A stretch of DNA of 64,000 bases from Armatimonadota bacterium (GTDB lineage: Bacteria; Armatimonadota; Fimbriimonadia; Fimbriimonadales; Fimbriimonadaceae), in contig JAFDWX010000003.1 of NCBI GenBank assembly GCA_018268255.1, positions 333,740 through 397,739 on the forward strand, in the 5' to 3' direction. This document shows, piece after piece, positions 1 to 64,000 of the stretch; the first letter of the stretch is position 1; the number at the start of each line of letters is the position of its first letter. The position numbers and the translations under genes are program-made. The notes under the pieces were generated by a model. The model ran no database searches. It saw only the letters and a list, made by a program, of their open reading frames with translations, and was not told the DNA's origin.

Positions 1-44
1 ATAGGGGCCAGATGCGCCTTCTGCGCGATCTCCAAATTAGTCAT
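1..44 (-). CDS. fhs: Formate-tetrahydrofolate ligase, first 14 codons only (cut by window start)
   Basis: The minus strand from 44 reads ATG and then MTNLEIAQKAHLAP before leaving the window. This matches the conserved N-terminus of formate-tetrahydrofolate ligase (a DIEIAQ-like stretch followed by a proline), the ATP-dependent enzyme that makes 10-formyl-THF. An AAGG stretch lies about 8 nt upstream of the ATG. Only 14 residues are visible, so the call rests on a short signature. If it is right, the secreted-protein gene to the right is divergent and must start well after position 44. Confidence 0.45.
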   Translation of the reverse strand, partial: MTNLEIAQKAHLAP

Positions 45-193
45 TTATGAACCTTGATTCGCGCTCCATGATGAAATTCCGGCTGGCAGCCGTAAAAAAC
101 GCAAAAACACCGGCAGATTTAGCTCGAATCGGTGTGGATTGGCATAGAATGTCGCTTATGTTCCGGGGATACCTTGGTTTGACCGCTCGAACG

Positions 194-2575
194 ATGAAGT
201 TCGCGCTTCCTTTGTCGCTTATAGGCTTGGCAGGTTTGGCTTCCGCTCAGTACACGTCGCAAAACATCACGATGTTCAAGCACTTGACATTGGCCCAGCT
301 CGGGACGACAGCTGGTAACGATGTCTGGGGTTACACCTCACCGACGGGGCGCGAGTATGCGCTAGTGGGTGGTTACGATCGGACCATCGTCGTCGAAGTG
401 ACCAATCCGTCGAACCCAGTGATCCTCGCTTCGTTTGCGCACACAGGCAGTGACTGGAGCGACATCAAGGTTTACCAAAGCTATGCCTATGTCGTAAGCG
501 AAGGCTCAGGTGTGGGAATTCAGGTCCTGGATCTCTCGAATATCGACAGCGGGCAAGTGCTTCTCGTCAAAACCGTGACCAATCCCGGGCGCACGCATAA
601 CGTCGCAATCGATACCTACAGCGGCTTCTTGTACACCTGCGGATCCAACCAGGGCGATGCCACAACAATGTTCTTCAGTCTGGCCAACCCCGCGAACCCG
701 GTGAAGGTGGGCCAGTGGACCCAGAACTACCAGCACGATGCGCAAATCGTTACCTATACTTCGGGTCCCTACGCGGGTCGGCAGATTTTCTTCGGCTGTT
801 CCGAGGGCCGTGGGATGGATATTATCGACGTCACGAACAAGTCGGCTCCGTTCCGCATTTCGCGAACTCCCTATCCGAACGTGACCTACTGCCACCAGGG
901 GTGGCTCAGTCCAGATCGCCAGTATTTCTATCTGGACGACGAACTCGATGAGCAGACATACGGTTTCTCAACCAACTCGCGAATTTTCGATGTTTCGAAT
1001 CTCACGGCCCCGGCTCTGGTGGGGAGTTTCTCAAGCGGCAGTCCGAGTATCGACCACAACCAATATGTCCTTGGGAACTACATCTTCCAAGCGAATTATC
1101 GGAGCGGTCTTAGGGTGTTCGACCGAAGCAATCCAACGGCTCCGGTACAGGTCGGTTACTTCGACACCTATCCCGGCAGCGATGCGAATCAATTCAACGG
1201 CGCCTGGAGCAGCTACCCTTACTTCCCCAGCGGAAACGTGATTGTCAATGATATCGAGGGTGGCCTGTTCGTTCTCGACGTGACTGGAATCACGACCGGC
1301 GTAACATTCACCTACCCCGAAAATAAGCCGTCGATGATCAACCCCGACGGTGGAACCACGGTCAAGGTCAAGCTTACACCTCGAAACACGACGGTAACGA
1401 GTGCGAAGCTCAAGTGGACCATTGGGACCGTGTGGAATGAGGTTCCGATGACCTCACTTGGGAACGATACTTTTCAGGCTGCGTTCCCGGCAATCGACTG
1501 CGGGGCAAGGGTGAAATTCTATGTCGAAGCGTTGGCTGCCAACGGCAAGAATTACTTCGATCCTGCTGGTGCCTCGGCCGAACCTAATGTCGCGATCAGC
1601 CAGGATTCGGCGACGCCGATCTTTACAGACAACGGGGATACCGACTTGGGATGGGCAGTCACCAACACCGCTGTATCCGACGGAGGCTGGGTTCGAGCCG
1701 TCCCGGTAGGCAACGGCGGTGGTCGATTTGACCCTCCTACAGCCGACGGAGGTTCAGGTGCTTGCTTCGTTACAGGCAATGGAGCAAATCAGGATTTGGA
1801 CGGTGGACCGACGGTCCTTACGTCACCCACGATCAATTGCGGCGGGACAGGCGAATACTACGTGAGCTACTCCCGTTGGTACAACTCCAACTTGGAGAAC
1901 GACAACTTCACCGTCGAAATCTCCAATAATAACGGCGCTTCGTGGACGCCGCTGGAGAATGTCACCGCTGCGAGTGGTGTTTGGACCAAAAAGGAGTTTC
2001 GAGTCGCTGATTTCGTACCTCCGACTTCGACGGTGAAACTGCGTTTCACAGCGACGGATAATCCCAACGACTCCGCGCTCGAAGCTGGAGTTGACAGCAT
2101 TTCGGTTCGAAAAATCGAGTGCGTAACTCCGGTTATCAGCGGAACCGTGATCCTTCAGCAGTTCGATGGCAACATTCAAACGGAGCCGATCACCGTAACG
2201 CTCAGCAAGGACGAGGTTGTCCAAGACCAGCGGGTGGTGACGCTCAATGCCAGTGGGGTCTTCAGTTTCACAACCAGTCTGCGTGGTCGATACAACATCT
2301 CGATCAAGGGTGATCACTGGCTTAGGAAAACGTTCGGCGAGACGCTGGTCGGTGCCGAAGGGGTCAACCTTTCCGCGTCTTTGGTCAACGGAGATATCGA
2401 TAACGACAACGCCATAACGATCTTCGATTACGTGGCGCTTTCGGACGCATTCGACGCGACAGAGGGTGCTGCTAACTGGAACGCGCTGGCCGATCTGGAC
2501 GGCGATGGCATTATCAGTATCTTCGACTACATTATCCTGTCGGCGAACTTCGACATGACTGGAGACGGATACTAA
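194..2575 (+). CDS. Secreted choice-of-anchor B (LVIVD-repeat) protein with C-terminal dockerin-like module
   Basis: The frame is open from 47, but ATG 194 is preferred because it begins a clean signal peptide (MKFALPLSLIGLAGLASA, then Q). The N-terminal half carries LVIVD-type beta-propeller repeats (for example IQVLDLSN, MDIIDVTN, LRVFDRSNPTAPVQVG), typical of choice-of-anchor B family surface proteins. The middle holds a beta-sandwich region. The last ~190 residues contain a carboxypeptidase-regulatory-like Ig fold with the motif IKGDHWLRK, then two EF-hand-like dockerin repeats (DNDNAITIFDYVALS and DLDGDGIISIFDYIILS). The same C-terminal module ends the metallopeptidase at 4531-7443. It is probably exported and surface-attached; substrate and partner are unknown. 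No strong Shine-Dalgarno precedes 194. Confidence 0.85.
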   Translation: MKFALPLSLIGLAGLASAQYTSQNITMFKHLTLAQLGTTAGNDVWGYTSPTGREYALVGGYDRTIVVEVTNPSNPVILASFAHTGSDWSDIKVYQSYAYVVSEGSGVGIQVLDLSNIDSGQVLLVKTVTNPGRTHNVAIDTYSGFLYTCGSNQGDATTMFFSLANPANPVKVGQWTQNYQHDAQIVTYTSGPYAGRQIFFGCSEGRGMDIIDVTNKSAPFRISRTPYPNVTYCHQGWLSPDRQYFYLDDELDEQTYGFSTNSRIFDVSNLTAPALVGSFSSGSPSIDHNQYVLGNYIFQANYRSGLRVFDRSNPTAPVQVGYFDTYPGSDANQFNGAWSSYPYFPSGNVIVNDIEGGLFVLDVTGITTGVTFTYPENKPSMINPDGGTTVKVKLTPRNTTVTSAKLKWTIGTVWNEVPMTSLGNDTFQAAFPAIDCGARVKFYVEALAANGKNYFDPAGASAEPNVAISQDSATPIFTDNGDTDLGWAVTNTAVSDGGWVRAVPVGNGGGRFDPPTADGGSGACFVTGNGANQDLDGGPTVLTSPTINCGGTGEYYVSYSRWYNSNLENDNFTVEISNNNGASWTPLENVTAASGVWTKKEFRVADFVPPTSTVKLRFTATDNPNDSALEAGVDSISVRKIECVTPVISGTVILQQFDGNIQTEPITVTLSKDEVVQDQRVVTLNASGVFSFTTSLRGRYNISIKGDHWLRKTFGETLVGAEGVNLSASLVNGDIDNDNAITIFDYVALSDAFDATEGAANWNALADLDGDGIISIFDYIILSANFDMTGDGY

Positions 2576-2596
2576 GCCAAAACCCTCGAGTGAGAA

Positions 2597-2627
2597 GCCC
2601 TCTGGCGGTTTCGCCGGAGGGCCTTTT
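2597..2627 (+). terminator. Rho-independent terminator
   Basis: An 11-bp stem (GCCCTCTGGCG, loop GTTT, CGCCGGAGGGC, one G-U pair) is followed by CTTTTCG. It lies between the convergent LVIVD-protein gene and the haem-protein gene. Confidence 0.75.
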
Positions 2628-2630
2628 CGT

Positions 2631-3830
2631 TCACGAACCTGTCAACACGTAGATCCAGAAGCGATCCCGGTACTCACCGTAGCCGCTCAGCACGTCTTTG
2701 ATCGCTTTGTTTTGGTTCGCTGAGCATTTTTCCGTGTTGGAATATTGAGCTTCGAAGCGAAGCTTGAGTCCGGGTTCCAAGCCGACTGGTTCGGCGAAAT
2801 TGTAAGCAAACGGCCAATTGTAGTCCCATCGTCGTGCCTGGAAAAGTGCCTTTCGATCTGGGCCGTCTCCTGCCGTCAGCTGCATTCGATCCAAGTAGTG
2901 GCCTGCCTCTGGCAAAACGGCGTACGCTCGAGTCGCGGTCGCTTGGGTGAATTCGTTGACAAGAGTCTCGGAAGTGTTCGGCGGCAAACTCCAATCATCG
3001 GTTCCGAGCTTAATCCATTTTGGATTCCGCACCGAATTTTGAGACGAAGATCGAATTCGGACTTCCATGTTCTCACCCAAGCCACTCGGTTGGACCAAGA
3101 CAAGCAATGTTAAGTCCTTGGGACGCCCCTCGGGTTTGGCTACCCAGGTGGTCGGTGTACCTGGAGCCCAAACTGCCAGCAGGCGATCAGTTGGAACGGG
3201 GTACTCACCGAGAGTCTCTTTTGAGATGGGCGGCTGGTGTTCAACATCGTAAAAGAACACAATCTGCCGGACAGCTTGCGGGGCTGAGGTCGACACCTCC
3301 CAATTTCGCTCAAAATCCAATCCGGCCGGGGCAGGCACCCGAATCTGGAGAACATAGGGCAAGCCGTCCTCTTTGAGTTTTGCTTTGGCCACCACTGCTC
3401 CCGGGGCAACTGGCTTGACCAAGGGTGGCGGCGTGGGATTTCCTTTGGGCATCTTGTCCAAAACCCAGCGTTGGACCATGAGAGATTCATCATCTGTAAC
3501 TTCACACAGGTCGCCAAACGATCCTAAATCAGAGGATCCGGCTACAGGCGGCATCCTTCGCGAAACGACCATATCGGTGACGAGCTTGCCTCTCTTGGCA
3601 AAATGCTCGTATCTCTCAAGCGGGAAGGGAGCGGTGCCACCTGTGGTGTGGCAGGGCAGACATTTGCGCGCAAAGAAGGGCTGCAAATCAGCATAAGTTG
3701 GGTGGTCCAGCGCTTGCGAGGCAGTCTTACCCGTGGAAGGGAGAAGCGATACCGCAACTACCCCTAGGATTGCGCTTCCCAACGCGATCACGTTGAATCT
3801 GCTGATTTTCAAAACCACGTGTTCTATCAT
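2631..3830 (-). CDS. Membrane-anchored cytochrome c-like protein with single CxxCH haem site
   Basis: ATG 3830 is chosen over the upstream 3869 because it gives a short N-tail followed by a transmembrane or signal segment (residues ~10-30) and does not run into the divergent gene. A c-type haem site CLPCH sits at residues 57-61, followed by the context TAPFPLERYEHFAKR and a later MPP, where the Met could be the distal ligand. The remaining ~300 residues resemble the C-terminal copper-monooxygenase-like/beta-sandwich part of proteins in which a redoxin domain is fused to a cytochrome domain. Here the redoxin is a separate divergent gene 8 bp away. Probable role is periplasmic electron transfer; the substrate is unknown. 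Confidence 0.7.
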   Translation of the reverse strand: MIEHVVLKISRFNVIALGSAILGVVAVSLLPSTGKTASQALDHPTYADLQPFFARKCLPCHTTGGTAPFPLERYEHFAKRGKLVTDMVVSRRMPPVAGSSDLGSFGDLCEVTDDESLMVQRWVLDKMPKGNPTPPPLVKPVAPGAVVAKAKLKEDGLPYVLQIRVPAPAGLDFERNWEVSTSAPQAVRQIVFFYDVEHQPPISKETLGEYPVPTDRLLAVWAPGTPTTWVAKPEGRPKDLTLLVLVQPSGLGENMEVRIRSSSQNSVRNPKWIKLGTDDWSLPPNTSETLVNEFTQATATRAYAVLPEAGHYLDRMQLTAGDGPDRKALFQARRWDYNWPFAYNFAEPVGLEPGLKLRFEAQYSNTEKCSANQNKAIKDVLSGYGEYRDRFWIYVLTGS

Positions 3831-3838
3831 AGTAGTAA

Positions 3839-4423
3839 ATGAAGTCCTTTTACGGAGTTTTGTGCGCATTTATGTTTCTGTCGGTCGCCCGCGCCGACCT
3901 ACCGAGTGAATCACTCGCGATCCCAGCCATGAAAGATTCCAAGGAGGCTTCGCTTAGAATAGAGCACCTGGGGCAGAAACTCACGGTTGTGATCTTTGTA
4001 ACGACAGACTGCCCTGTATCCAACCGGTATGCGCCTGAGTACCGCCGACTCGTCGATGAATATCGGCCCAAGGGTGTGGCCTTTGTCTTTGCGTATGTCG
4101 ACCCGGAAACTACTTGGAAGCAGGTAAAGGACCACCAGAGTCAGTTAAAATTCTCCGGTACCTCGGTGCTCGATGTGGATCATCAGCTTGCGAAAGCGCT
4201 GGGTGCTATCACCACTCCCGAAGCTGTTGTTCTGAGTCGCGACGGAAAAATGCACTATCGGGGTCGGATCGATGACCGTTACGTGGAGCATGCCCGTGCC
4301 AACTCCAAGCCTGTAAATGCGGACCTTCGCAATGCGTTGACCGCGTTGCTTGGCGGGAAAGAACCATCGGTCAAGGAAGCGAGCGCGATCGGTTGCGCAA
4401 TTCCTGGCCTTGATGAGCAGTAG
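3839..4423 (+). CDS. Exported redoxin / AhpC-TSA-like thioredoxin-fold protein
   Basis: A 194-residue protein with a signal peptide (MKSFYGVLCAFMFLSVARA). It has a thioredoxin-like fold core (VVIFVTTDCPVSNRYAPEY). The active-site cysteine is C58 in DCPVSNRY, so the usual CxxC is replaced by CPVS. That is the form seen in redoxin domains fused to haem-binding domains in several phyla. The start lies only 8 bp from the start of the divergent cytochrome gene. No Shine-Dalgarno is visible; TATCAT at 3825-3830 ends 8 nt before the ATG and may be a -10 element. Likely a periplasmic thiol oxidoreductase acting with the haem protein (inference). Confidence 0.75.
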   Translation: MKSFYGVLCAFMFLSVARADLPSESLAIPAMKDSKEASLRIEHLGQKLTVVIFVTTDCPVSNRYAPEYRRLVDEYRPKGVAFVFAYVDPETTWKQVKDHQSQLKFSGTSVLDVDHQLAKALGAITTPEAVVLSRDGKMHYRGRIDDRYVEHARANSKPVNADLRNALTALLGGKEPSVKEASAIGCAIPGLDEQ

Positions 4424-4442
4424 ACCCCGTATTTCTAACGGG

Positions 4443-4471
4443 TTGGATTTCAGCCGGACGTTCTGTACACT
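4443..4471 (+). promoter_or_regulatory. Sigma70-type promoter for the metallopeptidase gene
   Basis: -35 TTGGAT (4443-4448), 17-nt spacer, -10 TACACT (4466-4471). The predicted transcript start is about 50 nt before ATG 4531. Confidence 0.5.
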
Positions 4472-4530
4472 AACAGAGACATCCCAAGACACTCGTTTTG
4501 GGCTACTGCTTCGTGTTCAGAGGAGACCGA

Positions 4531-7443
4531 ATGAAGATTTCTCGATACTTAGTGCTTGCAGGCGTCGTAGCCGCAAGCTCGGCTTTTGCCGCACCTCAAA
4601 AGGTGGCATGGCTGCAAATTTCGCAAGCAAATCCAGCTGTATACGCTAGCCCAATTGTTCCAAGGCTACGCAACTTTGCGGCTTACAACCTGAATTTCAA
4701 TGAGTTGAAGGGCGAACTGGCCCATGCGCCAGTCGATCGAACGGGAACCTACTCGGGCTTTCCTGTGATGATCAGCCTTCCTCGCCCAGATGGCACCGTC
4801 GAGCGATTTTTTGCTGTGGAGCAGCCTATTTACACTCCAGAGCTCCAAGCGCAGCATCCCGAGACCAAAACCTACTACGTCAAGGGCATCGATGATCCAA
4901 CTCGAACCGGACGAATCGGGTTTACATCCATCGGATTCCACGGCATCGTCCTCGGTGGTGATGGAGCCTACTATCTGGACTCCGTTGCAGCTAATCGCCA
5001 AAACACGGTCACCTCTTACTTCAAGTCCGATCTCGCACCGAAGGGCGAACCCTGGGTCTGCTCCACCGTGGGCGGCGATGATCTGGGTGAAATGGATGGA
5101 TATGGAAACAATGGCCTAGGATTCACCGCTACCGGAACGAACCTTAAGACCTATCGCCTCGCGATGAATGCAACCATCGAATACACCGCGGCTCGTGGTG
5201 GTACGGTGGCTGCTGCGCAAGCGGCAATCGTGACCAGCATCAACCGCGTAAATGCGATTTATGAGCGCGATATGGCGATGCGCATGACGCTCGTGCTGAA
5301 CAACCCGTCTATCGGATCGGACACGTTCAGCAACACAAATGGCTCGGCCATGCTTTCTCAGAACCAAACGGCATGCGACGCAAATCCCGGTAACGCTAAC
5401 TACGATATCGGACACGTGTTCTCCACGGGTGGCGGCGGCGTGGCGTACTTGAACGGTATTCGAACCAGCAGTCTCAAAGCGGGTGGCGTAACCGGTTCGC
5501 CAAGTCCCGTCGGTGATGCCTTCGACATCGATTACGTTGCCCACGAGATGGGTCACCAATACGGCGGCAACCACTCGTTTAACGGCACTGCAGGAAGCTG
5601 CGGCGGTGGAAACCGAAACGCATCAACTGCGTGGGAACCAGGGTCAGGTTCTACCATCATGGCCTACGCAGGCATCTGCGGCACGGATGACCTTCAAACG
5701 AACTCGGATGCAATGATGCACACCGGGAACTATGATGAGATCATCAGCACACGCAACCTTGCGATCGGAACCCAAACGAGCGTAAGCAACACGCCTCCGG
5801 TGATCACTCCGCCTACGAATGTCACCATCCCGTATAACACTCCTTTCATTTTGGATTGCACGGCAACTGATGCCGAGGATGCGGGTCTGACCTATGCGTG
5901 GGAGCAGATGAATGCTGGCTCGCCAAACTGGCGAAGCGTTCTGCCGACTGCTGTTTCCTACCGAATTTTCCCACGATTGAGCACGGTACTAGGCGGCGCG
6001 GCAGTTGTTGGCGAGACCAAGGCGACTGCAGCCAAGACCATGACCATGCGCGTGACTGTTCGAGACAATCACGCGGGTGGCGGCGGTTCTGACTATAAGG
6101 CCATGTCCGTTGCAGCAACGCAGGCTCCGATGTCGGTCACTTCTCAAACAACCAACACCACGTACAATTCCGGATCCTCCGTTCCGGTTACTTGGAACAA
6201 GGGTGGAACCACAGATGCCAACGTTCGAATGTACATGTCGTACAACTCGGGCACGGACTTCTTTACGGCAACCCCTGTCGATCTTGGCCTCTTCCCCAAC
6301 AGCGGATCGGCTAACATCACGTTCCCGTACATTGGCAACCGAACCAGCACCGTCCGACTCCTGATCAAGGGCGAAGGCAACGCCTGGTTCAATGTCAACT
6401 CGATCAACTTCTCGAGCAACGAGAGTAACAGCGTTACGCACACTGCTGCTCCTGCATCGGTGATTTCTGGTACGGGTGCTACTGGCACCCTATCGTTGGC
6501 AAGTGTTGCTCCGACCGGTGGTCTGACATTTACCCTGAGCGACAACAATGCGAACGTGACTGTCCCAGCTTCGGTTACGGTTCCAGCTGGTCAGACTTCG
6601 GTGGACTACCCGATTACCACCAGCGTTGTCGGCGCAGACGCAACCGTTACAGTGACGGCAGCACGAATGAACTACACCAAGCTGGCGCAGTTCACGCTCA
6701 AAGCTAATACGGCACCCACCGCTAACAACGATAGCTACTCCGTGAGCTACAACACCCCGTTGACGGTCAACTCGCCGGGCGTGCTTGGCAATGACTCCGA
6801 TCCCCAGGGTTCGGCGATCACTGCTCAAATCGTTTCCAACCCCACGAAGGGAACGGTTGTTCTCAACTCGAACGGTTCCTTCACCTACACGCCGAACAGC
6901 GGTCAGTCTGGTGTTGACACGTTCACGTACAAAGCGTCAGACGGAGTTTTGACCAGCTCAAACGCCACAGTGACCCTCACCATCGACGCACCCGCAGCCA
7001 AGCTGCTGGGCACGGTGAATTTGGAAGGCCTCGCAGTGGATCCGAGTGGAATCGACGTGGTAGTGACGTTGGACAATGGTTCGACCACCAACACCTACAC
7101 CGCAACTCTCGACTCCAGCGGCCAATACTCGATCGACCTTCCGACATCCTTGACGGGCACGTTCGACGTGTACATCAAGGCGAATCACTGGCTCCGCAAG
7201 CTGGTCGGATCGCGAACCCTGACCGGTTCGGGCAATACGACCGCCGATGCATCGCTGCTCAACGGCGACGTTGACGGTGATAACACGGTCACGATCTTCG
7301 ACTATCAGATCCTCTCGAACCTCTTCGACCAGTCCATTTCGGCTACCAACGCGGTTCCCGATGCGGATCTTGACGAGGACGGAGCGGTCACGATCTTCGA
7401 CTACGTGATGCTCTCCATGAATTTCGACCTATTCGGCGACTAG
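4531..7443 (+). CDS. Secreted reprolysin-like (M12-type) zinc metallopeptidase with Ig/cadherin-like and dockerin-like domains
   Basis: ATG 4531 follows a good Shine-Dalgarno (AGAGGAGA, 4519-4526) and opens a signal peptide MKISRYLVLAGVVAASSAFA. The zinc site HEMGHQYGGNH is at residues 338-348 and contains all three His ligands and the catalytic Glu. A propeptide-like region precedes it. C-terminal to the catalytic domain are beta-sandwich repeats, a cadherin/VCBS-type repeat (NDSYSVSYNTPL to DTFTYKASDG), an Ig-like unit with IKANHWLRK, and two dockerin-like calcium loops (DVDGDNTVTIFDYQILS, DLDEDGAVTIFDYVMLS). The product is extracellular or surface-held. Family and export are firm; the target protein is unknown. 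Confidence 0.9.
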   Translation: MKISRYLVLAGVVAASSAFAAPQKVAWLQISQANPAVYASPIVPRLRNFAAYNLNFNELKGELAHAPVDRTGTYSGFPVMISLPRPDGTVERFFAVEQPIYTPELQAQHPETKTYYVKGIDDPTRTGRIGFTSIGFHGIVLGGDGAYYLDSVAANRQNTVTSYFKSDLAPKGEPWVCSTVGGDDLGEMDGYGNNGLGFTATGTNLKTYRLAMNATIEYTAARGGTVAAAQAAIVTSINRVNAIYERDMAMRMTLVLNNPSIGSDTFSNTNGSAMLSQNQTACDANPGNANYDIGHVFSTGGGGVAYLNGIRTSSLKAGGVTGSPSPVGDAFDIDYVAHEMGHQYGGNHSFNGTAGSCGGGNRNASTAWEPGSGSTIMAYAGICGTDDLQTNSDAMMHTGNYDEIISTRNLAIGTQTSVSNTPPVITPPTNVTIPYNTPFILDCTATDAEDAGLTYAWEQMNAGSPNWRSVLPTAVSYRIFPRLSTVLGGAAVVGETKATAAKTMTMRVTVRDNHAGGGGSDYKAMSVAATQAPMSVTSQTTNTTYNSGSSVPVTWNKGGTTDANVRMYMSYNSGTDFFTATPVDLGLFPNSGSANITFPYIGNRTSTVRLLIKGEGNAWFNVNSINFSSNESNSVTHTAAPASVISGTGATGTLSLASVAPTGGLTFTLSDNNANVTVPASVTVPAGQTSVDYPITTSVVGADATVTVTAARMNYTKLAQFTLKANTAPTANNDSYSVSYNTPLTVNSPGVLGNDSDPQGSAITAQIVSNPTKGTVVLNSNGSFTYTPNSGQSGVDTFTYKASDGVLTSSNATVTLTIDAPAAKLLGTVNLEGLAVDPSGIDVVVTLDNGSTTNTYTATLDSSGQYSIDLPTSLTGTFDVYIKANHWLRKLVGSRTLTGSGNTTADASLLNGDVDGDNTVTIFDYQILSNLFDQSISATNAVPDADLDEDGAVTIFDYVMLSMNFDLFGD

Positions 7444-7464
7444 TTGCTTTCGGGAAGAAATTCG

Positions 7465-7498
7465 GCCCCTGTCTTCCAAGTGGGAGGCAGGGGCTTTG
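7465..7498 (+). terminator. Rho-independent terminator
   Basis: A 13-bp stem with wobble pairs (GCCCCTGTCTTCC / GGGAGGCAGGGGC, loop AAGT) is followed by TTTG, just after the peptidase stop codon. Confidence 0.65.
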
Positions 7499-7594
7499 TG
7501 CTTCTCGGGTATCATCTTCACTTGCCGCAAGGCTCTCTGCTCGGATCGATGTATCTCGAGCCAACCCAAGTCCATAGGGAGCAAGAATAGAATT

Positions 7595-7888
7595 TTGAAT
7601 ACGAGAAAGTACGAAGCGTTGTACATTGTCGCCCCCACGATGAGCGACTCCGAAGTGAAGGCCATTGCCGAGCGATTTAAAGGCGTCGTCGAGACCCAAG
7701 GCGGAACGGTTGAAAAGGCCGAGAAGTGGGAGAAGCGCAAGATGGCTTACGAAGTCGGAGGCCATCGCGAAGGCAACTACATTATCATGCTGTTCGAGGC
7801 CGAAGGCAAGATTCCAGCCGAGTTGAGCCGACAGATGCGCAACAGCGATGACGTCCTGCGCCATCGCATCTACCTCAAAGAGGACTAA
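7595..7888 (+). CDS. rpsF: 30S ribosomal protein S6
   Basis: The S6 ferredoxin-like fold is recognisable from RKYEALYIVAPTMSDSEV, GGTVEKAEKWEKRKMAYEV and GNYIIMLFEAEGKIPAELSRQMR to the C-terminal LRHRIYLKED. The longer open frame to 7496 has no S6 character upstream of residue 34. TTG 7595 is taken as the start, giving 97 residues, with AGGGAG at 7576-7581 as a somewhat distant Shine-Dalgarno. ssb follows after 3 nt, the usual rpsF-ssb operon. rpsR and rplI, common in this operon elsewhere, are absent here; an isomerase gene follows instead. Confidence 0.92.
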   Translation: MNTRKYEALYIVAPTMSDSEVKAIAERFKGVVETQGGTVEKAEKWEKRKMAYEVGGHREGNYIIMLFEAEGKIPAELSRQMRNSDDVLRHRIYLKED

Positions 7889-7891
7889 ACC

Positions 7892-8314
7892 GTGATCAAT
7901 CGAGTTGTTCTGGTGGGTCGACTTACGCGAGACCCTGAACTGCGGACGACAACGACAGGCAAGAGCGTCTGCACGTTTTCGATTGCTGTGACCAAGAAGA
8001 TCAAGCCGAGCGACGGATCGCCCGACGCGGATTTCTTCAACGTGACGGCGTGGGGCCAAACCGCTGATTATGTTTCCAACTACCTCACCAAAGGCAGATT
8101 GGTTGGCGTGGACGGTCGCCTCCAAAGCCGCAAATACACAGCGAGCGACGGTTCAAACCGCGAGGTCATCGAAGTGGTTGCGGACAACGTCCAGGGCCTG
8201 GATCGTCCGCGCGACGATGCTGGTGGTGCACCGCATGGCGGAGGCCACACTGCAGCAGTAGCGTCGGGACCAGCACCCGATCCGGACGAATACGATCCCT
8301 TTGCCGATAACTAA
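7892..8314 (+). CDS. ssb: Single-stranded DNA-binding protein
   Basis: GTG start 3 nt after rpsF. The N-terminal ~110 residues form the SSB OB-fold (INRVVLVGRLTRDPELR, FSIAVTK, DFFNVTAWG, GRLVGVDGRLQSRKY). A short Gly/Ala/Pro linker follows, then an acidic tail ending PDEYDPFADN. The usual partner-binding tip ends exactly in -PF; here PF is followed by three extra residues (ADN). It protects ssDNA and recruits replication and repair proteins. Confidence 0.95.
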   Translation: MINRVVLVGRLTRDPELRTTTTGKSVCTFSIAVTKKIKPSDGSPDADFFNVTAWGQTADYVSNYLTKGRLVGVDGRLQSRKYTASDGSNREVIEVVADNVQGLDRPRDDAGGAPHGGGHTAAVASGPAPDPDEYDPFADN

Positions 8315-8322
8315 GTTTCAAC

Positions 8323-9384
8323 ATGCATCAACTTGACCAACAGGATTTTGTAACTCGGCTCGATCCGAAAGAAATGTACCGTTTGACCTGCGAGTTTCCG
8401 TCGCAGGTCAAACGTGCTTATGAGATCGCGAGCCAGGTGGATTTGCCCAAACTTCCGTTCGAGCCGACTTTGGTGTTGGTAACGGGCTTGGGCGGATCGG
8501 CTTCAGGCGGCGACTTTACAAAGGCGCTATTCGAGGAGTATGCCTCGATGCCTTTGATGGTGAACCGGGACTACACTCTGCCAAAGTTTGTCGGCAAGAA
8601 CACTCTGGTCTTCGCCACCAGCTACTCGGGCAATACCGAAGAGACTTTGAGCGCGTATGAGCATGCCCAAAAGGCTGGCTGCTCGATTATTGCGGTTACC
8701 AGCGGAGGCAAACTCGCCGAGCTGGCAGCGGCCGATGGTTTCCCCGTCATCAAAATTCCAGGAGGTCAGCCTCCCCGCACAGCGCTTGGATTCATGCTGA
8801 TCCCGGTAATCGTGGCATGCACCAAATTGGGTCTCATTCCCGACCAAGACATCCCCGCTTTGGCCACACATCTTGAAAGCTGTGTTTCGAACTACGCAGT
8901 CGAGGTGCCGTTCGAGCAGAACCCTACCAAGAAACTCGCGACGGCTCTCCAGGGCAAGGTCAGCACGATCTACGGCGTCGGCTCGTGGCAAGGGATTGTG
9001 GCGTACCGCTGGCGATGCCAAATCAACGAGAATTCCAAGAATTTGACGTTCAACCATGTTTTCCCAGAGCTCAATCACAACGAGATCCTCGGTTGGATCA
9101 AGGCAAATGAGCAAGGGGTAAAGCAGTGGGTATCGATCCTGCTTGAAGACGGGACTGAGTCCGCCAAACTGAAGAAGCGGGTCGAAGTTACTTCGAACTT
9201 AATCAAAGGCGTCACCGAAATCCAGACCGTCACTGCTCCAGGTTCACGGTTGATCGACAAGATGCTCGGTCTCGCATGTTTTGGGGACTTCGTCTCGATC
9301 TATCTGGCCGCGCTAAATGGCGTGGATCCAGAGAATATCGATTCGATCAACATCTTGAAGAACGAACTTTCGAAGGTCAACTAA
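8323..9384 (+). CDS. Bifunctional phosphoglucose/phosphomannose isomerase (SIS-domain family)
   Basis: A 353-residue two-SIS-domain protein. The first SIS motif is VTGLGGSASGGDF, then FATSYSGNTEETLSAYEHA and VTSGGKLAELA. The second half has GVGSWQGIVAYRWRCQINENSK and FNHVFPELNHNEI, a signature of the archaeal-type PGI/PMI family. It interconverts glucose-6-P or mannose-6-P with fructose-6-P. It begins 8 nt after ssb without a clear Shine-Dalgarno, so it is probably co-transcribed with rpsF-ssb. Its 3' end overlaps the convergent ABC ATPase gene by 8 nt. Confidence 0.88.
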   Translation: MHQLDQQDFVTRLDPKEMYRLTCEFPSQVKRAYEIASQVDLPKLPFEPTLVLVTGLGGSASGGDFTKALFEEYASMPLMVNRDYTLPKFVGKNTLVFATSYSGNTEETLSAYEHAQKAGCSIIAVTSGGKLAELAAADGFPVIKIPGGQPPRTALGFMLIPVIVACTKLGLIPDQDIPALATHLESCVSNYAVEVPFEQNPTKKLATALQGKVSTIYGVGSWQGIVAYRWRCQINENSKNLTFNHVFPELNHNEILGWIKANEQGVKQWVSILLEDGTESAKLKKRVEVTSNLIKGVTEIQTVTAPGSRLIDKMLGLACFGDFVSIYLAALNGVDPENIDSINILKNELSKVN

Positions 9385-10045
9385 CCGGCTGAGTTCGGCG
9401 CTGCTCCTCGATCTGCCCTTCGCTAAGGTGCAGGATTCGGTCTGCGTTGGCAAGCATGGTGGGGTCGTGGGTCACCATCACCAGTGCGCCATGTCCGCGA
9501 TGCTCGTTCAGAAGTTCCACAACCTGGACCCCATTTGCATGGTCTAGAGATGCTGTCGGCTCGTCGGCGAAAATCACCTTGGGGCTGCCCAACAGCGCAC
9601 GTGCCACGCAAACCCTTTGCCTTTCCCCGCCGCTCAATTCATGGGGAAATCGGTGGAGCTTGGGTCCCAGGCCCAACGCAGTCAGCAAGTGGACTGATTC
9701 TTCGAAGCGGTCTTCACCAGGCCGCGCCAGAGTCACATTTTCCAAGGCAGAGAGATAGCCGAGCAGGTAGGGGTACTGAAAGACAAAACCGAAGGAGTGC
9801 AACCGGATGGAGGCCTTGTCCGCATCGCTCAACCCATCCAGAGCCCGACCCTCTACCAGGATCTGGCCACTGGTCGGTTGTTTGAGGCCGCTCATCAGAT
9901 ACAGCAGCGAAGACTTGCCCGAGCCCGATGGCCCCAGAATTCCCATGAACTCGCGCTCGTGAAGCTGAAGGTCAATGGAATCGCACGCGCGAATTTCTTT
10001 CTCGTGGTCTTGGTAGATGAGGCTGGCCTCGCGCAACTCGATCAT
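9377..10045 (-). CDS. ABC transporter ATP-binding protein (LolD/MacB class)
   Basis: ATG 10045 is preferred because AAAGGAGG lies 5 nt upstream; the frame stays open to 10099. Walker A is GPSGSGKSS, the Q-loop lies in FVFQYPYLLGYLSALENV, the signature is LSGGERQRVCVARALL, Walker B is VIFADEPTASLD and the H-loop is VMVTHD. It energises the FtsX-like permease encoded just upstream, whose stop overlaps this start (ATGA). Such pairs extract lipoproteins, move peptides or signal across the inner membrane; the substrate cannot be told from sequence. Confidence 0.9.
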   Translation of the reverse strand: MIELREASLIYQDHEKEIRACDSIDLQLHEREFMGILGPSGSGKSSLLYLMSGLKQPTSGQILVEGRALDGLSDADKASIRLHSFGFVFQYPYLLGYLSALENVTLARPGEDRFEESVHLLTALGLGPKLHRFPHELSGGERQRVCVARALLGSPKVIFADEPTASLDHANGVQVVELLNEHRGHGALVMVTHDPTMLANADRILHLSEGQIEEQRRTQPVS

Positions 10046-11202
10046 ACGAGCCTCCTTTCCACGACTCCGACGGGGTCGAAGCGTTTGAAATGAATCCAAA
10101 CGGTAAAAATGGCTGCCGCCATTATCGCAACCGGCACGGGAATGGTGTAGAGATAGGCAGCGCGGTCAAGCGGGTTCAGCGCGAATGCCTGCGGATCCAT
10201 CAGAAGTGCCTTGACCATTCTCAGGAGTCCGTATGCGACTCCAACGCCCAGAATCCACCCGCCAATGACGACCAGAACGGCCTCCAAAACCACCCTCCGC
10301 AACAAGGTTGACCGTGCGTAACCCAGAGCCTGAAGCAAAGCGAACTCCTGGATCCGCTGCGACTGGTAAATATTCATCAGCATTCCGATCATCACCGTGA
10401 TCACCACCACAAGCGTGCCGATGACCACGTTCAAGATGGAATACAGGATGTTGAACATCTCGTTCGTATCCTTGTCCAGGCCGTCGTAGATCAAAACGCG
10501 TGCTCGTTCGCCATTGAACGCTTTTTTGGCCCACCGGTCAAACTGCTCTTGCTGCGCGGGATCCTTTGCGAATACGAGGAGAGCATCGATGGGAGGGAAG
10601 TGGTATTTCTCGTGATAGCTTCTTGGGATCAGCATCAGCCACTTATCAGTGTGTGCGATTCCAACGACCTTCACGTTCTTGGGGGAATATCCATCGTCGA
10701 CCTCTGGCCCGAGCAGGACACTCCCAAGCTTCAGGTTCAGGTTTTTGGCAACAGGGTCCGAAATAATCACCTCGGGCTCTCCATCTCGCGGCTTGGCTCC
10801 TGAGATCTCGGAGACGTTCATTTGACTGAGGTAATAGTCGATGTCGCTTGGGCTCAGAGCCAGCACTACAAACGGCCACTTTCCGACGATGCTCCGGATG
10901 ACTGTGTCCGTACCTCTAATGGTCATCACTCGGCCCAGTTCCACCGGGGATTCGCGCTCGACCTTCTCCTTGAGAACTGGAGTTAGAGTCGGATCGCCAC
11001 GGGGGGTGATTCCCGCATGTCGACGGCTGTAATCGTAAATCGTGCGGATCGAATAGGGAATCGAGTTCACCATGCTCACGATTCCAGCGATGAGCAAGAC
11101 AGCCAGAACAATGACCGCAACCAGCGGGAGAGCCTTGCCCGCATTGCGAATCAGATAGACGCTCGGCGCCAGAGGATTGCGGTTGCGAGCTTTGGAAACC
11201 AC
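10042..11202 (-). CDS. ABC transporter permease, FtsX/MacB family
   Basis: A 386-residue protein with one N-terminal transmembrane helix (ALPLVAVIVLAVLLIAGIVSM), a large extracytoplasmic MacB_PCD-like domain, and three C-terminal helices starting around NVVIGTLVVVITVMIGMLMNIY. The coupling segment QRIQEFALLQALGYARSTLLRRV is characteristic of FtsX-type permeases. Translation starts at GTG 11202. It is the first gene of a two-gene operon with the ATPase. No dedicated adaptor or outer-membrane gene adjoins it, unlike the second ABC system at 24490-29599. Confidence 0.85.
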   Translation of the reverse strand: MVSKARNRNPLAPSVYLIRNAGKALPLVAVIVLAVLLIAGIVSMVNSIPYSIRTIYDYSRRHAGITPRGDPTLTPVLKEKVERESPVELGRVMTIRGTDTVIRSIVGKWPFVVLALSPSDIDYYLSQMNVSEISGAKPRDGEPEVIISDPVAKNLNLKLGSVLLGPEVDDGYSPKNVKVVGIAHTDKWLMLIPRSYHEKYHFPPIDALLVFAKDPAQQEQFDRWAKKAFNGERARVLIYDGLDKDTNEMFNILYSILNVVIGTLVVVITVMIGMLMNIYQSQRIQEFALLQALGYARSTLLRRVVLEAVLVVIGGWILGVGVAYGLLRMVKALLMDPQAFALNPLDRAAYLYTIPVPVAIMAAAIFTVWIHFKRFDPVGVVERRLV

Positions 11203-11219
11203 GTCCAGATTCTACGCGC

Positions 11220-11873
11220 TTATCGCCTTCGCCGATAGCGGGCGAAAATCTCATCGTGAACCGCCTGGAAGGAATAGAGCTCGTAGTTTTGAACTTGCTC
11301 GCGCGGAAGCGGATCGCCTCCTGCGTAAGTAGGGACGTCGCGACCCAACTTAATCTTGGGTGCCAGGGTGAGGAAAAGCTCATCCACGCAGTCGGTGTGG
11401 AGCAAAGTGGCGTTCAACTCACTGCCACCCTCAGAAAGCAGCGATCGGATTCCCAATTCCTCCCGAGCCTTGCTGAGCAGACCTTTCCAATCCGAACCTT
11501 GCCCAAGATTGATCAGATTGGGCCACGGCAAGTCGTTGCGATCGGAAATGATCCAAGCCTTTTCCGGAACGTCCGTGAAGAATCGAGAGGTGAAATCCAC
11601 GTTTCCGGAGCGGGTGACCACCAAGCGCACCAGGCGAGCATCGTACCAAAGTTTCGGTGTGGAACGGAGGACTCCTGCTCCGATGATCACCGCATCCGCA
11701 GCATGTTCGATATGCCGCATCGCTTTGTGGTCGACATCGGACCCCAGATCTTGCACGGGTTCATCTCGAGTGCCAGTCACGATCTTGCCGTCGATGGTCG
11801 AGACCATGTTGATCGCGATCCAAGGGCGCCCGTCGGGTGGGCTGGGAAATTTTAGGTGCAAGTACGGTGCCAT
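11220..11873 (-). CDS. RibD C-terminal-type / dihydrofolate-reductase-fold reductase
   Basis: A 217-residue protein matching the RibD_C family: WIAINMVSTIDGKIVTG, then DHKAMRHIEHAADAVIIGAGVLRSTPKLW, and LLSEGGSELNATLL near the NADPH site. It probably reduces the ribosyl group of the riboflavin-pathway pyrimidine (or a related pteridine). There is no deaminase domain, so it would be a stand-alone reductase. It lies 17 nt upstream of the ABC permease on the same strand, and ribF is elsewhere in the window (16927-17850). Exact substrate uncertain. Confidence 0.8.
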   Translation of the reverse strand: MAPYLHLKFPSPPDGRPWIAINMVSTIDGKIVTGTRDEPVQDLGSDVDHKAMRHIEHAADAVIIGAGVLRSTPKLWYDARLVRLVVTRSGNVDFTSRFFTDVPEKAWIISDRNDLPWPNLINLGQGSDWKGLLSKAREELGIRSLLSEGGSELNATLLHTDCVDELFLTLAPKIKLGRDVPTYAGGDPLPREQVQNYELYSFQAVHDEIFARYRRRR

Positions 11874-11950
11874 CGGAGTTCAGCAGAGAGAATTCCACAT
11901 TCTACGTATCCAGATGGTCCATGGCAGCTTTACACTGAGGATTCAAGCGC

Positions 11951-11986
11951 AAAAACGCCGCCTCTTTATGATGAAAGGGGCGGCGC
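11951..11986 (-). terminator. Rho-independent terminator of the barrel-protein gene
   Basis: Read on the minus strand: stem GCCGCCCCTTT, loop CATCAT, AAAGAGGCGGC, then GTTTTTG. It lies just downstream of the gene ending at 12004. Confidence 0.75.
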
Positions 11987-12003
11987 ATGGGCAATTCTTT
12001 AAT

Positions 12004-12648
12004 TTACAAGCGGAATCCGTAAATTGCCGTCAGGAAGTGGACGCTCGCGTCATCCTTGTTGCCGTTCACTCCGTAGGTAAATCCTAGCTGAAGTCCTTTG
12101 AGAATCGGCACGTTATAGTACAGTCCCAGGTAGGTCATGTTGTGTGTACCTGAGAGATGGTCTGCCAGGATTGAAAACGTCTCGTCGATGGTGTAATCGG
12201 CACCAAACATCGCTGTGTTCACTTTAGCCACACGCCAATATCCTGCGTGGAGCCTAAGCTTGCCCAAGTCGCGGCGACCTACCACGTACGGGTCGATGTT
12301 ATCGCCGGACAAGCCTGTGAATCCCGCGCTCAGTGCCCAACCGTTGAACTGCTTTTGCTCACCGTTGAAAAAGTTGTATTTCGCATTGAGAACGGTCCCA
12401 CCCTCAAAGTCGTTATCAAAGCCAAATTCGACTTTTCCAGTCAGTCCGACCTGGATCGCATTTGCATGCGCATAACTTTTGGAGACTTTTCGCTCGGTGC
12501 CAGTGAGCGTGTAATAGAACAAACCCTCTCGGTGACCCAAAGTGTCCGCGATTGGCATCACATTGAGTGCTGTTGGGCTGGCGTTGATCGCCGAACCCAA
12601 GCCAAAAACCACAAGAACCGCTGCAAACCGGGTTGAAACCCCAGACAT
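12004..12648 (-). CDS. Secreted/outer-membrane beta-barrel-like protein of unknown function
   Basis: ATG 12648 has AAGGGG 7 nt upstream and opens a signal peptide (STRFAAVLVVFGLGSAINA). The mature ~190 residues alternate polar and hydrophobic positions and end in an aromatic-rich strand (HFLTAIYGFRL), as in small outer-membrane barrels. Motifs such as VEFGFDNDFEGG and KLRLHAGYWRV resemble porin-like or DUF3187-like proteins, but I cannot assign a named family. It is monocistronic, with its own terminator. Confidence 0.65.
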   Translation of the reverse strand: MSGVSTRFAAVLVVFGLGSAINASPTALNVMPIADTLGHREGLFYYTLTGTERKVSKSYAHANAIQVGLTGKVEFGFDNDFEGGTVLNAKYNFFNGEQKQFNGWALSAGFTGLSGDNIDPYVVGRRDLGKLRLHAGYWRVAKVNTAMFGADYTIDETFSILADHLSGTHNMTYLGLYYNVPILKGLQLGFTYGVNGNKDDASVHFLTAIYGFRL

Positions 12649-12705
12649 ACCCATGCCCCTTGCTTTCCATAACATTGCGGGGAAAGGGGCTGGGAGTTTT
12701 GCGGG

Positions 12706-13314
12706 TTAGGCCTTTCCAGATCTTCCGAGCTCAGACTCTATCGCTCGCCTTAAGACCCGAATTGGTTGTTCGGCGAGGCGGTCACCACCGATGAAGAAAG
12801 TTGGGACGTTGTACACGCCGGATTGGTAGGCAGGCTCGTCGAATCCGATGATTTGATCCGCGAAACGGCGTTCCTCGATGGCCTTAACCATTTGGTCAAG
12901 GTCTGGAACGAGGCCTGTTGCCAAAAGCCGAATGCCGCCGATGGAGTTGATGTCCATCCCATTGATCCAATAGGCGCGGTAGAGCCGTTCAACCAATTGG
13001 TCAGCCAACCCAAGGCTTTTGGCAAACTCGACCGCCTCGTGGGCATTGTGAGTCCGCAGCGGCCATGGGCGTTTGGCGGTGGGAGGATCCATGTCTTCGG
13101 CAGCGTAAGCCAAGTCCATTCGGGAAGGTGTTTCCGGCCTGTTTGGGTCCGTGTCTTTAGGTCCCCCAGGACGAGGAAACTCCAACTCGTCTGGATAGAG
13201 CTCATACCCTTTCCACTCGAATGTCACGGGAAACTCAGCCTGAAGTTTCTTAACTTGGGAGAGGCCGACCCAACACCAAGGGCAGACGAAGTCATGAGCC
13301 ACGGAAATCACCAT
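12706..13314 (-). CDS. DsbA-family (FrnE-like) oxidoreductase
   Basis: ATG 13314 is preferred over 13437 since the homologous core begins immediately (MVISVAHDFVCPWCWVG). The thioredoxin-like active site is CPWC at residues 11-14, with an inserted alpha-helical domain (EAVEFAKSLGLADQLVERLYRAYW) and the cis-Pro region VYNVPTFFIGG. This matches cytoplasmic FrnE/2-hydroxychromene-isomerase-like DsbA proteins, as no signal peptide is present. TATCCT lies 9 nt before the ATG on the coding strand. Likely a thiol-disulfide oxidoreductase; the substrate is unknown. Confidence 0.85.
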   Translation of the reverse strand: MVISVAHDFVCPWCWVGLSQVKKLQAEFPVTFEWKGYELYPDELEFPRPGGPKDTDPNRPETPSRMDLAYAAEDMDPPTAKRPWPLRTHNAHEAVEFAKSLGLADQLVERLYRAYWINGMDINSIGGIRLLATGLVPDLDQMVKAIEERRFADQIIGFDEPAYQSGVYNVPTFFIGGDRLAEQPIRVLRRAIESELGRSGKA

Positions 13315-13387
13315 ATGGTTAAGAGGATATTCGAAAACTGGTGCCTGAGTTTGTGTTAAAGAATTGCCCCGCAACGCTTCTGCACTG

Positions 13388-13393
13388 TATTCT
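13388..13393 (+). promoter_or_regulatory. -10 element of a leaderless transcript
   Basis: TATTCT at 13388-13393, then exactly 6 nt, then ATG 13400. There is no Shine-Dalgarno. Transcription would start at or next to the A of the ATG. Confidence 0.45.
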
Positions 13394-13399
13394 CGTGGT

Positions 13400-13936
13400 A
13401 TGGGACGCTTCTTTCCGCTCTTCGTTGCCTTCTGCATGTGTCTGGGAGCCAGGGCTCAAAACACAGCCGGACAATACGCTCCACCAAAGCAACTCGACTC
13501 CGCAAAATTCCTGATCGGTAGTTGGGCTGGAGATGCCAATGTTTCGATGGAAGGGAAAAATGGCAAGGGCACCGCTCACACACGAACGGCATTGGTTCTC
13601 TCGGGGCGGTATCTCCAGTTCAACATCGCATTTGATGTTGCGGATATGAACCTCATGCCCGGAATGATGATGCTGACCTATAAGGAGGAAGATCGAAGCT
13701 TCCACTCATGGTGGTTTGATTCGACCAATGCGGACGTGATCCACTCGAAAGGAAAGTTCGAGGGTGGCAAACTTATATTGATGAGCGACGCGATCGACTT
13801 GGGTAACAGCCAGAAGTTCTTTGTCCGCACATCCTTCTCTAGGATCTCCGACAAGTTGAAAATGCTCGTTGAACTCGGAGACGGGGCAAAATTCGAAACG
13901 GCCATAGCCTGCGAACTCGGAAAGGAAGACAAATGA
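13400..13936 (+). CDS. Exported DUF1579-like protein
   Basis: ATG 13400 opens a signal peptide (MGRFFPLFVAFCMCLGARA, then Q). The mature protein shows the pattern of the DUF1579 lipocalin-like family: LIGSWAGDANV, GRYLQFNIAFDVADM, MLTYKEEDRSFHSWWFDS, GKFEGGKLILMSDA. Function unknown; the family may bind small hydrophobic ligands (inference). It is divergent from the DsbA-like gene, and 204 bp of non-coding DNA follow. Confidence 0.7.
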   Translation: MGRFFPLFVAFCMCLGARAQNTAGQYAPPKQLDSAKFLIGSWAGDANVSMEGKNGKGTAHTRTALVLSGRYLQFNIAFDVADMNLMPGMMMLTYKEEDRSFHSWWFDSTNADVIHSKGKFEGGKLILMSDAIDLGNSQKFFVRTSFSRISDKLKMLVELGDGAKFETAIACELGKEDK

Positions 13937-14062
13937 AGTTGCTGCAAAATCCAGTTTAGGACACGGATTGTCGATTCCATAGCAAATTTGCTGAATATTG
14001 CTTAACAGAACGTTAACGACCCACCTGTATAGTTTTGTTCGCCGCGAGTCGGCAACAGCAAA

Positions 14063-14090
14063 TTGAAAAGTCGGTTGGAGATGCTAAACT
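14063..14090 (+). promoter_or_regulatory. Sigma70-type promoter
   Basis: -35 TTGAAA (14063-14068), 16-nt spacer, -10 TAAACT (14085-14090). It is about 45 nt ahead of the start of the next operon. Confidence 0.5.
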
Positions 14091-14141
14091 TAGCCTCGCG
14101 TGAGCAATGTAGCTCCGTGATATTCAGGAGGATTCGTTAGG

Positions 14142-15263
14142 TTGGGTAGTGCATACACGCCAGGTTTGACAGTCAGCGGAGATATCGTCGTACAGAAGGT
14201 GCGCCGACTTCCGATCAAGGGTGAGGTTATGGTCGAAAAGGGCCAAACCGTAAAGCCCGACACAGTAGTGGCTCGTGCAATGCTTCCGGGCATTTTGCAG
14301 ACCATCAAATTGACCGAACGGCTTGGGGTCGAAGCAAAGGAAATCAGAAACTTCTTTTCTCAACCTGAAGGGAGCCAGATTACCAAAGGCGATCTCATCG
14401 CTGAGACTAAAGGCTTCTTGGGTCTGTTTAAGCAGATTCTGCATGCGGACTACTCTGGCACCATCGAATCTGTCTCGGAAATCACCGGCAACGTGCTGGT
14501 TCGCGAGGCACCTATCCCAGTGGATATGACCGCGTATATCGCGGGTCGCGTCGTGGACACGATGCCCGAAGAGGGAGCGATCGTTGAGACGCGCGGCGCC
14601 GTGGTTCAGGGAATTTTTGGAATCGGCGGAGAACGCGTGGGTTCGATCCGAACAGCCGTGAATTCCCCGAGCGAGGTGCTAGACGCGCACCATATTCAGG
14701 ATTCGGATGCAGGCAAAATCCTTATTGGAGGTGCTTGCCTGACTGCCGCAGCGCTCGCAAAAGCAGCCAGTTGTGGCGTTACGGGTCTGGTGGTGGGCGG
14801 AATTCGAGACTCGGATCTCGTGGAGTTTTTGGGATACGACATCGGTGTCGCAATAACTGGGCAAGAGCTGATTACCCTTACCGTTGTGGTGACAGAGGGT
14901 TTCGGGACTCTCGCAATGGCCAACCGAACTTTCGATTTGCTGAAGTCGCTTGAGGGCAAGGAGGCAAGTATCAACGGGGCAACCCAAATCCGTGCTGGTG
15001 TTATTCGGCCGGAGTTGATCGTGCCGCTTGACATTCAAGGGGATGCACACATAGCCACCGGCGGAGGCGGCGAACTGACTTCAGGAACTCCAATACGGGT
15101 GATTCGTGAGCCGTATTTCGGAAGACTTGGGACGGTCGTCGAGCTACCGGCTCAGTTGCAAGTTGTTGAATCGGGCACCGAAGTCCGAGTATTGATGGCC
15201 AAACTGGATAGTGGCGAAGTGGTTTGCGTTCCAAGGGCGAACGTAGAAATCATCGCAACATGA
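14142..15263 (+). CDS. Conserved protein of unknown function with lipoyl/biotinyl-like N-terminal barrel
   Basis: Starts at TTG 14142, 11 nt after AGGAGG (14125-14130). Residues ~10-110 resemble a split barrel-sandwich hybrid, with KGEVMVEKGQTVKPDTVVARA and a second GLFKQILHADYSGTIESVSE-like turn. Residues ~150-270 are Gly/Ala-rich (GKILIGGACLTAAALAKAASCGVTG, then VVGGIRDSDL). The C-terminus is beta-rich (GRLGTVVELPAQLQVVESGTEVRVLMA) and could be a KOW/SH3-like barrel. There is no signal peptide or membrane helix. Its stop overlaps the start of the response-regulator gene by 4 nt, so the two are translationally coupled. I do not recognise the family. Confidence 0.8.
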   Translation: MGSAYTPGLTVSGDIVVQKVRRLPIKGEVMVEKGQTVKPDTVVARAMLPGILQTIKLTERLGVEAKEIRNFFSQPEGSQITKGDLIAETKGFLGLFKQILHADYSGTIESVSEITGNVLVREAPIPVDMTAYIAGRVVDTMPEEGAIVETRGAVVQGIFGIGGERVGSIRTAVNSPSEVLDAHHIQDSDAGKILIGGACLTAAALAKAASCGVTGLVVGGIRDSDLVEFLGYDIGVAITGQELITLTVVVTEGFGTLAMANRTFDLLKSLEGKEASINGATQIRAGVIRPELIVPLDIQGDAHIATGGGGELTSGTPIRVIREPYFGRLGTVVELPAQLQVVESGTEVRVLMAKLDSGEVVCVPRANVEIIAT

Positions 15264-15931
15264 AGGTCCTGGTAGTAGACGACGAGACAACAATTTTAGA
15301 AACAGTAGAGACGAAACTCCGGAAGGAGGGATTCAGCGTCTTTACGGCCGAGTCTGCAGAAGACGGAATGCGCATCTACAAGCAGGCAAAGCCAGACTTG
15401 CTAATTCTCGACGTCATGCTGCCAAACCGGAGTGGGATGGATCTTTGCAGAGCCATACGCCGAGATTCCAAGGTACCCATCATCTTTCTCACGGCCAAGG
15501 CTTCGGAGCAAGACCGCATCCAAGGCTTTGAGATGGGTGCAGACGACTACGTCGTCAAGCCGTTCAATCTCTCGGAATTGGCAGCGCGAGTTAAAGCCGT
15601 ACTTCGGCGATCGACAGGGGATCCCTCCAAAGACCTCATTGAATCTGGGAATCTCCGCATCGATCCAAAAACTCACGACGCAACTTTAGAAGGAAAAACA
15701 CTCAGCCTATCACCCAAGGAGTTCGCGCTTTTGTACTTCTTAGGTAGGAACTCTGGGCAGGTCTTCTCTCGCGACACCCTGCTGGATCGAGTTTGGGGAC
15801 CTGAATCGTATGTCTCTGCCCGGACGGTGGACGTGCACATCCGCTGGCTGAGAGAGAGAATTGAGATCGACCCGTCCCATCCCGTGCGCTTGGTGACGGT
15901 GCGGGGCGTGGGCTACAAGTTCGTTTCGTAA
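15260..15931 (+). CDS. OmpR/PhoB-family response regulator (no adjacent kinase)
   Basis: ATG 15260 overlaps the preceding stop (ATGA). The receiver domain has the acidic pair D7/D8, phospho-acceptor D51 in LLILDVMLPNRSGMDL, and the conserved Lys in VVKPFN. The C-terminal winged helix carries LSPKEFALLYFLGRNSGQVFSRDTLLDRVWG and TVDVHIRWLRERIE. It is 223 residues, the normal length. No histidine kinase is next to it; its partner in the operon is a conserved unknown protein. The regulated genes are unknown. Confidence 0.93.
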   Translation: MKVLVVDDETTILETVETKLRKEGFSVFTAESAEDGMRIYKQAKPDLLILDVMLPNRSGMDLCRAIRRDSKVPIIFLTAKASEQDRIQGFEMGADDYVVKPFNLSELAARVKAVLRRSTGDPSKDLIESGNLRIDPKTHDATLEGKTLSLSPKEFALLYFLGRNSGQVFSRDTLLDRVWGPESYVSARTVDVHIRWLRERIEIDPSHPVRLVTVRGVGYKFVS

Positions 15932-15943
15932 GTTCGCGACAGG

Positions 15944-15983
15944 CAAAAAGGAAGTGGGGAGAGTTCTTGCGAACTCTCCCCAC
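15944..15983 (-). terminator. Rho-independent terminator of the repeat-lipoprotein gene
   Basis: A perfect 13-bp stem GTGGGGAGAGTTC (15954-15966), loop TTGC, GAACTCTCCCCAC. On the minus strand it is followed by TTCCTTTTTGCC. It sits between convergent genes and may act on both. Confidence 0.75.
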
Positions 15984-16001
15984 GGTTAGTTTGAAGCGGA
16001 C

Positions 16002-16355
16002 TTACTTGCCGGCTTCGGTCTTCGGAGCTTCACCTGCAGGTGCAGCGCCTTCGGCTGGCTTCTCGCCTTCTGCTGGCTTTGCATCTCCGGCAGGAGCAGC
16101 GCCTTCAGCTGGCTTCTCGCCTTCGGCTGGCTTTGCATCTCCGGCAGGAGCGGCGCCTTCAGCTGGCTTCGGAGCTTCGCTCGGAGCAGTGGTGGATGGT
16201 CCGCCTTCCTCAGCTGGCTTTGCAGTCTCAGGAGTCTTGGTCTCGCCCGATGTTGCTGCGCCGTCGGCCGGTGCAGTTTCGCTGGAGGAGCCGCAGCCCG
16301 CCAAGAACACGCCGCCGAGAGCAGCGATGACAAATAGAGTAATGATTTTCTTCAT
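16002..16355 (-). CDS. Small Ala/Pro/Glu-rich repeat lipoprotein
   Basis: ATG 16355 is preferred over 16361: AGGAG is 8 nt upstream of it. A lipoprotein signal peptide ends in the lipobox LAGC (C21). The mature 97 residues are low-complexity Ala, Pro, Glu, Lys and Gly, with an 18-residue tandem repeat (KPAEGAAPAGDAKPAEGE) at 63-80 and 81-98 and a partial third copy. No folded domain is visible; it probably acts as a flexible envelope spacer. Processing would need Lgt (29619-30434). Confidence 0.75.
   Translation of the reverse strand: MKKIITLFVIAALGGVFLAGCGSSSETAPADGAATSGETKTPETAKPAEEGGPSTTAPSEAPKPAEGAAPAGDAKPAEGEKPAEGAAPAGDAKPAEGEKPAEGAAPAGEAPKTEAGK
16026..16169. repeat. 54-bp tandem repeat in lipoprotein gene
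   Basis: Two full copies and about two-thirds of a third copy of a 54-bp unit, with few substitutions, encoding the 18-residue KPAEG... unit. The unit length is a multiple of 3, so copy-number change keeps the frame. Confidence 0.85.
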
Positions 16356-16444
16356 GTGCATATTCTCCTAGTTTTTTCCGGCGGCCACGCAACCGCCGTA
16401 GTTACTGTGAACCAGTCACTAGCTCACAATAATACCAAAACCAA

Positions 16445-16930
16445 TTATTGGTTCCAGAGTTCCGAGCCAATCGCGCTTTTTGTGTCAACGCTCACAACTC
16501 GCCATTTTGAGGACGGAATGAATCCGTATTCGGTTGCGAACTCCTTCTCCAGCGATATTTTCACGTCGGGAACAGAAAAATCCTGCTGAAAGGTCAAAAG
16601 CTGCAATTTAATCTTGACCGGGGTCGAGATGGTCGCTTTGTTTTCTTCGATCGTGGCTGTTGGATTGACGATGGTCACATCTGGCTTGGCTTTTCTGATC
16701 CAATCACCAATCTCGCCCTTGCTGGCTCCCCCTTGGCCGTCAAGGGTCGCCCGGCCACTCACAAAGTCGAGAACCGGTCCAGGTTTGCCTTCCTTTGCCG
16801 CAGCAATCGCCTCGTTGAGCGCGATTTGAATCTGCTGCTGGTCGGACGGTCGATTGAGCATTTTCAGTCCCACAAACCCGACCAATCCCAGAACCACCAC
16901 AACGACGACTCCAATTAGTATTCGCTTCAT
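16445..16930 (-). CDS. Small membrane-anchored protein of unknown function
   Basis: A 161-residue protein with an N-terminal anchor (MKRILIGVVVVVVLGLVGFVGLKML) and an extracytoplasmic alpha/beta domain resembling a SnoaL/NTF2-type cone (helix IQIALNEAIAAAKEGKPGPVLDFV, then strands ATIEENKATISTPVKIKLQLL). Its start overlaps the ribF stop by 4 nt (ATGA), so it is expressed with ribF. No known role. Confidence 0.7.
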   Translation of the reverse strand: MKRILIGVVVVVVLGLVGFVGLKMLNRPSDQQQIQIALNEAIAAAKEGKPGPVLDFVSGRATLDGQGGASKGEIGDWIRKAKPDVTIVNPTATIEENKATISTPVKIKLQLLTFQQDFSVPDVKISLEKEFATEYGFIPSSKWRVVSVDTKSAIGSELWNQ

Positions 16931-17850
16931 TGCGCCACCACCTGGCCGATTTTCTCAATGTCTCGGCTCATTTGTTCCTTAAGTGCCTCTATGGAGTCAA
17001 AACGTTCTTGACCTCGAATTCGGTCCAGAAACTCAAGGCGCACCGATTGGCCGTAAAGCTCGTCTCCCGGGTAGTCAAGCAGGTAAGCCTCAAGCGCGCG
17101 TCCAATTCCCGGAATGGTCGGTCGCCCACCCAGGCTGATCGCAGCGACGTAGGTACCCAGGGAGGTCTCACACCGACCCGCAAAGACGCCATCGGGTGGA
17201 AACACGTAGGATTCTGCCATCGCAAGGTTGATTGTCGGGTAACCCAAGGTCCGCCCAAGCTTTTCGCCACCGACCACGATCCCGGAAATGCTCCACGATC
17301 GACCCAGCAGGTGGGAAGCTTCTGCAACGTTTCCCTCGGCGATCAAATGACGGATGGTCGTGCTGCTGATTCTCTTGCCGCAGTCCACGTACTCAGGCAC
17401 CAGAGTTGTGTGGATATGATCCTTCAGCCATTTACCGGTGCCTTCTCGATCCCTGCCGAATCCGAAGTCTTCTCCCACCACAACCCGCTCTGCCTTCATT
17501 TTGCTGATAAGAACGTCTTGGAGGAAGTCTTCAGCCGGGGTTTGAGAAAGTGCTGCATTGAAGGGAATGACGGCCACCACGGAAGCGCCGATATGATAGA
17601 ACTGCCGCAGATTCTCTGCCACGGCAGCGATGAGCGGCGGACAACGATCAGGTCTCAAAACGGACGCCGGGTGCCGGTCGAACGTCACCACAATGGACGG
17701 GCATTCAAGCTCTTTGGACTGCCTGACGCACTCTCGAATGACTTCCTGATGGCCACGATGCACTCCATCGAAAGTGCCGATGCAAACGACAGATCTTGTC
17801 CAAGTTGCCTCAAGCGATGCGAGTCCGAAGTGAGTGATGAGAGTTGCCAC
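16927..17850 (-). CDS. ribF: Bifunctional riboflavin kinase / FAD synthetase
   Basis: A 307-residue RibF of typical length. The N-terminal nucleotidyltransferase has GTFDGVHRGHQEVI and later the ISSTTIRHLI motif. The C-terminal flavokinase domain has GEKLGRTLGYPTINL, FPPDGVFAG and EAYLLDYPGDELYGQSVRLEFL. It converts riboflavin to FMN and then FAD. The start is GTG 17850. It is upstream of the small anchored protein in one operon and divergent from the AddB-like gene. A perfect 15-nt palindrome (17860-17874) sits just upstream. Confidence 0.95.
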   Translation of the reverse strand: MATLITHFGLASLEATWTRSVVCIGTFDGVHRGHQEVIRECVRQSKELECPSIVVTFDRHPASVLRPDRCPPLIAAVAENLRQFYHIGASVVAVIPFNAALSQTPAEDFLQDVLISKMKAERVVVGEDFGFGRDREGTGKWLKDHIHTTLVPEYVDCGKRISSTTIRHLIAEGNVAEASHLLGRSWSISGIVVGGEKLGRTLGYPTINLAMAESYVFPPDGVFAGRCETSLGTYVAAISLGGRPTIPGIGRALEAYLLDYPGDELYGQSVRLEFLDRIRGQERFDSIEALKEQMSRDIEKIGQVVAQ

Positions 17851-17859
17851 AGCTACAGG

Positions 17860-17874
17860 ACGGGATTATCCCGT
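17860..17874. promoter_or_regulatory. Perfect palindrome between divergent ribF and AddB-like genes
   Basis: ACGGGAT T ATCCCGT lies 10 nt upstream of the ribF start and 46 nt from the divergent start. It could be an operator or part of the ribF 5' leader. No regulator is identifiable. Confidence 0.3.
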
Positions 17875-17919
17875 GTTACGGGTGCAATTGCTTAACCCGG
17901 AGTCATAATAGATAGACAA

Positions 17920-20814
17920 ATGTCTGGAAATCGCCTTCGGCTCGCCTGGTACACGCCAGGGTCCGCATCCCTTGAGGAGGCTGTTCGCAGCCATATCGAA
18001 CCGAATGGCGTTGTGACCTCCTTCGAATCCTCGGCGATTCTGCCGCTCTATCCTCTGCGCGAAGAAATCGAAGGCCTCGAATTCATGGGGTTCGAATCGG
18101 TCGTAGCACAGGCAAGTCGAATCGTGAAAATGGACTCGACGACTCTGCCGACGCCCGATCAGGTGCACGCGATCCTGGAAACTCGGTGCGGAAAACTCGC
18201 AGAAGGCAACCCATTCTACGCCTCTCGGAAGTTCGTGGGAACGCATCGTGCACTAAGCCGCGCCATTCAAGAACTTCGGCACTTTGGATACCATCCGGAA
18301 GATCTCCGAACGGCCGCCGGAGCCGCTGAGTCCCATTCGTCCAGAAAGCTCACGGCTCTTGCAGACATTTGGCAGGGACTTGAAGACGACCTTCACGACC
18401 TTGGATTTGAGTTTGGAACCGAGCGCGCCGTGCGCATGCTCGAGCTTTCTGGAAACACCTCTCATGCGATGCCAAACGTGGTTGCAGTCGCCGGGACCTC
18501 TTTCGAGCCGCAGTATCTCAGCTGGCTCCAATGGCTGTGTGCGCAGGGGACACGCGTCAGTATTCTGATTGAGGGCATCCCCGCACGAGCGGACCTGTTC
18601 CAGAACGCGTGGCGCACCATCGCCCATTTAGGTATCGATGCAGAAGCTCCCGAGATCCGTCCGGCCCTCTATCAAACTCTTTTCGACAAGGTAGAGCCCG
18701 AACTCCCAGCACCACAGGTATCGGTCTTGACTGCTGCGGATCCACTTACTGAAGCTGAGTGGATTGTGAGGACATGCATCAAAGAAGTGGGTCAGGGGGT
18801 CATCCCAGAGAGGATCGTGATCGCGTTACGCGATCCTGATACCTACCACCCTCTGCTACAAATGGCCGCCAGGCTGTTTGGAGCTCCCCTCTGGGTGAAC
18901 CACAGCGTTGAACTCTTGACGAACAGCTTTGTAGCTTTCATCCTGTGCCTGCTTGAGTGCCTCGCCGATTCGGATGTTCGAAAACTCCGCCGGGTGCTTC
19001 CGAGTACCTATCTCCAGATCGATCCAAAGGTCCAAAAGGAACTCAGCGATCTTTTGATCGAGGCGCGACACCACGAGCCCGCATGGGAATGGCTTGAAAC
19101 ACAGCTGCTGGTCGATGCTCCCGAGTATCGGTGGCTTTTGGACATTTTGGATTGGAGGAAGAGCGTTCTCGCCGAAAGTGCATCTTGGGTGACTTGGGTG
19201 GATCGGTTCAGGAAGCTCACCGAGCTGGATCCACTTCCGACGACGGTGATGTCGGAGGCCAACCCAACACAGCGCCGAGATGAACAAGCACGCAATCGGA
19301 TGCAGATCTCGATTGCCCGATACGGGGTCGTTTTCGACCACGCGAACGGGAGGAACTTCGAGTTGCCGGAGTTTGTCCGGAAGTGTCGCGAAATCTGGGA
19401 GAACCAGGAGTGCACCGTTCCCCCAGGGCAGCGAGGCGGGATTCGACTGGTGAATCACCTGTCCAGGGTGGGAGACGCGGATGTTCTACTTGTTCCCGGG
19501 ATGCTTGAAGGACAGATGCCCCGCCGTCGGTCTGAAGATCCAATCCTCGACGACGCCGACAGAGAGCAGTTGAGTCGGGCATGTTCCGAGAAACCGCCTC
19601 TGCTGTCCTCGCACGAAAAGGCACGGATGGAGCGTGACGACTTTGTCCGGATGGTGGCATTGGCAGGCAAGAAACTCGTGCTGTCGCTACCTATCACGTC
19701 CGATGACCGAGACAACACGCCCGCGTTCTACCTGTACGAGATCCAGCGCGCTCTGACGGGCAAAATCGACTACGTCGATCTGAATCTCAAAATGGTCTTC
19801 CCACCCATTGAGAGTGCTGTGACGCCTCGGGACCTTGTGATACGCGAGAAACTCGACGGCCCGCGCGAGACGCTATACCCAACCAAGCTGACCCAGCCTT
19901 CGGCAAAGGCCGCTGTCACACCACCCTACGAATCGGGCGTCTATGCGGAGGAACTCGGCCGAGCGCTCCTGTGCACCTTCCAGAGTTCGTGTCGTGACCG
20001 GCTGAACCTGTGGCCGTCCACGACCAGCCACGCAACCGCCCGAATCACACAAATTCCCAAACGTGCGCACCTTTCTACCGCTCCAGACCGAGAAACGGCG
20101 CGCGCAGCCATCGATAAGGAAGTGCAAGAGGAACTTGCCTCTCAGTTCGCTCAACTTGAGTTTTGGGAATGGCGCGTTCTGGAGTCCGCGGCGAAGCGTT
20201 ACGCCGATCAGTGGATCGATCGCGAGTTCAAAATGCGTGAGATTTGGCCAGTTCAGCCAGGGAAGTCCCGTGCCCGCGTCCGGTTAGGGCAGAATGGCAC
20301 CCGACAGACGATTGAACTGGGGGATCGTAAGATCACTTTGCTCAATGAAATTTCTGCGCTGGTCTTGATCGGGAATATGGGTGTTGTCGTTGATTATCGC
20401 CACTCGGATCCGTCCCTGAAATACCCCTCGGAGTCTGGAGGAGATTCGGCCCAAAATCACTCCAGACGGCTGGTACACGGTCTACTTCTCCAACAAGCAA
20501 CCCAGCAATGCCACGCCCAGGCTTTGTTGATCGACAGCCTTAACAAACCTCGTCACCTATACTTGGCTAACGCCGAAGAGGCAAACTTGCCTTCGGTCAA
20601 AGGGGTTGCAGAGGTAACAAGGTTCACCAATACCTTTGAGGATTTGCACCATGAGGTGGTTTTTGGTGTTCGGTCGGCGGTTGCGAAGCTGGATCGTTTG
20701 GACATGGCACCGACACCAGGAGATTATTGCGAACTCTGCGAGTACGGCGAACTCTGCCGCTCTGGGAGCCAATTCTCAGACTCCATGGGCTCATTCGAGG
20801 AGGATACGGAATAG
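17920..20814 (+). CDS. AddB-like protein with Fe-S cysteines and a degenerate PD-(D/E)XK site
   Basis: A 964-residue protein in the AddB position, immediately before an AddA-like helicase. The N-terminal and middle parts resemble an inactivated helicase fold (no Walker A), including a LLVPGMLEGQMPRRRSEDPIL region typical of AddB/RexB. The C-terminal Fe-S nuclease domain keeps four cysteines: C691 (QSSCRDRLNLW) and the CxxCxxxxxC triad C937, C940, C946 (DYCELCEYGELCR). The catalytic positions look altered: N809 where an Asp is expected (LLNEIS) and D825-Y-R827 where D-Y-K is normal. It probably functions in double-strand-break repair with the next gene. A -10-like CATAAT is 10 nt before the start. 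Confidence 0.75.
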   Translation: MSGNRLRLAWYTPGSASLEEAVRSHIEPNGVVTSFESSAILPLYPLREEIEGLEFMGFESVVAQASRIVKMDSTTLPTPDQVHAILETRCGKLAEGNPFYASRKFVGTHRALSRAIQELRHFGYHPEDLRTAAGAAESHSSRKLTALADIWQGLEDDLHDLGFEFGTERAVRMLELSGNTSHAMPNVVAVAGTSFEPQYLSWLQWLCAQGTRVSILIEGIPARADLFQNAWRTIAHLGIDAEAPEIRPALYQTLFDKVEPELPAPQVSVLTAADPLTEAEWIVRTCIKEVGQGVIPERIVIALRDPDTYHPLLQMAARLFGAPLWVNHSVELLTNSFVAFILCLLECLADSDVRKLRRVLPSTYLQIDPKVQKELSDLLIEARHHEPAWEWLETQLLVDAPEYRWLLDILDWRKSVLAESASWVTWVDRFRKLTELDPLPTTVMSEANPTQRRDEQARNRMQISIARYGVVFDHANGRNFELPEFVRKCREIWENQECTVPPGQRGGIRLVNHLSRVGDADVLLVPGMLEGQMPRRRSEDPILDDADREQLSRACSEKPPLLSSHEKARMERDDFVRMVALAGKKLVLSLPITSDDRDNTPAFYLYEIQRALTGKIDYVDLNLKMVFPPIESAVTPRDLVIREKLDGPRETLYPTKLTQPSAKAAVTPPYESGVYAEELGRALLCTFQSSCRDRLNLWPSTTSHATARITQIPKRAHLSTAPDRETARAAIDKEVQEELASQFAQLEFWEWRVLESAAKRYADQWIDREFKMREIWPVQPGKSRARVRLGQNGTRQTIELGDRKITLLNEISALVLIGNMGVVVDYRHSDPSLKYPSESGGDSAQNHSRRLVHGLLLQQATQQCHAQALLIDSLNKPRHLYLANAEEANLPSVKGVAEVTRFTNTFEDLHHEVVFGVRSAVAKLDRLDMAPTPGDYCELCEYGELCRSGSQFSDSMGSFEEDTE

Positions 20815-23159
20815 CGCAGAACTTTGAGTGGACTGCAGAGCAGCGAGCTGTGTTGGAGTGCGATGCTCCCCGAATCATCGTTCGAGCTTCAGCGGGAGCG
20901 GGGAAGACCGGTGTTCTCGTGGGCAAATATCTCCGGTTTGTGGCAGAGATGGGCTATCGACCGGACCAAATTCTCACTATCACGTACACCAAAAAGGCCG
21001 CTGCAGAGATGAAGTCGCGCATCGTCGACTCTCTGAAGGCCCAGGGGCGATTCGACGACGCGCAGATTGCGGAAACTGGCCCAATCCAGACGATCCACAG
21101 CTTTTATGAGCGCGTCCTGCGCGAAAACGCCATCATCGCCGGTGTCGATCCTGGGTTTGAGATCGCCTCGAGCGCAGTGACGGGCCCGATGCAGGAGCGG
21201 GCGTTCCAGGCAGAGCTCCATGAGCCGAACTCGTGGACTCCGGAGATCGCTGCCACAGTCCTCGCGCTGTCAGCTCGGCGGGCATACCGTTCGGATAGCG
21301 ATGAACTTACTATCGCAGTGGGAAAAGTCATTGAGGGATTGCAGCAAACAGGTTGCGGACCTGGTGACCTGTGGCCCATTTATTCCACCCGAGAAGGGTA
21401 CTGGCGGCACCTTTCGACGAGCATGGCCGGGGCGCTTCCAAAGGAAATTCGAGACAGTCTCCAAGACCTTGATCACACCCTGTTTGACCAAGTCAAGGCC
21501 ATTGTTGCCGAGCGATACGGCGCGAAGCGCGGAGTGGTGCCCAAGTACTTTTCACAGAAATTCGAACCAGAGGAGCTTGATTTCGCGATTACTCTATCCG
21601 TAGGGGTCGCACAAATCGCTCTGCGGGTCTGGACCCAGGTGGAACGGGAGATGCTGGAAAGCCAGCAGTTCGACTTTCAACTCTTGGAAAGGCTCGCGGT
21701 TGAACTCGTCGAAAGGGAGCCCGTCGTCCAACATCGGCTGTGTCGACAGTACCGCGCGATGCTGGTGGACGAGACCCAAGATGTCAACCCCATTCAATAT
21801 CGGCTTGTGGACGCACTGGATCTCCCCCACGTGATGCTGGTGGGTGATCCCCAGCAGTCCATCTTCGCGTTTCGAGGCGCAGATCACCGGCTGTTTATTG
21901 AAAGAACTGATCAGACGCTTACGTTGCCGCTCAGCCGCAATCATCGATCCACGCCTTCGATCCTCTCCTTTGTGGACACCGTATTTGAGCAGATTTGGCC
22001 CGAGAATTATCGCCCGATGAGTGCCCTGAACCGGGACGATCCGTTTGGCTCTCGCGAGGAAATTCCTTTTCACGACGTCGAGTACTGGATCCAACACCGA
22101 GGCGAGCAGCCTGCTCAACCTGCCGTTCGGGGAGTTCTAACTTTGCTCGAAGAGGGCGCACGCCCAGGGGAAATCTGTGTGTTGGTTCGACGAGCCGAGG
22201 AAGGTGGAGCCATGCGCCGATTGCTGATCGATGCGGGAGTTCCAGCGCAATTCCTGGGCCAGACAAAGCGGTTCTATCACGGCATGGTAGTTCGGGACAT
22301 CGCCAATGCACTGACCGCGCTCGCAGAACCCAACCGCGACTTTTCGCTGTTAGCGCTGCTCCGATCGCCCTTCGTAGGGCTTTCGCTCGATGCAGTGGTG
22401 AATCTGGCATCCAACAAGCCGGTATCGCACGCGCTCCTTGACTTCGAACCGGAATCCGACGAAGATCGCGAACGGTTCACCGTTTTCAAAGAGTGGTACT
22501 TGCGTCTGCGATCCCACGCCGACCGGCTCTCTGCCTGGGAAGTCATGGGGGAACTCTTTGAGAAGACACCGTTTCTCGAACGGATGGCCGCTCGCCCCGA
22601 TGCAGGGCAGAACTTGGCAGATGCACGAAAGCTGCTGATGTTGGCCGCGTCCGCTACGACGATGGGACCTCTCGCCTACTCCGAACACATCCGCAAGACT
22701 CAGCGGATTGCCTACAAGGAAGGCGAGGCGCCGCCCATCGACGGGGAATTGGATGAGGTGACGATCATGACGCTCCATTCCGCCAAAGGGTTGGAGTTTG
22801 ACTATGTGGTCATTCCCAACATGAACCAAAGCAGGTTCAGGATGAGTTCGCCGATCATCGTCAAGTCCCACCACCTGGCGTTTTATGCGGAATCCGGTTC
22901 GAAGCAACCGATTTTGGAGTGGGCCAAGGACCTGCTACGGGAGAACGACGACGCCGAGGAGTTGCGACTCCTTTACGTCGCTCTCACCCGCGCCAAAAAG
23001 AGACTGTGTCTGGTGATGCCCGAGAAGTGCACCCCTGGGCGTGCGTTCGACCATCTATTTCGGGCTGTTCCATACAAGGGCACTGCGCCCAAAGGGCTAA
23101 AAGTACGGTTTGATCCGCGAGATTCCAACCTCTCGGTACAATCCAACGATGCGCTTTAA
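20811..23159 (+). CDS. AddA-like UvrD/Rep-family helicase lacking the C-terminal nuclease; probable AUA start
   Basis: SF1A helicase: Q-motif FEWTAEQRAVLE, Walker A ASAGAGKT (residues ~27-34), VDETQD at ~320, GDPQQSIFAFRGA, LSRNHRSTPSI, MTLHSAKGLEFDYVVIP and LLYVALTRAKKRL at ~720. At ~782 residues it ends soon after motif VI, whereas AddA is usually ~1,200 residues with a nuclease domain. No ATG, GTG or TTG in frame keeps the Q-motif close to a Shine-Dalgarno. ATA 20811 is 7 nt after AGGAGG (20798-20803) and overlaps the previous stop as ATAG, so AUA is the likeliest start. Confidence 0.82.
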   Translation: MAQNFEWTAEQRAVLECDAPRIIVRASAGAGKTGVLVGKYLRFVAEMGYRPDQILTITYTKKAAAEMKSRIVDSLKAQGRFDDAQIAETGPIQTIHSFYERVLRENAIIAGVDPGFEIASSAVTGPMQERAFQAELHEPNSWTPEIAATVLALSARRAYRSDSDELTIAVGKVIEGLQQTGCGPGDLWPIYSTREGYWRHLSTSMAGALPKEIRDSLQDLDHTLFDQVKAIVAERYGAKRGVVPKYFSQKFEPEELDFAITLSVGVAQIALRVWTQVEREMLESQQFDFQLLERLAVELVEREPVVQHRLCRQYRAMLVDETQDVNPIQYRLVDALDLPHVMLVGDPQQSIFAFRGADHRLFIERTDQTLTLPLSRNHRSTPSILSFVDTVFEQIWPENYRPMSALNRDDPFGSREEIPFHDVEYWIQHRGEQPAQPAVRGVLTLLEEGARPGEICVLVRRAEEGGAMRRLLIDAGVPAQFLGQTKRFYHGMVVRDIANALTALAEPNRDFSLLALLRSPFVGLSLDAVVNLASNKPVSHALLDFEPESDEDRERFTVFKEWYLRLRSHADRLSAWEVMGELFEKTPFLERMAARPDAGQNLADARKLLMLAASATTMGPLAYSEHIRKTQRIAYKEGEAPPIDGELDEVTIMTLHSAKGLEFDYVVIPNMNQSRFRMSSPIIVKSHHLAFYAESGSKQPILEWAKDLLRENDDAEELRLLYVALTRAKKRLCLVMPEKCTPGRAFDHLFRAVPYKGTAPKGLKVRFDPRDSNLSVQSNDAL
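23137..23142 (+). promoter_or_regulatory. -10 element of a leaderless transcript inside the helicase 3' end
   Basis: TACAAT, then exactly 6 nt, then ATG 23149, without a Shine-Dalgarno. The promoter lies within the end of the helicase coding sequence. Confidence 0.45.
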
Positions 23160-24003
23160 GGCCGCTTGCGTCCAGTTCGCCCCCAAAAAAGCAGAAATCG
23201 AGGACAATCTGTCGTCCATCGCTCGTCACGCGCAGACGGCTGTGGCTCAAGGGGCGAGCTTAGTAGTGTTTCCAGAGACATCGACTTCTGGCTACTTTCT
23301 GGAAGGCGGCGTGTACGAAAGCTCGCTGCGCCCGGATGAGCTTGCCGAGAGGCTTGCAGCAAAGATTGGCGCCCTCAGCGAGCCACTCGACTTGGTTGTC
23401 GGCTTCTATGAGCGAGCCGACGAGGACCTGTTTAACAGCGTTGCGTACATCACATTTGAGGATGGGCAAGCAACCGTGCGACAGGTGTATCGCAAGTTCT
23501 TCCTGCCGACGTACGGAGTGTTTGATGAGGAACGGTTCGTATCTCGAGGAAGAGAGCTGGGAGTTGTGGAAACCCGCTTCGGAAAAGTGGGACTCTTGAT
23601 TTGTGAAGACGTTTGGCATAGCATCATGCCCACGCTCACAGTGCTGGCAGGTGCGACCATCCTGGTCGTGCCGAGCGCTTCGCCAGCCCGAGGATTCGAA
23701 GGAGATAAACCAGGCAACTTGGCTCGTTACGAAGACCTGCTGTTGGCTATTAGCCGCGAACACAGCGTTTTCTGCCTGAACTCCATGCTTTGTGGGTTTG
23801 AAGGCGGTAAGGGGTTTGTCGGAGGCAGTATCGCTGTGGACCCCATGGGGCATTTTCTGAACCGAGGTCCGTTGCTGGAAGAGCACATGATGCTGGTCGA
23901 TATCGATACAGACTTGGTGCACATTGCTCGATCGCAATCACCGCTATTGGGAGACCTCCGTGCGGCGTGGAGCGATCTGGCATCTCTAGCGAAGGACCTT
24001 TAA
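23149..24003 (+). CDS. Nitrilase-superfamily (carbon-nitrogen hydrolase) amidase
   Basis: A 284-residue CN-hydrolase with the full catalytic triad context: Glu in VVFPETSTSGYFL, Lys in YRKFFLPTYGVFDEERFV, and Cys in VGLLICEDVWHSIMPT. It starts MRFKAACVQFAPKKAE, a standard nitrilase N-terminus. It resembles the glutaminase/amidase branch associated with NAD synthetase or N-carbamoyl amidases; the exact substrate is unknown. It overlaps the helicase stop by 11 nt but has its own -10-like element. The 3' end overlaps the convergent DUF454 gene by 4 nt. Confidence 0.88.
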   Translation: MRFKAACVQFAPKKAEIEDNLSSIARHAQTAVAQGASLVVFPETSTSGYFLEGGVYESSLRPDELAERLAAKIGALSEPLDLVVGFYERADEDLFNSVAYITFEDGQATVRQVYRKFFLPTYGVFDEERFVSRGRELGVVETRFGKVGLLICEDVWHSIMPTLTVLAGATILVVPSASPARGFEGDKPGNLARYEDLLLAISREHSVFCLNSMLCGFEGGKGFVGGSIAVDPMGHFLNRGPLLEEHMMLVDIDTDLVHIARSQSPLLGDLRAAWSDLASLAKDL

Positions 24004-24398
24004 GCTGCTTTCTGGTTCTCGTGCGCTCCGTGATCGGAAGAAACCGTTGTTTTAACCTTCACCAGGTAGATCGTTAGTGCGATCGCAACGCAGATTGAGA
24101 TGGGACTCGCCCAGGGACTCGGAGTTCGAATCACCGCGCTCAGGATGGCGATCCAAATCAGGCTGATCGCAATGACCTTCGTCCGTTTGGACATGCTTTT
24201 GTCGCGCTCCCAATTACGCAGCGTTTCGCCAAAGAGCCGATTGGTGGTCATCCACCGGTGCAAGCCCTCATGGCTTCGCGAAAAGCAATGAAGCGCCAGA
24301 ATCAGGAAGATGGTGCCGGGCAGGCCGGGAAGAACGACGCCGAGAATGCCAATCCCAGTGAGGATTAACCCTGCGATGAGAAAGACAAGTCTGGTCAT
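24000..24398 (-). CDS. DUF454 / YbaN-family inner-membrane protein
   Basis: A 132-residue protein with the YbaN pattern: helix LVFLIAGLILTGIGILGVVLPGLPGTIFLILALHCFSR, the loop RWMTTNRLFGETLRNWERDKSMS, and two closely spaced C-terminal helices. Function unknown in all members I know of. It overlaps the convergent amidase gene at the stop codon. Confidence 0.85.
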   Translation of the reverse strand: MTRLVFLIAGLILTGIGILGVVLPGLPGTIFLILALHCFSRSHEGLHRWMTTNRLFGETLRNWERDKSMSKRTKVIAISLIWIAILSAVIRTPSPWASPISICVAIALTIYLVKVKTTVSSDHGAHENQKAA

Positions 24399-24489
24399 AA
24401 CGGGAATTGCGGACTAACCGCATCTATGATTGTTTCCCGTACTCGCAAAATGAAGAGTGAGCATCGCGCCGATATTTTGACTCCAGCAA

Positions 24490-25275
24490 CTAAAGCTGGA
24501 AGCCTGGCGCGGTTTCTGCTGCCATTCCAGCAGGAATCACGGGATCCGCATTCGGATCAGGAATGTTTTCCAACGCAGTTCGAGCATCGATCGGATTTTC
24601 AATCGGATGGTCCACGAGAATGCGTCCATCCTTGAATCGGATCACGCGCTTGCAGTGGTGAGCCACCTCCTCTTCGTGCGTGACGATCACCACGGTTTTT
24701 CCCTGGCGATTAAGATCTTGGAACAAGGCCATGATCTCTTCCGTGGTCCGGGAATCCAGGTTACCGGTTGGCTCGTCGCCGAGGATGAGCAGAGGATCGT
24801 TCACGATGGCTCGAGCGATAGCGACGCGCTGCTGTTGACCACCCGAGAGCTCGTTGGGCTTGTGGTGAAGACGCTGTCCCAGGCCCACAACTTCCAAAGC
24901 GTGAGTCGCCGCTTCCACACGATTTTTGGATCCGGCATACACCATCGGGAGCTCGACGTTTTTGAGTGCAGAAGTTCGCGGCAGCAGGTTAAAGGTTTGA
25001 AAAACGAATCCGATGTACTTGTTCCGAATCTCCGCGAGCTCATTGTCATCGAGGGTGGCGACATTCTGGCCATTCAGGAAAAAATCGCCCGATGAAGGGC
25101 GGTCCAGGCATCCGATCAAGTTCATGAACGTCGATTTGCCCGAACCTGAGGGGCCCATGATGGCGACGAACTCGCCTTGCTCGATGGTCACCGTGGCTCC
25201 GCGCAGAGCATGGACGACCATATCTCCCATGACATAGTCTTTGGTGAGTTGGTTGGTTTCGATAACGTGGCTCAT
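24490..25275 (-). CDS. MacB-type ABC transporter ATP-binding protein
   Basis: ATG 25275 begins the standard N-terminus [21 protein letters not shown]; the open frame to 25365 has no family character. Walker [10 protein letters not shown], signature [15 protein letters not shown], Walker [17 protein letters not shown]-loop VTHEEEV. It is the last gene of the tolC-like/macA-like/permease/ATPase operon, 16 nt after the permease stop. In E. coli MacB the ATPase and permease are one chain; here they are separate. It should power export of a peptide, lipoprotein or drug through the TolC-like channel. Confidence 0.92.
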
Positions 25276-25291
25276 GGCAATCTTTGACAGT

Positions 25292-26500
25292 TTATTCGTG
25301 GCGCAGGGCTTCGATGGGTTGAAGTCGGCTGGCTCGGATTGCTGGATACAGTCCGAAGCACACACCTACGAGCGCCGAGAATAAGAACGCAGCCATGACG
25401 GCTTGGGGATTCACGATCGGAGGAACTTGAAGCCGCGGGCTGACAAAATAGACCGCGATCGCTCCGAGCAGAATTCCCAAAATTCCTCCTAAGAAGCACA
25501 TCACGACGCTTTCCAACAGGAATTGGACAAGGATGCTGTGGCGTTGGGCACCAATCGCCTTTCGGAGGCCAATTTCCCGAGTCCGCTCTGTGACCGACAC
25601 GAGCATGATGTTCATGATGCCGATGCCACCGACCAAGAGCGAGACACTGGCGATTCCTGCCAAAAGCAGACCCAGCAACTGAGATTGCTGTTGAATCTGC
25701 GCGATCATGTCACCTTGGTTGAAAACCCTGAACTGGCTTTCGCCGGTTGCGGATTTGCGGGTTTCGTTGAGTACATCCTCGATCGCACCCTGCGTGTAAG
25801 GCATCAAATTGGTGTCGTGGGCTTGGATTGAGATCATATCCAGGGTGTCTCGCCCGAAGAGCCGAGTTTGCGCAGTTTTCAGGGGCACATAGATTTGGTC
25901 GTCGGGATTCATGAAACCTGAGCCCCCTTTGTAGGTGATGACTCCCGTGACTTCGTAGCTTTTACCGAGGACTTGGATGGAGGCTCCGACTGCATCTTCA
26001 TCCACAAAAAGCTGTTGATAGACACCCCAACCCAATACCGCTTTCTGTTCGTTCAGAGCGTTATCTTCTGAAGTGAACCATTTGCCCTGGGCCATCTGGG
26101 TCGCGTTGCGGATGATGGCCATTTGAGGCTCAACGCCCATGATGGTCGTCTGCGTACTGCTGGCTTTGTATTTGAGGGTTCCGTTTCCTCTCACGGCGCC
26201 GCTGATGAGGTCGATCAGCGGGACACGCTGCTTGAGGCGGGTCACGTCGTCCTCATCCAGAGTTGTTCGCGCACCCCCGGCGCTCTGACCGCCACGCCTC
26301 CAATCCGGCATGACGGTGATCATGTTCGTGCCCATGATCTGGAGGTTCTCCAGCGATTTCTGCCTTGTGCCCTCGCCAATGCCGATCATGGCGATGACCG
26401 AGCCCACGCCGATCACCACTCCGAGCATCGTCAGGGCCGAGCGAAGCTTGTTGGAAATGATCGCTCGGACCGCAGATTCGAAAGAGTCACCCAAGGTCAT
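25292..26500 (-). CDS. MacB/FtsX-family ABC transporter permease
   Basis: A 402-residue permease with an N-terminal helix ([31 protein letters not shown]), a periplasmic MacB_PCD domain, and three C-terminal helices ([27 protein letters not shown] onward). The coupling motif is [28 protein letters not shown], and the protein ends [13 protein letters not shown] as MacB permeases usually do. It lies 8 nt after the adaptor gene and works with the separate ATPase. Confidence 0.92.
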
Positions 26501-26508
26501 AGGTCGGT

Positions 26509-28263
26509 CTAGCGGCCTCCGCCGCCACCTCCACCGCCGCCCGCGGCTCTGTTCGTACTTCGACTCGTCGGTCCTCGAGGACCACCGCCAGCGAGGCCGC
26601 CTCCGCCCTGTTGAGCAGATTCCATTCGCTGTTGGATTTCGCGAATCTCTGCCATGTTGATCTCAGCCGTCACCACTTCTTCGCCGACCTTGAGACCCTC
26701 AAGAATTTCGGTCCCCGCGTTGCCTACTTCGCCAACTTTTACGTCCCGTCGGACTGGTGCCTTTCCAGGCGCGCCCTTCACTAAGACGTAGGTTTTATCC
26801 TGCTCCCTCTTAATTGCCTGTGTTGGAACGATCAAGACACCCTTCTTTTCCAGGGTCAGGAATTCGCAGGTGGCGGTCATTCCTGGCATCAAGCGTATGC
26901 CTTTTTGCGGCTGGATTTCGACTCGAACCTTGATGGCGGTGATGTTATTGGTCGTTGCCGCACCGGGATTAACTCGGGTGACTGTCCCTCGAAGGTCACC
27001 CCGTGGATAGGCTTCCAAAATCACCTTGACGTTTTGATTCAGCTTGACCGAGGCGATGTCGGCTTCGTCTACTTGGCATTCGACATACATTTTGCTGGTG
27101 TCGCTGATTTGAACCAGGCTCGTGCCCTGAGAGAATGTCGAGGTGCCCGGCGGGATGATCGTGCCCTCCTCCAGGTACTTCTGGGTGATGTACCCTTCTC
27201 TCGGAGCATTCACGGTTGTGCTTTCCAGCTGAACCTTGGCGTTGGCCACGGATACCCGGCTTCGAACGGTGTTGGATCTGGCAACAGCGATGTCGGCATC
27301 GCGAAGTTTGATATTGGTTGCAGCATCCCGAGCCTTCTCCAAGTTGACTCTCGCGGATGACAGGGCCTTTTCCGCTTCTTCGACATTTCTCTTTGCCACG
27401 ACGATGTCACTGTTGCCGGCAGAAGCTCGCTTGAGCGAAGCTTGCGCATCACTCACTCGAGCTCGTTGCGCTTCGAGTTGACTATCGAGCTGGGGTTGGA
27501 TCAACTCTTTCTGTTTTTTCGCCGACTCATACGAGCTTCTGGCCGACTCAAACTGACTCTGGGCTTGATCAACGACGGATTGAGCCACATAGCCTCTTTC
27601 GAGGAGAGCTCTTTGCCGATCAAGGTTCGCCTGAGCAGTATCGAATTGAGCTTTGGTCTGGGCCACCGCAAGGTCTGTGTCGCGGAGTTTCTGGGGAATG
27701 GTAACGGTTTGCAGTTCGCGAAACGCTTCTTGCGCTGACTTAAGTGAGGCTTGTGCAGATTCAATATCCGCCTTCGTGCGGGCAGGTTGCGCGGAATACT
27801 GCTCCCGAGCACGTCCAAGTCTCACCTCTGCGGTTTGTACAGCGAGTTCGGCATCCCGGACGCCCGTTCGCTGGTTATCTCGCTCCAGCTTTGCCTGCTC
27901 CTCGGCGCTTGTCACTCGAGCTTCAGCTGAGGAGAGGTCCGCGTTCGCCTGGTCATAGGAGGCTTGCGTATCTCGAGGATCGATGCGGGCGATCAGATCA
28001 CCGGCTTTGACGTAATCCCCCTCTTCGACGGCGAGCTTGACCACTTCGCCTCCCGCTTTAGACTTGACGTCCACGGAAGTGAGTGCAACCAGTTGTCCGT
28101 TCGCCGAAATGCTTCGGCTAAGGTCACCCTTTTCCGCAGCGGCATAGCGGTACTCAACTTCGGGTTGAGCCTCACCGCGGAAAAACAGGGCCCATACGGC
28201 CAAGCCCACAACGACGATGCCACCAATGATAAAAAGCGGTTTCTTTCCTTTCTTACTCGCCAC
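26509..28263 (-). CDS. MacA/HlyD-like periplasmic adaptor
   Basis: GTG 28263 (MASKKGKKPLFIIGG) is preferred over GTG 28275 because GGTGAGG is 6 nt upstream. A single N-terminal helix (LFIIGGIVVVGLAVWALFF) is followed by a biotinyl-lipoyl half (SVDVKSKAGGEVVKLAVEEGDYVKAGDLIARI), an unusually long alpha-helical hairpin (residues ~95-350), the second lipoyl half (VNAPREGYITQKYLEEGTIIPPG) and beta-barrel domains. The C-terminus is a glycine tract. It bridges the inner-membrane ABC permease to the TolC-like channel. It overlaps the tolC-like stop. Confidence 0.92.
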   Translation of the reverse strand: MASKKGKKPLFIIGGIVVVGLAVWALFFRGEAQPEVEYRYAAAEKGDLSRSISANGQLVALTSVDVKSKAGGEVVKLAVEEGDYVKAGDLIARIDPRDTQASYDQANADLSSAEARVTSAEEQAKLERDNQRTGVRDAELAVQTAEVRLGRAREQYSAQPARTKADIESAQASLKSAQEAFRELQTVTIPQKLRDTDLAVAQTKAQFDTAQANLDRQRALLERGYVAQSVVDQAQSQFESARSSYESAKKQKELIQPQLDSQLEAQRARVSDAQASLKRASAGNSDIVVAKRNVEEAEKALSSARVNLEKARDAATNIKLRDADIAVARSNTVRSRVSVANAKVQLESTTVNAPREGYITQKYLEEGTIIPPGTSTFSQGTSLVQISDTSKMYVECQVDEADIASVKLNQNVKVILEAYPRGDLRGTVTRVNPGAATTNNITAIKVRVEIQPQKGIRLMPGMTATCEFLTLEKKGVLIVPTQAIKREQDKTYVLVKGAPGKAPVRRDVKVGEVGNAGTEILEGLKVGEEVVTAEINMAEIREIQQRMESAQQGGGGLAGGGPRGPTSRSTNRAAGGGGGGGGGR

Positions 28264-29599
28264 GAATGTCCTCACCCGTTACAAGATTCCATCTGACCTC
28301 CGAAGTAAGGAGGTCGTAGTAGGCTTGAACTCGGTTGACCTCAGCGGTGACCAAGCTTACGCGGGCCGTGATGAGTTCCACCAAATCCGAAGCACCCAGT
28401 TCCTGAGCATCTTCTACGGCGGTGTAGTTCACTCGTGCAGCTTCCAATGCTGTGTCGGCTGCACTCAGTCGCTCGCGATTTTGGGCTAATTCTTTATACG
28501 CGCTTTCGATCTCAGCTTGCGCATCGCGGATTGCCTGCCCATACTCGGACTCCCGAGCTTGGACGTCGAATTTGCGAGCGTTGATAGCTTCCTTCGCTCG
28601 CCCGCCGTTCCAAAGCGGAACATATGCAGATAGCGAGATCTGAGACCGGTCGTAAACATCGTCAGCGAAATTCTTGCGCAGTGTCGCATCCACAGAGAAA
28701 TTCCATCGCTCACTCAATTCCGTAGATTTCAGGCTCAACCGTGCGGATCGAATCTGTTCTCGGCGAATGGCAAGGTCGGGACGCTTGCTCAAAGCTTCCT
28801 CTGTGGCAACCTCCAGGCTGGTAGGAGCAGTGTCCGCCAATTCGAGCGAACTCGGGTCCAACTCGGGATCCTCCTGCCGGGATTCCCACCCGATGAGCGC
28901 TTTGAACGAGGCCATTGTTCGGGCCAGATCGTTCTGGGCTGCGAGTACGTTGACTTTAGAGTTCAGGTAATCAGCATTGGCCTGCAATACATCCTTGCGA
29001 GCGGCATCTCCGACCTCAACGCGGACCTTGGTTCGCTCAAGGATGTTCTGAGCGAGTTCCTCTTGGGCCGCTTGTACCCTCAGCAGCTCGACAGACCGAA
29101 GGGTATCGAAATACTGCTGGTGAACCGAGAAAAGGGTCTCGCGGAGCGTGTTGACATAGTTCGCTTGCTCCAATTCGTATGCAGTTTTTGCCGAGGCAAA
29201 CCGGACGAAACGTGTCCCATTATCCAGCAGTTGCCAGTTCAGACTCAGATCGCCAGATGCGGTGCGTTCATTGAGCGGATTGAACTGCACCCCGCCGGTC
29301 TGATACCGGGTCTTCCCAGTTTGGTAGCTGTAGGACGGACCAATTGAAGGAAGGAAGTCCGTGTAGGTGACGTTCTTGTTGGCTTTTGCGGACCTTACAG
29401 CAAGGCTGGCCGACTGCAGAATTCCATTTCGCTTCTTGGCAAGCTCGATCGCGGCATCTAGGGACAATTTTTGAGTTGGTGCGGCAGGAGGAGCAGTGTC
29501 TTGAGTCAAGGCTGCGCTGGTCGCGAGAACAAGAAAGGAAAGTACTGCGAAGCCCAACCGGATGCCGCGCACATCGGACCTCCGCGAAGAACAAGTCAT
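28253..29599 (-). CDS. TolC-family outer-membrane efflux protein
   Basis: ATG 29599 gives a signal peptide (RGIRLGFAVLSFLVLATSAALT) and starts 19 nt after the lgt stop; upstream ATGs fall inside lgt. OEP repeats are evident: LSLDAAIELAKKRNGILQSASLAVRSAKAN in the first half and ALSKRPDLAIRREQIRSARLSLKSTEL in the second, with VPLWNGGRAKEAINARK and long Ala/Glu/Gln-rich helices. It forms the outer-membrane exit duct for the adaptor and ABC pair downstream. Confidence 0.92.
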   Translation of the reverse strand: MTCSSRRSDVRGIRLGFAVLSFLVLATSAALTQDTAPPAAPTQKLSLDAAIELAKKRNGILQSASLAVRSAKANKNVTYTDFLPSIGPSYSYQTGKTRYQTGGVQFNPLNERTASGDLSLNWQLLDNGTRFVRFASAKTAYELEQANYVNTLRETLFSVHQQYFDTLRSVELLRVQAAQEELAQNILERTKVRVEVGDAARKDVLQANADYLNSKVNVLAAQNDLARTMASFKALIGWESRQEDPELDPSSLELADTAPTSLEVATEEALSKRPDLAIRREQIRSARLSLKSTELSERWNFSVDATLRKNFADDVYDRSQISLSAYVPLWNGGRAKEAINARKFDVQARESEYGQAIRDAQAEIESAYKELAQNRERLSAADTALEAARVNYTAVEDAQELGASDLVELITARVSLVTAEVNRVQAYYDLLTSEVRWNLVTGEDIRGE

Positions 29600-29618
29600 C
29601 AAGAGGCCATTACGCAGT

Positions 29619-30434
29619 TCAGGGAGAATCGGTTCCAGCATCAAGTTGATTGTGACGGCTGGATGCGGCAGTTTGCCGGGCGAAGAAAATGGCAATTCCC
29701 GTGAACGCAATCGCCAGCGCCATGACCTGCGCTTCGGTTACCGGGAGACCCGGGATCAGAGTCGAACTTGCATCGCCTCGAGCGACTGCGACCCGGCTTC
29801 CGGAACGCCAGAACTCGTAAATGAATCGAGCGACGCCGAAGAGCATGAGGCTGAGACCCGTGACCTGCCCCTGTTTGAACTCTTTGCGGGCTTCAACCTG
29901 AGCCAGACCTGCAGCGAACACAAAAAGGATCGCAGTCTCGAACAGTTGGGCGGGTAAGTGCACTCCGGGTACACCCTCGAAGTGGACACCTATCGGTGCG
30001 GTGGTGGTGACGCCGTAGCAGCACCCATTCGCAAAACAGCCAATTCTTCCTATCGCGCTTGCCACCAAAAACGGCGGAGCCAGGATATCCAGCGCGGGCC
30101 AGATCGGCTGGCGCCTCAGTTTGCACCAGATCAGCACTGCCGCCCCGCCAAAAAGCAGACCGCCAAAGCTGGTCAATCCCTGGAACTGAAATGAAAAGAC
30201 TTCGTCGAGGTGCTTTGAGTAGTAACCCCATTCTTGGACGATGAACAGAATTCTCGCGCCCAGGACTCCTGCTACAACAGCCCAAAATGCTAGGTCAAAG
30301 AGCTTTTCCGAATCAAATCGGTATCGGGTGGATCGCTTTTGTGCCCAGAGCATGGCGATTCCGATGCCAATCACGAGCAGGACACCATACGATCTTACGG
30401 GAAAACCCGCAATTTTGAATAAGATTGGACACAT
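29619..30434 (-). CDS. lgt: Prolipoprotein diacylglyceryl transferase
   Basis: A 271-residue polytopic membrane protein. Lgt signatures: N-terminal FPVRSYGVLLVIGIGIAM, GVLGARILFIVQEW, GLTSFGGLLFGGAAV, and the catalytic region GRIGCFANGCCYG, followed by LFETAILFVFAAG and RFIYEFWRSG. It transfers diacylglycerol from phosphatidylglycerol to lipobox cysteines, the first step of lipoprotein maturation. It is placed at the head of the tolC-like/macA-like operon, suggesting joint envelope expression. Confidence 0.95.
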   Translation of the reverse strand: MCPILFKIAGFPVRSYGVLLVIGIGIAMLWAQKRSTRYRFDSEKLFDLAFWAVVAGVLGARILFIVQEWGYYSKHLDEVFSFQFQGLTSFGGLLFGGAAVLIWCKLRRQPIWPALDILAPPFLVASAIGRIGCFANGCCYGVTTTAPIGVHFEGVPGVHLPAQLFETAILFVFAAGLAQVEARKEFKQGQVTGLSLMLFGVARFIYEFWRSGSRVAVARGDASSTLIPGLPVTEAQVMALAIAFTGIAIFFARQTAASSRHNQLDAGTDSP

Positions 30435-30512
30435 AAGTTATCGAAGACAGAGACCGTAGTTTGAACTTAACCTAAACTAGCACTGAAACTTTGTCCCAAA
30501 TAATCAAGGACG

Positions 30513-30541
30513 TTGGTACCCCAGAGTTCGCGGCATAATCT
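30513..30541 (+). promoter_or_regulatory. Candidate promoter for ribosomal protein S1 gene
   Basis: -35 TTGGTA (30513-30518), 17-nt spacer, -10 TAATCT (30536-30541), leaving a 5' leader of about 28 nt. No Shine-Dalgarno precedes the ATG at 30576. Confidence 0.4.
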
Positions 30542-30575
30542 GGTACAGTAAACACGAAATAAACGAGTTTGTTCC

Positions 30576-32210
30576 ATGACAATGATGACCGACGACCTGT
30601 CCCCGTCGATAGCCGAACCGAAGCAGTCTGAAGGTGAAACCAATCAGGCTACTGCTGAAAATCCTATCGATCCGACAAATACTCCTTCCGATACGGTGAC
30701 CGCTGTGGCCTCCGCAGAGGAAACTGCCACCGCCAATGAGCCTACTCCGGAGTCGAGTTCGATTCCTGCTGAGCCATTGGAGATGCCCAACGAGCCTGCT
30801 CAAAAGCCAGAGCCAACTCCGGCCCCATCTGCGCCGGCACCAACATCCACACCAGAAGTTTCTGACGAGGATCTTTTTGCTGCTGCTATGGCTGAATTGG
30901 ATTCGGGTCCACTGCCGGGCGAGAATTACCGAAAGCTCTCCAAAGGCGACCGAGTGGAGGCGACGGTTATCCAGGTCGAGCACGACCGAGTATTTGTTGA
31001 CCTCGGGACGAAATCCGAAGGCGTTGTACCCCTCGCCGAACTAAGCGTCGAGCCACTTGAAAGTGCGCACGGGCAGGTTCAGATCGGAGACAAGATCAAT
31101 GTTGTTGTCTTGCGACCCGAGGGAAGCGGAGGCGAAGGCAACCCCATCGTTTCCAAAAAGAAAGCCGATTTTGAAGAGGTTTGGAACCGAATTCTCGACA
31201 AATTTAACTCAGGCGAGACCATCACCGCACCGGTTGTCAATCGGGTGAAGGGAGGTCTTGAAGTTGACCTTGGAGTTCGCGGTTTTGTGCCGGCAACGCA
31301 CGTTGGCAACGGCAAACTCCGCAACATCGAGAAGTTTGTTGGACAGCCACTTGAACTCAAAATTATCGAAGTAGATCGAGAGCGCAAGAAAGTTGTTCTG
31401 TCAAACAAGCAGGCGGAAGATGAGAAGCGCGACAAGGTCAAGGAAACGCTGTTCCAAAGCGTCAAACCGGGTGATGTCGTTGACGGCGTGGTTCGACGAT
31501 TGACGGACTACGGCGCTTTCATCGATCTCGGCGGTATTGATGGTTTGCTCCACATCTCCGAAATGAGTTGGATGCGGATTAACCATCCCAAGGAAGTTCT
31601 AAAAGAGGGCCAGGAACTAAAAGTCATGGTTCTTCGGCTTGATGAAGGAAACTCCAAAATCAGCCTCGGATTGCGACAAGTTCTGCCAGATCCCTGGAAA
31701 CTCATCAAAGAAAACTATCGGATCGGTCAGAAAATTACGTGCACAATCGGCCGCCTGGTCCAGAGCGGTGCGTTCATCAAGCTGCCGGAGGGCGCTGAAG
31801 CATTTCTGCCCGTGAGCGAGATTTCGAACAGACGCATTGGCAAGCCTAGCGACGTGCTGCAGGAGGGACAGGAAGTTGAAGTAGCGGTGCTTGACCTCCG
31901 CCCCGACGAGCGACGAATGGTCCTCAGTCTGCGAGGTGCCGGAACTCAAATTGACGTTCCTGCCGATTACGAGCCGGGTCCGATGCGAGAGGACGACGGC
32001 GCACGCCGTGGCCTAGGAGGCAAGAAGAAAAAACGACGTGGCTCTAGGCACGACGATGACGACTTCGACTCGCCGCTTATTGGCCGTGGAGGCAGCTCAA
32101 GTGGTGCCACCATCGGCGAGCGCTTGGGCATGCTCAAGGGGCTCTTGCGGCCAGAGACGGGCGAAGATGAGCCCGAAGCTGACTCGGAATCCGATTCGGA
32201 CGAAGAGTGA
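30576..32210 (+). CDS. rpsA: Ribosomal protein S1-like protein with four S1 domains
   Basis: The N-terminal ~115 residues are disordered, acidic and Pro/Thr/Glu-rich. Four S1 OB-folds follow at roughly 124-195, 210-280, 298-368 and 382-455 (for example GDRVEATVIQVEHDRVFVDLG, GDVVDGVVRRLTDYGAFIDLGG). The third is the most canonical, with IDGLLHISEMSW. The C-terminus has a basic patch (GGKKKKRRGSRH) then acidic tracts (DEPEADSESDSDEE). Four domains fit the shorter non-proteobacterial bS1 type, which binds mRNA at the ribosome. The missing Shine-Dalgarno is notable because S1 assists such messages. A strong terminator follows. Confidence 0.88.
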   Translation: MTMMTDDLSPSIAEPKQSEGETNQATAENPIDPTNTPSDTVTAVASAEETATANEPTPESSSIPAEPLEMPNEPAQKPEPTPAPSAPAPTSTPEVSDEDLFAAAMAELDSGPLPGENYRKLSKGDRVEATVIQVEHDRVFVDLGTKSEGVVPLAELSVEPLESAHGQVQIGDKINVVVLRPEGSGGEGNPIVSKKKADFEEVWNRILDKFNSGETITAPVVNRVKGGLEVDLGVRGFVPATHVGNGKLRNIEKFVGQPLELKIIEVDRERKKVVLSNKQAEDEKRDKVKETLFQSVKPGDVVDGVVRRLTDYGAFIDLGGIDGLLHISEMSWMRINHPKEVLKEGQELKVMVLRLDEGNSKISLGLRQVLPDPWKLIKENYRIGQKITCTIGRLVQSGAFIKLPEGAEAFLPVSEISNRRIGKPSDVLQEGQEVEVAVLDLRPDERRMVLSLRGAGTQIDVPADYEPGPMREDDGARRGLGGKKKKRRGSRHDDDDFDSPLIGRGGSSSGATIGERLGMLKGLLRPETGEDEPEADSESDSDEE

Positions 32211-32220
32211 GCTAAACTCG

Positions 32221-32255
32221 GGCCGGTGGGGAGAAATCTCCACCGGCCTTTTTTG
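32221..32255 (+). terminator. Strong rho-independent terminator after S1
   Basis: A 9-bp GC stem GGCCGGTGG / CCACCGGCC (32221-32229 and 32240-32248) followed by TTTTTTG. It ends 4 nt before the coaE ATG. Confidence 0.9.
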
Positions 32256-32258
32256 TTT

Positions 32259-32843
32259 ATGAAACAGCTTTCGCACAGGGTCGCCATAACCGGAGGCGCC
32301 GCTTCAGGAAAGTCCGTCGTGCTGCGGTATCTCCGTGAGTTGGGATATAAAGCCGTGTCGGCAGATGACTATGTCTCTGAACTGTGGGAGACCCCCTTTA
32401 TCCTTAGCGAGATTTCTCGAGCATTGGAAATTGCGCAGCCGGTCACGAGAGAAAAGGTGAGGAAAAAAATCCTCGGAGACCCTTCCGCCCGAAAATCTCT
32501 TAATGAAATTTTCCACCGTGAAGTTCTGGAGCGATTGCTGCAAACAAATGCCAATTTCTTCGAGGTTCCACTCCTGATTGAAACGTGCTCGCAAGGCGTC
32601 TTCGATGAAACTTGGGTGGTTTCATGTGGCCTCGAGTGTCAGCTTGAAAGGCTAGAGGAGCGCGGATTAAGTAAGGAAGACGCGCAGAAGCTGATAAATA
32701 CTCAGTTGCCTGAGGGCGTGAAAGTTGCTTTCGCACACCGCATTATTCGAACGAATGTCGAGTTATCCGACGTCTATCGGCAAGTTGACGAAGGCATTCA
32801 CCACCTCGGCCACCACGAACGGATCAACCCGGTTATAGGTTGA
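32259..32843 (+). CDS. coaE: Dephospho-CoA kinase
   Basis: ATG 32259 (MKQLSHRVAITGGAASGKSVVLRYL) follows the S1 terminator; the frame open from 32226 would start inside the terminator hairpin. P-loop GGAASGKS at residues ~12-19, then SADDYVSELW (substrate Asp region), LGDPSARKSLNEIFHREV, and the lid-like LEERGLSKEDAQKLINTQLP. At 194 residues it is of normal CoaE length. It catalyses the last step of coenzyme A synthesis. There is no room for a separate promoter outside the terminator, so expression may depend on read-through or an internal promoter. Confidence 0.9.
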   Translation: MKQLSHRVAITGGAASGKSVVLRYLRELGYKAVSADDYVSELWETPFILSEISRALEIAQPVTREKVRKKILGDPSARKSLNEIFHREVLERLLQTNANFFEVPLLIETCSQGVFDETWVVSCGLECQLERLEERGLSKEDAQKLINTQLPEGVKVAFAHRIIRTNVELSDVYRQVDEGIHHLGHHERINPVIG

Positions 32844-33019
32844 CAAAACCGGTCCGAAGTTTGGACGTTCGAAACATGTTTAGCCATGGCCCGATTGCAT
32901 GACAGGGGCCTTTTGGAATAACATGGGCAAGCTGTGGGGAATGCGGGCGTTCAAACCAACCGTCCGGACCAAGGCCCAACGGTATCCGAGAGGATGTGGA
33001 GAATGGAGGACTCACCAGA

Positions 33020-34861
33020 GTGAGGCGTTATTTAAGGACAACGCATGGAAGAGCGATCAGCGCGCTCACAATTTTCGCTGTACTTTTGCCGTTTCTGACA
33101 CTGTTGAGCCTGCGCGAAGCAAAAGCGCAGGTTGAGCAGCGTGATTCTTGGGCAGTCGTGGAGTTTGCCGATAAGTCGGGTAAGGGAATGAAAGACCTTG
33201 GGAAGAAAGCTTCCGAGGCCATGATTACCGAACTCGCCAAAGTCAATCGCTTCGATCTGGCCCTTTCCGAGACCATAAATCGAAAGATTTCGGAGCTGGG
33301 CTACCAGAACCCCCTCTCTGACAAAAATGCCCTCGTTCGACTTGGGCAGAATCTGCCCGCATCGACTGTCGTGTCGGGTGACGTTGTCGACTGGCGGGTG
33401 ATCAAGCAGGGTGACACCAAAAAGGCCGAAGTCAAGATGCGGATTATTGTCCGCGATGTTGCTTCCGGCTTGGAAGTCAATGGTGCAGCCATCATCGGTG
33501 AATCCGGCGTAAGAACCGGCGACATCGACGATGAAACCCTGGTTTCTGATGCAATTTCAGCAGGTGCCTTCAGGGCGATCAGCGAGATCAACGCCAACAC
33601 CCTGCCTAAAGCTACGGTGTTGAACACTCTTGATCAGATGGCTCTCATCAACCAGGGAGCCCGAACAGGCTTCCAAAACGGCCAAGAAGTGGTGATCACT
33701 CGCGGTCGAGAGCAAGTTGCTAGCGGAAAGGTCGAGCGTGTCGAGCCAGACAGCGCATTTGTTCGGATTCAGAAGCCGATTAAGGGCGTGCAACCTGGCG
33801 ACCGAATTCAAGTGCTGTTCCGAGTGCCCGATATCGGGAAGACTTGGAAGGAACCAGCGACTGGCGCAGCCAAGATCCGCAAGAGCGGCGATGCGAACGG
33901 CGTGATCGCAGTATTGCTCGTGCTCGGTCTTTTGGTATTCCTGCTGGGCAGCGGTCGTGGTGCGAACAACAACACGATCTCGAATGTTACTGCGTCTCCG
34001 ATCCCGCCAAGCAACGACACGCGATTGGCCGTTTCACTCAGTTGGAAGGCTGACGCGTTTGCTGGAGCCCCTTATCGCTACCAATGGCAGGTCTGGCGCA
34101 ATGATATTGCTGCCTTGCCCGTGATGGTGGTCGATGGTTCGCAGACATCGGCGATTGACGATGGCTTGAACACGTTCACGAATACCTGGTACAAGCGAAG
34201 CGAAGATCCCTGTGCGCCGGACACGTCCGACGACGCAACCCCAACAGCGCTTGCATCCGGTATCCCTTATGTGTATTCGGTTGAGTTGGTCTATCGACGC
34301 AGCTCTACTTTGGATGATCCCAACGCGAGTGGCGGCGGATCTTCCGGAACCACCGGTGGCACCACCAGCGGTACGACGGGCGGCACCACCGGTGGAACAA
34401 CCGGCGGCACCACGGGCGGATCAACGGGCGGCGGTATCAGCCGACAGGTCAGTGGCGATACATACTGCTACTTCCTGAGCAACCGAGCCACGATGAACGG
34501 AACAGTGACTCCGTTTAATCAGCCAACCCTGTTCGCTCCTGAGAACGATCAGACGCTCTCTACTCCAACGAATTTCCGATGGCAATCCATGCGCCGAAGC
34601 GGTAGCACGATGCTCATTGAATACGTGTTGGAGTTCTCCACCTCGCCAAACTTCTCCACCAAGGTTGAAGTCTTCAGAACTACGGATACGCAGGCTATTG
34701 GAACCATCGGTACATCGACTCCGATTGATGTTCTGTCCTACCAGCCAACCGTAACCGAGATCTATTGGCGCGTTGGAGTGCGCAATCAGCAGGAAAATTC
34801 GGGCTTCGTTTACTCCGGAGTTCGAAAATTCAAACGTCCACAGAATCCTCCCAATCCTTGA
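33020..34861 (+). CDS. CsgG-like secreted/envelope protein with internal helix and Gly-Thr repeat linker
   Basis: GTG 33020 has GGAGG 10 nt upstream and gives a signal peptide (RAISALTIFAVLLPFLTLLSLREAKAQ); GTG 32996 is an alternative. Residues ~45-215 resemble the CsgG/FlgT-type fold: WAVVEFADKSGKGMKDLGKKASEAMITELAK, FDLALSETINRKISELG, LPASTVVSGDVVDWRV, and a glycine-rich NGQEVVITRG beta domain. A hydrophobic helix (ANGVIAVLLVLGLLVFLLGSG) follows. Beta-sandwich repeats come next, separated by a (GGTT)n linker. It begins a run of four large exported-protein genes. Possible secretion-pore or surface-assembly role (inference). Confidence 0.7.
   Translation: MRRYLRTTHGRAISALTIFAVLLPFLTLLSLREAKAQVEQRDSWAVVEFADKSGKGMKDLGKKASEAMITELAKVNRFDLALSETINRKISELGYQNPLSDKNALVRLGQNLPASTVVSGDVVDWRVIKQGDTKKAEVKMRIIVRDVASGLEVNGAAIIGESGVRTGDIDDETLVSDAISAGAFRAISEINANTLPKATVLNTLDQMALINQGARTGFQNGQEVVITRGREQVASGKVERVEPDSAFVRIQKPIKGVQPGDRIQVLFRVPDIGKTWKEPATGAAKIRKSGDANGVIAVLLVLGLLVFLLGSGRGANNNTISNVTASPIPPSNDTRLAVSLSWKADAFAGAPYRYQWQVWRNDIAALPVMVVDGSQTSAIDDGLNTFTNTWYKRSEDPCAPDTSDDATPTALASGIPYVYSVELVYRRSSTLDDPNASGGGSSGTTGGTTSGTTGGTTGGTTGGTTGGSTGGGISRQVSGDTYCYFLSNRATMNGTVTPFNQPTLFAPENDQTLSTPTNFRWQSMRRSGSTMLIEYVLEFSTSPNFSTKVEVFRTTDTQAIGTIGTSTPIDVLSYQPTVTEIYWRVGVRNQQENSGFVYSGVRKFKRPQNPPNP
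34346..34433. repeat. In-frame Gly-Thr minisatellite
   Basis: Degenerate 12-bp units (GGCACCACCGGT-like) encode GTTG repeats linking two beta domains of the CsgG-like protein. Length change by whole units keeps the frame. Confidence 0.8.
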
Positions 34862-34890
34862 GGCGTCTGACTCTCGGATGCTTGAAATAT

Positions 34891-34914
34891 GAGGAGCCTC
34901 GGAAGGGGCTCCTC
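34891..34914. repeat. Inverted repeat between two exported-protein genes
   Basis: GAGGAGCC / GGCTCCTC with an 8-nt loop. It is followed on the plus strand by AAATAAAC rather than a T-run, so it is not a canonical terminator. It may attenuate or stabilise the transcript. Confidence 0.4.
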
Positions 34915-34939
34915 AAATAAACAAATCGGAATTTTCGCT

Positions 34940-37831
34940 ATGATTGATCGATTTTCGCGTGCGGCTTTAGTTGTTCTGGCAGCTTCGCCAGGGTTCGCAT
35001 TTGCACAGGCAGGGTCTGATGGGTGGTTTTACGAATGCATCGATCCTGAGAACACCACTCCCTATTCCAGCCCATCGGGTGGAATCACCATCGGCAACGA
35101 CCTGATGGGGATCCAGATGGGTGTTGTGGGAACCGTGACCTACGGGGGCCAAAACGGCCCTTGCTACAGCGGTGCAAGAACCCTGAATTTTGAGGGTCGT
35201 TTCTGCCTTTTTGTCCCGGGGGCCGGCTCGCAGCAATCAGACTTCGATGACGGCTTGGCATTAACCGTGGGCGCTCCTGCGGATGCAGTGGGCGACTATA
35301 CCTACGCCAAGATCATTCGCTATACAGATCCAACTGCAAGCGCAACCGATAAGATGAAGTTGTTTGGCGAGGGCGGTCTCCAGGCTGCTTTCTCCGGTGC
35401 CAGCAAACGTTACTTCATTGCTGTCTACCGAGATGGCAACTCTGAAACTTCTCTTGAAACCCGAGTCATCGGCGATGCCGCACGATTGCGGTGGCGCATG
35501 AAGAATATTTCCACGACTGAGGTGACCTACCTCGGTCTTCGCTATGGTTCATACGTTGGTATGCGAACCCGCACTCCGGATGTATTGGATGCCTCCGGTG
35601 CGAATCAGGCGAACTCGTCTTTGGGAACCGCAACCGGAATTCCGAAGCCACGCGTCGTCCAGTCCGACGGCACTGTTTGGGTCGGATTCAATACGACGCC
35701 GACAACGAAGCCTCTGCGGTTGGAACGAGCATTTTCCAGCTTGCGATCTGATTTTCCGGCTTACGTGAACTTTATGTTCGGCCAACAGGATGCGTATGGA
35801 CTTCGAGTAGATAACGCACCGACCGACACGACTCCCGACGCAACCAGAGCAGATCACTTTATCGTCTGTAACCAATTCCCGAATCTCTGGGACAACGCGA
35901 TGACGGTTCGTGTATGGGAAGATCAGGCAGCACAGGGAGATCCAGTTCTGGATGCCAACGCTGACCCGATTCTGGAGCAAGGCGATCAGTATCTCGACGA
36001 GACGAGCTACATCCAGACCTTTGCTCCGCAAGCTGTTGCACCCGGCTCTTACCGCGATATCATCATGTATTTGCGGTCGCCTTGGTCCGTCGGCGACTAT
36101 CGTGATCCGTATTCGGTAGTCCTCGATGCACCGCGGCTGGTGGCATCGGGAGATTCTGCAGATCTGAACGGTTTAACCCCGAATCCGATGCAAATCTACT
36201 GCCATGTGGACAACCAATATGCTACGGCTGACAAGGAAATCCCGCTCACAGACGTGCGCTGCACGATCTTTCTGCCGGAGGGCCTGAGCCTGGCCAATGG
36301 AGAGTCGCAGGTTAAGAAGATCGCATCAATTCCAGCCAACGAATTGCGCTCAATCTCCTGGGATGTCGAAGCTGATGGTGATACGACTGGAAAGCTTCAG
36401 TACTCAGTAAGAGTCGAGCCGAACGTTGGCCCAACTCGGACGCTCACAGGAAATATCTTGGTTTCAGCCACACCGAGGGTTCGTCTCGCGGAAGGTCCAA
36501 ACCTCATCACATTCCCGTGGCAGTTCGGAGATTCCAATCTGGATACCATTCTAGGCCTCCAGGCGGGCATCGATTACGCTGCCTATCAATGGAATCCGAC
36601 CCTTGGTGAATATGTGCCTGTAACTTCGGTCACGCGGGGTCAGGGAGTCTGGATTGTTCCAAAGCAAGACCAAGGTCTCGTGGACCTCACTGGCTCAAGT
36701 GCACCGAGCGATGCCGCAAATGGCGGTGGCACGGTGGACCTCAAGCGAGGCTGGAATATGATTGGTAACCCTTACCAATATCCAATTCCCATCAGCCAAC
36801 TCTTAGCGATCGTTGCCGACGATGCTGCAGACACGCTTTCGTGGACTCAGTTGGTTGATGCAGGATACGTGAACTCGAGCTTGGCGTATTGGCAACGCAA
36901 TGCGGAAGATCCGAACTCTGGAAGCTATGTCTTCACAGAAGGTTCTTCGGACTACATCCAGCCAAACCGAGGGTACTGGGTCTACAACAACACCTATAAC
37001 TCGATCAAGATTATCTTCCCGGCTGTCTTTGCTGAGACTCTTCCTGGTTCGACCCGAGCCACCAAGGCAAGCGGTTCTGCCTGGAAACAGACGGATAAGC
37101 AATGGAGACTTCAACTCGTGGCACGCGATGCCAAGGGCATGGACTCCAGCAACTTTGTTGGTGTCGCTCAAGGTGAAAAGCTCGCTAGCCGCCTGCGTTT
37201 GAACGAGCCTCCGACGTCTCCATCTGGTGGAGTTCAGCTCGCGATCGAGGAATCGGTCGATGGTGCTCCGACACGACTGGCCCAAGATCTTGCTCCCAAG
37301 CTTAGTCGCAAAGAGTGGAAGGTCGTGGTGACGGCTCAGGAAGCAGGTGAAGTGACGGTAACTTGGCCAAACGTAGCATCGATCCCGCGCAACGTGAGAA
37401 TGCAGCTCGTGGACAAGGCGACAAACCTCACGAGAGACATCCGCTTCGCGAGTGGATACACGTTCAAGATGGACCAAGCAGGAACACGTGAGTTCACGCT
37501 CCAAATGGAGCCAGGCGCTCCCGTCCGTGCGGTCATCGGTGATGTTGTGGTTACCAAGCCGAGTCGAGATGCTCGTGCACCATTCACGATCAACTACTCG
37601 CTATCGGCTCCGGCAACAACGACCATCAGAATCCTCGCAGGATCTGGCAAGGAGATCTACACGGTCTCCCGAGGACGCGCGGATCGTGTCGGTGAGAATT
37701 CGGCCACATGGGCTATGAGAGACAATGCTAATCGAGCAGTGGCTCCTGGTTCCTATCAGGTCGAGATCATCGCCGAAACGGATGGCGGAGATCGCGTGCG
37801 AAAGATCATTCCGATCAACGTCGTACGATAA
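34940..37831 (+). CDS. Large secreted protein with C-terminal FlgD-Ig-like domain
   Basis: ATG 34940 starts a signal peptide (MIDRFSRAALVVLAASPGFAFA, then Q). The 963-residue mature chain is beta-rich. Residues ~540-700 contain repeated GWNMIGNPY-, GVWIVPKQD- and GYWVYNN-type stretches as in surface proteins with 'T9SS-like' or cell-wall Ig modules. The last ~85 residues (FTINYSLSAPATTTIRILAG to GSYQVEIIAETDGGDRV) match the FlgD Ig-like fold seen at the C-termini of many exported proteins. No enzyme motif is visible. Likely a surface or extracellular structural protein co-expressed with its neighbours. Confidence 0.7.
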   Translation: MIDRFSRAALVVLAASPGFAFAQAGSDGWFYECIDPENTTPYSSPSGGITIGNDLMGIQMGVVGTVTYGGQNGPCYSGARTLNFEGRFCLFVPGAGSQQSDFDDGLALTVGAPADAVGDYTYAKIIRYTDPTASATDKMKLFGEGGLQAAFSGASKRYFIAVYRDGNSETSLETRVIGDAARLRWRMKNISTTEVTYLGLRYGSYVGMRTRTPDVLDASGANQANSSLGTATGIPKPRVVQSDGTVWVGFNTTPTTKPLRLERAFSSLRSDFPAYVNFMFGQQDAYGLRVDNAPTDTTPDATRADHFIVCNQFPNLWDNAMTVRVWEDQAAQGDPVLDANADPILEQGDQYLDETSYIQTFAPQAVAPGSYRDIIMYLRSPWSVGDYRDPYSVVLDAPRLVASGDSADLNGLTPNPMQIYCHVDNQYATADKEIPLTDVRCTIFLPEGLSLANGESQVKKIASIPANELRSISWDVEADGDTTGKLQYSVRVEPNVGPTRTLTGNILVSATPRVRLAEGPNLITFPWQFGDSNLDTILGLQAGIDYAAYQWNPTLGEYVPVTSVTRGQGVWIVPKQDQGLVDLTGSSAPSDAANGGGTVDLKRGWNMIGNPYQYPIPISQLLAIVADDAADTLSWTQLVDAGYVNSSLAYWQRNAEDPNSGSYVFTEGSSDYIQPNRGYWVYNNTYNSIKIIFPAVFAETLPGSTRATKASGSAWKQTDKQWRLQLVARDAKGMDSSNFVGVAQGEKLASRLRLNEPPTSPSGGVQLAIEESVDGAPTRLAQDLAPKLSRKEWKVVVTAQEAGEVTVTWPNVASIPRNVRMQLVDKATNLTRDIRFASGYTFKMDQAGTREFTLQMEPGAPVRAVIGDVVVTKPSRDARAPFTINYSLSAPATTTIRILAGSGKEIYTVSRGRADRVGENSATWAMRDNANRAVAPGSYQVEIIAETDGGDRVRKIIPINVVR

Positions 37832-37856
37832 TCGCACTCAGTGCGAACATAAACTG

Positions 37857-37890
37857 GAGGGCTGCTGGCTACCGCTTGCAGCCCTCTGTT
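37857..37890 (+). terminator. Weak stem-loop terminator
   Basis: A 9-bp stem GAGGGCTGC / GCAGCCCTC with a 12-nt loop, followed by TGTTG. The T-run is poor, so read-through into the next gene is likely. Confidence 0.45.
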
Positions 37891-37900
37891 GTGGTAATCG

Positions 37901-39892
37901 ATGAAATCTCGCTCAATATTCGCCTTGGCAATTGCATTGGCTGCCTGCACTTCGCAAGCAGCCGATGGAACGATTATCCTTACGGCATTTCCAACCGTGG
38001 CAGTTGCGGATAACCGGAGTTCGGTAACAATCACCGCAGAGATTCGGGATGGTTCCGGCAAACTCGTTCCGGACGGAACTCAAGTTCTTTTTGAAACGAG
38101 TCTAGGGTCTTTCCGAGAGAGCATCGTCACAACGGTCAACGGCTACGCACGGGGAACGCTGGTTGCCGGGAGTGTGGCAGGGGTCTCCTCCATCACAGCT
38201 TCGGCACTAGCGTATCGCGCAACCAGCCGCATCGATTTCGAATTTGTGGGGTCTCGGAGTGACCTTTCCAGCGCGAAGGAGTACTTCGAGATCTACTCTC
38301 CCAGATATTTGGTTTATGTTCCGGACCGCAAGATTGTGGCTGCCGCAGGTCCAAACCGATCCGCCCGATTTCGCTATAGAAATGTGGAGATCGAGGCGGA
38401 CGACATGCAGATCAAGGTGCAGTCCTACGAACTCCGCGCCCGTAACGCGCGGATAAAAATCGGTTCGACGGTTTACGAGTTTTCGACCCTTTATCTCCAG
38501 ATTCGAAGTCGAACAGGCTTTGGGACCGGGTCTTTTGAGTTGCCGACGACGGTGGCTCGACTCCCGTTCGCAGGCGGGGGCAAGGTTCGAATCACCCGCC
38601 GCCGAAACGCCTTGGTATCTCTATTTAGAGAACAAATCAAGTTGGAGAACACGGCCGTGCCTCCCAACCTCTGGGACTTTGAGGATCTCTCCACATCGCA
38701 AACACAGGTTTCTGCTCGGCGAATCGTTGCGTATCCACAAAAAGACATTCTCTTTTCCAAAGCCGCGATTTACTACGCCGACACCAAGGTCTATCGCACT
38801 CCGCTCTACCAAATGAGCGCCCGCGCGGACGTCCCGGCTCTCAGTGACCAACTCGTAAACGTCACGAACAATCAGCTTGCGGTGGATTTCCCGTATTATC
38901 TCAGTCTGGAACCAGGATCGAGCAGCCTCTTCCGGTTCCGATACGGCTCTCGATACTCCACGAGTACCGGCACGGCAAACGGCACCTTTCTCGATTACGA
39001 GATGAAATGGGATAAGGGCGACGACTTCGGCGGTGGGCTCACCATTAACAGCCTTCTCCGGAACGACTGGGGCATTAATCTTCGCCAATTCGCCCGATTC
39101 ACCCCCAATGCCTACGGAAGCGCAACCATCAACCTGCCCGAACGCAAGAGCCTCCAGGCAGATAGCAACTTCAATTTCCTTTTGGGTGATTGGCAAGCCA
39201 ATCTAGATGGTTCCACCAGTCGGTCCATTCGCGGCATCAGGTTCAACTCCAGTCAGGTCAATCTCAACCTGGAGCGCAACCCCATCAAGCTCAAGGGCAT
39301 TCCTGCTCGCTTCAGTTATGGGTTAATTGCTCGGCACCAGGGTTTTCAATCCGATTTCGGGCAAAGTACGCAGAGTGCCGCCGGGGTCCGTACTCGTCTA
39401 CAGTCGAACTCATTGCGGATCGGCAAGCGAGGCTCGCTGATCAGCACACTCTCGCTGAGCAAACTTTTGGGACATCGAACCAACCCAGGACTCACAACAG
39501 TGGGCAATGTCACGTTCAGCCAGCAACCGTTTTCAAATGCGTCGATGATGCTGGGCTACGATTATGTAGACGATGCCTTCAATTCTCGCTACCTGGGGCG
39601 GCATCGAATTTCCTCGCAATTGTACTGGTACCCGCAGCGGTGGACGGTGCTCCTCAATGCATCCCGAGCGCTGGATTTGGACCGCACCAACGCTTATGCC
39701 TCTCTTGGATATCGACTCAGCAACAACTGGAGGCTGGCCACTCAATTCAGTGTTGATCGATATCTGGGAAGAAGTGTTACGGATTCCAGTATTCTTCTAG
39801 GCTACACGGTTGGTTTTAGGGAAATTGGAGTTAGCTGGTCGAGCCGCACAAAGAGATTGGGTCTTGAAATTTTGGGCGCTCCTGTTCGTTAG
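37901..39892 (+). CDS. Exported protein with N-terminal bacterial Ig-like domain and outer-membrane barrel-like C-terminus
   Basis: Signal peptide MKSRSIFALAIALAACTSQA. Residues ~25-110 form a Big_1/invasin-type Ig domain (ADNRSSVTITAEIRDGSGKLVPDGTQVLFET, then TVNGYARGTLVAGSVAGVSSITA). Residues ~140-210 have an OstA/LptA-like beta pattern (RYRNVEIEADDMQIKVQSYELRARNARI). The C-terminal ~300 residues are amphipathic strands rich in Arg, Asn and Ser ending VGFREIGVSWSSRTKRLGLEILGAPVR, typical of an outer-membrane barrel. Fold similar to LptD-type or autotransporter-like proteins; role unknown. Its end overlaps the next gene by 29 nt. Confidence 0.7.
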   Translation: MKSRSIFALAIALAACTSQAADGTIILTAFPTVAVADNRSSVTITAEIRDGSGKLVPDGTQVLFETSLGSFRESIVTTVNGYARGTLVAGSVAGVSSITASALAYRATSRIDFEFVGSRSDLSSAKEYFEIYSPRYLVYVPDRKIVAAAGPNRSARFRYRNVEIEADDMQIKVQSYELRARNARIKIGSTVYEFSTLYLQIRSRTGFGTGSFELPTTVARLPFAGGGKVRITRRRNALVSLFREQIKLENTAVPPNLWDFEDLSTSQTQVSARRIVAYPQKDILFSKAAIYYADTKVYRTPLYQMSARADVPALSDQLVNVTNNQLAVDFPYYLSLEPGSSSLFRFRYGSRYSTSTGTANGTFLDYEMKWDKGDDFGGGLTINSLLRNDWGINLRQFARFTPNAYGSATINLPERKSLQADSNFNFLLGDWQANLDGSTSRSIRGIRFNSSQVNLNLERNPIKLKGIPARFSYGLIARHQGFQSDFGQSTQSAAGVRTRLQSNSLRIGKRGSLISTLSLSKLLGHRTNPGLTTVGNVTFSQQPFSNASMMLGYDYVDDAFNSRYLGRHRISSQLYWYPQRWTVLLNASRALDLDRTNAYASLGYRLSNNWRLATQFSVDRYLGRSVTDSSILLGYTVGFREIGVSWSSRTKRLGLEILGAPVR

Positions 39893-41528
39893 TTTTGCGT
39901 TGGGGACCCTCGGATACGCGCAAGCGAGTGCGTTTCCTCCTGATATCGTGCCGGATTGTGAGGTCACACCAGCTGGCTTTCGGGTTCGCCATCCCCGTGC
40001 GGACCGCGTTGCGTTTGCCTCGGAGATCAAGAAGCTAAAGCTCGAAAGCCGAAGACAAGGCACCGAAATTTGGGCTTGCGAATCCGGGCCATTCGGCCCA
40101 ACCAAAATTCGCCTCCATCGGTTCGGCGAAGGGTTTGACTTGTACTTTGAGAAGGGCTTTGCCTTTCGGTCCGGTGCTCTCGGCAGTCCCTTTATCACGT
40201 GGCCGGATGGAAGCGTGGGAGAAGATATCCCGGCTGCACCCTCTGCGTATCACCTCATCAGCTACCGCGAGGATCAGCCCCCGCTGCTCCTCTCGTATCT
40301 GGGCGGACCATGCGGAATGAAAATTTCAGGCAAGCCAGGGCAGTGGGTGGTGCGTTCGTCTCAGGCGTATCGCGGCTGGATACGAGTCTTGCCTCCGCTC
40401 GGGGTCGAAGGTCGGACAACAACCTCGGCGCACGATTTGGGGGTCCTCATAAAGGATCTTGAGTTCGATTTGCAGCGGTGGACGGTCCCAGCACCGAACC
40501 TTCAAAAAATCCGAGCAAGTCGTACGATCTATGGACTGGTGGGAGTTTGGGCGTTCGATCGACCGTATGCCATCATGCCCCCGGCATTGGCGGCAACTTT
40601 CAATGGAGAAACTCCACGGCAGCTGCGCATCCAGTGCAAGGTTGGCCAATCGCGGCCCGGAGCGGTTCGCTGGTGCAAGGAACGGGAACTTCGCGTCCTC
40701 TTTCCGGATTCACAGTGGTGGCCGGGCAGAGCCATCGTTTCGGAGGCAACCGCGGAGCCAAAAATTGTGTGGGGGGAGATGCCCTCTGTCGTCAACGCGG
40801 CCTTTAGCCAGATGTCCAGCTCGCGATCAGAACTCTCGCGCGATTTAGCTTTGCAGAACATCAACTCGTTTGCTGTGAGAATCCAGGGGCAGCCGAGGCT
40901 CGATGATCCCAGGACCCCCGCATCGCTGGTGGCAGCCTATGGCCTCTTGGCGCAAGTGGTTTCGCCGCAGCGACGTTCCGATTGGCTCTCTACCTTGGCC
41001 GATCAAGTAGGTGCCTGGTCATTCGCAATGCCGATCCCGGATGAAACCGAACTTCGACGAGCGATGGCTATAACGTCAATCACTCTATCTCTGTGCGCCG
41101 ATCCAGTGGATCAGCTGAAAGGGGCGATGCTCGATGTTGGCCTTTCCATGCGGGAACGGGCTGACCCCAAGAACAAACTGAGCCCTCTGGGGGAAGTTAG
41201 GAATGAGATTTTTGGCGGGGCGGCATCGCCAGAGTCCATCTTTGGGAGTTCCTCCCGAATTCTCACCATGCAACCTGTGGTCGGAGCGTTGAGCGAGGAT
41301 CGGCTTGAGCTGTTGCCGATAAAACTTGCACCTAATCAGGAGGTCCAGGTGTTGCTGGATTCACAGGCTGGGACTTTGCTTCCGACGTTTCGTGCCATCG
41401 AGTCCGTACACCCCAAAGCCAAGCTGTGGCTCGCGCGCAATGGTGAGAAGGCACCGATATCGCTTAGGGGCATGTTCGCGCCGGTTTCCAAACTGCCACG
41501 GACGCTCCCTGTCTACTCCGAGCGATGA
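39864..41528 (+). CDS. Large exported protein of unknown function
   Basis: No ATG suits the start. TTG 39864 is chosen because it opens a good signal peptide (KFWALLFVSFALGTLGYAQA); TTG 39810 is another candidate. The 554-residue chain shows no family I recognise. Features include an early beta-rich domain (VTPAGFRVRHPRADRVAFASEI), an aromatic-rich central part and a helical C-terminal third. It overlaps the preceding barrel gene by 29 nt in another frame, implying translational coupling and a joint role at the cell surface. Confidence 0.6.
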   Translation: MKFWALLFVSFALGTLGYAQASAFPPDIVPDCEVTPAGFRVRHPRADRVAFASEIKKLKLESRRQGTEIWACESGPFGPTKIRLHRFGEGFDLYFEKGFAFRSGALGSPFITWPDGSVGEDIPAAPSAYHLISYREDQPPLLLSYLGGPCGMKISGKPGQWVVRSSQAYRGWIRVLPPLGVEGRTTTSAHDLGVLIKDLEFDLQRWTVPAPNLQKIRASRTIYGLVGVWAFDRPYAIMPPALAATFNGETPRQLRIQCKVGQSRPGAVRWCKERELRVLFPDSQWWPGRAIVSEATAEPKIVWGEMPSVVNAAFSQMSSSRSELSRDLALQNINSFAVRIQGQPRLDDPRTPASLVAAYGLLAQVVSPQRRSDWLSTLADQVGAWSFAMPIPDETELRRAMAITSITLSLCADPVDQLKGAMLDVGLSMRERADPKNKLSPLGEVRNEIFGGAASPESIFGSSSRILTMQPVVGALSEDRLELLPIKLAPNQEVQVLLDSQAGTLLPTFRAIESVHPKAKLWLARNGEKAPISLRGMFAPVSKLPRTLPVYSER

Positions 41529-41532
41529 TGGG

Positions 41533-42759
41533 TTACGCGATCTTTCGGCCGGAGAGGTCGAGCGGAGATCGATAGAACAAATCTTTGGCCACAATGATCT
41601 CTTCTAGTGCCTCATCTAGAGCGTTTACGACTGCAGGATCAAACTGAGTGCCGTTCACTCGCCGAATCTCGTCCATCGCCTCTTCAATCGACCATGCAGC
41701 CTTGTATCTGCGAGATCGGGTGAGAGCATCGAATACATCCGCAACTGCGCAAATCCGACCTTCGATAGGAATGTCCTTACCCGCGAGCCCGTTGGGATAG
41801 CCTCTGCCGTCCCACCTTTCATGGTGCGTGAGGGCGATTCGCTGCGCCATATCCAAAACCGCAATGCTGGTGCCACTCAAGAGCTTTGCTCCTAGGGTCG
41901 TGTGGCTCTTAACGATTTCAAATTCGTCTTCATTCAGCGGCCCTTCCTTTTGAAGGATCGCGTCAGGCACGCCAATTTTGCCGATATCGTGAAGTACCGC
42001 GGCACGGCGAATCTGCGAGACATCGCCAACGTTCCAGCCCAAGTGCCTTGCCAGAATGGCGGAAAATTCGCTCATTCGCATGATGTGCTGGCCGGTTTCG
42101 TCATCGCGCAGTTCTGCTGCTCTGGCCAATCGGTAAATCACCTCGAGCTGGCTATCCTCTAAATCAAGCTCAAGCTGCTTCTGGTCGGTGAGATCAAGAG
42201 CATAGACACGGATCAAACGCGTATGGATCGGGTTGGAAATCGCAAGGAGGAAGATCTTGCTGTCATAGGCCACCTCTTTGAGCATGGACCAACCGGGACG
42301 GTCCATAGAGACCTGTTCGGCGATATCCGCGCTGCGCAGGATCGGATGGTCGATGCCCATCTCCTCCAAATCTGGCCACTGGGTTCTGGCAGAAGGGTTG
42401 GCGTACTGCAGCACTCCGTCGAAGGCGACTTCGAACACCGGGTTCGGGATCGAATCAGGGAACTCCGTTCGAGTTTCCATCCAGATGGTCACGTCTTGGC
42501 AAATCGAAAACCAGTGCTTCTCGCTATCGGCAAAGAAGGACTGAAGAATTGTACGATCTCCGATCGTCAGGTGCCTCTGGAGTTCCTGATCAGGAAGTCG
42601 GCTGAGCTGAAACGCAATCATATCAAGCCCGAAATACACCCCATCCAAGTTGGACTGACCAAACATGATGTCAGCGATCGGATTTTGGGAGATCACCCTG
42701 CCACTATCCGCAAACATAAATGCGGGCATCGGAAGCGCGTTCAGTAATTCCGGCGTCAT
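41533..42759 (-). CDS. PAS-like plus HD-GYP domain protein (predicted c-di-GMP phosphodiesterase)
   Basis: ATG 42759 (MTPELLNALPMPAFMFADSG) has TTGGAG 5 nt upstream. The N-terminal ~220 residues contain two PAS-like folds (ALPMPAFMFADSGRVISQNPIADIMFG; NPVFEVAFDGVLQYANPSA). A short coiled segment leads into an HD-GYP domain: ETGQHIMRMSEFSAILAR, AAVLHDIGKIGVPDAIL, HHERWDGRGYPNGLAG and ICAVADVFDALTRSRRYK. All metal ligands and the GYP motif are intact, so hydrolysis of cyclic di-GMP to GMP is expected. The PAS domains suggest a sensed ligand. No membrane helices. Convergent with the previous gene, 4 nt apart. Confidence 0.93.
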   Translation of the reverse strand: MTPELLNALPMPAFMFADSGRVISQNPIADIMFGQSNLDGVYFGLDMIAFQLSRLPDQELQRHLTIGDRTILQSFFADSEKHWFSICQDVTIWMETRTEFPDSIPNPVFEVAFDGVLQYANPSARTQWPDLEEMGIDHPILRSADIAEQVSMDRPGWSMLKEVAYDSKIFLLAISNPIHTRLIRVYALDLTDQKQLELDLEDSQLEVIYRLARAAELRDDETGQHIMRMSEFSAILARHLGWNVGDVSQIRRAAVLHDIGKIGVPDAILQKEGPLNEDEFEIVKSHTTLGAKLLSGTSIAVLDMAQRIALTHHERWDGRGYPNGLAGKDIPIEGRICAVADVFDALTRSRRYKAAWSIEEAMDEIRRVNGTQFDPAVVNALDEALEEIIVAKDLFYRSPLDLSGRKIA

Positions 42760-42851
42760 GCTTGCTCCAAGTATCGGAACAAGCACGACTCCGGTTTAGG
42801 TTCAAATGTGCTGCTATCGTGCCGTGAGCTAAACAGGTACGAAAATCCCAA

Positions 42852-45800
42852 CTACTCAATGGGCGAAGATTCCCTTCGTGCCTTTTCCAGAAGGCGGATT
42901 TTCTGGTCTAGTTGAGTGAGAATCTCTGAACAGATGACGTTGAGACTTGTCGTTTTCCCAACGACCTCGAACGCCTCCACATTTTTTCTGTTTTGATCCG
43001 CATCAAATCTTTGAACTACGACACGGATCCTTAGATCTGTATCTTTTAACGTATACGTCCCGGCAACGCGATACACATTCGGGTGTTTGGCAATGTCGGT
43101 CCACAGCTTGAAGGAAGTGCTCCCGCGCAGGACTTTCTGGAGCTCAGGCTCCAATCGAGCAGGATCTTCCTCGTCTTGATCGAAGCTGCCAAAAATGACG
43201 ACTGGCATGGGAGGCTTGAGCTTGATCATGCCTCGGTTTTCCGCCTTCAGGACTCCGACGTCGAACGTCGAGCCACTAGAAGACCGTCGCAACTCCGGTT
43301 TTTGGATTCCACTGACGCCCACCTCGCTTTTCAAGGACTCGACCCTCCCGACGGCATACGTCATCCACCTTTCGATATCAACGAAATAGCTTTCATCGTC
43401 TGTCGAGCGAAGCCCGTCGGTCGAGGCCTTGTCGATAGCTTCGAGGAGCGAATAGGTCAGCATCCCATGTTCAACGTTACGACTTTCGTAACTCAGCTGG
43501 TCTGCTGCGGAGCCTGCCAAGAGCCAGACACCTGTGGAGTCCTTGATCGACTCGTAGGCCCGAGCATAGTCAGCTCCGAGCGATCGATCTGCCTGTAGGA
43601 GTGAATCTGCCGCAGCACCGCTGTTACAGGTGTCCAGGATTACGACCTGCTTGCTGGCGTGGATAGCCGTCAACTTTGCCTTCAGGTCTTCTGCAGAAAC
43701 GGTCGAGACACCCACCATGCCCGGACTGATGCTGCTGGGGTCGGCGTCAGGAGTCAGAAAGTAATAGCCGCTCTGGTCGCCGATTCGGCTGGTGCCGTGT
43801 CCCGCAAAGAACACAAGAATGATGTCGCTGGCATTGGCCTTCGTCGCAACGTCATCGAACCATCCGAGCACCTTCTCCCGGTTGGGGCGAACATCTTGTC
43901 CTTCGGTGGTCATCACCGTGATCTCGACTCGATCGGGTAGCAAGTTGCTGGCCACCCTCTTAATGGTAGCGGCAAGTTCTTCTGCATCTTTGGGAGGTGC
44001 TGTGAGGTCCTTCGCAGAGCCTACATAATCTCCCGCACCGACAAACAACCCGTACAGCTTCGCTTCCGGTGCTTGGAGCTTGTCTGGAACACCCAGATCG
44101 ATCGACTGCGGCCGGCTCATCAAATCACCGTTGCGGTTGCTCGCAACCACCTGCAGCATGTTTCCATGACCTTCTGGCAGTTCAGAAGATGGCAGCATGT
44201 AGGGCTGATATTGCTTGGTGTCGATTACGAAGAAACCCGTGCCTTGCTTGGTGAGGATCTGCTTGCCGTTCAGGAAGACTTGAATTTTGCCGATGCCGCC
44301 CTCGTCCCGCTCCCTCAGTGAGACCTCGATGAGGCTCTTGTCCTTCTTTGACGGTTGAAGCTCGATCGTGGGGTACAGCTTGATTGCACCCAGTGCGGGA
44401 ACATTGCGTTTTGGCTCCTTACTTACGCCGAAGATCTTTTGCAGCAAGTTGGGCTCGTAATACAGGCTCTTCAGCTGTGAGACCTCTACGGGCTCCAATC
44501 CGCCATCCCATTCAAAAACGTAGCTCGCTCCTCTGACTGCACTTGGATCAGTAGCGTCGTACCGACCTTCTGTATCGGTAACCAACATGCTATTGTCTTG
44601 CATAATGATCCACTGACCGACTTTCTTTGCAGTCTTGTCACTTTTGGAGAAGTCGTAGATGTTCACTCCACCGAAATCGTCGCATACGAGGATCTGCTTA
44701 TCGTTGCTGCAAAAGGCTGCTCCCGTTTGACGCCCAACCATCTCCATAGCTCCGAGTTCACCTTCACCAAGCACCCCGTAAATATGAGCTTGATTGCCGA
44801 AAACTTGGATAATTGATTGATCGTCTGACGATAAGTAGTTCTTGAGGAACTTGACTTTTGGATTCCACCAATGATCCAGAAAGATCGGTGCTCCTGTATC
44901 TGCGTCAACTACAAGCAACTTGGATGGCTCTCCTAACAGGAAGTACTTGCCCGTATTGGATAGTTCCATAAGCTCATAAGGCTGCTCCGTACCATAATTG
45001 GTGAAAATAACAACCTTGTTCTCTTTGATATCAAAGAGCATGAACTTGTGGTCACGAAGGATGCCGACCTTCTCTGAAGAAGGTGTAAATAGCACTTCCG
45101 CTTGGGCGTTTGCGTCGACAGGAAACGGAATAGAGGCTATGGTTTTTCCCGAAGCTGTGTCGAGAATATGGAAACCGTCTTCGTAACCATCTGTAACAGC
45201 CAGTTTGCCATCATTCGAAATCGCAAGCGATCGCGCTCCGCTGCCGATCGCCATTTTTGACGCTATCCTCTTGCCACTCGAAGTGTCGAAGAGCTCCAGC
45301 GTCGAATCATAGGTTGCGACTCCAACGAAGAGATCATTTTGGCTGAAGGTAGTTGTAACTCCCGGATCGATCAGGAATCGAATCTTTCCATCGTTGAGAT
45401 TTCGGACCGAAAATTGAGACGTGGGTTCGTAGTATTCGACCAAGAATTTCCCTGTGGTCGAAATCAAAATTTTGCCTGACTTGGTTTCAGCGGAGTAGGT
45501 CGATTCGAGCGAATGCTGATCGAAAGCTCCCACAGGTGTGCTTCTGCCAAAGCCAAAGCCACTTTCGCTGAATTCCATCCAGAACTTCCCTGAGCCCAAA
45601 AGTGGACGGAACTGCGAAATGCTCCTTCCTCCGATGAAGTCTCCTTGGCGAAACTTCTCCGTTCCAAAACTGTATCTTCTCAAAAGGCCATCATTAAAGC
45701 CGATCCAAAAAGCCTTAGAATCTGCCGAAAACTCAGCAGCCATCGGGTCAGGAGCCATCTCACCAAGCTTTTGCTCTTCTCCGGTGAGAACGTCAATTAC

Positions 45801-46817
45801 TTTGAGAGCATTTCCCTCTGTAAACTCGCTATAGGTGCCAATATACAGGCCATCACTTGAGATGCGAATTTCCCGAATTGGACCATCATATACTTTGTGA
45901 GATTTAGCTAGTTTTCCATCCGATCGGTTGTAGAGGTCGATATTTCCTTCGGGTGTGCAAATAAGAACATACTCCTTCTTGCTTCCCGCAAACAACGCAG
46001 ACATTAACGTGTTGGGCAACTCACCTCTGGAGCCAATCGCGTGATCCCATTCGAAGAGTTTCTTGCCTGTATCGATATCGATCAACAGTGCCTTGTTGTC
46101 CATCCTGGTTAGAAGAGCTTGCTTTCCATCAGGTGAAACCTCAACCCAACGAACGACTGCGGAACCTTCCTGGTATTTCGCAACTTGTTTGTGGTTGAGC
46201 GGATCCCACACTAGGGTTCGGCCATTTGACCCGACGGAGAGTAGCTTCTTTCCGTCTGGGGTAAAGGCCATGTCGATGTAGCCACCCGGATCGCTTCCGA
46301 CTTCCACCTGCTTTGCATCGAGGCCAGGAGTGCAAACATAAACGGTGCCGTTGTATGTGCAACTCGCCAATAGCTTGCTATCTGGTGAAAACTCCGCTCC
46401 AAGGTAGAAATCCTTCGCCGGGACCTCGATCGTGCTTAATAGTCTTCCTCGCCTTGCTTCCCAGATTCGAATGCGAGACTCCGACAGCGTCACCACGAAC
46501 TGGCCATCTGGCGAAAACTTGACGACATCAATCGGATCAGTGTGCCCGTAAAGGACTCCCACCATCGTGAACGTTGCGATATCCCAGATTCTCGGTGCGC
46601 CTGCCCGATCATAAGTGATGAGTCTCTTGCCATCGGGAGACTCGACGATCTCCAAAATGGTGTTGTCGCTGACAACGGGAACGAGCCGGAGGCGGCTAGG
46701 TGGTGCTGTGACGGTGGTCTGAGCCGTGTGGCCGGGCTGCAGCAGCAAGCAGAAGGCAACTGCCAGCCACAGCCCGATCACCGCTCGCCACTGGGGCTTG
46801 CGGTTAAGTTCGCTCAT
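42852..46817 (-). CDS. WD40-repeat protein with C-terminal caspase-like (C14) peptidase domain
   Basis: A 1,321-residue protein with an N-terminal signal/anchor (WRAVIGLWLAVAFCLLLQPGHTA). Residues ~45-780 are WD40-type repeats (for example LITYDRAGAPRIWDIATFTMVGVLYGHTD, FVVTLSESRIRIWEAR). A beta linker follows, then a caspase p20-like domain from ~905. The catalytic dyad is present: His1007 in LVFFAGHGTSRIG and Cys1064 in VVILDTCNSGAA. A C-terminal ~150-residue domain may bind a ligand. Export would place the peptidase in the periplasm. It starts 6 nt after the metacaspase-like gene, so the two are co-translated. Function (signalling, stress or defence) unknown. Confidence 0.9.
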   Translation of the reverse strand: MSELNRKPQWRAVIGLWLAVAFCLLLQPGHTAQTTVTAPPSRLRLVPVVSDNTILEIVESPDGKRLITYDRAGAPRIWDIATFTMVGVLYGHTDPIDVVKFSPDGQFVVTLSESRIRIWEARRGRLLSTIEVPAKDFYLGAEFSPDSKLLASCTYNGTVYVCTPGLDAKQVEVGSDPGGYIDMAFTPDGKKLLSVGSNGRTLVWDPLNHKQVAKYQEGSAVVRWVEVSPDGKQALLTRMDNKALLIDIDTGKKLFEWDHAIGSRGELPNTLMSALFAGSKKEYVLICTPEGNIDLYNRSDGKLAKSHKVYDGPIREIRISSDGLYIGTYSEFTEGNALKVIDVLTGEEQKLGEMAPDPMAAEFSADSKAFWIGFNDGLLRRYSFGTEKFRQGDFIGGRSISQFRPLLGSGKFWMEFSESGFGFGRSTPVGAFDQHSLESTYSAETKSGKILISTTGKFLVEYYEPTSQFSVRNLNDGKIRFLIDPGVTTTFSQNDLFVGVATYDSTLELFDTSSGKRIASKMAIGSGARSLAISNDGKLAVTDGYEDGFHILDTASGKTIASIPFPVDANAQAEVLFTPSSEKVGILRDHKFMLFDIKENKVVIFTNYGTEQPYELMELSNTGKYFLLGEPSKLLVVDADTGAPIFLDHWWNPKVKFLKNYLSSDDQSIIQVFGNQAHIYGVLGEGELGAMEMVGRQTGAAFCSNDKQILVCDDFGGVNIYDFSKSDKTAKKVGQWIIMQDNSMLVTDTEGRYDATDPSAVRGASYVFEWDGGLEPVEVSQLKSLYYEPNLLQKIFGVSKEPKRNVPALGAIKLYPTIELQPSKKDKSLIEVSLRERDEGGIGKIQVFLNGKQILTKQGTGFFVIDTKQYQPYMLPSSELPEGHGNMLQVVASNRNGDLMSRPQSIDLGVPDKLQAPEAKLYGLFVGAGDYVGSAKDLTAPPKDAEELAATIKRVASNLLPDRVEITVMTTEGQDVRPNREKVLGWFDDVATKANASDIILVFFAGHGTSRIGDQSGYYFLTPDADPSSISPGMVGVSTVSAEDLKAKLTAIHASKQVVILDTCNSGAAADSLLQADRSLGADYARAYESIKDSTGVWLLAGSAADQLSYESRNVEHGMLTYSLLEAIDKASTDGLRSTDDESYFVDIERWMTYAVGRVESLKSEVGVSGIQKPELRRSSSGSTFDVGVLKAENRGMIKLKPPMPVVIFGSFDQDEEDPARLEPELQKVLRGSTSFKLWTDIAKHPNVYRVAGTYTLKDTDLRIRVVVQRFDADQNRKNVEAFEVVGKTTSLNVICSEILTQLDQKIRLLEKARRESSPIE

Positions 46818-46823
46818 GTTGTT

Positions 46824-47759
46824 CTATTTGTTGGGGAAGAGGATGGGCAGAGCTGCTCGATCCGCAGAAGACTCGAAGCCTGGATTCTGATCGAATTGGG
46901 TATCGGATCCCTTTTCTTTGAGAGTCTTGTTTAACTGCTCAAGGAAGCTCGAAATCTCACCGTACATATCCTTCACCGGAGTCTTGGCGTCCGCCTCCAT
47001 GATGTCCAGCATCAGCATTGTGAACAAACCATGTGGGGCAACTCCCTCAAGTCCGGAGATGTCGACGGTAGGTTTGTTCTCCGCACCAGCAAACAAGAAT
47101 AGGCTCTGGCCGGCGGTTGGTCGAGTGGTGGGCGCAGCTTGCTTGGGTAGAAACTTGGCAGCGTTGGCCTTCACCTTGGAAATGGCATCTTTCGCCTTGG
47201 GCTTGATGATGCCAAGTGACTTGGTTCGGACCTGAATCTCGCCATCGACGTCTCGCGACATGCCCCCGCTGTAGCAGCTATCGAAGATGAAGGTGCAATT
47301 AACACCATTGAGGGTGAGAGTTTTGGCGAGTTCACCGAAAAGATTTCCGGTCACGAGCTTCTCGTCGGCAAGGACAATGACCTCCTGAATGCCATCAGAC
47401 TCTTCCTTGTCTTCGACCTGGCCCCCGTGGCCGCTGTAGGTGAACACGATTTGGTCACCGGGCTTTGCTTTTGCGATGAGGTCTCGCCAAGCTCCCAAAA
47501 ATCCGTCGGCTGTAGCGGCCTTGTCGGTCAACAGCTTGACATTGGCGCCGTTCACGCCGAATTTGCCGGTCATCAAGTCGCGCATGGATGTCGCGTCGTT
47601 CACGCAACCCTTGAGGTCGTGGCTCTCCATTTCCCCTTTTTCGTTCTTCACCTCGGGGTAGTCGTTGATGCCAATGCAGAGGCCGTAGGTCTCTGCGAAC
47701 GAAACGCATCCGAGGGCGAGGAGGCCCAAAGTCAATCCAAACTTGCGAAAATTGTTCAT
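46824..47759 (-). CDS. Exported metacaspase-like (C14) peptidase
   Basis: ATG 47759 gives a signal peptide (MNNFRKFGLTLGLLALGCVSFA). The catalytic pair is visible: His111 in IVFTYSGHGGQVEDKEESDG and Cys162 in CTFIFDSCYSGGMSRD, with the upstream GLCIGINDYPEVKN and DATSMRDLMTGKFGV strands of type I metacaspases. It is 311 residues, so it is a stand-alone peptidase. Metacaspases cleave after Arg or Lys and are usually calcium-dependent (family knowledge). It is the first gene of the two-caspase operon; GGAG lies 12 nt before the start. Confidence 0.9.
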   Translation of the reverse strand: MNNFRKFGLTLGLLALGCVSFAETYGLCIGINDYPEVKNEKGEMESHDLKGCVNDATSMRDLMTGKFGVNGANVKLLTDKAATADGFLGAWRDLIAKAKPGDQIVFTYSGHGGQVEDKEESDGIQEVIVLADEKLVTGNLFGELAKTLTLNGVNCTFIFDSCYSGGMSRDVDGEIQVRTKSLGIIKPKAKDAISKVKANAAKFLPKQAAPTTRPTAGQSLFLFAGAENKPTVDISGLEGVAPHGLFTMLMLDIMEADAKTPVKDMYGEISSFLEQLNKTLKEKGSDTQFDQNPGFESSADRAALPILFPNK

Positions 47760-47939
47760 TGCGTGTGTTACTCCGACGGTACCTGACGAACCGAGGTCGC
47801 GGACCATTTCTGTGATCTATATTCGGAGTCGAGATTGGTAGTGCTTAGGTCCCAGGGCTGAACTTACTGATTCCGCATTTGTACTAGCCATCGCAAGTGG
47901 AGCGCCAATATCCGTCGGCGATGGATCTATCGGTTTTGA

Positions 47940-47945
47940 TATCCT
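47940..47945 (+). promoter_or_regulatory. -10 element of a leaderless transcript
   Basis: TATCCT at 47940-47945, then exactly 6 nt, then ATG 47952, without a Shine-Dalgarno. Confidence 0.45.
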
Positions 47946-47951
47946 GGATGC

Positions 47952-48713
47952 ATGGCACAAATTCCCATTGCCGTTCAGTTGTATTCCGTCCGCGACCACA
48001 TGGAAAAGGACGTCCCTGGCACGCTCAAGCGCGTGGCCGAACTGGGATATGCCGGAGTCGAATTCGCCGGGTACTTCAACTACTCAGCCGCGGATCTCCG
48101 CAAAATGCTCGATGATCTCGGGTTGAAATGCGAAGGCACCCACACCATGATGAGCGCGTTCGAGGATGGTGCGATCGAGCAAACACTCGCCGACCACAAA
48201 ACCCTTGGTGCTCCGTTTGCGATCATCCCTTGGATTCCAGAAGAGATGCGTAACACCGTGGATGCCTGTAAAAAGACGGGCGAAACCCTTACCGCAATCA
48301 CCGAAAAGCTTCGAGGCACTGGCATCCAGACCGGATTCCATGCTCATGGTGGCGATATGGTTCCGCTGGAAGGTGGCCCCAGCGCATGGTCGGTGCTCGG
48401 CCAGCACACACCAGCTGACTTTTTGATGCAATACGATACGGCCAATGGGATGCACGGCGGTGCCGATCCAGTTGCCCCGATACTTGAATTCCCGGGGCGG
48501 GCGAAGTCGGTCCACCTTAAGGAATTTGTGGAGGAAGGCGAGGCTTCGATCATCGGCAAAGGCAAGGTGCCCTGGAAAGCCGTATTTGATGCTTGTGAGT
48601 CGGTCGGAGCCGTTGAGTGGTACGTGCTCGAAGCCGAGCAGTATGGCGGCCAGGATTCGATGGACGTCATCCGGCAGGGATTGGACGGTCTCCGAGCTCT
48701 GGGCAAACTCTGA
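47952..48713 (+). CDS. Sugar phosphate isomerase/epimerase (xylose-isomerase-like TIM barrel)
   Basis: A 253-residue AP-endonuclease-2/IolE-like TIM barrel: IPIAVQLYSVRDHMEKDVPGTLKRVAELGYAGVEFAGYF, metal-ligand contexts GFHAHGGDMV, LMQYDTANGMHGG and KSVHLKEFV, and the C-terminal WYVLEAEQYGG. It probably isomerises a sugar or inositol derivative; no neighbouring gene narrows the substrate. It has its own -10-like element and a very strong terminator, so it is monocistronic. Confidence 0.88.
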   Translation: MAQIPIAVQLYSVRDHMEKDVPGTLKRVAELGYAGVEFAGYFNYSAADLRKMLDDLGLKCEGTHTMMSAFEDGAIEQTLADHKTLGAPFAIIPWIPEEMRNTVDACKKTGETLTAITEKLRGTGIQTGFHAHGGDMVPLEGGPSAWSVLGQHTPADFLMQYDTANGMHGGADPVAPILEFPGRAKSVHLKEFVEEGEASIIGKGKVPWKAVFDACESVGAVEWYVLEAEQYGGQDSMDVIRQGLDGLRALGKL

Positions 48714-48726
48714 GCTTTCTTGTCCA

Positions 48727-48766
48727 ACTAGGGCCGCCGAGTTTTTCTCGGCGGCCCTAGTTTTTT
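48727..48766 (+). terminator. Strong rho-independent terminator
   Basis: A perfect 15-bp stem ACTAGGGCCGCCGAG / CTCGGCGGCCCTAGT with a 5-nt loop, followed by TTTTT. Confidence 0.93.
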
Positions 48767-48830
48767 ATGACCCAAGTCAGTTGTGATAAGCTCGCTCACT
48801 CAACAACGTTAACTCCACAACCACCAGCCC

Positions 48831-50144
48831 ATGGAAAAGAGTCCGAACCTTACGCACGACGAGCCCCATCGCGACGAATTTGAGATTCGGGAGCTTTCCT
48901 CGTTACCGCCTGAGTCCCCGGCTGAGCGTCGGGCAACCAGAGTCGTTCTGAACTCCGGGTGGTTTTTCCACTGGCTAGCCCTGTACGCCTACACGTTGCC
49001 GCTCAACCTCTTCCTCAAGAACAAGTTCAATTTCACTGCCGACCAGATCGCAGCGTTCACTTTCGTGACGGGTTTTGCGTGGAATGTGAAGCCCATCGCC
49101 GGTTGGGTGTCGGATCTGGTACCGCTCCGAGGGCTTAGGCGAAAACCCTACTTTGTGGTCGGAGCAGTGTTGGCGGCCTTGACCTTTGGGATGTGCATGG
49201 TGGTTGCAGAGAGCGCTCGGAGCTTGATGATTCTCATCACCTTGGCCAATGTGGGATTGGTTTTTGTAAGTTCATCCTTAGGCGGCCTGATGGTAGAAGC
49301 TGGAAGGCGGAATTCGAGGCTCGCGGGCTTGAGTTCGGAGCGGATGGTTCTGGGGAATGTCAGTACGCTCATCGCAGGTCCGCTCGGTGGGTTTCTTGCG
49401 GGACGTTGGTTTGGTTTGACCGCAGGGGTCTGCGGCGCGTCTTGTGGGTTGTTGGTGGTGCTCGCGTGGCTCTTGCTTAAGGAGAAGCCCGTGCCGGTCG
49501 ATACATTTGCCGCGAAAAGCAAGATCACGGGACAACTTCGCGATCTTGTGCGATGTCGCCCGTTTTGGTGGGCGATGGCAATGAGTATCTTGCTCTACCT
49601 AGCTCCAGGATTCACAACCCCGCTCTTGTTTCACCAGCAGAACGACCTCAAGCTCTCGGAGCAGTTCATTGGCAATCTCGGCCTGTTCAACGGTGGAGCA
49701 GGTATTTTCGCTGGGATGCTGTGCGTTTTGCTCAGCAAGCGATGGACGCTCCGCAAGAGCCTGTTTGTCTCGATCGCGGTTAATTCCGTTGGAACCCTTG
49801 CCTATCTCTACTACAAGAATTCGTTCAATGCATGCTGGATCGAAATGATCGGTGGGTTTTCCGTTTCGGCATCCACGGCTGCCATGTTCGCGTTGGCCGG
49901 AATGGCCGTTCCCGAAGGAATGGAGGCCATGGCGTACTCGGTGTTGATGAGTCTCCAGAACTTCATGGTGTCCATATCCGACGTGATCGGCTCATGGCTC
50001 TATGATCAGATTCACGTGCCCTTCCAGGGTCTGGTGTGGATCAACTCTGGATCGACCGCGTTGGTCCTCTTGATGATTCCGCTGCTGCCAGCGATTCTGG
50101 TCGATCGTATTGATCACTCGTCTGGCGAGGCAGCAGCCGAATGA
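48831..50144 (+). CDS. BT1/folate-biopterin-like MFS transporter
   Basis: A 437-residue protein with about 12 hydrophobic segments and a ~45-residue acidic cytoplasmic N-tail. The first helices read VVLNSGWFFHWLALYAYTLPLNLFLKNKF, then FVTGFAWNVKPIAGWVSDLVPLRGLRRKPYFVVG, which match the BT1 family (W-x-x-K-P followed by D-x-x-P-L-x-G-x-R-R-K-P-Y). Substrates of characterised members are folates or pterins; the substrate here is unknown. No Shine-Dalgarno precedes ATG 48831. Confidence 0.85.
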   Translation: MEKSPNLTHDEPHRDEFEIRELSSLPPESPAERRATRVVLNSGWFFHWLALYAYTLPLNLFLKNKFNFTADQIAAFTFVTGFAWNVKPIAGWVSDLVPLRGLRRKPYFVVGAVLAALTFGMCMVVAESARSLMILITLANVGLVFVSSSLGGLMVEAGRRNSRLAGLSSERMVLGNVSTLIAGPLGGFLAGRWFGLTAGVCGASCGLLVVLAWLLLKEKPVPVDTFAAKSKITGQLRDLVRCRPFWWAMAMSILLYLAPGFTTPLLFHQQNDLKLSEQFIGNLGLFNGGAGIFAGMLCVLLSKRWTLRKSLFVSIAVNSVGTLAYLYYKNSFNACWIEMIGGFSVSASTAAMFALAGMAVPEGMEAMAYSVLMSLQNFMVSISDVIGSWLYDQIHVPFQGLVWINSGSTALVLLMIPLLPAILVDRIDHSSGEAAAE

Positions 50145-50214
50145 GGGTTGGCACTGGGGGCGGAGTCCCGATTTGAATCGGGACGAGGGCGAGGCTTCGG
50201 GCCAGAGCCAACCC
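50145..50214. other. Nested inverted repeats able to form a three-way junction
   Basis: An outer 8-bp stem GGGTTGGC (50145-50152) / GCCAACCC (50207-50214) encloses a 9-bp palindromic stem GTCCCGATT / AATCGGGAC (50165-50184) and a small GGC/GCC stem (50193-50203). It fills the 73-bp gap between two convergent genes. It has no T-run on either side and is not a tRNA: no anticodon arm and no proper T-loop. It could be a bidirectional terminator, an intergenic repeat or an RNA structure. Confidence 0.5.
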
Positions 50215-50217
50215 CGA

Positions 50218-50727
50218 TCACGATTTGTTCCAAGGCATCTGCTTCAGAAGAACGGTAACCGGGCAGAAACCAGTCAAGGCATCCAAGGTAAGGCCAAACA
50301 ACGGGAGTCCTGCCAAATTGAACCAAACCGGATTCACTGAGTGACCCACGTAGAGGCTCGCAGCCAGTATTGTGGCAGCAACAAAATGAGCCTGTCGATC
50401 GATAGACCGGGGGCCTGGAGGGGCTTTCGCGGTGGAGAATTTCGATGCACCCCATGCACCCATTCCACCTTGTACATTAGCGAGGTTTTTCACCTGCTTG
50501 GCAAATATCTGACAAGCAGAGGCAGACCGATGGCCGGATTGGCATACGACAGCGACTGTTCCGCCGCCTGCTACCAAGTCCTGAGGCAACGGCTTGCCCA
50601 GTGGAACGTTGATTGCCCCCGAAATGTGCCCGAGCCGGAATTCCAATGGTGTGCGTACATCCACAACGGTAACCGCTGTGCCGCTTTCGATCATCTTGTG
50701 CAGTTCGGCGACTGTAATCTCTCGCAT
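50218..50727 (-). CDS. Rhodanese-domain membrane protein (YgaP-like)
   Basis: A 169-residue protein. Residues 1-100 form a rhodanese fold (TVVDVRTPLEFRLGHISGAINVPLG) with active-site Cys in VVCQSGHRSASA. The C-terminal ~65 residues carry two short helices of the DUF2892 type (HFVAATILAASLYVG; NLAGLPLFGLTLDALTGFCPVTVLL). This is the domain order of YgaP, an inner-membrane sulfurtransferase. Substrate unknown; there is no adjacent sulfur-metabolism gene. Confidence 0.88.
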   Translation of the reverse strand: MREITVAELHKMIESGTAVTVVDVRTPLEFRLGHISGAINVPLGKPLPQDLVAGGGTVAVVCQSGHRSASACQIFAKQVKNLANVQGGMGAWGASKFSTAKAPPGPRSIDRQAHFVAATILAASLYVGHSVNPVWFNLAGLPLFGLTLDALTGFCPVTVLLKQMPWNKS

Positions 50728-50767
50728 GGGGTCTAGCGTGTTAGAGGCTCCCCAGCGAAAGAAGGAT

Positions 50768-51694
50768 TCATGGTCGACAAATACGGATCAGGGCAGCTGA
50801 ATTCGCATCCCAGAGAGTCAAATAGCCATCGGAATCTCCCACGACAACCCGCTTTCCGTCCGGGCTGAAGGCTGTTGACTCAATTGAGGTCTTGTGCCAC
50901 TCCAAAGTAGTATCTGCTCCCTCTCCAACTGGAATGAGCATGACTGCGCCGGTTCCTAGGCCAACTGCGTACTGGCTTCCATCCTTTGCCCACCGTGCAG
51001 ACCACGGAAAGTCTGGGACAGTCGCATCGAATTCCCGCCATTCGTTTCCGGAGAAGGTAATGACTCGGCCCTTACCAGCGCAAACCAGAAGTGAGTGGTC
51101 ATTCGAACCAAAGTCGATATCCATCACGGTGTCTTCGGCAACCCCCCACCGAAAGATGGTCTTCCCAGTCCGAATATCGAACACTCGAACGCCACCGGGC
51201 CCACCACCCGCGACCCACTTGCGATCTGAGCTAAGGCTTAAGCAATATCCATCAGATGGCAAAGTGAAGCTGTGAATCAACTTTCCAGATTGTGAAGACC
51301 ATCCTTTGATCTTGTTGTCATAGCCGCTGGCAAAGACCTCTGCCTTATCGCCGAATTCCACTCCTGAAAGGTATGAGGTCCTTCCTGAGATGGTCCGAAT
51401 CAACTGATTACGCGTGGCGGACCAGATCTTCAAAGAGCCGTCTCCACAACTGCTTGCGAGGTATTTGTTATCGTCACTGAACGAAAGTCCGGTTATATGG
51501 CGTTTGTGGCCGCTAAGAGTTCGCAACAAGTTGCCGTCTTTGCTCCAAATCTTGATCGTGTTGTCCCATCCGCCCGTCGCGAACACCTTTCCATCTGGGC
51601 GGAAGGCAATCGCCTTGATTCCTCCCGGATGCGAGGGTGTCGGAACGGTCGAGTCGGTTTGAGCCAGCAGAAGCGTGCAAAAAATCGCGAACAT
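50768..51694 (-). CDS. Small exported WD40-repeat protein
   Basis: A 308-residue protein with a short signal-like N-terminus (MFAIFCTLLLAQT). It consists almost wholly of WD40 repeats (GGIKAIAFRPDGKVFATGGWDNTIKIWS, RHITGLSFSDDNKYLASSCGDGSLKIWS, STAFSPDGKRVVVGDSDGYLTLWD), enough for one seven-bladed propeller. No catalytic domain is attached. Repeats are similar in style to those of the WD40-caspase at 42852-46817. Probably a binding scaffold; partner unknown. Divergent from the Lnt-like gene. Confidence 0.85.
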   Translation of the reverse strand: MFAIFCTLLLAQTDSTVPTPSHPGGIKAIAFRPDGKVFATGGWDNTIKIWSKDGNLLRTLSGHKRHITGLSFSDDNKYLASSCGDGSLKIWSATRNQLIRTISGRTSYLSGVEFGDKAEVFASGYDNKIKGWSSQSGKLIHSFTLPSDGYCLSLSSDRKWVAGGGPGGVRVFDIRTGKTIFRWGVAEDTVMDIDFGSNDHSLLVCAGKGRVITFSGNEWREFDATVPDFPWSARWAKDGSQYAVGLGTGAVMLIPVGEGADTTLEWHKTSIESTAFSPDGKRVVVGDSDGYLTLWDANSAALIRICRP

Positions 51695-51750
51695 GGTACG
51701 GCAAGTATAGCGCGAACGAAATGGAGCACCATCCGTGTCAATGCTTTAAG

Positions 51751-53115
51751 ATGGGCAGATTTGTAGCGCAATTGGCGTTGGCATTGGCTATTGCCGTGGG
51801 TGGGTTCTGCCTCGCTTTACCTCCTATCGGAATGGGGTTTATCGCCTTGCTTGCACTCGTGCCACTTCTCGTTGCGCTCCACAAGAAATCCCAAGCAGTG
51901 GCATTTGCGACTGGCGTGGCGGTGGGAATATTGACCGCCCTTGTTTTGCTTAACGCACTGCCAGGACCTCATTTCGAAGACGAGTCAACAAGATGGGTGT
52001 GGGCTGGTTTGATCTTATTCGGGGTCTATTTGGGAATGGTGTTCTCCCTGTGGGCGGGAGTAAAAACTCTTACCTGGGGAGCAATTCTTAAGACGGCGAC
52101 TTTTGCAATCCTTATCGAATGGCTGACATTTGTGTATCTGCCATTCCACATAGGTCTTACGCAGTACCTATCACTGGGGATGTTGCAAATCTCAAGCGTC
52201 ACCGGAATTTGGGGTGTTTCGATTCTCGTGTGGCTAGCCAACCTTTCAATCACTGCATGGTTGTGCGAAAAGAAAGTTTGGCAACCCATCGCTCTAGCCG
52301 TAGGACTAGGAACTTGGTTCTTCGGTGGCGGACTTCTTGTTCCAGGGACCGAGAACCACCCAAGTCTCAAGGTAGCCCTATATCAGCAACAGGATATCTC
52401 AGAGGAGCGTTGGGACAAATCGGCTGATTTGCTTATTTTGCCGGAGATGGCCGGGAATCAACTATTGAGGGGCTCCGACACTAAGGACTTAAAGGAGCTT
52501 TCATTGCGACAGTTACCGTTGATCACTAGCTTTGAAGATGATTTTTCGCCTAAACCACATAACGTTGCGGCGCTTTTCGCTCAAGGTCAAGAAAGTGCTC
52601 GGTATGAAAAACGCTATCTTTTTGCTGGTGAACGCCGGCTGCATACTCCTGGCACGCTGCCGGTTGCAGTACCTTTAACTTTCAAAGGCACAACGCTTCA
52701 AATTGGGTTGAATATCTGTTTCGATTCCTGTTTTCCGGCAGTCATGCGAGATACTGTAACTCAGAGCAGAGCAGACCTGATTGCGCTCCCCACTCAAGAT
52801 CCCGTAACCCCCAACGGCATTGTGCAAGCCATGCATTCCGCCTATACTCCGTTCCGATCGGCTGAATTGGGAGTGCCCATCGTGCGGGTCGATTGGACAG
52901 TTCATTCGCTCGCTACGGATTGCTTTGGCCGAATGATCGTTCCCGCCGTCTGGAAACATGGAGCGGCAACGCTCGACGTACCTTTGGATCAGCACGAAAC
53001 GATTTACCGCTCATGGGGCGACTGGTTTTTGTGGCTCTGCCTCATTGCTTTTTTGTGGCTGCACATTAGCGAAGTGGTCCACAGGTCGGCTCGAAACCTT
53101 CCTTCAGCTTCCTAG
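51751..53115 (+). CDS. Apolipoprotein N-acyltransferase-like (Lnt-type) CN-hydrolase
   Basis: ATG 51751 (MGRFVAQLALALAIAVGGF) or ATG 51721 could be the start; TATAGC lies 9 nt before 51721. The N-terminal half has about six membrane helices. The C-terminal half is a nitrilase-fold domain with catalytic Glu in LLILPEMAGNQL, Lys in ARYEKRYLFAGERR and Cys in LNICFDSCFPAVMRD. A final helix (WFLWLCLIAFLWLHISEVV) ends the protein. This is the Lnt layout, which N-acylates lipoproteins. The motifs are more divergent than in proteobacterial Lnt, so a related lipid or amide reaction is possible. Confidence 0.75.
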   Translation: MGRFVAQLALALAIAVGGFCLALPPIGMGFIALLALVPLLVALHKKSQAVAFATGVAVGILTALVLLNALPGPHFEDESTRWVWAGLILFGVYLGMVFSLWAGVKTLTWGAILKTATFAILIEWLTFVYLPFHIGLTQYLSLGMLQISSVTGIWGVSILVWLANLSITAWLCEKKVWQPIALAVGLGTWFFGGGLLVPGTENHPSLKVALYQQQDISEERWDKSADLLILPEMAGNQLLRGSDTKDLKELSLRQLPLITSFEDDFSPKPHNVAALFAQGQESARYEKRYLFAGERRLHTPGTLPVAVPLTFKGTTLQIGLNICFDSCFPAVMRDTVTQSRADLIALPTQDPVTPNGIVQAMHSAYTPFRSAELGVPIVRVDWTVHSLATDCFGRMIVPAVWKHGAATLDVPLDQHETIYRSWGDWFLWLCLIAFLWLHISEVVHRSARNLPSAS

Positions 53116-53441
53116 CTGAGTTCCCGTACAGGTCGAACTTCGATGGATCCGTGTTGAGCGGGAGGAATGTTGGCAGCGATTCGGATCGCTTCGTTGAGGT
53201 CCTTGGCATCCACCAAGTAGAAGCCGGCAAGCATCTCTTTGGTTTCAGCGAAGGGACCGTCCGTCACGGAAAGCTCGCCGTTCCTCATTCGCACGGTTGT
53301 TGCGGAATCCACGGAGTGCAGGGGTTCCGCGGCCAGGAGCTTGCCGCGATCGACAAGCTCCTGAGCGTATTCCGCGCAACATTGGTCCGGAGCCGAATGC
53401 CAGTTCTCCTTATCCAAATACACCAGGCAAAGATATTTCAT
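53112..53441 (-). CDS. YCII/DGPF-domain protein
   Basis: A 109-residue ferredoxin-like protein with MKYLCLVYLDKENW and the DGPF signature in LSVTDGPFAETKEMLAGFYLVDAKDLNEA, ending IEVRPVREL. Proteins of this family are regularly encoded beside ECF42 sigma factors, and here it ends such an operon. Its ATG overlaps the VOC gene stop (ATGA). The exact biochemical role is not known. Confidence 0.9.
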   Translation of the reverse strand: MKYLCLVYLDKENWHSAPDQCCAEYAQELVDRGKLLAAEPLHSVDSATTVRMRNGELSVTDGPFAETKEMLAGFYLVDAKDLNEAIRIAANIPPAQHGSIEVRPVRELS

Positions 53442-53884
53442 TGGGGTCCCGGGAAGTTACCATTGATGGCCCACTCGATGCCGAATTTGTCGGTGAGCAT
53501 GCCGAATTTCTCTGCCCAGAAGGTCGGCGAGAATGGCATGGATACCGTGCCTCCTTCGGCGAGTCGATTGAAAACTGCCTCGCCTTGTTCGACTGTGGGA
53601 TAGTTGAGGGCGATCATAAAGCCGGAGACGGGCGATTCACGTCCAGGAAAGCTGTCACTGGCATAAAGCGATGACCCTCCGGGCAACTCGAGAATCGCAT
53701 TCATCACGCGCGTTTTGGCTTCTTCAGGGATGGTCATCGCATCGGGTCCATCGCACGGCATGTCGCCATAGTGCATCTTGCTGACGACCTTTCCACCTAG
53801 AACATCCGCGTAGAAGTCCAAAGCTTCTGTACATCGTCCATCGAAAAAGAGATAGGGAATCGGCTGTAAATTTAAGTTATCCAT
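53438..53884 (-). CDS. VOC-family (PhnB/glyoxalase-like) protein
   Basis: A 148-residue protein with the PhnB-type VOC fold: PIPYLFFDGRCTEALDFYADVLGGKV, DAMTIPEEAKTRVMNAILEL, ALNYPTVEQGEAVFNRLAEGGTVSMPFSPTFWAEKFGMLTDKFGIEWAIN. Family members include metal-dependent isomerases and resistance proteins; the activity here is unknown. It lies between the sigma factor (79 nt upstream) and the DGPF protein gene (4-nt overlap). Confidence 0.88.
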   Translation of the reverse strand: MDNLNLQPIPYLFFDGRCTEALDFYADVLGGKVVSKMHYGDMPCDGPDAMTIPEEAKTRVMNAILELPGGSSLYASDSFPGRESPVSGFMIALNYPTVEQGEAVFNRLAEGGTVSMPFSPTFWAEKFGMLTDKFGIEWAINGNFPGPQ

Positions 53885-53963
53885 CGTCGTGTTCTCACTG
53901 AAGCTCCAGAATGGGTGCTTACATGAGAGTGTCTTCTGAGATTTCGTTAAATCGACAACGTGC

Positions 53964-55175
53964 CTAGGAATTTTCCGAAAGTCGCCTTTTAATCAGCAAA
54001 ATCTCCGGTTCTTGAGTGGCCAAAGTCAAGGCAACTTTGTAATCCGCACGTGCCTTCTCCGGCTCGTTGGATCTACTGAAGAGTTCTGCTCTGGCTGCGT
54101 ATGCCCGATGGTAGGAGACCAGCATTCCTGTCTTGAGGAGTTGATCGATTTGGACGATCCCGGCTCCTGGTCCGTCTCGCATGGCGATGGCTACGGCGCG
54201 GTTCAGCAACGCCACGGGCGATGGCTCATATTGGACCAAAAGATCGTAGAGTCCGATGATTTCGGCCCAGTCCGTTTCCTCATAGGAGGGTGCTTCAGCA
54301 TGAACCGTGGCAATAGCGGCCTGGATGGAGTAGGGACCGAAGTTGCCGGAACGGAGAGCCGCAGCAACGAGCGTGCTTGCCTCTGCGATCGCTGTTCGAT
54401 CCCACTGAGATCGATCTTGATCTGCCAAAAGGATGATCTCTCCGGCGGCGGAGGTACGAGTGCGGCTCCGGGCTTGATGCACGAGCATCAGGGCAAGCAA
54501 CCCGAGAACGTCCGGATCGGGCTGCAGGTCGACAACTTGGCGACCCAAGTGCACGGCCAGGGTCATCAGTTCGGGGCGGATGACTTGTTTGCCTGAAGTT
54601 GGAGCATAGCCTTCGTTAAAAACCAGGTAGATCGTCTTCAGTACAGATTCCAACCGAGTGGGCAGTTCATCTCGGCTGGGAATCTCGAACGGGATAGAAG
54701 CTTCGCGGATCTTGCTCTTGGCTCGGACGATGCGTTGCGCAATGGTGGGCGTCGGGGTCAGATAGGCTGAGGCGATTTCCTCGGTGGTGAGCTCGCAGAC
54801 TTCCCGTAAGGTGAGTGCGACTTGGGAATCTGGGGAAATGGCCGGGTGGCAGCAGGTAAAAATCAGCCGTAGGATCTCGTCCCCGACTTCCTCGACTTCT
54901 GGCTCGAACTCCTCCTCGTGCTCCGAGAGCGGAATCAGCCGTTGCCTTCTTTTGAGAGTGGAAATGCCTTGGAATCGAGCCGTTTGAAAGAGCCAAGCCG
55001 CAGGGTTTTCGGGAACTCCCTGGATGGGCCACTGGACAGCTGCTGCACGCGTGGCATCCTGCAGTGCATCCTCGGCGATGTCAAAGTCGCCTAAGGCATG
55101 CACCAGCCGCGCAAAAATCCGTCTGGATTCATTGCGATAGGTGCGTTCCAGAACGCCTCTCGGCTCAGGTTTCAC
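53964..55175 (-). CDS. ECF42-type RNA polymerase sigma factor with C-terminal TPR-like extension
   Basis: A 403-residue protein. Sigma region 2 (RIFARLVHALGDFDIAEDALQDATRAA, then PAAWLFQTARFQGISTLKRR) and region 4 (LTLREVCELTTEEIASAYLTPTPTIAQRIVRAKSKIRE) are followed by a ~220-residue helical extension with TPR-like stretches (ALLNRAVAIAMRDGPGAGIVQIDQLL, ARAELFSRSNEPEKARADYKVALTLA). This layout plus a DGPF gene nearby defines the ECF42 group; the extension replaces an anti-sigma factor. Its start overlaps the GNAT gene by 11 nt. Confidence 0.92.
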   Translation of the reverse strand: MKPEPRGVLERTYRNESRRIFARLVHALGDFDIAEDALQDATRAAAVQWPIQGVPENPAAWLFQTARFQGISTLKRRQRLIPLSEHEEEFEPEVEEVGDEILRLIFTCCHPAISPDSQVALTLREVCELTTEEIASAYLTPTPTIAQRIVRAKSKIREASIPFEIPSRDELPTRLESVLKTIYLVFNEGYAPTSGKQVIRPELMTLAVHLGRQVVDLQPDPDVLGLLALMLVHQARSRTRTSAAGEIILLADQDRSQWDRTAIAEASTLVAAALRSGNFGPYSIQAAIATVHAEAPSYEETDWAEIIGLYDLLVQYEPSPVALLNRAVAIAMRDGPGAGIVQIDQLLKTGMLVSYHRAYAARAELFSRSNEPEKARADYKVALTLATQEPEILLIKRRLSENS

Positions 55176-55665
55176 CGGCGCCAGTGTACTGCGAGGTCCG
55201 CCGCTCCCACCTCAAGACAAGACCGTCTTCGGGCTCGACCACCTCACCGATGAGCTCAAAACCGTTTTTGCGGAGCACCGCTTGCGAGGCATGGCCGTCT
55301 GGCAGAGTGTGAGCCCGCACTGTTGTGACACCGTGGGCGAAGGCGTGCTCCACCATACGTTGACACAGAGCGGTTGCCGCCCCTTGGCCCCAACAGGATT
55401 CGTGGATGCCGTACCCAATCTCGACCCATCGGTCCCTCGGCGCATCCTTGTAGCCCCCGCTACCCACTACTTCACTGCCGAGAATGACCCAGAATCCGAG
55501 CCAATCGGGAAATGGCAGCATCTGCTGTGCCCACGGCCTCAGGAAGTCCTCGGGAAGCAAAGCGTCGGGTCTGCCCGTCAATCCGGCGTACTCGATCGCA
55601 GCCTCGCGGGACTCGCAATGCAGCCGCAGAACCTCAGGCGAAATCTGGAGAAATGTGAAGGTCAC
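55165..55665 (-). CDS. GNAT-family N-acetyltransferase
   Basis: The open frame reaches 55746, but that stretch crosses the tRNA fragment, so GTG 55665 (VTFTFLQISPEVLRLHCESREA) is the better start, giving 166 residues. GNAT motifs: VILGSEVVGSGGYKD, WVEIGYGIHESCWGQGAATALCQRMVEHAF (acetyl-CoA loop), and HASQAVLRKNGFELIGEV. It resembles RimJ/RimL-type transferases. It is first in the run into the sigma factor gene and is the last host gene before the putative island junction. Confidence 0.85.
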   Translation of the reverse strand: MTFTFLQISPEVLRLHCESREAAIEYAGLTGRPDALLPEDFLRPWAQQMLPFPDWLGFWVILGSEVVGSGGYKDAPRDRWVEIGYGIHESCWGQGAATALCQRMVEHAFAHGVTTVRAHTLPDGHASQAVLRKNGFELIGEVVEPEDGLVLRWERRTSQYTGAGET

Positions 55666-55681
55666 AGCTACTAAATATGAA

Positions 55682-55731
55682 TGGTGGGCGGTATAGGATT
55701 TGAACCTACGACCCCTTCGGTGTGAACGAAG
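55682..55731 (-). pseudogene. 3' fragment of tRNA-Val(CAC): probable attachment-site scar
   Basis: On the minus strand this gives an anticodon arm CTTCG-TTCACAC-CGAAG (anticodon CAC), a 5-nt variable loop, a T-arm GTAGG-TTCAAAT-CCTAT, the acceptor 3' strand ACCGCCC, discriminator A and encoded CCA (plus-strand 55682-55684). The matching 5' half (GGGCGGT, D-arm) is absent; the upstream sequence is unrelated. An intact tRNA 3' half without its 5' half is typical of the distal end left by integration into a tRNA gene. Confidence 0.8.
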
Positions 55732-55780
55732 TTTCAGAACGTTCAACGGGCCATTTTACGTACCTAAGTCGTCTCAGGCT

Positions 55781-55821
55781 GTCTCTCAAAATCTCCCCTA
55801 TTTGAGAGACTATTGAGAGAC
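55781..55821. repeat. Inverted plus direct repeats next to the tRNA scar
   Basis: GTCTCTCAAA (55781-55790) and TTTGAGAGAC (55801-55810) form a perfect 10-bp inverted repeat with a 10-nt spacer. A further TTGAGAGAC copy follows at 55813-55821. The arrangement resembles arm-type or excisionase sites of a tyrosine recombinase (inference). Confidence 0.55.
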
Positions 55822-56213
55822 CAGTTGCGACCACTTCGGAAGTCCTATGGTGGCTGCCTCAGCACTGGCCAAATGATACCAGCACCCGTTTACGTCGACG
55901 CGCCCATCCAAATTCTTTGGGCTCAACTTGGGCCCCAATACCAGTTCGACGAGCGCAATACTCAAGCTGCGGTGGCGACCGCACTTCATTCAGCGGGGGA
56001 TGGGGGTATCACACACGGGGCGCGGTGATGTCTCACGGGTCGAGGGCAGTTCGATCGTAAGCGATGTTAGTGTAATAAGGAGACTGGTCCTTCTCAAGTC
56101 ACATGTGTCCGCTACCGAGATTGCCCAATCTATCGTCCCGTTGCTTGGAAGGTGAATCGACTTTGTCTAGCTCCAACTGACAACGGAGTTTTTACATAAG
56201 TTCTACGTTCATG
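55822..56213. other. Non-coding stretch between att-like repeats and the cas promoter
   Basis: About 390 bp in which I see no convincing gene. Two short open frames (55813-56028 and 55928-56155) lack ribosome sites and any recognisable domain. It may contain remnants of element-end DNA. Confidence 0.5.
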
Positions 56214-56241
56214 TTGACAAGACTTCACATGTTTGTATATT
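56214..56241 (+). promoter_or_regulatory. Near-consensus promoter of the cas operon
   Basis: -35 TTGACA (56214-56219), 16-nt spacer, -10 TATATT (56236-56241). The predicted start of transcription is 3-4 nt before the cas3 GTG at 56252, so the mRNA would be almost leaderless. Confidence 0.7.
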
Positions 56242-56251
56242 CTCTGCAAGC

Positions 56252-58867
56252 GTGGGGGTAGTTCGACCGTATTTTGATTTGTGGGCGAAGGCCGAGGTGA
56301 GCGGTTGCAGATGGCATTCACTCCCGTTTCATTTGCTGGACGTTGGAGCGGTTGCGGCAAGTTTGCTTGAGGTTCTGCCTAGGCCGTCTCTCAACTCAGT
56401 CGTGGAAGCATTCAAGTCTCCGGATGATGCGAGACGGGCCCTTGTATTCCTCGCGGCCGCTCATGATATAGGTAAGGCCAATCCCTATTTTCAGCGGAAA
56501 CACGATGGAAGGCGAAGCGGAATGCCGGCAAAATGGGGATTACGCGCTTTCAACGATCAGAGAGACCCACTTCATGGCCACGCCACCATGGCATTTCTCT
56601 TTCGGTGGCTCGAAAAGCGCTGGTCATGGCCGCAACCCCTCCGATATCGAACCAGTAACGCGGTGGGAGGTCATCATGGAGTGTTCTTTTGTAACACAGA
56701 GTTTCCCATCGCTGGCGGGAGCAAGATATGGGACGAGACCGCATCAGTGTTGCTGGATGATCTGTGGAATACGGTTTCGGAGATTAGCAAACCGCCAGAG
56801 CCGCCATTGGATCCGGATAAATTCATTTCATGGCTAGCGGGTTTTGTTTCAGTGGCAGACTGGCTGGGCTCGCACGATTTAATGAATCTCTGGCGCAGCG
56901 AGCCAGAGGACCTCTCCTTGTACTGGCGCGATGCGCTGCTCAGAGCGAGTGAAGCACTTCCGAAACTTCAGTGGACCCCAACCAAGGAGGGTGTCCGGAT
57001 GGAAGTGCACGAACTCCTGCCCCAAGGTTGCCAACCTAATGCCCTGCAAAGTGTGGCCCACGATATCGCGAGAGTAGATTTCACTTTGACCATTATCGAG
57101 GCTCCGACCGGTGAGGGGAAAACTGAAGCTGCCTTTACCATGGCGGAAAGTATTCGCCACAAGGGTGGGGGTATCTACTTTGCGCTCCCCACAATGGCAA
57201 CGGCGAACGGCTTGTTTACTCGAGTTGAAAATTACCTACAGAAGGCGGTTGGCGATGAGGACGCTGTCGTTCGATTGCTCCACAGTGATGCATGGCTTTA
57301 TCGGCAGGAACGTCGTAGGCTTGAGTCCGAATCTGATGAGGCGCTAGATCCGGGAATGGAGGACTGGTTCGATGGTTCCAAAAGGGGGTTGCTCGCACCA
57401 TATGGCGTGGGCACAATTGACCAGATTCTGATGGGATCGCTTGTCGTTCGGCACGGCTTTGTCAGGCTCTTTGCCCTAGCAGGAAAGGTGGTCGTCATCG
57501 ACGAGGTCCACGCCTACGATGCCTACATGTCTGAGCTTCTCGGCATCCTCCTTTCATGGCTGAGGATACTGAATTGTAAGGTCATTCTCCTCTCTGCAAC
57601 CCTGCCGAGCGAAATGCGGCTCTCGCTTCTCGCCTCGTGGGGATGCGCCACTGAACCAATAGGTAGCTACCCGTCCATAACCTGGGTTGATCGCAATGGG
57701 GATTCTGAAACGCGTGAGTTTGTGGCTGCCCCAGGCAAACCGCTCAAGATGGAACTTATCGAACAGGACATGGATTCCATAGCGCAACTTGGGGCTAGGA
57801 AGATTCTGTCGTTAGTAGAGGAATCGGGGGGCTGTGGAGCGCTGGTGCTTAACACCGTTCGAGACGCTCAGGAAGCCTATCTCTGGCTCAAGACGAACGC
57901 GCCTTGTGTGGACTTGACGCTGTTTCATGCTCGTTACCGCAAGAGCGATCGAAATCAAATCGAGAAAGAAGTTCTTCGCAAGTTTGGGAAAGGTCGCGAA
58001 GCGACACTTCCGAGCATTCTCGTGGCCACCCAAGTTGTGGAACAAAGTTTGGATTTGGATTTCGACCACATGGTTTCAGACCTAGCGCCGATTGACCTGC
58101 TGATCCAAAGGGCAGGCAGATTGCATCGACATTCTAGGTCAGCACAAGGAATGTATTTGGGGCCGCCCCACCCTGATGAGCGTGGACCCAAAACACTCCA
58201 CGTACTTGGCTCACCAAGGGCAACCGGGAGTGGGAATACGAGCAAATACAACGTGTACGTTGCGTCAGTCCTCTGTCGAACAGAACAGTATATTGCCGAT
58301 CACTCGACGTTTATGGAACCAAAATCTTGCGCCGACGCAGTGGAGGCGGTCTACTCGAAAGGGCTGATTCATGAACTCTCGGAGAAAACAACTGAGGCAA
58401 TTCGTCGAGAAGTTGAGAAAACAGCCCAGCATCGCCAAAGGGCGGAACAGGTCGCAATACCACGTGCAGGCTCGGGCACTTGCTTAACGCGGTCCAGACT
58501 CATATTGGACGAGAGAGTTTTGGATGAGAATTCAGTGTTGACCCCACGAACTAGGCTCAACGAGCTTCCCTCAACCACGGTTGTGGTTGTCCTTTCCAAT
58601 GAAGCTCGGGATTTTGCTGCCCATCAACCAATTGACAAAGCCAAGTTGGCCCACGCGACAGTCCAGCTTTCTGGACCACATCCACTCATCAACGCAGTTC
58701 GGCAATTACCTCCACCAGATTGTTGCTGCAATACCTGGCGAATGCGAAGGAAGTTCGAACACCTCCACGCATTGGTTCTGGACGAATGCAACGCCGTTCG
58801 CGTTGGTCGTTTTCAACTGACATACCAAACTGATCTCGGGTTACAATGGGAAAAAGTAAATGAGTAG
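56252..58867 (+). CDS. cas3: CRISPR-associated helicase/nuclease Cas3 (type I-E)
   Basis: An 871-residue single-chain Cas3. The N-terminal HD nuclease has WHSLPFHLLDVGAVA and AAAHDIGKANPYFQRKHDG (HD at ~70). The SF2 helicase has EAPTGEGKTEAAF (~283), DEVHAYD (~416), LLSATLP (~446) and VVEQSLDLDFDHMV with LIQRAGRLHRHSR (~619). It is recruited by Cascade to nick and degrade target DNA processively. Translation starts at GTG 56252, almost at the predicted transcript 5' end. Its stop overlaps cas8e by 8 nt. Confidence 0.95.
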   Translation: MGVVRPYFDLWAKAEVSGCRWHSLPFHLLDVGAVAASLLEVLPRPSLNSVVEAFKSPDDARRALVFLAAAHDIGKANPYFQRKHDGRRSGMPAKWGLRAFNDQRDPLHGHATMAFLFRWLEKRWSWPQPLRYRTSNAVGGHHGVFFCNTEFPIAGGSKIWDETASVLLDDLWNTVSEISKPPEPPLDPDKFISWLAGFVSVADWLGSHDLMNLWRSEPEDLSLYWRDALLRASEALPKLQWTPTKEGVRMEVHELLPQGCQPNALQSVAHDIARVDFTLTIIEAPTGEGKTEAAFTMAESIRHKGGGIYFALPTMATANGLFTRVENYLQKAVGDEDAVVRLLHSDAWLYRQERRRLESESDEALDPGMEDWFDGSKRGLLAPYGVGTIDQILMGSLVVRHGFVRLFALAGKVVVIDEVHAYDAYMSELLGILLSWLRILNCKVILLSATLPSEMRLSLLASWGCATEPIGSYPSITWVDRNGDSETREFVAAPGKPLKMELIEQDMDSIAQLGARKILSLVEESGGCGALVLNTVRDAQEAYLWLKTNAPCVDLTLFHARYRKSDRNQIEKEVLRKFGKGREATLPSILVATQVVEQSLDLDFDHMVSDLAPIDLLIQRAGRLHRHSRSAQGMYLGPPHPDERGPKTLHVLGSPRATGSGNTSKYNVYVASVLCRTEQYIADHSTFMEPKSCADAVEAVYSKGLIHELSEKTTEAIRREVEKTAQHRQRAEQVAIPRAGSGTCLTRSRLILDERVLDENSVLTPRTRLNELPSTTVVVVLSNEARDFAAHQPIDKAKLAHATVQLSGPHPLINAVRQLPPPDCCCNTWRMRRKFEHLHALVLDECNAVRVGRFQLTYQTDLGLQWEKVNE

Positions 58868-60347
58868 TTTTTGCCTCAATACTGAGCCTTGGATTCCGGT
58901 CGAGCTCGTGAATGGGACCCATAAACTCGTTTCATTGAGAGAGTCCTTTCAGGGCGCAAAGAGCATCCGGAAGACTGTCGGGAATCCGCTGGAGGTTGCG
59001 GTTCTCCTTCGGCTTTTGCTTGCAATTGTTCAACGTGTCCACACTCCGAAAAGTGATGATGAGCTATGTGCGATCGACTTGGACCACCTCATGGCCAACT
59101 GCCTTGGTTACGTCGACGAGCATCAGGACAAATTCGATCTCTACGACAAGAGTCGACCGTTTCTCCAGCATCCTAGTTTGGAAACCACCAACGGAACAGC
59201 GGCAAAGGTCATCTACGAAATGAACACTGGGAATAACCCGGTGTTCCTGGACCACTGCATCGACGCTCGACCAGTTGTGCTCTCGTCAGCACAAGCGGCT
59301 CGAGGGCTCCTCGTTCTTCATGCTTACGGAGGATCTGGGACAGGGAGTCTTAATCCCTTGAACCAAGGGAAGAAGGACACAATGTATGCTGGACCGCTTT
59401 GCGCCCGTATGCCGGTCACGTTGGATGCGGGCCGGCTGGATTGGACGCTGTTGTTGAACCTCTGGAAGGACCGCGATTCGGGCATCCCGGCATGGGAGCA
59501 AGGCCCACCAAAGCCAGCCAGTCTCACGCCTTTCACTGGAGTTTGCGACCTCTATACCCGTCAAACCCGCCTTGTAAAGCTCGATCCAAACGAAGACGGG
59601 AGTTTATGCGTTGGGGCCTCGGTGTTTATGGGCGAGGGGCTCCCCCCCGAAACCGATGGCTCAAGAGATCCCATGATGGCCCAATACTACGCTAGCGACA
59701 AAAAGTGGAAGGTCACAAGGTTAGCCACAGACAGGGCTGTTTGGCGCAGTGCTCATGCGTTGCTTGCAAATCGCGATGGCCAAAATAAGGATCGATATCA
59801 ACGGATCAGAGCCATCGACAATGCTCTTTTCATGCACCAGTCGGCTGGCATCACTCCTCCGTTCGGCGTCGCCCTCCGAATTCTAGGAGTGTCCGCAAAT
59901 GCCCAAGGTCCAGTAACAGAAATGTGGCGAGAAGAAGTCCTTCCATTCAGCTTCTCCGTTATCGAAAATTCCACCGCATTTTGGGAGCTCGAAACCCGAA
60001 TTCAAGCGGCGGAGGATCAGGCAAACAAGCTTCGATATCAACTAAGAAAATTTGCGCGCAGCTACCTCGAAGAAACGGTCGCCGAGCCAAAACCGGAGGA
60101 TGTCGAGGCTCTCGTGAACAAAATTGCGCCTGGACTCCATACCTTCTGGCATCAAGTCGGTAGTCGAGGGGAGAGTCTCGCAATGGAGCCCTGCGATGCC
60201 GGAGAATGGCAATCTCTGCTAATAGAATCGTCGAGAAACAACTTTCGAGAAGCCGTCAATGCTCTTCCCGCAAGTGCCGCACGCTATCGAGCTGAATTCG
60301 CGACCAAATTTCAGCCTCACCCCAAAAAGGAAAAAGCCAAACCATGA
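58860..60347 (+). CDS. cas8e: Cascade large subunit Cas8e (Cse1/CasA)
   Basis: A 495-residue protein beginning FCLNTEPWIPVELVNGTHKLVSLRESF, the canonical Cse1 N-terminus. It continues VGNPLEVAVLLRLLLAIVQRV, the YDKSRPFLQHPSLE segment and LVLHAYGGSGTGSLNPLNQGKKDTMYAGP. The C-terminal ~150 residues are the helical bundle. It recognises the PAM and contacts Cas3. It overlaps cas3 by 8 nt and cas11 by 4 nt. Confidence 0.93.
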   Translation: MSSFCLNTEPWIPVELVNGTHKLVSLRESFQGAKSIRKTVGNPLEVAVLLRLLLAIVQRVHTPKSDDELCAIDLDHLMANCLGYVDEHQDKFDLYDKSRPFLQHPSLETTNGTAAKVIYEMNTGNNPVFLDHCIDARPVVLSSAQAARGLLVLHAYGGSGTGSLNPLNQGKKDTMYAGPLCARMPVTLDAGRLDWTLLLNLWKDRDSGIPAWEQGPPKPASLTPFTGVCDLYTRQTRLVKLDPNEDGSLCVGASVFMGEGLPPETDGSRDPMMAQYYASDKKWKVTRLATDRAVWRSAHALLANRDGQNKDRYQRIRAIDNALFMHQSAGITPPFGVALRILGVSANAQGPVTEMWREEVLPFSFSVIENSTAFWELETRIQAAEDQANKLRYQLRKFARSYLEETVAEPKPEDVEALVNKIAPGLHTFWHQVGSRGESLAMEPCDAGEWQSLLIESSRNNFREAVNALPASAARYRAEFATKFQPHPKKEKAKP

Positions 60348-60913
60348 GCACCTTCAAATCTCCGCTCGTTCAAACCATTCAAGCCAGGATCGAAAAAAGA
60401 GACCGCCAGGCTTTAGCGGATCTACGTTCGGGCCTTGGGAAAGACCTGGGTGAGTCACCCCGCATGTTGCCCTATCTTGCTCGATTCCTTTCTGGTAAAT
60501 CGCCATACGAAATAAGGGCAATCCACCTCACCGCATCACTGATGGCTTTCCACGCAGGGCACACCGAAGGGAATATCAATCTTGCGTCTGGACTCCGAAT
60601 GATTCAGGATCGCAGAGGTACCAGCGCTCCTGATGGCCCGCAACGTACAAGTGAGGAAGCTCGGCTGATGGCAATAATGGAGGCCGATCCTGAGGACCTT
60701 CCGCACTACCTCGAGGCCGCCGTCAAATTGTGCGAAAGCGCTGGCGTGGACCTAAATTGGCACCTCTTTCAATCCGACGCAATGGCTCTCTTGGATCCCA
60801 ACAAGAGATTCCGGGAGCACGTGCTTAGGCGATGGGCCAGCGCTTTCTGGGCCCCGAAATCTGGGGACTCAGAAGCCACCGAAGAATCGACAATTTCTCA
60901 AGAGGACGAATGA
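60344..60913 (+). CDS. cse2: Cascade small subunit Cas11 (Cse2/CasB)
   Basis: A 189-residue, mostly helical protein with Cse2 features: RDRQALADLRSGLGKDLGESPRMLPYLARFL, IRAIHLTASLMAFHAGH, NLASGLRMI and the C-terminal RFREHVLRRWASAFW. It is slightly long because of an acidic C-tail (EATEESTISQEDE). It stabilises crRNA and the non-target strand in Cascade. Confidence 0.92.
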   Translation: MSTFKSPLVQTIQARIEKRDRQALADLRSGLGKDLGESPRMLPYLARFLSGKSPYEIRAIHLTASLMAFHAGHTEGNINLASGLRMIQDRRGTSAPDGPQRTSEEARLMAIMEADPEDLPHYLEAAVKLCESAGVDLNWHLFQSDAMALLDPNKRFREHVLRRWASAFWAPKSGDSEATEESTISQEDE

Positions 60914-61971
60914 TGAATACCAAAACCGTAGAACTCCACCTCATCCAGAGCTTTCCGCCATCCTGCATCAACCGCGATGGCAACAACTCGCCCAAAGACT
61001 GCACCTTCGGCAATGTAAGAAGGGCAAGAATTTCAAGCCAGTGTCTCAAGAGGGCGATCCGCCAAGCGGACAGCTTTGCAGATATTGTCGGAGAAGAAAT
61101 TGCCTCTCGGAGCAAGCTCATGCGCGACAAGAAGCTGGTCCCCTACCTTCTGGAAAAGGGACTGAACCAGGCAGATGCCGAACAAGCTGCTGATGCCTTT
61201 AGAGTAGAACTGGCCAAAGACGACAAGAAGAAGGACCAGACCTCGGTTGGCCTGTACTTTGGTGATAGCGAGTTGTTTGCGCTTCTGGACGCCCATCGCA
61301 CAGGCGACAAAAACTGGCGAAAAGCGCCTCGAGTATCTGCAGACGTGGCCCTGTTCGGCCGGATGCTGGCAGAAGCTCCTGAGATGGGAGTTGACGCGGC
61401 CGCGCAGGTGGCCCATGCCATATCCACCCATAAGCTGGCCCAAAATATGGACTACTGGACCGCAGCCGACGACCTGCGACACTCTAAGGAAGGGGAAGAT
61501 ACCGGCGCTTCGATGCTGGGCACTGCCGAGTTTAACGCGAGCGTTTTCTATCGGTACGCACTGGTATCGGTTTCAATCCTCCAATACAATCTTAGAGATC
61601 AAGACTTGGTGGGCAGAACAATTGAGGCCTTTATGGTGGCTAGTTCCGAAGCGATGCCGACTGGCAAGATTACAGGTCACGCTCACGGTAACCCTCCGCT
61701 ATTCGCTTTAGCGGTCGTTCGCCGCAAAGGTATGCCTCTGAATCTGTGCAACGCATTCCTCAAGCCGGCTGAACCGACTCGCGACAAGGGCCTGGGCCAG
61801 GTGTCTAGTGAGTTGCTCGTTCAACATCTTCAAGAGGCAAGAAAGATGCTGGCTGTGGATGAGGCACAGTACTTTGCCAGTCAAGCCACGCCGATGGATT
61901 CCATGCCGTATGGGTTGGAATACGTTGGAGGCTATCGCGACTTGGTAAGTCGAGTCATGGCGGCCTTATGA
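60913..61971 (+). CDS. cas7e: Cascade backbone subunit Cas7e (Cse4/CasC)
   Basis: ATG 60913 has AGAGGA 6 nt upstream and overlaps the cse2 stop as TGATG; ATG 60910 is also possible. 352 residues with the Cse4 signature: VELHLIQSFPPSCINRDGNNSPKDCTFGNVRRARISSQCLKRAIR, DVALFGRMLAEAPEMGVDAAAQVAHAISTH, and ASMLGTAEFNASVFYRYALVSV. It forms the hexameric crRNA-binding filament. Confidence 0.95.
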   Translation: MNTKTVELHLIQSFPPSCINRDGNNSPKDCTFGNVRRARISSQCLKRAIRQADSFADIVGEEIASRSKLMRDKKLVPYLLEKGLNQADAEQAADAFRVELAKDDKKKDQTSVGLYFGDSELFALLDAHRTGDKNWRKAPRVSADVALFGRMLAEAPEMGVDAAAQVAHAISTHKLAQNMDYWTAADDLRHSKEGEDTGASMLGTAEFNASVFYRYALVSVSILQYNLRDQDLVGRTIEAFMVASSEAMPTGKITGHAHGNPPLFALAVVRRKGMPLNLCNAFLKPAEPTRDKGLGQVSSELLVQHLQEARKMLAVDEAQYFASQATPMDSMPYGLEYVGGYRDLVSRVMAAL

Positions 61972-62645
61972 GTGGGCAGGCTGTGTTGTTGCTCAGGCTC
62001 CAATCCCCTCTGCAAAGTTGGGGCTATCGATCGAGGTTTCGGGATAGAGATACAGGTACCGAACCAACCAAAAGCGGTGTCGTAGGTTTGCTGTGCTGCG
62101 CGCTGGGGCGAGATCGATCGGAGCCTCTCGATGATCTGGCTGGGCTTAAAATGGATGTTTGCATCCTCTCTGAGGGCCAACCGCTCGCAGAATTTCAAAC
62201 CGCTGGCGGAGGGAGCTTTCGTGGCAGCGAGAAGTACTTTGCACCCACCAGTTCGGGGGCGACAAGCAAAAATCCCGTGGTAATGACCAAGCACTATTTG
62301 GCAGATGCAGAGTTTTTGGTCGCTCTTACAGGTCCAGAGAACCTCATCACGGAACTCAAAACGGCCCTTCACGATCCAGTTTGGCCGCTGGCACTTGGGC
62401 GCAAATCCTGCCCACCCGCCATGCCACTCGTGATCGAAACTCAAACAGACGATGCGGAATCGGCATTCTGCGAGTACCTAGGACCACGGTCTGCAGAAGC
62501 AACTTGGTGCGTCTTCGAACTGGAAATGGGCGATTTCCAGGGCGAATCTCGCCAAGATGTCCCGATTGCTTGGCCCGATACATTCCATCGCGAATACGGC
62601 ATTCGGTACGTAAGCCGCCGGCGGTTGTCGGGGGTCTCAGCATGA
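61968..62645 (+). CDS. cas5e: Cascade subunit Cas5e (CasD)
   Basis: A 225-residue RAMP protein: VLLLRLQSPLQSWGYRSRFRDRDTGTEPTKSGVVGLLCCALGRDR, then VMTKHYLADAEFLVALTG and the C-terminal DTFHREYGIRYVSRRRLS. It caps the 5' handle of the crRNA. Both ends overlap neighbours by 4 nt (ATGA). Confidence 0.94.
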   Translation: MSGQAVLLLRLQSPLQSWGYRSRFRDRDTGTEPTKSGVVGLLCCALGRDRSEPLDDLAGLKMDVCILSEGQPLAEFQTAGGGSFRGSEKYFAPTSSGATSKNPVVMTKHYLADAEFLVALTGPENLITELKTALHDPVWPLALGRKSCPPAMPLVIETQTDDAESAFCEYLGPRSAEATWCVFELEMGDFQGESRQDVPIAWPDTFHREYGIRYVSRRRLSGVSA

Positions 62646-63292
62646 TCCTCTCTCGAATCGAATTTGATCCATACAACCCCAAGGTCTACGGATTGATTGC
62701 CGATCCGTATCGTATCCACCAGCTCCTTACAGAGCTTTGGGGAGCAACGCGAACTTCCCAAAATATCCTTTTCCGCATTGAGCCCATTCGGCCAAAAGAA
62801 GGAAGTCTGGCCCCAATCGGCCCCACCATCCTTATCCAAAGCGACTCTGCTCCAGATTGGTCGCGGTGGGTGCTCAGGGAAATGTGCGCACAAAGTCCAG
62901 AATCAAAGGAAGTCCAGATTGAAGTTCAGGCGGGCCAACTGCTTGAGTTTAGGCTCCGCTGCCGACCGTGCAAAAAACAGGCGTCTCCGGGCAAAAAGAA
63001 CAGCCAGTTCAAGTTCCTTCGATCTGAAGGTGAGCAGGTGGAGTGGCTCATGCGCCAAGCGGAGAGTGCGGGATTTCGCCTGGTTTCGGTGGAACTCACC
63101 AGGGAGGACTGGGAGGATACCAAGCCTGGCAACCCGCGACCAGATGACAAAAGGGAACGGCAACTCGGAGCAGTTCGGTTCGATGGCCAATTGCAGGTTA
63201 CCGACCCGGAACAGTTTTTGGCAGCTGTTCGCAAGGGCATTGGCCCCCAAAAGGCATACGGATTCGGGCTCGTTAGTTTAAGGAAGCTCTGA
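62642..63292 (+). CDS. cas6e: CRISPR RNA endonuclease Cas6e (Cse3/CasE)
   Basis: ATG 62642 overlaps the cas5e stop; the open frame upstream to 62381 is a shadow of cas5e. 216 residues: LSRIEFDPYNPKVYGLIADPYRIHQLLTELWG places a histidine at position 26, matching the catalytic His26 of Cas6e. The C-terminal glycine-rich KGIGPQKAYGFGLVSLR matches the RAMP G-loop. It processes pre-crRNA and stays on the 3' hairpin. Confidence 0.94.
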   Translation: MILSRIEFDPYNPKVYGLIADPYRIHQLLTELWGATRTSQNILFRIEPIRPKEGSLAPIGPTILIQSDSAPDWSRWVLREMCAQSPESKEVQIEVQAGQLLEFRLRCRPCKKQASPGKKNSQFKFLRSEGEQVEWLMRQAESAGFRLVSVELTREDWEDTKPGNPRPDDKRERQLGAVRFDGQLQVTDPEQFLAAVRKGIGPQKAYGFGLVSLRKL

Positions 63293-63555
63293 TGAATTCC
63301 GGCTATCCTCCATTTCACTGGTTTGAAGTCGAAGCGGTTCTAAAACAACCCAGTTCGTTCACCAAGCCACTGATGCCAAAGCCGAAAAGGAAGCCAAGGG
63401 ATTGTCCCTGGTGTGGTCAACCGACCCGCTGGGTTTGGTGGAGCAGTTCACCTAAATCCTGGGAATCACTCTGCGGGCGCGCTGGCTGGATACGCGTCTG
63501 CGAGCCCTGCCGATACTCCTCCGACATCTCGGAGGAGGGATTCATCATGAGCTAA
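63292..63555 (+). CDS. Small Cys4 zinc-ribbon protein inserted between cas6e and cas1
   Basis: An 87-residue protein whose ATG overlaps the cas6e stop (TGATG) and whose stop overlaps the cas1 start (TAATG). It is therefore translationally coupled inside the operon. The core is CPWCGQPTRWVWW, then SPKSWESLCGRAGW, then VCEPCRY: two CxxC knuckles plus a central Cys, fitting a zinc ribbon. The SPxSWxxLCGRxGW stretch resembles stand-alone small zinc-ribbon proteins I recall from planctomycetes and other bacteria. A basic linker (KPKRKPRD) precedes it. It is not a standard type I-E gene. Possible nucleic-acid binding in adaptation or regulation (inference). Confidence 0.8.
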   Translation: MNSGYPPFHWFEVEAVLKQPSSFTKPLMPKPKRKPRDCPWCGQPTRWVWWSSSPKSWESLCGRAGWIRVCEPCRYSSDISEEGFIMS

Positions 63556-64000
63556 TGCCACAAGACCTTCAGCTCCTCCCTAAGTTCGTAGATCGGCTAA
63601 CGTACCTGTATGCCGAACACGCCACCGTGGAGCGCAACCAGAACAGCATCGCGCTCTACCAGCAAACGGAAGAGGGAGAGCTGGCTGAAACACTCGTTCC
63701 GGTTTGCGATATAGCCCTTCTGATGCTTGGCCCTGGGACCAAATTGAGCCACGCTGCTGTCGATGTCCTTGCGCGCAACAATACGTTGGTTGCCTGGACC
63801 GGCGAAGAAGGGGTTCGGATGTATGCTTTTGGTACCGGTGGAACTCACTCCAGTGCGCGGTTGCTCAGGCAGGCAGAAATTGCCCTCAATCCGGTAAAGC
63901 GCCTGGAGATGGTGCGCAAGCTTTATGGGATGCGCTTCCCAGAAGCCCTTGATCCCGAGGTGACTATTGAGCAACTCCGTGGTAAAGAGGGCTACCGGGT
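63555..64000 (+). CDS. cas1: CRISPR adaptation integrase Cas1e, N-terminal part (cut by window end)
   Basis: It runs off the window. From ATG 63555 (TAATG overlap) it reads MPQDLQLLPKFVDRLTYLYA, then HATVERNQNSIALYQQTEEGE, VPVCDIALLMLGPGTKLSHAAVDVLARNNTLVAWTGEEGVRMYAFG, and RLLRQAEIALNPVKRLEMVRKLYGMRFPE. This is typical of type I-E Cas1, including the beta domain and the start of the helical domain. About 148 residues are visible; the catalytic Glu/His/Asp lie beyond the window. cas2 and the array are expected next. Confidence 0.93.
   Translation, partial: MPQDLQLLPKFVDRLTYLYAEHATVERNQNSIALYQQTEEGELAETLVPVCDIALLMLGPGTKLSHAAVDVLARNNTLVAWTGEEGVRMYAFGTGGTHSSARLLRQAEIALNPVKRLEMVRKLYGMRFPEALDPEVTIEQLRGKEGYR

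Follow-up and report, generated by a model that had tools for sequence, protein, structure and literature searches.

It is very probable that a mobilizable-type element of at least 71 kb has split the host tRNA-Val(CAC) gene without rebuilding it, with a type I-E CRISPR-Cas system as its cargo and a divergent tRNA-Val(CAC) of its own as the most likely substitute. The window, which is the whole 64-kb stretch of DNA analysed, is part of contig C3 of a genome assembly of nine contigs and holds one end of the element (attR), and the other end (attL) is located on contig C8. In the proposed mechanism, a tyrosine integrase would insert the element into the anticodon loop of the host gene. The attachment site of the element (attP) and that gene have only about 16 bp in common, and the tRNA would therefore be cut into a 5' half (attL, on C8) and a 3' half (attR, in the window) and never be rebuilt. 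The element-borne tRNA would then take over from the lost host tRNA, and the CRISPR-Cas operon and its array would ride as cargo beside attR.

The 3' half and its immediate surroundings comprise the following features of the window:

55165..55668, minus strand: host GNAT acetyltransferase gene, left flank of attR (Pfam Acetyltransf_3)
55682..55732, minus strand: attR, remnant of the original host tRNA-Val(CAC) comprising its 3' portion, anticodon arm through CCA (51 nt, with 100% identity to the gene of G019, which is intact, and 90-98% to those of many relatives)
55717..55732, minus strand: 16-bp common core ACTTCGTTCACACCGA in the anticodon stem-loop (sequence comparison; second copy in attL, C8:37763-37778, minus strand)
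55781 (plus), 55802 (minus) and 55813 (minus), spanning 55781..55821, no strand for the cluster as a whole: GTCTCTCAA cluster, probable arm-type integrase sites (9-mer also found three times at attL)

Read from 55732 to 55682 on the minus strand, the fragment ACTTCGTTCACACCGAAGGGGTCGTAGGTTCAAATCCTATACCGCCCACCA contains an anticodon arm with CAC, the variable loop, the T-arm, the 3' strand of the acceptor and CCA, which are the final 51 nt of a tRNA-Val(CAC), and no 5' half stands ahead of it. Such a fragment without a 5' half had been described in the initial annotation, and only its extent required a slight correction, to 51 nt at 55682-55732. Chance resemblance to a tRNA can be excluded, because over its 51 nt the fragment is 90-100% identical to tRNA-Val(CAC) genes that are intact in relatives, reaching 100% in G019, which belongs to a related genus. 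ARAGORN made no tRNA call over the 64-kb window, and the Rfam tRNA model gave the fragment only 29.4 bits, with a broken D-arm, compared with 66.8 bits for the intact tRNA-Val(CAC) gene on C8. A decayed copy of this C8 gene was also considered as the origin of the fragment (90% identity over 48 nt) and was rejected, as paired changes in the stems of the anticodon and T arms set the two apart.

The missing half was found on C8, where nucleotides 1-40 of the canonical gene are present at 37763-37802 on the minus strand with 100% identity, followed by unrelated DNA. The 5' half lies upstream of a tyrosine integrase gene (Pfam Phage_integrase, 1.2e-14), which starts 126 bp from it and reads away from it. 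When the two halves were joined at the 16-bp core, an intact tRNA-Val(CAC) was obtained that is accepted by ARAGORN and identical at 75/75 positions to the G019 gene; neither attL alone nor attR alone yields a tRNA with this program. Earlier proposals were right in taking the fragment for one boundary of an integrated element, with host DNA (the GNAT gene) to its left and the element to its right, and in placing the integrase outside the window.

The initial annotation had also expected the opposite end of the element to hold an intact tRNA, as in the textbook arrangement in which an element brings a tRNA 3' half, rebuilds the tRNA at its far end and leaves the fragment as the displaced 3' end. 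Most relatives of the integrase do so, with an intact tRNA approximately 60-130 bp upstream of the integrase gene. At that position here, however, only nucleotides 1-40 of the tRNA were found before unrelated DNA begins, ARAGORN detects no tRNA at attL, and the intact CAC tRNA is divergent, 2.2 kb deeper in the element and in the opposite orientation. Barring a misassembly of C8 at this point, the attL sequence contradicts the textbook reading, which is thus very unlikely. A search for an intact tRNA-Val(CAC) with a matching 3' end gave none, a result that tells against the regeneration step of the earlier proposal and leaves its integration step standing. The host tRNA remains split because the far end holds only the 5' half and, as read from attL, attP carries no tRNA 3' half.

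This integrase family is encoded in 31 of the 113 genomes of the order (own genome counted). The relatives, which share approximately 50-57% identity and occur in many of these genomes, usually neighbour an intact tRNA (Arg, Val, Pro, Leu or others). A textbook rebuilt site is seen in G102, where 42 kb separate the intact tRNA-Arg that forms one end from a 3' fragment of 45 nt, whereas the gene studied here is not regenerated. Several other arrangements were observed among the relatives. In G083, a distant integrase lies by a tRNA-Val(UAC) 5' fragment (nt 1-38), with an intact copy of that tRNA 37 kb off on the same strand (C4:15879 and 52919; L260; L177 7780-7817); here the element may contribute the 5' half of the tRNA instead of its 3' half. 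Three related integrases lie in tandem in G086:C10 (L160, L161). An intact tRNA-Val(GAC) precedes the first and a 3' fragment of 45 nt precedes each of the other two, and judging from this layout it is a tandem array of elements. In G014:C9 (L105), several tRNA-Val 3' fragments within 4 kb next to an intact tRNA-Val(GAC) suggest stacked integrations.

Both ends of the element also share a short repeat. The inverted repeat with an extra direct copy that had been noticed beside the fragment is real and corresponds to the GTCTCTCAA cluster, whose last copy in the window ends at 55821; the same 9-mer occurs in three copies beside the 5' half on C8, with no others in C8:1-62000. It is also present in several related elements between the tRNA and the integrase, often as a tandem pair, and at least two exact copies were found upstream of 13 of the 38 integrase genes compared (own integrase counted). 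Near related integrases, 65 occurrences were counted in 561 kb, compared with approximately four expected, and exact copies are missing from many integrase relatives. Their position and conservation suggest that these repeats are probably arm-type integrase binding sites. The shared sequences also bear on the idea that the tRNA was broken by a chromosomal rearrangement independent of integration, with the halves left as passive debris, which would suit their location on different contigs and the poor conservation of the gene neighbours of the tRNA in relatives. However, a 16-bp core on both sides is not produced by simple breakage, both halves are flanked by the same repeat cluster, and one adjoins an integrase whose relatives neighbour tRNAs, so that such a rearrangement is hardly credible.

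The time at which the tRNA was lost can also be read in another way. The element might have arrived with a regenerating attP, the tRNA at attL being broken only once the element possessed a tRNA of its own. A possible T-arm relic at attL, GTAGcTTCAAATtCT, which matches at 13/15 letters approximately 31 nt past the core (a level reached by about 0.2% of random genomic 100-mers), would fit such a late break. However, the relic is short, was chosen post hoc and is displaced by approximately 24 nt around a repeat copy, and decay of attP prior to the present integration accounts for it equally well. A late break is therefore considered unlikely, though with a real chance of being correct.

With regard to the extent of the element, attR faces the right end of C3, 33.7 kb off, and attL faces the left end of C8, 37.8 kb off. 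Across this break, the gene order and strands are ArdC (minus), Mrr (minus), HTH (minus), serine recombinase (plus), T4CP (plus), Replic_Relax (plus), integrase (minus) and tRNA (minus), and the same order is present in an unbroken element of G031 (C19). From the two arms, with their order matched in G031, a size of at least 71 kb follows. Since the element spans an assembly gap, the join was deduced from orientation, repeats and gene order, which indicate that the right end of C3 would adjoin the left end of C8; the 6.5-kb contig C9, or further sequence, could lie between them. As a gap filler, C9 showed no match to the elements of relatives. ArdC was tried as a bridge over the gap and failed, the reading frame on the C8 side being unlike the ArdC N-termini of relatives, and the adjacency thus rests on gene order. 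The G+C content is 51-53% in the element versus 55% in the flanking host DNA. In the comparison with related genomes that had been suggested for an empty tRNA site, none of the relatives showed an empty site between matching flanks, and the neighbours of tRNA-Val(CAC) are not conserved among them.

A single intact tRNA-Val(CAC) was detected in the genome. It is located at C8:35498-35572, 2.2 kb inward of attL and in the opposite orientation, adjoining phage-gene relics. That it belongs to the element is deduced from where attL lies and from the gene content of C8. It is divergent, with a D-arm common to only seven genomes of the order (own genome counted). A decayed tRNA-like copy with this rare D-arm was also observed in G061 (C192:2666-2790; L234), directly upstream of an intact tRNA-Val(CAC). 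No match was found when viral contigs were searched with the spare tRNA and with the integrase. Replacement of the split host gene by the spare is the most economical reading and most likely the correct one, and the spare would then be expressed and needed. It could instead be a passenger, with the split as described, if tRNA-Val(UAC), which is present in the genome, reads GUG codons; the spare may be non-essential for this reason, and the adjoining phage-gene relics would allow a chance arrival. On the other hand, a canonical tRNA-Val(CAC) query, which also picks up sister Val tRNAs, was matched in 87 of 88 good genomes of the order, and the spare is a sound tRNA by its Rfam score (66.8 bits), with the same anticodon as the disrupted host gene. 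A neutral role of the spare is thus rather doubtful.

The CRISPR-Cas operon begins directly inside attR:

56252..58867, plus strand: cas3 (HD nuclease/helicase), the cargo gene closest to attR (Pfam Cas3_HD, 8.7e-36)
58860..60347, plus strand: cse1/cas8e (Pfam CRISPR_Cse1, 1.6e-63)
60344..60913, plus strand: cse2/cas11 (Pfam CRISPR_Cse2)
60907..61971, plus strand: cas7 (Pfam Cas_CT1975, 1e-86)
61968..62645, plus strand: cas5 (Pfam Cas_Cas5d)
62633..63292, plus strand: cas6e (Pfam CRISPR_assoc)
63555..64000, plus strand: cas1, running beyond the window (Pfam Cas_Cas1)

Farther along C3 lie a probable cas2 (read from sequence only) and a CRISPR array of at least 42 exact 27-nt repeats. With this cas2, the type I-E set is complete (cas3, cse1, cse2, cas7, cas5, cas6, cas1, cas2 and array). 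Relatives of Cse1 were found in only 5 of 113 genomes (own genome counted) and are absent from both genomes of the same genus. Such scarcity is expected of cargo, and together with the position of the operon it upholds the earlier suggestion that the cas genes are carried by the element. No convincing protospacer was found when the spacers were compared with the sequences retrieved from relatives, and searches of named genomes with Cse1 and with the tRNA fragment gave no match.

Besides the integrase, the element encodes a replication-relaxation protein (PF13814), a TrwB/TraG-like coupling protein, an ArdC anti-restriction protein, serine recombinases, caspase-helicase and WD40 proteins, as well as glycosyltransferases and RHS-like repeats, the latter two named from the sequence alone. 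The caspase-domain protein fused to a DEAD-box helicase (G000:C8:8523-11528; L110/L106) is a possible defence gene. The gene content was scanned in a subset of open reading frames, and the gap between C3 and C8 remains. Among the genes scanned, the phage content is confined to tail relics (a tape-measure C-terminus and DUF2460), T4CP and Replic_Relax genes are present, and no mating-pair genes were found beside the coupling protein and the putative relaxation protein PF13814. Judged by the scanned genes, the element is not a temperate phage, which tRNA-dependent lysogeny in the strict sense would require. The element may still move. It is tentatively proposed, as a scenario that is possible but somewhat improbable, that a conjugation-type CRISPR island shifted within one integrase family from rebuilding to replacing the tRNA; the island's own tRNA would have relaxed selection on attP, the 3' half of attP would have degenerated into a relic, and losing part of the island would now cost the host a tRNA.

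The mechanism itself is already known, and the CRISPR-carrying, mobilizable-type element would add a new case to it. In the tRNA-dependent lysogeny of actinobacteriophages (Fionnbharth, LeBron, Gaia and others), cores of 8-17 bp are used, the tRNA is not rebuilt and the phage carries a tRNA of the same isotype (PMC10865867). The island resembles them in its tyrosine integrase, an attB in a host tRNA gene, a short core (16 bp here), a tRNA that is not rebuilt, an element tRNA of the disrupted isotype, putative arm-type sites and close integrase relatives that rebuild. Unlike these phages, it has only relics of a structural phage module and carries coupling-protein and relaxation-type genes and CRISPR-Cas, and its tRNA dependence is putative. 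Pasteurellaceae ICEs (ICEPmu1/ICEMh1 family) have been described as integrating into the anticodon loop, disrupting tRNA-Leu at both ends (13-bp repeat) and replacing it with an intact copy (PMC6028734), although their sites have also been read as one functional and one partial tRNA copy (PMC6861422). Under the former description, anticodon-loop insertion, disruption at both ends and an intact copy in the element are shared with the island; the ICEs differ in using tRNA-Leu rather than tRNA-Val, in a spare at the ICE end near parA and in resistance cargo. A CRISPR-Cas island in another bacterial lineage may thus join the known cases of tRNA-replacing integration, which has been demonstrated for actinobacteriophages and described for Pasteurellaceae ICEs. 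Since the integrase family also holds tRNA-rebuilding members, the question of which mode came first, left open by the phage study, becomes testable there. Ordinary tRNA-targeting genomic islands (Islander model) have a tyrosine integrase, a restored tRNA and a displaced 3' fragment at one end (PMC4383910). The CRISPR island likewise has the integrase, a displaced 3' fragment at one of its ends and an anticodon-region crossover, but it does not restore the host tRNA. Island finders that seek both a rebuilt tRNA and a 3' fragment would overlook such elements.
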